DNA from: Methanosarcina spelaei
Lineage (GTDB): Archaea > Halobacteriota > Methanosarcinia > Methanosarcinales > Methanosarcinaceae
Assembly: GCF_002287235.1 (NCBI RefSeq)
Contig: NZ_LMVP01000168.1
Coordinates: 1-41,746 of the forward strand
Reading direction: 5' to 3'
DNA: 41,746 bases
Shown here: piece by piece, positions 1-41,746 of the stretch
Position numbering within the stretch: the first letter of the stretch is position 1
How the letters are laid out: every line of letters starts with the position of its first letter
The notes under the pieces: generated by a model
Databases searched by the model: none
Seen by the model: the letters and a program-made list of their open reading frames with translations, nothing else
Told to the model about the DNA's origin: nothing
Translations under genes and position numbers: made by a program

Positions 1-1537
1 TTATTGATTCGTTACCCTGATTTCCTGTATAATTTCCATTTCCTGTGTAATTTCCGTTTCCTGTTATTGACTCGTTATCCTGATTTCCTGTATAATTTCC
101 ATTTCCTGTGTAATTTCCGTTTCCTGTTATTGACTCGTTATCCTGATTTCCTGTGTAATTTCCATTTCCTGTTATTGATTCATTACCCTGATTTCCTGTG
201 TAATTTCCATTTCCTGTCTTTGACTCATTACCCTGAATTCCTGTGTAATTTCCATTTCCTGTTATTGACGCATTACCCTGAATCCCTGTGTAGTTTCCAT
301 TTCCTGTCTTTGACTCATTATCTTCTATTGTTTCCTGAATCCCTGTGTAATTTTCATTTCCTGTCTTTGACTTATTCTCTTCCTCTACTGTTTCCTGATT
401 TTCTGTACTTTTGTTTTCTTTTATTTTATACAGTTCAAAATTTAAAAGAGGAATTGGCGACTTAGTGACTTCTTCTACTGTTTCCTGATTTTCTGCACTT
501 TTGTTTTCTTTTATTTTATACACTTCGAAATTTAAAAGAGGAATTTGTGGTTTAGTATCTTCTATTGTTTCCTGATTTCCTGTGTAATTTCCGTTTCCTG
601 TTATTGACTCATTTTCTTCTTTTGCTGTTTCCTGAATCTCTGTGTAATTTCCTTTTCCTGTTATTGACTCATTATTCTCTTTTACTATTTCTTGAGTCCC
701 CGTGTAATTTCCTCTTCCTGTTTTTGACTCATTCTCTTCTTCTACTATTTTCTGAGTCCTTGTGTAATTTCCTCTTCCAGTTTTTGATTTATTCTCTTCT
801 ACTGTTTCCTGATTTTCTGTACTTTTGTTTTCTTCTAATTTATGAACATTGAAATTTAAACGAGAAATTTGTGACTTATTATCTTTTTCTACTGTTTCCT
901 GACTTCCTGTGTAATTTCCTTTTCCTGTCTTTGACTCATTATTCTCTTTTACTATTTTCTGAGTTCCTGTGTAATTTCCTTTTCCTGTCTTTGACTGATT
1001 ATCTTCCCCTACTATCTTTTGAGTTTTCGTGTAATTTTGTTTTCCTGTTTTTGACTGATTATCTTCCCCTACTATCTTTTGAGTTTTCGTGTAATTTTGT
1101 TTTCCTGTTTTTGACTGATTATCTTCCCCTACTATCTTTTGAGTTTTCGTGTAATTTTGTTTTCCTGTTTTTGACTGATTATCTTCCCCTACTATCTTTT
1201 GAGTTTTCGTGTAATTTTGTTTTCCTGTTTTTGACTGATTATCTTCCCCTACTATCTTTTGAGTTTTCGTGTAATTTTGTTTTCCTGTTTTTGACTCAGT
1301 GTCCTCTGTGTTACCTTGTTCTCTACTTACTATACAGTAAGAACAATTATTCTCAGTATTATTACTTACTTTAATATTTGATTCGTGTACAGTTCTGTCG
1401 CTTACCTTGCTATTTGTGCTGCTTTCTTTTCCTGTAGCCGATACTGATATTACTAAAAAAACAAGAATAAGAGCAATAAAGATTAATCTCCACTTCCTAC
1501 CATATGTTTCGTTATGAATCCCTGTTTTTCTCTTCAA
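1..1537 (-). CDS. Secreted repeat-rich protein, partial (C-terminus off the left edge)
   Basis: I followed this minus-strand frame codon by codon: it has no stop from a TTG at 1537 to the window edge, at least 512 codons. The TTG is supported by GGGGTG (1549-1544), 6 nt upstream. The product starts MKRKTGIHNETYGRKWR, followed by one hydrophobic helix (LIFIALILVFLVISVSA, about residues 18-34), so it is probably exported or membrane anchored. After a short linker with a CSYC motif come five identical 20-residue repeats, SKTGKQNYTKTQKIVGEDNQ (1021-1320), then degenerate relatives built on NGTYNGKGTKSENNE. It is rich in Asn, Thr, Lys, Glu and Gly, with many potential N-glycosylation sequons (NYT, NGT). 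I recognise no family; a surface or cell-envelope role is inference. The ORFs on the other strand here are shadows of the repeats. Confidence 0.72.
   Translation of the reverse strand, partial: MKRKTGIHNETYGRKWRLIFIALILVFLVISVSATGKESSTNSKVSDRTVHESNIKVSNNTENNCSYCIVSREQGNTEDTESKTGKQNYTKTQKIVGEDNQSKTGKQNYTKTQKIVGEDNQSKTGKQNYTKTQKIVGEDNQSKTGKQNYTKTQKIVGEDNQSKTGKQNYTKTQKIVGEDNQSKTGKGNYTGTQKIVKENNESKTGKGNYTGSQETVEKDNKSQISRLNFNVHKLEENKSTENQETVEENKSKTGRGNYTRTQKIVEEENESKTGRGNYTGTQEIVKENNESITGKGNYTEIQETAKEENESITGNGNYTGNQETIEDTKPQIPLLNFEVYKIKENKSAENQETVEEVTKSPIPLLNFELYKIKENKSTENQETVEEENKSKTGNENYTGIQETIEDNESKTGNGNYTGIQGNASITGNGNYTGIQGNESKTGNGNYTGNQGNESITGNGNYTGNQDNESITGNGNYTGNGNYTGNQDNESITGNGNYTGNGNYTGNQGNESI
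1021..1320. repeat. Five exact 60-bp direct repeats inside the secreted-protein gene
   Basis: The same 60 bases occur five times in a row. The last few bases of the copy at 1261-1320 diverge where it meets unique sequence. The unit encodes 20 residues on the minus strand. Perfect identity, synonymous sites included, means recent expansion or gene conversion. From 1020 down to 1 the period becomes irregular and the units diverge. Confidence 0.9.
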
Positions 1538-1564
1538 TCATTACACCCCTTAATTATTCTCTTT

Positions 1565-1666
1565 TCTGCTTAACTTCGGGTTTCTGCTTAATTTCGGGTT
1601 TCTGCTTAATTTCGGGTTTCTGCTTAACTTTGGGTTTCTGCTTAACTTTGGGTTTCTGCCTAAGCT
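1565..1666. repeat. 18-bp tandem array in the leader of the secreted-protein gene
   Basis: Five full copies and a partial one of tctgcttaacttcgggtt, varying at two or three positions. The array lies 28-130 nt upstream of the minus-strand TTG start at 1537 and downstream of a TATA-like stretch (1672-1689), so it would be transcribed as 5' untranslated RNA. Confidence 0.85.
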
Positions 1667-1671
1667 TATAA

Positions 1672-1689
1672 TTTTATATTTATTTATAC
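1672..1689 (-). promoter_or_regulatory. Candidate TATA box of the secreted-protein gene
   Basis: The minus strand reads TATAAATAAATATAAAA here. Transcription from about 25 nt downstream would start near 1650 and include the 18-bp array. The surroundings are very AT-rich, so this assignment is tentative. Confidence 0.4.
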
Positions 1690-2622
1690 AGTTATATGTA
1701 ATCTTAAGTTTTATTTCAACATGATTTGTTATTTTGCAAATTTGTTAAGTTAAATTTCTTTTATTGTAATAATTTTAAGGAATTTTAAAGCCGCTTAAAT
1801 ATTTTTAATGAACTATTTTCTGTAAAAGCTTTTTCTTTTTTCAAATTTTTTCTCTTTGAATAACACTGTAGTAATTATAATATCATTGAGAACTCTAAGT
1901 CCACCTATCTTGACTTTTCATTACTTAAAGTATTCTTTCTTAGTTCAAACTCTTTTAGTAAATTTTCCTTATGGATTTAACTTGATTCAATAGGAATTTT
2001 ACTTCTAGAGCCAGTTTCATGCAGGTTGCTGGCTGACCTGCTGGATATATCTCCAACAATCATATCCTATGTAATAGCTTCATAGATACTGAGGTAACTG
2101 TTTCTGAAAAGACTATATATCAGGATTTTGGATGTTAAAACAGAAGCTTGAATTTTATACGCCAATATGAGGAAAATAAAGAATTCCTTATCCTTCAAAG
2201 GCCATATAATAATTCAGTTCCAAGATATTATATTATAAAACAAATTCTTAAATGTTTTAGCTCAAATGTACACAATTTGCCAGTTATATAATTTAGAATA
2301 CGCAATTTTTGAAAAATATCTTCCGAGAAATGAAATATATAAAGAAAGAACTAAATATATCTCTCTTTTATTTATTTGCACAGTCAGGCAGACCATAACC
2401 TCAGTACTGGATTATAATCTCACATGCAGGTGTCCTAAACTTAAATATAAAAATATAGATAAAACTCAAAACACCAGCATAATATCTAAAACAAGAATTA
2501 TAGAGTTTTAAGCAAACTTCAACTGACAAATTCATCCGATCTCAAAAATGTTTTTGTAAAGGGTGATCGATTACAACTTAAAGCTTATAATTTACAAGTT
2601 TGCGTATAATCTAATATAGGCT
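1690..2622. other. AT-rich DNA without a convincing gene
   Basis: I find no recognisable gene. The only ORF of note, 2266-2511 (+, 81 codons), has no clear ribosome-binding site, has composition like the surrounding AT-rich DNA and shows no recognisable motif. A short stretch near 2017-2080 can be read as a leucine-rich helical peptide (LLADLLDISPTIISY) but ends quickly at a stop, perhaps a gene remnant. Confidence 0.5.
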
Positions 2623-2792
2623 GGTATACGTCTACTCTATTATAGTAGGCTTTGGTATACATCTTCTCTATATAGTAGGCTTGGTATACGTCTACTCTAT
2701 TATAGTAGGCTTGGTATACGTCTACTCTATTATAGTAGGCTTGGTATACGCCTTCTCTAATTATAGTAAGCGTAGTATACGTACTTCTAAGC
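2623..2792. repeat. 30-bp tandem array containing GTATAC palindromes
   Basis: Five copies plus a degenerate sixth of a unit that begins ggtatacgtctactctatta and ends tagtaggctt. Copies at 2683-2712 and 2713-2742 are identical; the others carry small indels or substitutions. Each unit has the palindrome GTATAC. There are no spacers, so this is not a CRISPR array. A minus-strand ORF across it (2585-2806) reads as a 10-residue repeat (YYNRVDVYQA) only because the period is a multiple of three. Confidence 0.85.
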
Positions 2793-2964
2793 CGACATAT
2801 GGTCATTTGCCGGCCGAGAAGTAGAGCTAGTATTCTTTTGACTATAGTTTCTAATATTTCAACTTCAATTTGGTAACAATAAGCTTAACTCTTTAATCTA
2901 TTTACTTGTCTCTTACCTGAAACGGATTTTTTCTTTCTGAATTCTCTTCTCGCCCTACAAAGGC

Positions 2965-2974
2965 TTTATATATT
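2965..2974 (+). promoter_or_regulatory. Candidate promoter (BRE/TATA) of the ribosomal protein operon
   Basis: TTTATATATT is preceded by the purine-rich AAAGGC, a good match to an archaeal BRE/TATA. The expected start is near 2997. No comparable TATA box is seen nearer to rpl3, so the leader would be about 660 nt. Confidence 0.5.
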
Positions 2975-2997
2975 AGATGTGCTATCTAAAGGCAAAG

Positions 2998-4672
<1,675 letters not shown>

Positions 4673-4678
4673 AGTTAA

Positions 4679-5685
<1,007 letters not shown>

Positions 5686-5695
5686 GGTGTGATGT

Positions 5696-6412
5696 ATGGG
5701 TAAAAGAATCATATCACAAAATAGGGGTAGAGGTACTCCGACCTATAGAGCTCCTTCTCACAAGTACAAGGCAGAACTGAGGCATCCTCGCGTTGACGAG
5801 AATACGTCGATTCAGGGGAAAATCATTGATCTCGAGCACGACCCTGCTCGCTCAGCTCCTATAGCAAAAGTTGCCTTTGAAAATGGAGAAGAACTTCTCC
5901 TGCTTGCTTCAGAAGGAGTTGCAGTAGGGAGCACAATCGAGTGTGGAGACGATGCCGATGTCCAGCCAGGAAATATAGTTCCCATCGGAAAGGTGCCTGA
6001 AGGTTTCTTTATCTGCAACATCGAGTCGAAGCCAAATGATGGTGGCAGATTCGTGCGTTCTTCCGGTGTATACGCAACTGTCGTAACCCATGAGCCTAAC
6101 AGGACTGCGGTGGCAATGCCTTCAGGTAACATTAAATGGTTAAATCCGAAATGCAGAGCAGTTGTCGGTATCGTTGCAGGAGGAGGCCGGGTTGACAGGC
6201 CATGGCTCAAAGCAGGGAAAAAGTACCACAAAATGAAAACAAGAGCTGCAAAGTATCCCAGGGTTTCAGGAGTTGCCATGAATCCGCGTGACCACCCATT
6301 CGGTGGAGGTGCATGGAAACATCCGGGCAAGCCTACAACAGTTAGCAGAAACGCTCCGCCTGGAAGGAAGGTCGGACTGATTGCAGCTAGAAGGACCGGA
6401 ATGAAGCGCTGA
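5696..6412 (+). CDS. rpl2: Ribosomal protein L2 (uL2)
   Basis: 238 residues. The N-terminal [20 protein letters not shown] and the C-terminal [20 protein letters not shown] are diagnostic of archaeal L2; the latter holds the invariant histidine near the peptidyl transferase centre. GAGGTG at 5684-5689 lies 6 nt before the ATG at 5696; an out-of-frame ATG at 5692 is ignored because it meets a stop three codons later. A 172-codon ORF on the opposite strand is a shadow. Confidence 0.97.
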
Positions 6413-6415
6413 TGA

Positions 6416-7304
<889 letters not shown>

Positions 7305-8270
7305 ATGGCAATAGAAAGAAAATTCGTCAATGACGGGTATGTTAAAGCCTCTATGGACGAGTATTTCGCAGAACAGCTGAACAGAGCTGGATACGGCGGT
7401 ATGGAGCTTAACAGGACTCCTATGGGTACCCAAATCATTATCTATTCTGAAAAGCCTGGAATGGTAATTGGGAAAGCCGGAAAGGTCATCAGAAAGCTTA
7501 CCAGGGACGTTGCAATCAAGTACAATCTCGAAAACCCACAGATTGACGCTCAGGAAGTTAAGAAACCTGAACTTAACGCTCAGATGATGGCATCAAGGCT
7601 TGCAGCTTCAATTGAGAGAGGCTGGTACTTCAGAAAAGCCGGACACAACACAATTCGAGCAGTCATGAATGCAGGCGCCCTCGGCTGTGAAGTCGTAATC
7701 TCAGGAAAGCTTACGGGTGCCAGGTCAAGAGTTGAAAAATTTATTGACGGGTACGTAAAGCACTCTGGACACCCTGTAGAAGAGGTCGTAGACGAAGGGT
7801 TTGCAGTAGCAGTCAAAAAGCTCGGAACCCTTGGTTGTAAAGTTAGGATCATTCAGCCGGACGTTATCCTGCCTGACTCATACAGGATTAAGGAAGCAAG
7901 TGAGATTGTGACTGAACCGGTTGAAAAACCTGCCGAAAAATCGGCTGAAAAGCCCGCTGAAGCCCCTAAAAAGGAAAGTGTGGCAAAGCCGCGAGCTCCC
8001 GCAGCAACACCTGCAAAACCTGTAGCAGTACCTACAGAACCAGTGGAAACACCTGCGAAACCGGTAGAAGCAACTGAAGTTGCAGAGCCTGAAGAAGCCG
8101 AGGAAGAACCCCAGGCTGAAGTAGCAGAAGACTTTGAAGAAGCTGAAGTCATTCAGGTCGAAGGCTCAGATGAACTGCGAAGACAGGTCAACGGAGTCTG
8201 GCAACACAAACACGAAGGTTACGACTACTGGCATCCCATGGCACGGGTTCATAAGGAGGCTAAGGAATAA
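7305..8270 (+). CDS. rps3: Ribosomal protein S3 (uS3) with a long acidic C-terminal extension
   Basis: 321 residues, longer than most archaeal S3. Residues 1-200 are standard: the KH domain ([20 protein letters not shown]) and the second domain ([23 protein letters not shown]). After about residue 205 comes a low-complexity Pro/Ala/Lys/Glu tail ([18 protein letters not shown], then a very acidic stretch), closed by a conserved-looking block, [21 protein letters not shown]3 forms the mRNA entry site with S4 and S5. GAGGTG lies 7 nt upstream. Its TAA overlaps the rpl29 ATG by one base. Confidence 0.96.
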
Positions 8271-8473
8271 TGGCAATCCTCAGAGCCAGCGAAATCCGGA
8301 ACATGTCACTTGAGGAACGGGCTGACGAACTCGAGACACTGAACAGTGAACTGGTCAGGGAACGTGCCCTTACCTCCGCAGGCGGAGCTCCTGAAAACCC
8401 GGGAAGAATCGGAGAAATCAGGAGAACGGTTGCCCGAATAAAGACAATTCAGCATGAGCTAAATGAAATCTAA
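8270..8473 (+). CDS. rpl29: Ribosomal protein L29 (uL29)
   Basis: 67 residues forming two helices: [20 protein letters not shown], then [20 protein letters not shown]29 lies next to L23 at the tunnel exit. The start overlaps the S3 stop (TAATG), and the last 11 nt overlap the RNase P subunit gene in another frame, so the three genes are likely translationally coupled. Confidence 0.95.
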
Positions 8474-8795
8474 AGTGGAAATTCTACCTTCGACCCTTAT
8501 CTACCATGAATTGATAGGGCTCGAAATTCAGGTGATTCGTTCCACTAATCCAGCATTGACAGGAATCCGCGGCCGAGTGATCGACGAGACGAAAAATATG
8601 TTAGTCATAGAAAACTTAAAGTCGCGGGAACTGAAGATTCCAAAGGCGGATTCGGAATTTCTCTTCCGGATCCCTGCCGAGCTCTCAGAAAAAGGCCGCA
8701 GATCCGATACATTCGTTAAAATTCAGGGAAACCTGCTGCTCTCACAACCCGAAAATCGGATCAAGAACATCAAAAAGTTACGTAAATGGGGCTAA
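8463..8795 (+). CDS. rnp1: RNase P protein component 1 (Rpp29/Pop4 family)
   Basis: 110 residues, the typical size of archaeal Rnp1. The Sm-like beta-barrel core is recognisable: [37 protein letters not shown] and [11 protein letters not shown]. With the RNase P RNA and Rpp21, Rpp30 and Pop5 it removes 5' leaders from tRNA precursors. It sits between L29 and S17, the usual archaeal position. The ATG lies within the end of rpl29 (11-nt overlap). Confidence 0.94.
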
Positions 8796-8799
8796 ACTC

Positions 8800-9524
<725 letters not shown>

Positions 9525-9534
9525 GGTGGCGAAA

Positions 9535-9885
9535 ATGGTATCCAAACAGCCGAGAAAGCAGAGAAAGGCAAGATATAATGCGCCTCTGCACATCAGACAG
9601 AAATTCATGGGTGCAAGGCTCAGCGAAGAGCTCTCCAAGGAGTACGGTACAAGAAGCGCCGCAGTTATCGCGGGTGACACCGTGAAAGTCATGCGTGGAG
9701 ACTATAAGGGTACTGAAGGAAAGGTCCAGACTGTTTCTCTTCAGGATAGCACAATTTCTGTGGACGGAGTTATTTCCACCAAAGTGGATGGCACCGAAGT
9801 CCCAAGACCCATATACCCCTCCAATGTTATGATTACAAAACTGGAACTGAAAGACGGGCGCAGAGCATCAAGCATTAAGAAGTGA
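9535..9885 (+). CDS. rpl24: Ribosomal protein L24 (uL24, archaeal L26e type)
   Basis: 116 residues from the ATG at 9535, with GAGGTG 6 nt upstream (9523-9528). A TTG at 9517 would overlap rpl14 and is less likely. The KOW motif is visible ([20 protein letters not shown]), preceded by [20 protein letters not shown], which is typical of archaeal/eukaryotic L24/L26. It binds 23S rRNA early in assembly. rps4e follows after 13 nt. Confidence 0.95.
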
Positions 9886-9898
9886 GGCAGGTGATTTT

Positions 9899-11664
<1,766 letters not shown>

Positions 11665-11681
11665 GCTGGAGGGAACAGGAA

Positions 11682-12212
11682 ATGGTTAAGGAAATTGCAA
11701 GAAAAATAGAGATTCCTGAAGGAATTTCCGTCTCTTTATCTCAGGATGTATTTACAGCCAGAGGCCCGATGGGAACTGTAGAAAGAAAACTATGGTACCC
11801 TGGAATCAAGATCGAAGTCAGGGACGGCGAAGTAGTAGTGGATGCCCAATCTTCCAGGAAAGAACAGAAAGCCATGGTAGGCACTTTCACTTCCCACATC
11901 AAAAACCTGATGAAAGGCGTAAATGAGGGTTTTGAGTGCAAGATGACTATTCTGTACGCTCACTTCCCTATGCAGGTAAAAGTTGATGGGAAGACTCTCA
12001 TAATCGGAAACTTCCTTGGAGAAAAGAAGCCAAGAGTTGCAAAAATCCTTGGCGAGACAAAGGTTAAGGTATCCGGAAATGAGGTGACTGTTTCCGGAAT
12101 CAACAAGGAAGATGTCGGGCAGACTGCTGCAAATATTGAACAGAAGACCAAGATCAAGAGATTCGACCCAAGGATTTTCCAGGACGGAATCTACATTGTG
12201 CAGAAGCCCTGA
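11682..12212 (+). CDS. rpl6: Ribosomal protein L6 (uL6)
   Basis: 176 residues with the two duplicated L6 domains. The N-terminal half has [20 protein letters not shown], the linker is [17 protein letters not shown], and the C-terminal half has [20 protein letters not shown]. It is at the factor-binding side of the 50S near the sarcin-ricin loop. GGAGGGAACAGGAA precedes the ATG. The length is typical of archaea. Confidence 0.96.
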
Positions 12213-12222
12213 GGTGGTTATG

Positions 12223-13655
<1,433 letters not shown>

Positions 13656-13664
13656 GGTGATTAA

Positions 13665-14291
<627 letters not shown>

Positions 14292-14292
14292 G

Positions 14293-15184
<892 letters not shown>

Positions 15185-15187
<3 letters not shown>

Positions 15188-15210
15188 GTAATGTCACCTG
15201 ACATTACTTA
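15185..15210 (+). terminator. Perfect hairpin containing the L15 stop codon, followed by T-rich DNA
   Basis: A 12-bp perfect stem (taagtaatgtca, cc, tgacattactta) begins with the TAA of rpl15. TTTTAATTCTTTT follows, a typical archaeal T-rich termination signal. It separates the L3-L15 operon from secY, which has its own TATA box. Confidence 0.6.
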
Positions 15211-15288
15211 TTTTAATTCTTTTGGTAACTTTTTCATATTAGATGTTACTATACTTACCAATGTCTTACGGTAAAACGTGATCTTACA

Positions 15289-15303
15289 TTTTAAATATTA
15301 TAA
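15289..15303 (+). promoter_or_regulatory. Candidate promoter of secY
   Basis: TTTTAAATATTATAA lies about 35 nt upstream of the secY ATG, which gives a very short 5' leader that still includes the GGTG ribosome-binding site. Confidence 0.5.
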
Positions 15304-15330
15304 TAAATTATATTTTAAATGGTGTAATCG

Positions 15331-16809
15331 ATGACTCTCAGGGATACGTTAGAACCGTTTTTTAACAAGTTACCTGCAGTAGCAAGTCCGGAAAAACACG
15401 TCCATTTTAAGGATAAGCTCTGGTGGACTCTGGGAGTCCTTTTGCTGTACTTTGCTCTGGCAAATGTACCGCTTTTCGGGATGTCCCAGGATTCGGTTGA
15501 CCTTTTTGAATCTTACCGTGCCTTCTTTGCAGGCGCGTCTGGATCTCTAGTTCTCCTAGGTATCGGGCCTATTGTCACGGCTTCGATTGTCCTGCAACTT
15601 CTTGTTGGAGCAGATATTATCAAACTGGACCTGTCGGATCCCAAAGATCAGGCATTCTTTCAGGGAGCACAGAAATTTCTTGTGTTTATCATGATCATAC
15701 TGGAAGCGCTGCCGCAGCTGCTTGGTGGATATATTCAGCCGGATCCGGGGCTTGCTTCTTCTCTCGGTGTAGGCCTGGGAGTAATCACCTTCCTGCTCCT
15801 TATACAGATATTCATTGGAGGCGTACTCATCCTGTTCATGGATGAAGTAGTTTCCAAATGGGGTATTGGTTCAGGAGTCGGGCTTTTCATTGTTGCGGGA
15901 ATCTCACAACAGATTGTTACAGGGCTCGTTAACTGGGAGCCTGACTCAACAGGTTATCCGGTAGGGTTGATTCCGAAATGGATTTACATTGCGCAGACTG
16001 TCGGAGCGGATTACCTCTTCTCAGGTGACGGCGTGATATTCATGCTGGTCAGAGGAGGAATTCTGGCACTACTGAGTACAGTTATTATCTTCCTGCTTGT
16101 AGTATATGTGGAAAGTACAAGGATTGAAATCCCTCTCGCGCACAGTGCAGTTAGAGGGGCCAGAGGTCGTTTTCCTGTCAAGCTCATATACTCTTCGGTG
16201 CTGCCAATGATCCTTGTCCGAGCTCTTCAGGCTAACATCCAGATGATAGGGATTATTCTTGCAGGCAGGGGAATCACTTTCCTTGGAGAGTTCAACGGGT
16301 CCACACCTCTAAACGGGATCATGTATTACCTTGCTCCCATACACAGTCCTTATGACTGGGTCCCATCTCTTGTGAGAGAGTCCTTTTCAGGTTATGGTGT
16401 AACCGCTCCTGCTGGATGGCAGATAGGGCTTCATGTCTTTACGGATGCTTTCATGCTTATTGTAGGCGGGATTATCTTTTCCCTCTTCTGGATAGAAACT
16501 ACAGGCATGGGGGCTAAACCTACAGCCCAGAAAATTTTCAACTCCGGTATGCAGATTCCGGGCTTCAGGCGGAATATTAGCAGTATTGAAAAAGTTACGC
16601 AGCGCTATATTCCAAAAGTTACCGTAATCGGTGGAGCTTTCATAGGATTACTTACTCTGGTTGCTAGCCTGCTAGGTACTCTTGGAAGTGCTGGAGGTAC
16701 AGGGTTGCTACTTACTGTAAGTATTGTATACAGGCTGTACGAGGACATCGCATCCGAGCAGATGATGGAGATGCACCCGATGATACGTTCCTTCTTTGGA
16801 GAGCAGTAA
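15331..16809 (+). CDS. secY: Preprotein translocase subunit SecY (Sec61 alpha)
   Basis: 492 residues with about ten hydrophobic helices, the pore subunit of the Sec translocon in the cytoplasmic membrane. The amphipathic N-terminal segment (EPFFNKLPAVASPEKHVHFK), the plug and TM2 region (LFGMSQDSVDLFESYRAFFA, LGIGPIVTASIVLQLLVGAD) and the cytoplasmic ribosome-docking loop with RGARGRFPVKLIYSSVLPMI match archaeal SecY. GGTG precedes the ATG. It follows L15, the usual position in archaea, but a hairpin and a TATA box lie between, so it can be transcribed separately. secE and secG homologues are not in the window. Confidence 0.97.
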   Translation: MTLRDTLEPFFNKLPAVASPEKHVHFKDKLWWTLGVLLLYFALANVPLFGMSQDSVDLFESYRAFFAGASGSLVLLGIGPIVTASIVLQLLVGADIIKLDLSDPKDQAFFQGAQKFLVFIMIILEALPQLLGGYIQPDPGLASSLGVGLGVITFLLLIQIFIGGVLILFMDEVVSKWGIGSGVGLFIVAGISQQIVTGLVNWEPDSTGYPVGLIPKWIYIAQTVGADYLFSGDGVIFMLVRGGILALLSTVIIFLLVVYVESTRIEIPLAHSAVRGARGRFPVKLIYSSVLPMILVRALQANIQMIGIILAGRGITFLGEFNGSTPLNGIMYYLAPIHSPYDWVPSLVRESFSGYGVTAPAGWQIGLHVFTDAFMLIVGGIIFSLFWIETTGMGAKPTAQKIFNSGMQIPGFRRNISSIEKVTQRYIPKVTVIGGAFIGLLTLVASLLGTLGSAGGTGLLLTVSIVYRLYEDIASEQMMEMHPMIRSFFGEQ

Positions 16810-16832
16810 ACCCGCTTTGGATTGCAAAAAGG

Positions 16833-16840
16833 TATAAAAA
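16833..16840 (+). promoter_or_regulatory. Candidate TATA box of adk
   Basis: TATAAAAA after a purine run, about 52 nt before the adk start. adk may have its own promoter besides readthrough from secY. Confidence 0.35.
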
Positions 16841-16891
16841 GGAATCGAATTTAGATGTAATGTAAACAAACCAAAATACAGGGATCTTCGA

Positions 16892-17539
16892 ATGAATATA
16901 ATACTCTTCGGCCCTCCTGGTGCCGGAAAAGGCACCCAGGCCAAAAAAATGGTTGACTATTATGGAATCCCTCAGATTTCCACAGGAGATATCCTGCGGG
17001 CAAATGTCAGGGAAGGAACCGAACTTGGGCTTGCAGCCAAGAAATATATGGACAAAGGAGAGCTTGTTCCCGATGAGGTACTTATAGGGATTATTAAGAA
17101 CCGTCTGAAAGAACAGGACTGTGAAAAGGGTTTCATTCTTGATGGGTATCCAAGGACACTACCTCAGGCTGATGCTCTTGCAGTCATCCTTGATGAGATC
17201 AATAAGCCCATAGATGTTGTTCTTAACCTTGAAGTGCCTGACGAAGAACTGGTTGAAAGAATAAGCGGTCGTCTAATGTGCAACTGTGGTGCGAGTTACC
17301 ACAGGACTTTTAATCCGCCAAAAAAAGATGAGATCTGTGATATTTGCGGTGGCAAGGTTTTCCAACGTGCTGACGACAAAGAAGAAGCTGTTAAGACCCG
17401 TCTCAGTGTCTATAAAAAGCAGACCGAACCCCTCATTGACTATTATGCAAAGCAGGGAGTTCTGATAACGCTTGACGGTACAAAAGATATAGATGAAGTT
17501 TTTGAAGAAATAAAGGCAGTTCTTGTGAAATTTGCTTGA
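16892..17539 (+). CDS. adk: Adenylate kinase, bacterial-type with zinc LID
   Basis: 215 residues. It interconverts ATP + AMP and 2 ADP. The P-loop GPPGAGKGT (residues 7-15), the AMP-binding LDGYPRT (84-90) and the LID with four cysteines (C130, C132, C149, C152) are all present. This is the long, monomeric, zinc-binding form common in Gram-positive bacteria rather than the short AdkA of many archaea. It follows secY as in many bacterial and some archaeal operons. The downstream DNA (17545-17580) is very T-rich, likely a terminator. Confidence 0.96.
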   Translation: MNIILFGPPGAGKGTQAKKMVDYYGIPQISTGDILRANVREGTELGLAAKKYMDKGELVPDEVLIGIIKNRLKEQDCEKGFILDGYPRTLPQADALAVILDEINKPIDVVLNLEVPDEELVERISGRLMCNCGASYHRTFNPPKKDEICDICGGKVFQRADDKEEAVKTRLSVYKKQTEPLIDYYAKQGVLITLDGTKDIDEVFEEIKAVLVKFA

Positions 17540-17544
17540 AATCT

Positions 17545-17580
17545 TTATTTCTTTTATCTTCATTTCTTTTTTCTTTTTAA
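17545..17580 (+). terminator. T-rich terminator-like stretch after adk
   Basis: Runs of T (ctttatttcttttatc, then ttcttttttctttttaat) directly follow the adk stop without a clear stem, which fits the oligo-T termination used by euryarchaea. Confidence 0.4.
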
Positions 17581-17733
17581 TATTTTCTCGTCACTTCGAT
17601 TTTCTGTTAAGCCATCTATATTTTTCGAAAAACTTTATTTTTTTTCGTATCATCTTGATTCAAATAATTTGATTTAAATAATATGTAGCTATTTATGTTA
17701 ACAAGAACTACACTACGGAGAAGCTGAGTTGGT

Positions 17734-18012
17734 ATGACTGAAAACTCGATCGATGAACTGGTTAACTGGGTTATCAGCGTTGATCGCCGTTTAATTCTTA
17801 TGGACTCCATGAAAAGGCATCCCTTTGTAAGGGCTTCGGATATTGCCCACGAGGCAAGCCGATCTACACAGAATATCAGCCACGCTTTAAAGGAACTTGA
17901 GAGCAGGGGTTTAATTAAGTGTTTGACTCCTGAGAAAACAACATGGAGAAAGTATACCCTGACAGAAGAGGGAAAAACAATTTTAGAAAAACTGGATGGA
18001 AAATACCTTTGA
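17734..18012 (+). CDS. Small winged-helix transcriptional regulator
   Basis: 92 residues, one winged helix-turn-helix domain. The helices are LMDSMKRHPFVRASDIAHEA and TQNISHALKELESRGLIKCL, followed by a wing (KTTWRKYTLTEEGKTILEKL). The pattern matches archaeal MarR/ArsR-like one-domain regulators; the ligand and target are unknown. No metal-binding cysteines are seen. A TTTAAATAATAT at 17673-17684 may be its TATA box. The nearest neighbour, the gamma-carbonic anhydrase homologue, is convergent, so there is no operon evidence for its target. Confidence 0.8.
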   Translation: MTENSIDELVNWVISVDRRLILMDSMKRHPFVRASDIAHEASRSTQNISHALKELESRGLIKCLTPEKTTWRKYTLTEEGKTILEKLDGKYL

Positions 18013-18326
18013 TTATTGAAATAACGGAACGTCTCTATTAACTAAATTAACCAAATGTTAATAAGATCTTTAGCTGAATGTGTTAATCGGTAATTGGAAC
18101 TATCCGAAAAATGTTGTGGCCTAATGAAAAGTGTTGTGGCCTAACGTATCTTAAAATTAACAGTACCGTATTCAGAAATGATACTGATATTACAGATCTA
18201 TAGCTTAAAATCTGTTGTAGCTTAAAATCTGTTGTAGCTTAAAATCTGTTGTAGCTTTAAAATATGTTATTATTGACTTTTCTGATTGGTTCTCAGTCAC
18301 ATTACTACTGAACTCTAAGTAATTTA
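18013..18326. other. Convergent intergenic region with short repeats
   Basis: It contains no gene. It has two copies of AAGTGTTGTGGCCTAA-like sequence (about 18109-18146) and the 17-bp array below, between the convergent regulator and carbonic anhydrase genes. Confidence 0.6.
18201..18269. repeat. 17-bp tandem array
   Basis: Three exact copies of tagcttaaaatctgttg and a fourth with an inserted T and an A substitution. It sits between two convergent gene ends. Confidence 0.85.
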
Positions 18327-18941
18327 TCATTCTGTATTTTCAAAAACCTCGGTTTTTTCGATCTTATTTTCCTGTAATATCCTTAAAGGTAGATCTTGAT
18401 TCTCAAGTTGAAGCCTTTTATATCCTTCCACCAGTTCAAGATTTGCCCTGACAACAGATTCTTTGAACTCTGCAAGGTCTGTTGTGATATCTTCAAGTGC
18501 ATTTGCCGCTCTTTGATCATTGATAACCCTTCCGTCAGGTACCATTTTGTGTGGAAGAATTTTGACTCCGCGAACAACAGCCTTGTGAAGAACCAGAGTA
18601 TCTTTTCCCAGGGAGCAGTCAAACGTCAAGGCTCCAAAACCTACAAAACAATTTTCTCCTATCTCACAGGGGCCATGTACGATGCACCCGTGTGCAAGAG
18701 ATGTGTTGTTACCTATCTCCACTTGTGAATTGTAAAGGGAATGAATTATTACATTGTCCTGAATATTACAGCCGCTTCGGATAACTATTGAAGACCCAGG
18801 TTCGTCTGCCCTAATTACGGCATTAGGGCCAACAAATACGTCTCCTTCTATAGTTACATCTCCTATTATAATCGCGGTGTCGAATATCAAGGCTTTACTG
18901 CTTATTTTTGGAAACTGTCCACTGGGGTTTGGAAACTGCAT
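18327..18941 (-). CDS. Gamma-class carbonic anhydrase homologue (CamH-like)
   Basis: 204 residues forming a left-handed beta-helix of hexapeptide repeats (IIGDVTIEGDVFVGPNAVIR). Active-site residues of the gamma class are in place: R44 and D46, Q61 and D62, and the three metal ligands H67, H84 and H89 (in VIIHSL and LAHGCIVHG). The C-terminal helix (ANLELVEGYKRLQ) also matches Cam of Methanosarcina. It has no signal peptide and lacks the acidic loop of Cam, so it resembles the cytoplasmic CamH. CO2 hydration is likely but could differ. AGGAGGA lies 9 nt before the ATG. Confidence 0.85.
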   Translation of the reverse strand: MQFPNPSGQFPKISSKALIFDTAIIIGDVTIEGDVFVGPNAVIRADEPGSSIVIRSGCNIQDNVIIHSLYNSQVEIGNNTSLAHGCIVHGPCEIGENCFVGFGALTFDCSLGKDTLVLHKAVVRGVKILPHKMVPDGRVINDQRAANALEDITTDLAEFKESVVRANLELVEGYKRLQLENQDLPLRILQENKIEKTEVFENTE

Positions 18942-19028
18942 TTTTCAAATTCCTCCTAAAGCCTGCAGTATAAGTTTATCTCTCAACTTTCCAGACTGTA
19001 GTTTCTTATTATGATAATTTATGAAAAG

Positions 19029-19037
19029 ATATTTAAA
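19029..19037 (-). promoter_or_regulatory. Candidate TATA box of the carbonic anhydrase homologue
   Basis: The minus strand reads TTTAAATAT, about 90 nt upstream of the ATG at 18941. Confidence 0.35.
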
Positions 19038-19413
19038 CATTTTTTGTTTAAACATATTTAGCTGAATGGTAGTTTACAAGAGTGCAGTTACATGTGGCTG
19101 TAGTAGGTTAACAACTAGAGAAGCAAGCTAAAAATTATACCGGAGAGTTAGTGATTGTACGCTTATCTTTGACTGCTACTTGTCCGGTGTTGTTCGGGAA
19201 GGTTCAATCTGAATTTCATAGAATAGTATAACTTATATATACATCGACACTTATTAACCAGAACAACCTGTGTAATCGTTTAAAATTGGCTCCGTAATCG
19301 AGCTGATTTATCATGACCTTAAGATACTTTAAGCTTGTCAAGCTTTTATTATCGGAATTCTTCTACATTTGAAGATCTCAGAATAACTATTGAATCTGAA
19401 CGGTGAGAACAAC
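19038..19413. other. Divergent intergenic region
   Basis: No gene is visible. A TATA-like AACTTATATATAC stretch near 19231-19243 on the plus strand could start the transcript of the DUF106-cmk pair, giving a leader of about 150 nt. Confidence 0.4.
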
Positions 19414-20034
19414 TTGGTTTCGGAGACATTAAAAAATCAAATAGACCGGTTCCTGCTAGCTCTCGGTTTTTCCCTTATGATCGGGATTATGGTTCTTGGG
19501 CAGGGTTTCAGAGAGGCTGTCGGAAAAGTCGTAGGGACTTTAATGAATCCCATACTTGCTCTGATCGGGCAGGAGAATTTCTATCTAATCCTTTTGGTAA
19601 TGGCGTCTATTACTGCTATTTACGCATCCGTTATCCAGAAATACACAATTGACTGGGACCTCATGAAGAATACCCAGGAACGCATGAAAGCTTTCCAGAA
19701 GGAATTCCGGGAGGCGCAGCTTTCCCAGAACACTTATATGCTTAAAAAACTGGAAGAACAACGCCAGGAAATGATGGAAGACCAGATGAAGATGTCCAAG
19801 CAGCAGTTCAAGCCTATGGCTTACATCAGTATCATTTCCGTTCCTCTCTTTATGTGGGCTTATTATTACATCAGTGGACACGCGAACGCCACGATGGTTT
19901 TTCCTTTTTGGGGTAAACAGTTGCTGACTTCTCATGCTTTTTTGTACTTCCAGCACTGGCTATACTGGTATTTTATTTGTTCTCTTGGAGTTAGCCAATT
20001 TATCAGAAAGGCATTGAATATCGGTGGGGTCTGA
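19414..20034 (+). CDS. DUF106/EMC3-type membrane insertase (archaeal YidC/Oxa1-like)
   Basis: 206 residues from TTG at 19414, chosen because GGTGAG lies 6 nt upstream; a TTG at 19390 lacks a site. Four hydrophobic helices are visible (about residues 12-29, 55-74, 135-153, 178-195) with a long charged coiled coil between the second and third (MKAFQKEFREAQLSQNTYML). This is the DUF106 family, archaeal homologues of YidC/Oxa1/EMC3 that help insert membrane proteins. It is close to secY and overlaps the cmk start by one base. The function is by family, not tested here. Confidence 0.87.
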   Translation: MVSETLKNQIDRFLLALGFSLMIGIMVLGQGFREAVGKVVGTLMNPILALIGQENFYLILLVMASITAIYASVIQKYTIDWDLMKNTQERMKAFQKEFREAQLSQNTYMLKKLEEQRQEMMEDQMKMSKQQFKPMAYISIISVPLFMWAYYYISGHANATMVFPFWGKQLLTSHAFLYFQHWLYWYFICSLGVSQFIRKALNIGGV

Positions 20035-20576
20035 TGCGGATAACAGTTAGCGGGCTTCCCGGAAGTGGAACGACTACCGTCTCAAGACTCCTTGCAGAAT
20101 ATTATGAATTTGAACTGATTTCCTCGGGTGAAATTTTCAGGAAGATAGCCAGGGAGAAGGGAATGAGCCTGGCAGAATTCGGGGCTATGGCCGAAAAAGA
20201 CCCTTCTATTGACCTGGCTATTGATAATAATCAGAGGGCTGTTATCCATAGTCACGAAAAGCTGATACTCGAAAGCAGGCTTGCGGGTCATATGGCTAAA
20301 GATGTCCCGAATGTACTTAAAATCTGGATAAAGGCTCCGCTACCTGCTCGGGTAAAACGAATCCTGAGGCGGGAAAAATCAATTTCTTTTGACGAAGAGC
20401 TCGAAAGAACAATTAAGCGGGAAAAATCCGAAGCCCTTCGTTATATGAGCTATTATAATATCGATATTAATGACCTCTCAGTTTACGACATCGTTATTGA
20501 TTCTGAAAAATGGAACCAGTATCAGATCCTTGACATTCTCAGGACCGCTGTTGATTCTCTTGTAGGCCCGGAATAA
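20034..20576 (+). CDS. cmk: Cytidylate kinase (archaeal type)
   Basis: 180 residues. It phosphorylates CMP and dCMP. The P-loop GLPGSGTTT (residues 7-15), the ISSGEIFRKIAREKGMSLAE segment and the LID-side arginines (RVKRILRREKSI) match archaeal Cmk. The start overlaps the upstream stop (TGATG). The DUF106-cmk-cbf5 order is widespread in euryarchaea. Confidence 0.93.
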   Translation: MRITVSGLPGSGTTTVSRLLAEYYEFELISSGEIFRKIAREKGMSLAEFGAMAEKDPSIDLAIDNNQRAVIHSHEKLILESRLAGHMAKDVPNVLKIWIKAPLPARVKRILRREKSISFDEELERTIKREKSEALRYMSYYNIDINDLSVYDIVIDSEKWNQYQILDILRTAVDSLVGPE

Positions 20577-20834
20577 CTTCCCACAAGTTCTAAAAGGCTG
20601 GATTTTTATATAAAGCGTAGAGTTTTATTTGCCAGAAGCTGATATTACTGATATACTATAGCAATTATGAGTCTTCGGCATATGATCTCTCTTAAATCTC
20701 TCTTTAATTTAAATCTCTCTTTAATTAATACTGCCCGAATTTCCTTCTTACATGCATCGCGGGAATTTCCTTAAATCGCATTTATTTTCACTTGTCATGA
20801 GTTACGGGTTACTGTATACTATCGTATCTACGTC

Positions 20835-20840
20835 TATAAA
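20835..20840 (+). promoter_or_regulatory. Candidate TATA box of cbf5
   Basis: TATAAA lies 27 nt before the cbf5 ATG, so the transcript may be nearly leaderless. An AGGAG 13 nt upstream of the ATG is too far to be an ideal ribosome-binding site. Confidence 0.4.
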
Positions 20841-20866
20841 TTCAGTTAAGGAGTTTTTGAAAAACT

Positions 20867-21883
20867 ATGTCACCTGCCGGCAAATTGCCATCAGAAGCTG
20901 AAAGAACTCTTGTCCGGAAATCCGTTGCCTGGTCAAATCCTTCTTACGGCTCTTATCCGGAAAAGCGCCCTATACTTGAGTACATCGAGAAAGGTGTTGT
21001 AAATATTGATAAGCCAAAGGGGCCGACAAGCCACGAGGTTGCAGCCTGGGTAAAAGCTATTCTGGGTGTGAATACGGCAGGGCATGCAGGCTCGCTTGAT
21101 CCCAAGGTTACAGGGCTTTTGCCAACTTTACTCGGAAAGGCTACAAAAGCGGTCCCTGCTCTGCGCCTTTCCGGAAAGGAATATGTCTGCCTTCTGAAGC
21201 TTCATAAAGAAATGCCTCAAAAACTGGTAAGGAAGGTATGTGAGGAATTTACAGGCCCTATCTACCAGATGCCTCCTATCAAATCAGCTGTCAAACGCGT
21301 TGTCAGGGTAAGGACGATCTATTACCTTGAAGTGCTTGAAATTGAAGGCAGTTTTGTGCTCTTTCGCGTAGGATGTGAAGCCGGAACTTATATCAGGAAA
21401 CTCTGCCATGACATTGGGCTTGCTCTTGGTTGTGGCGGACATATGCAGGAACTCAGGAGGACAAAAGCAGGCCCGTTTACCGAGGAGACGCTTGTCACCC
21501 TCCAGGATCTCAAAGATGCATATGTACTCTGGAAGGAAGACGGAGATGAGTCCGAAATCCGGCGGGTAGTCATGCCAATGGAAACGGCTGTATCCCACCT
21601 TCCTAAAATTATCCTGCGGGACAGTGCAGTAGATGCAGTCTGTTCAGGGGCTGCTCTGGCAGTTCCGGGCATAACAAGTCTGGATGCAAACCTTAAGAAA
21701 GGCGAACTGATAGCGTTATTTACCCTTAAAGGTGAATTCATTGCCCTTGCAAAAGCTGAATTAGGTACAGAAGAGCTCCTCAAAGCCTCGACCGGACTTG
21801 CAGCGACCTCAGTCCGGGTCATGATGGAAGCAGGAACTTATCCGAAAAGTTGGGACAAAAAAGAGTATGGTGTTAAGTCCTGA
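20867..21883 (+). CDS. cbf5: tRNA/rRNA pseudouridine synthase Cbf5 (TruB/dyskerin family)
   Basis: 338 residues. The catalytic aspartate D78 is in GHAGSLDPKVTGLLP, preceded by NIDKPKGPTSHEV. The KSAV, YIRKLCHDIG and C-terminal PUA-domain segments (GAALAVPGITSLDANLKKGE) are present. It acts in H/ACA guide ribonucleoproteins with Nop10, L7Ae and Gar1 and can make tRNA pseudouridine 55. Length normal for archaea. The tRNA-Ser gene follows about 175 nt downstream. Confidence 0.95.
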   Translation: MSPAGKLPSEAERTLVRKSVAWSNPSYGSYPEKRPILEYIEKGVVNIDKPKGPTSHEVAAWVKAILGVNTAGHAGSLDPKVTGLLPTLLGKATKAVPALRLSGKEYVCLLKLHKEMPQKLVRKVCEEFTGPIYQMPPIKSAVKRVVRVRTIYYLEVLEIEGSFVLFRVGCEAGTYIRKLCHDIGLALGCGGHMQELRRTKAGPFTEETLVTLQDLKDAYVLWKEDGDESEIRRVVMPMETAVSHLPKIILRDSAVDAVCSGAALAVPGITSLDANLKKGELIALFTLKGEFIALAKAELGTEELLKASTGLAATSVRVMMEAGTYPKSWDKKEYGVKS

Positions 21884-21923
21884 CCTATAAAACTCTTTTA
21901 GAAATCCTTCTTTTAGAATAAAG

Positions 21924-21932
21924 TTTATATAT
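21924..21932 (+). promoter_or_regulatory. Candidate promoter of tRNA-Ser
   Basis: TTTATATAT after AATAAAG. The predicted start lies about 100 nt before the tRNA, so a 5' leader would need RNase P processing. Confidence 0.5.
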
Positions 21933-22058
21933 CACTATTCCGTTATGGTATAAGTCGTGCCATAAGCTTTTTGGCAACCTTTCAAAGCAATCTTTCCAAA
22001 GGCTAGGTATAATTCACGTATAAAGATGTGGCATAAACGAGTTGTATTGAAGTTTTGT

Positions 22059-22141
22059 GCCGAGGTAGTCTAGTGGTAGGGCGCAAGCCTGGAAAGCTTG
22101 TGGGGCCTAGCCCCTCGGGAGTTCGAATCTCCCCCTCGGCG
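22059..22141 (+). tRNA. tRNA-Ser (anticodon GGA)
   Basis: The acceptor GCCGAGG pairs with CCTCGGC, with discriminator G and no encoded CCA. The anticodon stem CAAGC/GCTTG frames the loop CTGGAAA (anticodon GGA). A long variable arm (about GGGGCCTAGCCCC) makes it a class II tRNA, and the T arm is GAGTTCGAATCTC. 83 nt. Confidence 0.96.
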
Positions 22142-22180
22142 TATCTTCTTAAGCCTTTCTTGAATTATATTTATATATCT

Positions 22181-22440
22181 TTTCTAAGTTATGTTTACAA
22201 ACTTTTTCTAAATTATGTTTACAAACTTTTTCTAAATTATGTTTACAAACTTTTTCTAAATTATGTTTACAAACTTTTTCTAAATTATGTTTACAAACTT
22301 TTTCTAAATTATGTTTACAAACTTTTTCTAAATTATGTTTACAAACTTTTTCTAAATTATGTTTACAAACTTTTTCTAAATTATGTTTACAAACTTTTTC
22401 TAAATTATGTTTTCAAGTCTTTTCTAAATTATGTTTAAAT
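22181..22440. repeat. 24-bp iteron-like tandem array after tRNA-Ser
   Basis: Ten full copies and a partial eleventh of a 24-bp unit starting tttctaaattatgtttacaa and ending actt. Copies 2-9 are identical; the first and the last two vary. Each unit has a small inverted repeat, GTTT-AC-AAAC. The array starts about 40 nt after the tRNA. An ORF running through tRNA and array has no coding support. Confidence 0.92.
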
Positions 22441-22557
22441 CTGTAGATGTCTCCGATTTTGTTGCGAATATATCTTCTCATACTCAATTGTATCTTGAAT
22501 TACCAATAGTTTGAGTTCCTCCGAAAAAAGATCATAAGGAACACTTCCATTGTACAT
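22435..22557 (-). CDS. Possible small protein (40 residues)
   Basis: Minus-strand ATG at 22557 gives MYNGSVPYDLFSEELKLLVI and ends HLQI*, abutting the repeat array. It is amphipathic and not low-complexity, but it has only a distant GGAG and I recognise no family. It may be a remnant or a short real gene. Confidence 0.25.
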   Translation of the reverse strand: MYNGSVPYDLFSEELKLLVIQDTIEYEKIYSQQNRRHLQI

Positions 22558-22911
22558 GAATTGTTGAACACTTCTCCTGTAAAAAGCAGGTTAAAAGGGT
22601 CATAAATATTTGAAGTTTTGATTAAAATTAAGTAAATTCTTATTCCTTAGGCTGGTAAGCTATATTTTTTTCCTGAAACAGATTGTAAATTTGTAAAAAG
22701 AAAAGTTTCTCTATTAAAAAAGTTAGTATTTGTAGAATGAGAATCTGAATAAAAATCTTTTAAAACCATGAGTGAAATGGGATAATACAGAAATTATGAT
22801 CGAAGAAAGAAGTTAATCTGACAATGTCAAGGTAAGAAACCCAAAAATGATCGATTGATTTTCAGGCGGGAACGAGAAAAAATAAACGGAAACAAACAGG
22901 GAATATTGAAA
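22558..22911. other. AT-rich intergenic DNA before the ABC transporter
   Basis: I see no gene. The ATPase frame extends up to a TTG at 22855, but that segment (RREREKINGNKQG) does not look like ABC sequence. Confidence 0.4.
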
Positions 22912-23619
22912 ATGAAACTGATCCTGAACCATATCGTAAAAAGTTTTGATAAAAAAGAGGTTTTACGGGGTGCGAGCTTTGCCTTTGAAAAGGGGAAAAT
23001 TTATGGACTCCTCGGTAGAAACGGCTCAGGTAAAACCACACTGTTTAACTGCATCAATGAAGATTTGAAGATTGACAATGGCTCAATTCTCCTTGAAGAA
23101 AACAGAGTGAAGAGAGAACTTTGTCCAGACGATATCGGATATGTTCTATCGACGCCAGTCGTTCCGGAGTTCTTAACAGGTAGAGAGTTTTTAAAGTTCT
23201 TTCTTGACATCAACATGAAAAAGATTCCTGACATTAAGCCTATTGACGAATATTTCAACTTTGTAAAAATCGGAATGGAGGACCGCGACAGGCTTTTGAA
23301 GGACTATTCTCATGGCATGAAGAGTAAGATGCAAATGCTTGTAAGCTTCATAGCAAATCCCTGCATTCTACTTTTAGACGAGCCGCTGACCTCATTTGAC
23401 GTTGTGGTCGCCGACGAAATGAAGAGGCTATTGCGCCAAATCAAAAAAGACCATATTATTATTTTTTCTACTCATATCATGGAGCTTGCACTGGATTTAT
23501 GCGACGAGATCGTGATCCTGAGCGGCGGGGTTCTGGAAAATATGGAAAAGGATGACCTCAGCAACGAAGCTTTCAAGGATAAGATCATTCAGGCCCTCAG
23601 GAAGGATGAAAATGATTGA
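22912..23619 (+). CDS. ABC transporter ATP-binding protein
   Basis: 235 residues from ATG 22912, where the ABC fold begins (MKLILNHIVKSFDKKEVLRG). Walker A is GRNGSGKTT (35-43), the signature is YSHGMKSKMQ (132-141; divergent, like the YSKGMKQK type of ABC-2 exporters), Walker B is ILLLDEP (152-158) and the switch histidine is H188 (STHIM). The permease overlaps its end. This is likely an exporter of the drug, lipid or peptide kind; the substrate is unknown. Similar pairs are common in Firmicutes, which suggests transfer (inference). Confidence 0.9.
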   Translation: MKLILNHIVKSFDKKEVLRGASFAFEKGKIYGLLGRNGSGKTTLFNCINEDLKIDNGSILLEENRVKRELCPDDIGYVLSTPVVPEFLTGREFLKFFLDINMKKIPDIKPIDEYFNFVKIGMEDRDRLLKDYSHGMKSKMQMLVSFIANPCILLLDEPLTSFDVVVADEMKRLLRQIKKDHIIIFSTHIMELALDLCDEIVILSGGVLENMEKDDLSNEAFKDKIIQALRKDEND

Positions 23620-25180
23620 TACTTTCCTCATGTCCTTCAGGCTTAAAAACGCATACCAAACAAATGGCATTATCTATTCGCTCAAATCCATCCCTGTCAT
23701 CAAAAAGCTGCTACCGGTCTCACTCTATAGAAGTCCGGGGCTGAAAAGACTTGCCAATTTTGTCAGCATTTTATGGGAGATAATCTCGACTTTTCTGAGC
23801 AAGCTGCTTTATTTGTTTATTATGATCTTTCTTCTAAAAGACCACATGAAAAGTAGTCCTGCGAACAGCTTCATGCATATATTTTTCTTTCTTACCGTTG
23901 CTGGCGGTTTTCTCAACACGCAAATATTTGATCCCACCAGAGACAAGTATTATGCCATTTTTCTCATGCGAATGAGCGCGCGGAAGTATATGCTTTCGAA
24001 TTATTTCTATTTCCTTTTGAAAATCGTTGTCGGATTTTTGCCTTTCACGCTGCTTCTCGGACTGCTTTCCGGGATACCTATGGTTATCTGCCTTTTGATG
24101 CCGCTTTTCGTAGTTTCCGTAAAACTGGTTTTTACTGCTTTCGCGCTTCATAGCTATGTCAGAACCGGCCATGCAAAAAATGAAAATAAGTTCAATCCGG
24201 TTGCCTTGATTGGCATTGCCGCATCATTGGTTGCAGCATATCTTCTGCCGTTTCTCGGCTATGCTATCAACGGAGCTATTTTTCTTACGTTGTTTGTCAT
24301 TTCTGCTGTTATGGCTGTATTTTCCTTTTCTTATGTGCTCAAATTTCGTGAATACCGAAGTATTTGCAAGGAGCTTCTCACAGCGGACAGTTTTGTTATG
24401 AACAGAAAAGATATGGCTGCACGAGCTGTTCAAAAATCTTTGCAAACTAATATAGAAATTAAGGCAACAAGCAGCAAAAGCGGCTATCAGTATTTCAACG
24501 ACCTTTTTGTTCAGCGGCACAGTATGTTGCTTACCAAATCGGCCAAATATATCACCTTAATTTCTCTTACGGTGCTTGCGTTTTCCATAACGGCCTGTTT
24601 TCTTATCCACGAGGCAAAACCGGTAATAAACGGGATGATGCTGACTTTTTTGCCTTATTTTCTGTTTGTCATGTATTTTATTAATCGCGGCAAGGTTATC
24701 ACCCAAGCCATGTTCATGAACTGTGACCACAGTATGCTTACCTACAGGTTTTACAGGCAGCCACGTGCAATTTTGTTTCTCTTTACGGAACGGCTGAAAT
24801 CCATTATATGGATAAATTTAATGCCCGCTTCGGTACTTGCATTCGGGCTGCCGCTTCTGTTATGGCTTACAGGCGGAACGGACAATGTACTGAATTATGT
24901 GTTACTGTTTGTTTCCATTGTCGCTATGTCGGTATTTTTTTCGGTGCACAATATGGTGTTATATTATCTTTTGCAGCCTTACAATATCGGTCTCGAAATA
25001 AAAAATGGTACTTTTTCCATTCTCAATTCCTTTACTTATTTCGTTTGTTATTTTGCCATTGGTAAGAAGGTCCCGACTCTGATTTTCGGCACGTTGATTT
25101 CAGTATTTTGCATTGTATATATCGCCGTTGCCTTGATTCTTGCATATAGGCTTGCACCGAAGACATTTAAGCTGCGGTAA
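23612..25180 (+). CDS. ABC transporter permease, multi-pass
   Basis: 522 residues; the ATG at 23612 lies 6 nt after GGAAGG and overlaps the ATPase end by 8 nt. Roughly a dozen hydrophobic helices fall in two groups around a soluble stretch (KDMAARAVQKSLQTNIEIKA, near residue 270). It has no large extracellular domain and no peptidase domain. It should form the membrane part of the exporter with the ATPase upstream. I cannot name the substrate. The gene ends close to an intrinsic-type terminator. Confidence 0.85.
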   Translation: MIDTFLMSFRLKNAYQTNGIIYSLKSIPVIKKLLPVSLYRSPGLKRLANFVSILWEIISTFLSKLLYLFIMIFLLKDHMKSSPANSFMHIFFFLTVAGGFLNTQIFDPTRDKYYAIFLMRMSARKYMLSNYFYFLLKIVVGFLPFTLLLGLLSGIPMVICLLMPLFVVSVKLVFTAFALHSYVRTGHAKNENKFNPVALIGIAASLVAAYLLPFLGYAINGAIFLTLFVISAVMAVFSFSYVLKFREYRSICKELLTADSFVMNRKDMAARAVQKSLQTNIEIKATSSKSGYQYFNDLFVQRHSMLLTKSAKYITLISLTVLAFSITACFLIHEAKPVINGMMLTFLPYFLFVMYFINRGKVITQAMFMNCDHSMLTYRFYRQPRAILFLFTERLKSIIWINLMPASVLAFGLPLLLWLTGGTDNVLNYVLLFVSIVAMSVFFSVHNMVLYYLLQPYNIGLEIKNGTFSILNSFTYFVCYFAIGKKVPTLIFGTLISVFCIVYIAVALILAYRLAPKTFKLR

Positions 25181-25200
25181 TAACGGTTTTATGTAAACTA

Positions 25201-25234
25201 AAAAAGAGGACAGATACTGAATCGCCCTCTTTTT
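25201..25234 (+). terminator. Rho-independent-like terminator after the ABC transporter
   Basis: aaaaagagg (25201-25209) pairs with cctcttttt (25226-25234) around a 16-nt loop, with more T downstream. A GC-based stem with a T tail right after the operon is more bacterial than archaeal in style. Confidence 0.65.
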
Positions 25235-25380
25235 ATTTCTTCGAAATTAGGTTGATGCTGGTGGAGGATACTTTTCGACTTTTTACAGCAGGCCTGATAT
25301 CAAGCCACGGCCAGCATAACTGTTATCAACTTTCAGTCCTTCGGAACATCCGCTTTCAGTTGGGTCTAAGCGCAGATATC
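25235..25380. other. Upstream region of the rps13 operon
   Basis: No gene is visible. It holds short palindromes (tgatatca at about 25292) and GC-rich patches that may fold, directly upstream of the promoter. Confidence 0.35.
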
Positions 25381-25389
25381 CTTATATAC
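25381..25389 (+). promoter_or_regulatory. Candidate promoter of the rps13-rps4-rps11-rpoD operon
   Basis: CTTATATAC, with an expected start near 25412 and a leader of about 120 nt before rps13. Confidence 0.5.
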
Positions 25390-25445
25390 TGGTAACTGCA
25401 TGTAAATGAATTCATCAGTATGTGCTGTAAAGAAGCTCCTTTTGA

Positions 25446-25991
<546 letters not shown>

Positions 25992-26013
25992 TTTTCCGGT
26001 CAGGTGATTTTAA

Positions 26014-27050
<1,037 letters not shown>

Positions 27051-27135
27051 GAGAATTCTTCAGAGAATTTCTTCCGAAATTCTCCTAAAACTCTCTTTTT
27101 CAATGTTATCAAAAATATAAGGGAAATTAAGGAAT

Positions 27136-27936
27136 ATGACGATGGAAGTAGACATTCTGGAGTTATCGGATAGATCTGCAAAATTCGTGCTCTCAAAAGT
27201 TAGCACATCTTTTGCCAACGGCATTCGGCGCGCCATGGTCGCAGATGTACCAACGCTTGCGATTGAATATGTGAACCTTTATGACAACACCTCGGTACTC
27301 TATGATGAGCAGCTGGCTCTACGTCTGTCCTTAATCCCGCTTGTTACGGATGTAGAGACGTATGTGCCACAGGCAGAATGCGACGTCTGCGGAGGAGAGG
27401 GCTGTCCTGCCTGCGAGGTTTCCTTAACCCTGAGCGCAGAAGGTCCGGGCACGGTTTATTCACGGGATCTTATCTCCTCTGACCCAAAAATACAGCCTGC
27501 TGATCCCAATATCCCGATCGTTGAGCTGAAAAAAGGTCAGAAGCTTGTGCTTGAGGCCATTGCTCATATGGGCTACGGTAGGGACAGCGTTAAATGGCAG
27601 GCAGGAGTCGCTTGCGGCTACAAGAACGTGCCTGTTATAACCATTGAAAACTGCGATGCATGCGGGCACTGTGCAGCCGAATGCCCGAAAAGCATTATAC
27701 GGTTTGAAGATTCAGGGGCCAAAGTTTCTGACGAAGATGTCCTGAAATGCTCACTCTGCAGGCTCTGCGAACAGGTCTGTGATATTAACGCGATAAAGAT
27801 TGGCTTCGATGAGAATGCTTTTGTGTTTACAATGGAGTCCGATGGTTCTTACACAGCGAAAGACCTTGCCCTTAATGCAGCAGATGTGGTCAAAGGCAGA
27901 GCTGAAGAACTTTTAAGCATTCTGGACCAGTTCTGA
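27136..27936 (+). CDS. rpoD: RNA polymerase subunit D with a two-cluster ferredoxin domain
   Basis: 266 residues; ATG 27136 or the in-frame ATG 27142, with AAGGA at 27129-27133 better spaced to the second. It is the archaeal counterpart of bacterial alpha and eukaryotic Rpb3. The dimerisation core (FANGIRRAMVADVPTLAIEY, LRLSLIPLVTD) is split by a ferredoxin-like domain. Eight cysteines (C173, C176, C179, C183; C205, C208, C211, C215) match two [4Fe-4S] sites, known in Methanosarcina RpoD. A further CxxC...CxxC (C82, C85, C90, C93) may bind a metal. In this lineage the cluster is thought to influence assembly of the D-L dimer. Confidence 0.96.
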   Translation: MTMEVDILELSDRSAKFVLSKVSTSFANGIRRAMVADVPTLAIEYVNLYDNTSVLYDEQLALRLSLIPLVTDVETYVPQAECDVCGGEGCPACEVSLTLSAEGPGTVYSRDLISSDPKIQPADPNIPIVELKKGQKLVLEAIAHMGYGRDSVKWQAGVACGYKNVPVITIENCDACGHCAAECPKSIIRFEDSGAKVSDEDVLKCSLCRLCEQVCDINAIKIGFDENAFVFTMESDGSYTAKDLALNAADVVKGRAEELLSILDQF

Positions 27937-28135
27937 GCTCCAGCTCGGATAGGCCCATACCCAATTTTTTGAAGTTAAAGGCACTTAGAGCCCTGAATAT
28001 TTCAATGAGTAGACATTTCTCTGGACTTTCTATGCCTGATCTATTATTATTTTGTACCTGAATACTATAGAAGCCATTTTGTCTAATTAGTATTCTTCCA
28101 AAACTTATTCCCTGTGACCTTCATGACTCGAAATG
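27937..28135. other. Intergenic region between rpoD and tRNA-Leu
   Basis: No gene is visible. In many archaea rpoD is followed by L18e, L13 and S9; they are absent here. Confidence 0.4.
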
Positions 28136-28145
28136 TTTATATATT
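28136..28145 (+). promoter_or_regulatory. Candidate promoter of the tRNA-Leu pair
   Basis: TTTATATATT after CGAAATG. The predicted start is about 28170, some 70 nt before the first tRNA. I see no equally good TATA box between the two tRNAs, so they may be co-transcribed. Confidence 0.5.
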
Positions 28146-28242
28146 ATCCATGATATTGTGAGGGAGTGCAAGGCGTAAAGCGCGCCGGATATTCATAACG
28201 AAACAGTACTAAACATAGATTTAACACAGATTAATACGAAAT

Positions 28243-28327
28243 GCGAGGGTTGCCCAGCCAGGTCAAAGGCGCTAGGTTGAGGGCCTAGTTTCGTAGGAAT
28301 TCGTGGGTTCGAATCCCATCCCTCGCA
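28243..28327 (+). tRNA. tRNA-Leu (anticodon GAG), copy 1
   Basis: The acceptor GCGAGGG pairs with CCCTCGC, with discriminator A and no encoded CCA. The anticodon arm CTAGG-TTGAGGG-CCTAG has anticodon GAG. The variable arm is long (class II) and the T arm is GTGGGTTCGAATCCCAT. 85 nt. Confidence 0.96.
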
Positions 28328-28437
28328 CTAAATTTCTTAATCTGTCAACTTAAAATACTTAACTTCAAATTTTCATACGTTTTTAAAAGTTATTTTTGTG
28401 AAGAATTCCATATTCTTTGCTTGTAATATATCGCTAT

Positions 28438-28522
28438 GCGAGGGTTGCCCAGCCAGGTCAAAGGCGCTAGGTTGAGGGCCTAGTTTCGTAGGAATTCGTG
28501 GGTTCGAATCCCATCCCTCGCA
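28438..28522 (+). tRNA. tRNA-Leu (anticodon GAG), copy 2
   Basis: All 85 bases are identical to copy 1, and the identity extends slightly into both flanks (AT before; CTAA after). The 110-bp spacer between them is unrelated to the sequence upstream of copy 1. Confidence 0.96.
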
Positions 28523-28635
28523 CTAATGTTTTATCTATTTTCTTTAGCTGCTTTTCTCTGCTTTGAAGGCATATTTTGATCTTGCAATCTTATGCTTGAT
28601 TTTTGTAGTTTCAGTTTCCAACATTGTAAATCCTA

Positions 28636-29406
28636 TTAACAAATCGTTGTATAAACCACCTGCATAGGAAGCCCTTGAGAGTCTTTTTCAGGAACTTCGG
28701 GGATAGATTTTAGTCCCCTCTGAAAAGACAATTTTGCTGTTACAGAGACGACCAGAGCATCAAGAATATCGTCTTTTGCCACATCTTTACGTCTATATTT
28801 GGAAAGAGCATTCTGCACAATTTTATCTGTGGAAGTACAAATTCCTTGCAGTAGCTTCTTTCTTTCGTTAAAACCTTCACTCTCCTTTTTAGAATACTCC
28901 ATTGGCTTTCCGGCAAGAGCCCAAAAGCAAACTTCGGGATGGGTTTCTATTATTTTTTCCTTTGCAGAACCTGTGGCTATAAGAAAATCATTCATTTCTC
29001 GGATTTTTGGAACGATTCCCCATGTTTGTTTTGTAAGCCGTTTGCCTGTAACTTCTTCATTGATGACACAAGCGCTTTCATAGTTTCTTGCATAGATTGC
29101 TTCTTTACAGGGAGTTGGAAAAACGCTGGATTGCCTGTAGGGTCTTAATAATCTTCGAGCTTCTACATCACAGGATCTTCTCTTTAAATTAGATTTGCTG
29201 TCTATTAAACCAATAGGAATGTCCACAAGTATACGCACATTAATTTTGCCGTCATAAAAATAGTTCCAGAGATCCGAGATTTTATAAAACTGAAATACAC
29301 CAAAACTATCAGTTTCTGTTAGTGCAACTGCAAACCAACCAGCTCTGCATCCGTCTACACCAACAAACACTTTTTTATCCATATGCAGGGTTTGCAGTTC
29401 AGGCAT
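28636..29406 (-). CDS. DUF429 family protein (predicted RNase H-like fold)
   Basis: About 256 residues from ATG 29406 (a weak AGGT site upstream); ATG 29382 (MDKKVFVGVDGCRAGW) is equally possible, and the frame is open to 29487. The family motif VFVGVDGCRAGWFAVAL, the acidic RILVDIPIGL, and RRSCDVEARRLL ... SSVFPTPCKEAIYA are classic for DUF429, predicted to have an RNase H-like nuclease fold. The later segments IIETHPEVCFWALAG and KDDILDALVVSVTA carry further conserved acids. The role is unknown. Confidence 0.85.
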   Translation of the reverse strand: MPELQTLHMDKKVFVGVDGCRAGWFAVALTETDSFGVFQFYKISDLWNYFYDGKINVRILVDIPIGLIDSKSNLKRRSCDVEARRLLRPYRQSSVFPTPCKEAIYARNYESACVINEEVTGKRLTKQTWGIVPKIREMNDFLIATGSAKEKIIETHPEVCFWALAGKPMEYSKKESEGFNERKKLLQGICTSTDKIVQNALSKYRRKDVAKDDILDALVVSVTAKLSFQRGLKSIPEVPEKDSQGLPMQVVYTTIC

Positions 29407-29487
29407 ATAGAACCTTTTAGAGGAAGCTTTGAATAGGGTTATTTGTAATTTATCAGACGTAATTACCAGCTCTTTCTTATAATACAA

Positions 29488-30123
29488 TCTGCTTATTGCT
29501 TGAAATTAGTTCTGACAAATGTGAAAAAATAAATTCTTCACAAGCTATGTGATGAATTTGAAAGCCGCATGCTTCTAAAAACCACAAAATCGAATTAATT
29601 GTGCATTAATACAGCAAAAACCGCACTAAATGATAGAAAAACAAAGTCTGAGAAAGAGGTTATTGAATTTCTAAAAAGGTAATCGATCTGTACATTTTTA
29701 CTTGAAAGTATGATTTTATTTTTCAACATAAAGGTTAGAAACCTCATTTTTCCATCTTGTTTTCATGTTGTTTTTATCCTGTTTCCATCCTGTTTCTCCT
29801 ATCTTTTTTGGATTTTTGGATTTTTAGCCAGCCTTCAATCTGTTTTATCTCAAAAGTATTTCGTTTTTAAATAATGGTCTTGTTCCATTGTCTGGTTGGT
29901 ATCTCATCTTTAAATGTACCTGTTCAATTGCATTCGTTTTCTAAACTTACCAGCATACTTGAAACTAAAACCTGCAAAACAAGACAAATGGATGCAGAGC
30001 GCAAATCTGTGCATTTTCTGGGTAGACATTGACTTATTACTGAAGAACTGCCAGGAAAAACATAAGGGTGTAATTACACCCTGTCCTGAAATTTGTTTTT
30101 ATGAAACCTGTGTTCTTCGGATT
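29488..30123. other. AT-rich intergenic DNA
   Basis: No credible gene. It has runs such as TTTTTTGGATTTTTGGATTTTT (29807-29827) and TCCTGTTT repeats. An ORF at 29914-30261 overlaps the end of the TPR gene on the other strand and is not convincing. Confidence 0.45.
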
Positions 30124-32466
30124 TCAGAGCTCTTTTCCGGGCCCCTCATCTTCCATTATAAATTCATCAGGTCCGCATACTTTCTCAATTTTCTCCTTTA
30201 TTTTGTCAGCTTTTGCAGCGTATTCTTCTGCTTCTTTTTCTCTGCCCATATCCGTGAGTAAATTTGAGTATTCTGCAAATGTTACTGCTGCTCCACCCAG
30301 ATCTAAGAAATTTTCAGGTTTTTCTTCAAGTATTTTTGCGTTTAGGGGAATGCTTTTTTCGAAAGCCTCTTTTGATTTGTCATACTCTCCGGCTGAATGA
30401 TATGTAATACCTAGCTGTGTATATAAAACACTCATCATTGACTGGTACTCAAGGTTATCGGGTTCAGACTCAATATGTTTATCCAGGATCGTCTGAATTG
30501 ATTCGTAGATTGGGATAGCTACGTCGTAATTCCCGAGTTGTTCATGTAAAATCCCGTTAAGTGTCCGAATTTCACAGACGGCTTTCCAGTTTTCCGGTTT
30601 TTCAGGAGCTTTTTTATATAAGTCCTCATAGTAATCACGGACAAAGGCCAGGTATTCTTTCGCAAGATCGTACTTTTTTTCATGAATGAACAAAGTTGCC
30701 TGCTTCTGGAGTAACATCGCCAGCAGGTCTTTTACAAAGTCTTCTTCGTTTTCATCTTGAAGAATACTCCTGAAAACATCGGCTGATTTTGAATACTGCA
30801 GTTTTGCAAATTCCGGTTTTCCTGCTTTTTCAAAAAGTAGCCCAAGGTCTTTGTAGGAAAGAGCCAGTTCTTTTTTGTAACCGTTGTCTTCTGGATCCTC
30901 GCTGGCAATCTGCAAGCTCAGTTCTGTGATGCGCTCACGGTGCTGGATTGCGCTTTCATATTGTTTTTGCCTCAAAGCTAGGGATTCAAGGTCCTTCAGG
31001 GTATAAATGAGATCTTCCCTGTAATCTATACTCTCCGGGAAAAGCTTCAAGGCTTTTTCTTTTATTTTAAGAGCTTTTTCATAGTAATTGAGAGCGGTTT
31101 CAGGCTCAAGATCCGGATATAGTTCACCTATGTAATCCAGGGAATTTGCGATACCTATTTCATTGTCAATATTTTTTGGATCAGATTCAAGCAATTTTTT
31201 ATAGATGTCAATTCCCTCTTCATAGTACTGTTTTGCAGTTTCTATATCTTCTTTTCCTGCGTAGAGGTGTCCGATCTGGTCCAGAGTGGCTGCTATATTT
31301 GCTGCATTTACCTGGTTTTCAGGATCTCTTTTTTGAATATTCCTGTAAATTTTGATTTCCTGCATGCGACACTCTTTTGCATGCTCTATGTCTTCCAGCT
31401 CTTCAAATAGTTTCCCAAGTTCGGCAAAGTCGTCGGAAATCTCATATTGATATCTCAGGTTCTCCGATTTTTTCCCGGCTAATTCTTTGAGTGTTTCAAG
31501 GGCTTTTTCAGCATATTGAGTCGCTTTTTCAACTTCATTTTCATCATAAAAAATCCTGCTGAGAGTCTGGTATATTTCGCGCTGTTTCCGGATGTAACTA
31601 ATTTTACCAGGTTGTTTTCTGAGTTTTTCGTTTAGAAAGTCGAGGGCCCGGAGGTAGGTTTCCTCAGTTTTCTCGATGTTTCCAAGTTTTATGTACAGGT
31701 CAGCTGAGACTTCGTATAAGGAAAGAAGATGATTAGAGACTATCATGTTTCCGGGTTCTTTTTTGAGGATTTTTTTATAGATTTCTTCTATCTGTTCAAA
31801 GACCCGGTTTGCATCCTCAAAATTCCCGAATAAAAGACAATAATCTTTAAATTGTTCCGTGATTTTCTTCAGGTTATCAAATAATTCCTGTTTCCCGGGA
31901 ATCAGTTCGAATAATTTCCCATAATTTTGCACGATTCTTTTGACCAGTTCTAGCTCAGCTTCAGTCTTCTGAGCTTTCAGGTAATAGGTTCTTATATTTT
32001 CCAAAAATTTCAAATAATTATGTATGTATTCCGGATTATCCGGAACCCTGACAATAAGATTATCATAAGTGGCAAGAATTCTATTTATATCTCTTTTACT
32101 TCTGTATAAATACTCCTCCGTTTTTGAAACACTGTCAAACTCGTAGAGAGTCTTTATAGTGAAACCAAATGAATTGTAGATATAGTACTGATGCACCGGT
32201 TCTCCGGGGTCAGCCTGAAAGAGAGGCACGGCAAATTCGATTAGATTCTGGAACTCTTCCAGGGCTTCCTCTTTCCTTTGCTCGGCAAGCAAAGCTCTTC
32301 CTTTTAACATAAAGATCGAGCACAGGTAGTCAGGTCTCTTTGCCTTTTCAGAAAGCTTTTCGGCTTTTGCAAGGTTTTCAAGCGCTTTTTTAGATTTTCC
32401 AGTATTAATTTGCACTAAAGAGGTCTCTAGAATCCGTTGTATTGTATCCATAAGCTGTTTGGACAT
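30124..32466 (-). CDS. Large TPR-repeat protein
   Basis: About 780 residues from ATG 32466 (MSKQLMDTIQRILETSLVQI); the frame stays open up to 32658, but the extra 64 residues do not resemble TPR sequence. At least nine helical repeats can be seen, for example AKQYYEEGIDIYKKLLESDP, ALNYYEKALKIKEKALKLFP and SKEAFEKSIPLNAKILEEKP, each about 40-45 residues long. The protein is acidic, soluble and without signal peptide or membrane helix. It probably acts as a protein-protein scaffold. Such proteins are abundant in Methanosarcina. The partners are unknown. Confidence 0.85.
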   Translation of the reverse strand: MSKQLMDTIQRILETSLVQINTGKSKKALENLAKAEKLSEKAKRPDYLCSIFMLKGRALLAEQRKEEALEEFQNLIEFAVPLFQADPGEPVHQYYIYNSFGFTIKTLYEFDSVSKTEEYLYRSKRDINRILATYDNLIVRVPDNPEYIHNYLKFLENIRTYYLKAQKTEAELELVKRIVQNYGKLFELIPGKQELFDNLKKITEQFKDYCLLFGNFEDANRVFEQIEEIYKKILKKEPGNMIVSNHLLSLYEVSADLYIKLGNIEKTEETYLRALDFLNEKLRKQPGKISYIRKQREIYQTLSRIFYDENEVEKATQYAEKALETLKELAGKKSENLRYQYEISDDFAELGKLFEELEDIEHAKECRMQEIKIYRNIQKRDPENQVNAANIAATLDQIGHLYAGKEDIETAKQYYEEGIDIYKKLLESDPKNIDNEIGIANSLDYIGELYPDLEPETALNYYEKALKIKEKALKLFPESIDYREDLIYTLKDLESLALRQKQYESAIQHRERITELSLQIASEDPEDNGYKKELALSYKDLGLLFEKAGKPEFAKLQYSKSADVFRSILQDENEEDFVKDLLAMLLQKQATLFIHEKKYDLAKEYLAFVRDYYEDLYKKAPEKPENWKAVCEIRTLNGILHEQLGNYDVAIPIYESIQTILDKHIESEPDNLEYQSMMSVLYTQLGITYHSAGEYDKSKEAFEKSIPLNAKILEEKPENFLDLGGAAVTFAEYSNLLTDMGREKEAEEYAAKADKIKEKIEKVCGPDEFIMEDEGPGKEL

Positions 32467-32722
32467 AGAAATAGATTGTAATTCCAGTAATAAAAGATAT
32501 CTCCAGTTCAGGGGCCTACAAAAAATAAGCGGAAAGTCCAACACTGTCAAAAAAGCCTTACTCTTAATTTGAATCATTTTTAATTTCTTACCATACCTGT
32601 ACAAATCTGAAATTCTAATAAGTCCCTTTAGTTGAAGATTTAAACTTTTAACAAACACTTATGGGATTAATTCTTAATTTAATCATCTGTTTCTGAAGCC
32701 TAATCCAGAACATTTAACTGGG

Positions 32723-32731
32723 TTTATATAC
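32723..32731 (+). promoter_or_regulatory. Candidate promoter of the YhaO/YhaN-like pair
   Basis: TTTATATAC, followed by GGAGGTATAAATA (32736-32748), which may be a second BRE/TATA or a ribosome-binding site. The two readings imply a different start for the first gene. Confidence 0.45.
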
Positions 32732-32756
32732 AGTTGGAGGTATAAATATTATAAAT

Positions 32757-34091
32757 ATGTTAGTGGTATCTCCAATGAAAAAAACAAATATGTCGGCAGA
32801 TGTTGGCAGGGCCGGGACTTTGAGTTTTGTTCATGCTGCGGATTTACACCTTGACAGTCCATTTACTGGGATCTCCGGGATTGATCCTGAGCTTGGGGAA
32901 AGGCTTGCGAAAGCTACCTTTCAGGCTTATGAGGCGATTATAGAGCTCTGTATGGATGAAGAAGTCGATTTTCTGCTTATTGCGGGGGACATATATGACA
33001 GTGCCGACAAAAGCCTCTATGCGCAGGTGAAGTTTGTAGAGGGGCTCAGGAGACTCGAAACCGCCGGAATTCAGGTTTTTATCTGCCATGGGAACCACGA
33101 TCCTCTTGACGGCTGGTCTGCAAGCCTTACATGGCCCGAAAATGTACATATCATGAGTGGGGAAGGGGCCGAGGTTGTGGAATTCAAAAAAGAAGGGAAA
33201 ACTGCCGCCGTCATAGTGGGGATGAGCTATCCGACACAGCACATAATGAAAAATCTTGTAAAAGACTTTCCAAGAAAAGAAGATAACTGGCCGTTTACCA
33301 TAGGGCTTCTGCATTGCAGCGTGGGAAGCAACCCGGAACATGATCCTTATGCACCCTGTACCCTGCAGGACCTCAGGGAGCTCAATTATGATTACTGGGC
33401 TCTTGGTCACATCCATACTCCTTCTGTAGTTTGCAAAGAAGCTCCGGTTGTGATATATCCCGGAAATCCGCAGGGCAGGCATCCCGGTGAAACCGGGGCC
33501 AGGGGGTGCTTTGTTGTGAATGTTTCCTCAGGAGGAGATACTTCTACCAGGTTTATAGAGACCGACTCTGTCCGCTGGCATATCAGGGAAATTTCCATAG
33601 AAGGTCTGGAAAAAGAAGGGGAGTTAATAGAAAGCCTTCAAAGCCAGCTTGACGATATAAGGGAAAAGTCAGGAGGAAGATCTGCTATTTGCAGGTTTAT
33701 TCTTAAAGGAAGGGGACCGCTGCATTACATTCTCAGTCAGGAGGGATTGCTTGAGGATCTCATGCGTTTGCTCAGGGAAGGAGAAAACTGGAGTAGACAG
33801 TTCATCTGGATAGAGCGCATTGAAAATGAGACGCTCTTTTCGGTAGAAAGAGAGCTTCTTCTGAAAAGGGAAGATTTTGTAGGAGATCTGGTAAAAATTG
33901 TAGAGGGCTTGAAGACTGATGAAAAAGCTCGAAATGAGTTCCGTGAGTTTCTTTCACCTCTTTTTTTTAGTTCCAGGAACGGAAGAAAATACATTACCAG
34001 AATTGATAACGAAGAGATGAGTTCTCTGCTTCAGCGAGCTGAAAATATCCTGCTTGATGCCTTACTTACGGAGGAAGATAATGAAAATTAA
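32757..34091 (+). CDS. YhaO-like DNA exonuclease (SbcD/Mre11-type metallophosphoesterase)
   Basis: 444 residues from ATG 32757; in-frame ATGs at 32775 and 32790 are alternatives. The calcineurin-like metal site is complete: HAADLHLD, IAGDIYD, CHGNHDP, LLHCSVG and ALGHIHTP. After about residue 270 it has a C-terminal region of YhaO type rather than SbcD cap. It overlaps the next gene by 11 nt, so the two products very likely form a complex analogous to SbcCD/Mre11-Rad50 that processes DNA ends. The activity is by homology. Confidence 0.9.
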   Translation: MLVVSPMKKTNMSADVGRAGTLSFVHAADLHLDSPFTGISGIDPELGERLAKATFQAYEAIIELCMDEEVDFLLIAGDIYDSADKSLYAQVKFVEGLRRLETAGIQVFICHGNHDPLDGWSASLTWPENVHIMSGEGAEVVEFKKEGKTAAVIVGMSYPTQHIMKNLVKDFPRKEDNWPFTIGLLHCSVGSNPEHDPYAPCTLQDLRELNYDYWALGHIHTPSVVCKEAPVVIYPGNPQGRHPGETGARGCFVVNVSSGGDTSTRFIETDSVRWHIREISIEGLEKEGELIESLQSQLDDIREKSGGRSAICRFILKGRGPLHYILSQEGLLEDLMRLLREGENWSRQFIWIERIENETLFSVERELLLKREDFVGDLVKIVEGLKTDEKARNEFREFLSPLFFSSRNGRKYITRIDNEEMSSLLQRAENILLDALLTEEDNEN

Positions 34092-37000
34092 TGCCATCCA
34101 TATTGATGGCTTCGGCAAGTTTTCCAGCTTGTCTATGGGAGATCTTCCCTCAGGTCTGGTCGTTTTTACAGGGGCAAATGAGGCAGGAAAATCGACATTA
34201 TTTACTTTTATCCGGAGAATGAATTTCGGTCTAACTAACACAAGGCTCTGCAACCTCTATCCTCCACTTGAAGGTGTAAAGCATGGGGGACGGCTTGCGG
34301 TGACTGATTCTACCGGAGACCGATGGGTCATAGAGAGAAATGCAGGCAGAAAAGAAGATGTAAAGGTTTTGCTTCCAGATGGGAATCTAGGAGGTAAGGC
34401 TGAACTCCTTAAACTATTAGGCTATGCGGACAGAAATGTCTTTGAAAATATCTATGCTTTTGGCCTTGAAGAACTACAGAGTTTCGAGACCCTGAACGAC
34501 CTGAGCATCAACAGTAAACTCTACAGTGCTGGCACGGGAGTTGGAGTTTCTATTTCAGGACTGATGAACTCGGTCAGCAGCATTGAAAACAATCTGTATA
34601 GGCCTAGAGGTAGCAAACCTCTTATAAATGAGCTATTAAGGGAGATAGGAAAAACTGAAGTAAAAATTTCCGAATTTGAAGGAGTCCAGAAAAAATACGA
34701 TTCGCTTCATTTCGAAATGGAACAGAAAACTCTGGAAATTAACCAATTAAAACAAAAGTCTCAGAATATAAGGAAAAAACTAAACCACATTCAAAACTTA
34801 ATTTCTGTCTGGGAAGACTGGAAGGTCTTCAGTGAGTCAAAAATCGCCCTTGAAAGCTTACCTGAGCTTGAAAGTTTCCCTGAAAAAGGGGGGGAAAAGC
34901 TTACAAGACTCAAGGAGCGAACTGGGGAAATAAGGGAGACTATCTCGAGGCTGCAGCAGGAACTGGATAAAAATGCCGTTAAAGAAATAAGCTTTTCACC
35001 TGACGAAAACCTTCTGCAGCAAAAAGATTCGGTGCTGGAACTGAGAAGCGGAATTGAAAAGTACAGGTCTGAAGAAAAAACGCTTCCTTCTCTGGAAATG
35101 AACCTCAGGCAGGAAAAAGCCGGGCTTACTGAGCTTCTTCTGGAACTCGGTCCGGCCTGGAACGAAGAATCTCTGGATCGTTTTGACCGCTCTATCCCTG
35201 CAAAGGAATCAGTTATTCAGATGCGAAGGTCAGTAGAGGAAATTGAAGATAAAGTAAAAGAGACCAGAAACGAACTTCAGCAGGTCCTTAACAGCATCGA
35301 AAGGATACTCCAGGAAAATAATCTTTTTGAAGAAAGCCTTCTTGTACACAGAGACCGGGTCATCGAACTTGGAAACGGAATCGAAAAATACCAGGCTGAT
35401 AAGGATTTTCTCCTTTTCGGAACTCAGGAACTTCAGGATAGGAAGGCTGAACTCAGGAAAACTCTTTCAGGACTTGAGGAGGGATGGGATGAAACTGTCC
35501 TTGATCTTTTCGAGCATTCCATCATTTCAAAAGAAACTGTGCTCAGAAAGCGAAGGGAAATGGAGGAGGCAGGAAAAATAATTGAGAGGCACTGTGACAG
35601 GCTTAAACTTGCTTCTGAGGAAATTAGAGAAGTCTGCGAGGAAATCGAGGCTCTAAAAGAGAAAATTGAGGTATACTCGACCTTTCCCAGGCCTGAAGAG
35701 CTGAAGCAGGAGCTTGAAGCTGTAAGCTATCTCAGGGTGACCCAACCTCTCCTGAGAGAAAAAGAAAATGAACTCAAAAATCTGGAAAAAGAAGAAATGC
35801 TTTTTACAGCTTTGGGACACAGAGAAACCGAAAATGAGAGCGGACTTCCACTCTGGCCTGCAGGAATGATTCTGCTTTCAGGTTGCATTGGCCTGGTTTA
35901 CGAAAGTATTAATGGTACTCTGCTTTCCGGACTTGTCATATTTCTTCTTCTTTTCACTACCTCTGCAGTATACTTTTTGAAAGCCACTAATAAGTCCTCG
36001 GTCCAGCCGGCATGGGAAGAACACCCGGAGAATACTAAATCCCGTAAACAGGATATAAAGGACTCAAAGGAAAAGCTGTTCAGAGAGATTGCTGCACTGA
36101 AAGTATCTATGAAAACCCGTGCAAAAAAATGTGGCTTTGAAGATATTCCTGATCCCTCAATAAGGGAAAAAAAAGCCGATGAACTGCAAAGGGCCATGGT
36201 TGAGTTGAAGACTGCCTCGGAGCTGCGCCAGAGGGAGGAAAAGCTCCAGAAGAAGCTGGATAGGTTAAATGCAAGTTATATGGGACTTAAGGATACTCTC
36301 AGGACCGAAGAGGCAAAGCAGGAAAAAGTTTTCCAGGAATGGAAGGTATGGCTCGTTTCTTCAGGGCTCAGCCCTGAGTTCTCTCCAGAGGATGTGCTTG
36401 AACTTGTTTCCGCAGTTGGCGCCTGCCTGGAAAAACAAAAGAATATAATAGAACTGGAAAAACAGGTAAAGCTCAAAGAAGCTACTGTTAGAAAATACGA
36501 AGAAAAAGCCTGTAAAGTTCTGGAAGCATGTGGAAGGCCTTTTTCAGGAATCATAATCGAAAGTGAAATAGCAAAACTCAGGGAAGACGTAAGTTTTGCA
36601 TTTAATCAGGCTGAAAGAGTGAGAAAACTTGAGGCTGAGTCCGAAGGCCTTAATCATAAAAAAGGAAAGCTGGAAGCCAGGCTCCTTGAGGAGAAAAAGG
36701 CAAGTGATGCCATATCCGAAAAGTGGACTAGCTGGCTTAGGAATTACGGACTTGATCCTTCGCTTTCAGTAGAAAGTGTGCTTGAAATTTTTTCGGTAAT
36801 CAGGACGTGCTTTGACAGGCAGCGGGCTATCCGGAAACTTGAAGAACAGGCAGCTTCCAGCAGAACGTCGATAGAAGCCTATGAAGCAAAAGTAGCCGGG
36901 GTCCTGCAAGAATGTGGACTTCCTTTTTCCGGACTCTCTTTTGACGCCCGGGTTGAAAAACTCCTTTCAGACTTTGAAAAGTCATCTGATGAGGCAAGAA

Positions 37001-37935
37001 ACCTTCAGCAGCTGAAAACGAAATCGAAAGAACTCAATATTGAACTTCAGGCAGCCAGGAATAAGTATGAAGAGGCTGCAGAAGAGTTTGCAGTTCTTCT
37101 TAATTCCGGTTATGCAGAGACGGAAGAAGAATTCTACGAAAACGCTCGGTTCTGGGCTCAACGAACCGAGCTGGAAACTAGGAAAAGAGAAGCTGAACAA
37201 CAAATCCGGCGGGTTTCCAGAGATGACGAAGAGTACAAGCTTTTAGTGGGAGAGCTGCAAGCCTCTGATCTCTCAGGTCTGAAAGACGAGAATTGCAGGC
37301 TTGAGGAGTGCCTGAAAACCCTGGAACAAGAGGTCTCAAATACTATAGACAGTCGTGGAGCGATACGAAACCAGATCGAACAGCTTGAACATGGAAGCGA
37401 AGGTTCCCTGGCAAGGGTAATGCAGGAAAGCCTGCTGGAAGAACTCCACGAAAAGTCAAGGGAATGGGCTTCTCTGGTTTTAGCCCGGGAGATCCTTGCT
37501 AAAGCAGTCAAAGTCTATGAAAAGGAAAGACAGCCTGCAGTTCTCGTGGAAGCCCAGGCTTTTTTCTCAAATATTACCGGAGGCAGGTACACAAGGATTT
37601 ATTCTCCACTCAACTCTACCGAAATTTATGTTGAAGACCGGAATGGACGTCAGAAGAGCATCCAGGAACTCAGTCGGGGAACGGCCGAACAGCTTTATCT
37701 CTCTCTACGCTTCGGTTTCATTAGAGAATTCGGCCGACATTCGGAATCTCTTCCAATTGTTTTTGATGACGTTCTGGTGAACTTTGATCCTGTACGTTGC
37801 AAAAGTACCTGTGAAGCCATAAAGGATCTTGCATCGGACAACCAGATTTTTTATTTCACTTGTCATCCAGAAACCGTACGGATGCTCGTTGAAAGTTTTC
37901 CTGAAGCCAGAGCTGTAGACCTTGATGCAGTATAA
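34081..37935 (+). CDS. YhaN-like SMC/Rad50-type ATPase with a transmembrane hairpin
   Basis: 1284 residues from ATG 34081, with GGAGG 5 nt upstream. Walker A is GANEAGKST (31-39); the ABC-type signature ELSRGTAEQLYLSLR is near 1195 and Walker B LPIVFDDVLVNFD near 1222-1234, so the head is formed by both ends. Between lie long coiled-coil arms. Where Rad50 has a CxxC zinc hook, this has none. Instead two hydrophobic helices occur at about 590-633 (PAGMILLSGCIGLVYES, LLSGLVIFLLLFTTSAVYFL). Both arms contain duplicated modules: a 109-residue repeat in the first and a 128-residue repeat in the second. The family is YhaN, the partner of YhaO. A membrane-tethered DNA-end processing role is inference. 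Confidence 0.9.
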   Translation: MKINAIHIDGFGKFSSLSMGDLPSGLVVFTGANEAGKSTLFTFIRRMNFGLTNTRLCNLYPPLEGVKHGGRLAVTDSTGDRWVIERNAGRKEDVKVLLPDGNLGGKAELLKLLGYADRNVFENIYAFGLEELQSFETLNDLSINSKLYSAGTGVGVSISGLMNSVSSIENNLYRPRGSKPLINELLREIGKTEVKISEFEGVQKKYDSLHFEMEQKTLEINQLKQKSQNIRKKLNHIQNLISVWEDWKVFSESKIALESLPELESFPEKGGEKLTRLKERTGEIRETISRLQQELDKNAVKEISFSPDENLLQQKDSVLELRSGIEKYRSEEKTLPSLEMNLRQEKAGLTELLLELGPAWNEESLDRFDRSIPAKESVIQMRRSVEEIEDKVKETRNELQQVLNSIERILQENNLFEESLLVHRDRVIELGNGIEKYQADKDFLLFGTQELQDRKAELRKTLSGLEEGWDETVLDLFEHSIISKETVLRKRREMEEAGKIIERHCDRLKLASEEIREVCEEIEALKEKIEVYSTFPRPEELKQELEAVSYLRVTQPLLREKENELKNLEKEEMLFTALGHRETENESGLPLWPAGMILLSGCIGLVYESINGTLLSGLVIFLLLFTTSAVYFLKATNKSSVQPAWEEHPENTKSRKQDIKDSKEKLFREIAALKVSMKTRAKKCGFEDIPDPSIREKKADELQRAMVELKTASELRQREEKLQKKLDRLNASYMGLKDTLRTEEAKQEKVFQEWKVWLVSSGLSPEFSPEDVLELVSAVGACLEKQKNIIELEKQVKLKEATVRKYEEKACKVLEACGRPFSGIIIESEIAKLREDVSFAFNQAERVRKLEAESEGLNHKKGKLEARLLEEKKASDAISEKWTSWLRNYGLDPSLSVESVLEIFSVIRTCFDRQRAIRKLEEQAASSRTSIEAYEAKVAGVLQECGLPFSGLSFDARVEKLLSDFEKSSDEARNLQQLKTKSKELNIELQAARNKYEEAAEEFAVLLNSGYAETEEEFYENARFWAQRTELETRKREAEQQIRRVSRDDEEYKLLVGELQASDLSGLKDENCRLEECLKTLEQEVSNTIDSRGAIRNQIEQLEHGSEGSLARVMQESLLEELHEKSREWASLVLAREILAKAVKVYEKERQPAVLVEAQAFFSNITGGRYTRIYSPLNSTEIYVEDRNGRQKSIQELSRGTAEQLYLSLRFGFIREFGRHSESLPIVFDDVLVNFDPVRCKSTCEAIKDLASDNQIFYFTCHPETVRMLVESFPEARAVDLDAV

Positions 37936-38390
37936 CAGAAAGTTAAACGTAAAAGAGCCTGATAGAGAGTTAAAGCGTAAAAGAGCTGGTGGATCATATA
38001 AGGAGCTGCTAATCCAAAAGTTTAAATTTACTTTTCTTAGTCAAATTTCAAATGACCATCGATTATTTAATAACAAAAGTGACTCCAAGACTTTAATTGA
38101 AATCTCATTTATTTTTGAATCTGTCAAATTCTCTCAGAATCCGACATCGGCGGCTAAGTAAATCTTGATTTTTTTCATCAAACTTTTTTACCAGGGAGCT
38201 CTACTTTTTCCAATATCTTTTTTCAAAAAGTATATTTTAATATTACATTGCAAATATATATCCGTGGGAAATATATCTTCTTGGGAAATATTTCGGGTTA
38301 ATGAGAACAAGTGCAGGTTTAAGGTCAGCGAGCTTAGTAAAGCCAACAAATCTCGTTTGATAAGTGATTAAGTAAAATTCTTAAGTAAAA
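37936..38390. other. AT-rich intergenic DNA and upstream leader of the second TPR gene
   Basis: No credible gene; the ORF 37922-38161 lacks a ribosome-binding site and any motif. A TATA-like TATATTTTAA lies at 38231-38240, so the transcript of the following gene would begin near 38262. Confidence 0.4.
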
Positions 38391-38633
38391 TTCTGATAAT
38401 GAGTTCTGGCAATGAGTTCTGGCAATGAATCCTGATAATGAATCCTGATAATGAATTCTGATAATGAATTCTGATAATGAGTTCTGATAATGAGTTCTGA
38501 TAATGAGTTCTGATAATGAGTTCTGATAATGAGTTCTGATAATGAGTTCTGATAATGAATTCTGATAGTGAATTCTGATAATGAGTTCTGGCAATGAATT
38601 CTGACAAACATATTTTCGGGTTCTGATAATATG
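38391..38633. repeat. Sixteen 13-bp tandem repeats upstream of a TPR gene
   Basis: Unit ttctgataatgag (variants ggc for gat, final aa for ag), 16 contiguous copies at 38391-38598, one decayed copy, and a last isolated one (ttctgataatatg, 38621-38633) that contains the ATG of the next gene. A period of 13 keeps several frames open on the opposite strand, producing three spurious ORFs. Confidence 0.92.
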
Positions 38634-39689
38634 AGTGCAACGGATAAAAGTCGTGAGTTTCATCACTCTAAGAGAGACTCATTTTATGAAGAGGAATTTA
38701 TCGGATTAGAAACGTATGAAGGAAGAAAAAACGATATTGAAGTCATTAACATTCTCGGGTCTTTAATGCAGGATGAAGACTTTTCATTAGAAGATGAGAG
38801 CAGCTTTACTATTAAGAAAATACTGGCTTTTCTTGAAAAAGAAATAACTGAAGATCAATATTTTACTGAGGCATGGCTGATTAAAGGTACTGTACTCTAT
38901 AAAACCGGCAAATACAGAAGTTCAATAGAAGCTTTTGACAGTGCCCTGGAAACTATACCAGAGGTAATTTCTAAAGAAAACCTGTACCTATGGAAAAAGA
39001 GTGACAATATAAACTATAAATATGCACTAAAGTTCAAGGCTCTTGCCTTATTCAAGCTTGGAAGATATAAAGAGGCAATGGATACACTTAACGAGATCCT
39101 TTCACTCTATCCAGAGGACGTTGAAATCCAGAAATATAAAAACATGTTGTCTAAACTCGAAGATGAAAGTCTGATTAAAGAGTTGAATACTCTCCCATAT
39201 AACTCTCCTGAAGTGTCCGGTAAGGGGCACAGAGACAGGCAGGTTTACGAACCGGATAAGTATGTGAGAGCGCTGGAAGAATTTGATAAATGTCTTGAAA
39301 TCAACCCGGATGATGCAGATATCTGGAACTATAAAGGCTCTGCTCTTTATACTCTTGGTAGATATGAAGAGGCTTTAGAAGCATTTGATAAATCTCTTGA
39401 GATTAATCCTAAAAATGAAAACGTTTGGAGTTTCAAAGGTTCTACTCTTTATATGCTTGATAGGCCTGAAAAAGCATTAAAGGCACTTGATAAAGCGCTG
39501 CAGAGTAACCCAAACAGACCTGAAGCCTGGTTCAACAAAGGGTCTATTCTCTTTGAACTCGGAAGATATAAGCAGTCACTATCTGCAGTAGAGAATACTT
39601 TAAGAATTAGTGCGGAAGACACAAATGCTTTGAATCTCAAAAACTCTATTCTTCATAAACTTGGGGAGGACAAAGAACCAATTACCTGA
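38631..39689 (+). CDS. TPR-repeat protein
   Basis: 352 residues. The N-terminal 70 are variable and acidic, then TPRs: AWLIKGTVLYKTGKYRSSIE, KFKALALFKLGRYKEAMDTL, and three consecutive canonical units containing WNYKGSALYTLGRYEEALEA, WSFKGSTLYMLDRPEKALKA and WFNKGSILFELGRYKQSLSA, each 34 residues long. It is soluble and without a signal peptide, probably a scaffold. The ATG at 38631 has no clear ribosome-binding site and overlaps the last repeat unit; a later in-frame ATG (near 38766) would remove the N-terminal 45 residues. Confidence 0.85.
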   Translation: MSATDKSREFHHSKRDSFYEEEFIGLETYEGRKNDIEVINILGSLMQDEDFSLEDESSFTIKKILAFLEKEITEDQYFTEAWLIKGTVLYKTGKYRSSIEAFDSALETIPEVISKENLYLWKKSDNINYKYALKFKALALFKLGRYKEAMDTLNEILSLYPEDVEIQKYKNMLSKLEDESLIKELNTLPYNSPEVSGKGHRDRQVYEPDKYVRALEEFDKCLEINPDDADIWNYKGSALYTLGRYEEALEAFDKSLEINPKNENVWSFKGSTLYMLDRPEKALKALDKALQSNPNRPEAWFNKGSILFELGRYKQSLSAVENTLRISAEDTNALNLKNSILHKLGEDKEPIT

Positions 39690-39865
39690 AAAGGATGACG
39701 AATCAATTATTTGTTTATTTCTCTAATATATTTCTTTCCAGACTCATATCTTGATGGATAAGTATTATCTTTTGAGGAAAATTTAAGGGATTATTTTCCC
39801 CTCTTAAAAATTCAAGACAAAAGGCGGTCTGAACCGAAGTTACAGTTTTTCCATCTTGTTTTTGG
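39690..39865. other. Convergent intergenic DNA
   Basis: Nothing recognisable; T-rich patches after the TPR gene could terminate it. Confidence 0.4.
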
Positions 39866-39943
39866 TCTTCTGCTTTAACCTTCTGTTTTAATCTTCTGTT
39901 TTAATCTTCTGTTTTAATCTTCTGTTTTAATCTTTCGCTTTTA
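39866..39943. repeat. 13-bp tandem array between convergent genes
   Basis: Six copies of tcttctgttttaa: four exact or with one change and two edge variants. It has the same 13-bp period as the array at 38391-38598 but a different sequence. Confidence 0.85.
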
Positions 39944-39966
39944 GCGGCTACCTGTCTGAAATCGAA

Positions 39967-40338
39967 TTATCTGTTCTGGATTCTGGCTCTGCATTCTTTG
40001 ATAACATCATCAGGGCTGGAGTATTCCTTATCCGGGCAGGCCTCAAGAGCTTTTATTATTACATCACGGACATGAAGATCTCTAGCTTCATTGACCAGCT
40101 CCTGTTTTGTTGCAGGATATTTCCTTTTATGGAAAGCTTCTACAGCCTTTTGAAAACCTTCAAATTCATTGACGACGTCGTCAGCGCTGTTGTATTTCCT
40201 GTCTGGAATGTTCTCAAGAGTCTGCATTGTGTCGCCACTAATATTCTGTTTTCGGGCTTCGTCGATGACCTGGTTCTTCGTTGCAGGATATTTTACATTT
40301 CCTAAAATGCTCTGAACTTCAGTAGTGCTTGCTTGCAT
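39967..40338 (-). CDS. Protein with two DUF2795 domains
   Basis: 123 residues made of two copies of the DUF2795 motif: KYPATKNQVIDEARKQNISG with IPDRKYNSADDVVNEF, then KYPATKQELVNEARDLHVRD with CPDKEYSSPDDVIKE. The family usually has a single copy and is of unknown function, widespread in archaea and actinobacteria. GGGGGAG lies 8 nt before the ATG. A duplicated aaaatcataatatggg lies just upstream (40354-40387 on the plus strand). Confidence 0.85.
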   Translation of the reverse strand: MQASTTEVQSILGNVKYPATKNQVIDEARKQNISGDTMQTLENIPDRKYNSADDVVNEFEGFQKAVEAFHKRKYPATKQELVNEARDLHVRDVIIKALEACPDKEYSSPDDVIKECRARIQNR

Positions 40339-40648
40339 TACTTTTTCTCCCCCATATTATGATTTTTTCCCATATTATGATTTTATTTTCTCGGAGTTCC
40401 TTTCGATCTCAACCTGTTTTACTCCTTGTTTGATAAGTTCATTTTCTAAATTTAGGTTTCCAAAGCCTTTCCCAATTTAATTTCTCACCCTCTTTTATTC
40501 CCTCTTTACTACTACTCTAGTTTAATATAAAAAGAATTCAAACTAAATGTTTGTTAAAAGAGAGTTACTCAGGTCAGTAAGGCGATAGTTCTTAAAAGAT
40601 TAGGCTTTATCTTAAAAGCTTAAAGGCTTATCTTAAAAAGCTTGATCT
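40339..40648. other. AT-rich intergenic DNA
   Basis: No gene. It has a two-copy direct repeat catattatgatttt (40352-40385) upstream of the DUF2795 gene and short TTAAAAGATTAGGC/CTTATCTTAAAAG repeats near the end of the HD gene (40590-40640). Confidence 0.5.
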
Positions 40649-41209
40649 TTACCTTTGCCAGTGAGTTTCTTCCATATCAATAGCTGCAAAAATCTGTACA
40701 AGAGGGTGTCTTTTTATAGCTCTCATCAAATCTTCTGGGGTATACTCCATACCATATTCATAGCATGAAAAAAGTCCCATATGATAAAGGATTATATCCC
40801 TTTCGTTGCGTGTAAGTCTTATATACTTTTTAATTCTCTCAATAGAAAGAATTGAATGCTTATTATTTGCAGGATGATCTGGTAACGTCCGATAATTTCC
40901 ATAATCCCCAATATATAATCCTTCTTTACAGACATCGTGGCACAAAGCAATAATTATTAAAGAATCTTCAGGAAGTTGCTCTTTTTCCTTAAGACGAGAG
41001 TTCGATAATTTCAGCGGTTCTAATAAATTGAGGCAATGTTCCGCAAGTCCGCCGGGATAATCTCTATGATATTTTGTACTTGCTGGTGCAGAAAAGAAAT
41101 CAGAGGTTTCAATGTACTGGATGTAATCTTTAACTCCTTCTCTCTCCACTTCATTTAAGAGATCGCGAATATAAGTTTCGTTGGCAAAGATTTCATCCTC
41201 AGTCAACAT
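40649..41209 (-). CDS. HD-domain protein (putative phosphohydrolase)
   Basis: 186 residues from ATG 41209 (AAGGA 6 nt upstream); ATG 41230 adds seven residues. The HD pattern is visible: HRDYPGGLAEHCLNL (H58), ALCHDVCKEG (H91, D92), HPANNKHSILSIERI (H112, H118) and ILYHMGLF (H143). HD proteins hydrolyse nucleotides or phosphodiesters using a metal; the arrangement resembles the YfbR/YedJ-like HD hydrolases. The substrate is unknown. It stands alone between promoter-bearing intergenic regions. Confidence 0.85.
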   Translation of the reverse strand: MLTEDEIFANETYIRDLLNEVEREGVKDYIQYIETSDFFSAPASTKYHRDYPGGLAEHCLNLLEPLKLSNSRLKEKEQLPEDSLIIIALCHDVCKEGLYIGDYGNYRTLPDHPANNKHSILSIERIKKYIRLTRNERDIILYHMGLFSCYEYGMEYTPEDLMRAIKRHPLVQIFAAIDMEETHWQR

Positions 41210-41244
41210 TTCAGTTCCTTCAAATATCAAAAATTATTGAGATT

Positions 41245-41253
41245 CTTATATAG
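41245..41253 (-). promoter_or_regulatory. Candidate TATA box of the HD-domain gene
   Basis: The minus strand reads CTATATAAG about 36 nt upstream of the ATG at 41209. Confidence 0.45.
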
Positions 41254-41387
41254 TTTGACTTCAACAAATGTTATTTTTCTGATAAAAAGTAAATTTTGCT
41301 CCTACCTATCTATATATTAGATAGCTGGAAACTAAATAAATGCAATAGAATAAATTTTCCTTAAGTTTAATAATTATAGAAAACGTA

Positions 41388-41410
41388 CATGATATTCTTC
41401 GAATAACATG
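41388..41410. repeat. Imperfect inverted repeat near the transposase fragment
   Basis: catgatattc, ttc, gaataacatg: 10-bp arms with one mismatch. It could be a terminator for the transposase gene or part of an IS end; neither can be shown here. Confidence 0.4.
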
Positions 41411-41485
41411 CACAACTAAATGAAAGTACTCCCCTCTCTTTTTTTTGACTATTAAGGTATCCTCTTCAAATTGAGTGGAAAGCTC

Positions 41486-41746
41486 TCAATTTCTGCTTAT
41501 TGAGCTTTTTTCTCTGATTAGTTGAGCCAGAGATGGCATCCCAAATGTACCGCTAACTCTATCACATATGTACTGATATGCACTTACACCCAGTTTCTTT
41601 GCTGTCTGAACAATCGTCATAAATGTGTCATTTGCTTTTGTTCCTTCCTCTGTTATGGTTTGAAGGCTCACATCTCTTTTTCTGACTTTTGCTCTCGCCG
41701 CTAGTTCCGCTGCATTGTTATGCAGCGGAACCTCTGGCAACAGCAG
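41486..41746 (-). mobile_element. IS66-type transposase, C-terminal part, runs off the right edge
   Basis: The minus-strand frame is open from the window edge to a TGA at 41486-41488, at least 86 codons. It contains PEVPLHNNAAELAARAKVRK and AKKLGVSAYQYICDRVSG, which match the end of IS66-type transposases (the DNNxAE and IQTAK regions). The frame remains open at the edge, so it may belong to an intact IS element outside. The start is not in the window. Whether it is functional is unknown. Confidence 0.75.

Follow-up and report, generated by a model that had tools for sequence, protein, structure and literature searches.

A 13-bp tandem array with a ladder of short reading frames in the probable 5' leader of a TPR-protein gene of Methanosarcina spelaei

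The array and the upstream region of the TPR gene

The window, i.e., the whole stretch of DNA analyzed here (41,746 nt), is contig 168 of the Methanosarcina spelaei genome, which comprises 5.09 Mb in 559 contigs. It carries a gene for a TPR-repeat protein, whose start codon at 38631 is supported by comparison with orthologs. The 5' neighbours of the locus (32757-37935) encode a metallophosphoesterase and an AAA/SMC-like protein. The features at and upstream of the TPR gene are as follows.

38231-38239, + strand: TATATTTTA, proposed earlier as the TATA box; relatives have GTATNTTT or similar (alignment of 12 upstream regions)
38252-38260, + strand: probable TATA box AAATATATA, inside the element TTGCAAATATATA (alignment of 12 orthologous upstream regions)
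38368-38394, + strand: another 13-bp sequence, TTAAGTAAAATTC, present twice, directly 5' of the array and slightly overlapping it (Tandem Repeats Finder, sequences)
38391-38598, + strand: tandem array, 16 units of 13 bp without gaps, TTCTGATAATGAG/A (Tandem Repeats Finder, unit split, chance test)
38399-38626, + strand: 16 short frames in an overlapping ladder, one starting in each array unit, 15 with ATG and one with GTG (frame listing)
38599-38630, + strand: degenerate 17th unit (TTCTGACAAACAT...) and start region (TTCTGACAAACATATTTTCGGGTTCTGATAAT) (empty-site alignment with the array-less L018-L022)
38631-39689, + strand: TPR-repeat protein, 352 aa (Pfam TPR_1, E=1.3e-39; orthologs at 58-94% identity)

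The array is real. Tandem Repeats Finder (TRF), run on the window, reported 38391-38604 with a period of 13, 16.5 copies, 92% matches and 0% indels, and the sequence splits into 16 units of exactly 13 bp, which confirms the sixteen 13-bp repeats described in an earlier note on this DNA. With at most two mismatches allowed, the array unit matches 22 times on both strands of the window against 4.2 expected; 16 of these 22 matches are the array itself, and none of 100 shuffled windows reached 22. The earlier note had also placed ATGAG in most units. This ending is found in nine of the 16, but six units end in ATGAA and one in GTGAA, so that 15 units carry an ATG and the remaining one a GTG, which is also a start codon. 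Six identical monomers stand consecutively in the array, and the degenerate 17th unit is followed by the start region TTCTGATAATATGAG at 38621-38635.

We aligned 12 orthologous upstream regions, anchoring the alignment by a search for the TTGCAAATATATA motif (in a looser form for L025). The most conserved part of these regions comprises the TTGCAAATATATA element together with its unanchored neighbourhood (AAAAAGTAT...TATT). Positions 38252-38260 are TATA-like in the orthologs, whereas 38231 reads GTATNTTT or similar; therefore, the TATA box more likely lies at 38252-38260, and the site at 38231-38239 is more likely an upstream element than the TATA box it had been taken for. Transcription would be expected to start about 25 nt downstream of AAATATATA. 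The array lies between the promoter-like element, present in all 12 upstream regions, and the TPR start, and is therefore probably transcribed as part of the mRNA leader, in agreement with the earlier proposal.

Distribution and turnover of the array among relatives

A protein search of 59 genomes, including the genome under study (G000), gave 12 ortholog-like matches (L015-L026) whose upstream regions were compared; L027 was omitted from the leader comparison because its match spans residues 200-352 only. The 13-bp array is present in three of the 12 upstream regions, namely those of G000 and its two closest relatives, G001 and G019, which are 93-94% identical at the protein level; nine regions are without it. 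G019 is placed in the same genus. All nine array-less regions keep the promoter-like element, and their start region is similar (aligned for L018-L022). The TATA-like motif lies 358, 383 and 497 nt from the gene start in the three array species, the last value including an assembly gap, and 129-257 nt from it in the eight array-less relatives with a pattern match, where the aligned gene start used for the distance is 6 nt (L024) or 1 nt (L026) before the ATG; L025 has no match to the TATA-like pattern.

After excision of the array in silico, the G000 leader could be aligned to those of L018-L022 on both sides, and at the corresponding position L018 holds a single segment resembling the unit, TTTCTGATATG. 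The TPR gene had been thought to take its ATG from an isolated last copy of the repeat. The start region does hold this ATG, but it is not a clean copy and has two extra bases; because array-less relatives have a matching start region, it is probably older than the array.

A two-unit motif was found at this locus only in the own genome, and among the 39 genomes searched it occurred in G000, G001 and G019 and once in G018; a reversed control pattern gave one match in the same 39 genomes (G013). A dispersed satellite family was rejected on the basis of this single locus in the own genome and of the orthologous position of all matches in G001 and G019. A contig scan returned seven loci: the array is present in L045, which is the G019 contig, four loci come from other groups, and L046 and L047 appear to repeat the loci of G021 and G009.

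Comparison of the three array species with G000 as reference gave identities of 97.6% (G001) and 93.2% (G019) for the promoter and 5' leader, 93.8% and 100% for the last 32 nt of the leader, and 96.1% in both cases for the CDS. The array is 88.3% identical in G001 and 86.3% in G019, with gaps and length change, the G019 value being rough because of the assembly gap inside the array. Units next to the gene are largely common to the three genomes, and the interior units differ. The G001 array contains consecutive 26-bp dimers, with ACAATAAA, which has no ATG, as one unit of the dimer (four such units); in total, ATG is found in 10 of the 15 G001 units and is missing from five. G019 has 9-, 12- and 15-bp units that break the 13-bp phasing, with an ATG in 12 of 16 readable units and a GTG in one more. 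The sequence TTAAGTAAAATTC is present in two copies in G000 only and in one copy each in G001 and G019. Unit number and unit sequence thus differ between the species, and the earlier description of both as changeable was correct. No conserved uORF start codons were found in the leaders compared, given an array missing from nine of 12 and ATGs missing from a third of the G001 units. As judged from these alignments, the turnover is the behaviour of a minisatellite, unlike that of a conserved set of start codons.

Three further observations concern the relatives. Among the closer ones, with and without the array, conservation is high in the 5' leader part at 38295-38325 (GGGTTAAWGRGAA...TGCAGGTTTAA). 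In G007 (L026, 1184-1269), the leader is occupied by an imperfect, TTACTGATGT-like repeat of another kind, rich in ATGs, and the gene copy has an in-frame stop. Such a stop lies within the TPR ortholog match of L024, L025, L026 and L027 (G002, G011, G007 and G009), which suggests that the TPR gene may be dispensable in some lineages, although sequencing error is possible.

Short frames, initiation signals and RNA structure

According to the earlier note, the ATG of each ATGAG-containing unit opens a seven-codon frame encoding MSSDNEF. Seven-codon frames do start at 13 of the 15 array ATGs, but the exact peptide is encoded only six times; two ATG frames are longer, at 9 and 10 codons, and 9 codons are also read from the GTG. 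Twelve of the 16 frames end in a TGA that is followed 2 nt later by the next start codon (11 ATG and one GTG), and two further frames show an ATGA stop-start overlap. Between the stop of the last frame (38594-38626, MNSDKHIFGF) and the TPR start there are 4 nt. The rotation of the reading frame is automatic, because the unit contains an ATG and its length is not a multiple of three, and the unit sequence TGATAATGA by itself accounts for the stop-start arrangement. G000, G001 and G019 share the final 4-nt spacing, but with 94-100% DNA identity at this place the agreement is weakly informative. A 4-nt distance to the gene start is likewise met by one frame of the unrelated G007 repeat. In the array-less leaders other than that of G007, this spacing was not found, and the same listing gave few short frames near the start.

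Duplex energies were calculated with the anti-Shine-Dalgarno sequence. The 16 array starts have a median of -2.2 kcal/mol (nine of them at -2.2; range, +0.6 to -3.9), as compared with -2.1 kcal/mol for all 674 plus-strand ATGs of the window, including those of the array, and -7.1 kcal/mol for 21 gene-like starts, hand-picked from the ORF list as putative genes. No recognizable ribosome-binding sites were found at the array uORFs, the energies of which are those of an average window ATG. The TPR start itself has a weak Shine-Dalgarno sequence (-3.7 kcal/mol), and the best array start (38581, -3.9 kcal/mol) is equally good. M. mazei is named among the euryarchaea using mainly Shine-Dalgarno sequences in the part of PMC7531240 drawn on here. 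Folding of the leader RNA was no more stable than that of shuffled sequences (z = +0.82 and +1.19), and no Rfam match up to E=1 was obtained in 37900-40000; a structured RNA or riboswitch was rejected on both grounds.

Origin of the array and alternative explanations

The frequency of such arrays was estimated in the sister genome G001 from 19 stretches of 20 kb (380 kb); a 20th stretch, which holds this locus, was kept apart. Arrays with a period of 8-40, at least 3.5 copies and a TRF score of at least 50 were counted. A crude ORF caller together with TRF gave 61 arrays, 55 of which are intergenic (periods of 9-35), a number that may be an undercount because the ORF caller scored this very array as coding on account of its open antisense frame. 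Extrapolation from this sample suggests that there are probably hundreds of similar arrays per genome. Only six of the 55 intergenic arrays have at least 10 copies and one has at least 15, which places the 16-unit array among the longer ones. Leader-side cases, defined as array-and-strand pairs at most 500 nt upstream of a codirected ORF, numbered 42. Six of them have at least 0.6 ATG per unit, with the ATGs of four falling in more than one frame. The layout had been called unusual; that it is so in kind is not supported, since ATGs occur in most units of these six; they carry 3 to 7 ATGs each, and none matches the length of the present ladder.

Published data on nine Methanosarcina genomes, in the sections of PMC6749651 used here, give 35-406 satellites per genome, with units mostly of at most 30 nt, and require, for a prokaryotic satellite, that a decamer recur four or more times within 800 nt and that at least 60% of the repeats be identical in length. 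In the array, the decamer TTCTGATAATGAR occurs 10 times without mismatch within 38391-38585, and 16 of 16 units are 13 bp long. The combination of short units and many arrays per genome is also seen in the G001 sample, which was analyzed with programs other than that of PMC6749651. The new array is an ordinary example of the published Methanosarcina satellites with short units, below 30 nt (Subirana and Messeguer 2019, PMC6749651), which it resembles in genus, unit length, copy number and likely local origin. With respect to those sections of the report there is no difference of principle; what the present array has is an ATG or GTG per unit and a probable leader position. The Borg elements of Methanoperedens, as presented in the portion of PMC9879509 consulted, are alike in their head-to-tail units, both intergenic and genic, and in their recent origin and fast turnover, and slippage is discussed there as well; however, Borg units are described as perfect and extrachromosomal, whereas the units here are diverged.

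We consider it highly probable that the array is a non-coding minisatellite grown by slippage in the probable TPR 5' leader, and that its uORFs are a by-product. A single leader segment resembling TTTCTGATATG, present once in the array-less L018, would have been the seed. Either replication slippage or unequal recombination may have duplicated it in tandem in an ancestor common to the three close species, after which the interior of the array would have been altered separately in each species. Since the presumed seed holds TGA, TAA and ATG and three does not divide 13, a short frame would be opened by every unit, with the phase rotating from one unit to the next. About 200 nt of weakly structured, AT-rich leader would be added by the array; any influence that it has on translation is expected to be small and incidental, and it would probably lack a selected function. 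Some points run counter to the by-product reading: at 16 units the array is longer than most, and within G000 15 of the 16 units have kept to ATG and the remaining one has GTG; the 4-nt spacing in the three array species, as a weak point, and that of the G007 frame count here as well.

The ladder could also serve translational control, in which ribosomes would start at the array ATGs, terminate and reinitiate, so that unit number sets how many of them reach the TPR gene. The 12 frames that stop 2 nt before the next start, the two ATGA overlaps and the final 4-nt spacing, which recurs in G001, G019 and one frame of the G007 repeat, all speak for such control, as does a weak TPR start with which the array start at 38581 is comparable. 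In Haloferax, termination-reinitiation at overlapping stop-start pairs has been demonstrated (PMC6728339), and of the small ORFs of M. mazei that are translated but unannotated, 10% are located in 5'UTRs (PMC11456600), as stated in the parts of these papers used here. The Haloferax cases are alike in that a stop overlaps the next start or lies a few nt from it; however, those tested, in the same part of PMC6728339, are overlapping gene pairs, whereas the frames here have 7-10 codons, a weak Shine-Dalgarno sequence and putative translation. Translational control is nevertheless unlikely in view of the nine orthologs without an array, the five ATG-less G001 units, the broken phasing in G019 and array starts that match window ATGs rather than gene-like starts in their duplex energies. 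An evolved uORF leader is not supported, and the same ATG-less units and broken phasing, together with an average Shine-Dalgarno sequence and no excess RNA structure, argue against the functional ladder suggested by the earlier note. It is very unlikely that the frames form a coupled chain of mini-cistrons, along which ribosomes would hop from TGA across TA to ATG and be handed to the TPR start, with slippage in unit number tuning expression; if true, this would be a tandem-repeat rheostat for translation in archaea.

Tandem arrays change length by slippage, and unit number might vary from cell to cell and tune TPR expression through leader length, with the uORFs remaining untranslated. Such a contingency locus would agree with this general behaviour and with the unit numbers and total lengths, which differ between the three species (358, 383 and 497 nt from the TATA-like motif to the ATG, the last including the assembly gap). 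These differences, however, are seen between species, with one genome per species; the array is downstream of the promoter-like element, so that promoter-internal spacing is unchanged, and the many similar arrays elsewhere in the sister genome point to a general mutational process. We hold a contingency locus to be quite unlikely. Antisense coding, in which the array would belong to a reverse-strand ORF with 13-residue repeats (38334-38666, 110 aa; 38368-38640, 90 aa), is extremely improbable and was rejected. Three reverse frames are open across the G000 array, and long reverse frames exist in G001 and G019, but all reverse frames are open because the array unit is without a reverse-strand stop; moreover, the relatives have 9-, 12-, 14- and 15-bp units, and the ORF overlaps the TPR start and leader.

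The minisatellite reading means that local tandem duplication can place a ladder of start and stop codons in a probable archaeal leader without the need for selection. No description of an ATG ladder of this kind was found among the titles and abstract beginnings listed for the open literature on repeats, leaders and upstream frames, mainly of Methanosarcina. If translation were coupled along the array, the locus would offer a simple natural test of reinitiation in methanogens.

Other tandem repeats were observed in the window. Directly 3' of the TPR gene, at 39866-39934, there is another array with 13-bp units (TCTTCTGTTTTAA, 5.3 copies), its sequence unrelated to that of the first; the matching region of G001 is longer and can be read as 10.3 copies at a period of 13 or as 5.4 at a period of 25. 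A 24-bp repeat (22180-22437, 10.8 copies, 97% matches) occupies most of a 127-codon ORF at 22055-22438. Positions 1-1296 hold dense nested repeats with periods such as 45, 60, 63, 108 and 327, and as these periods are mostly multiples of three, this region possibly encodes a repeat protein.
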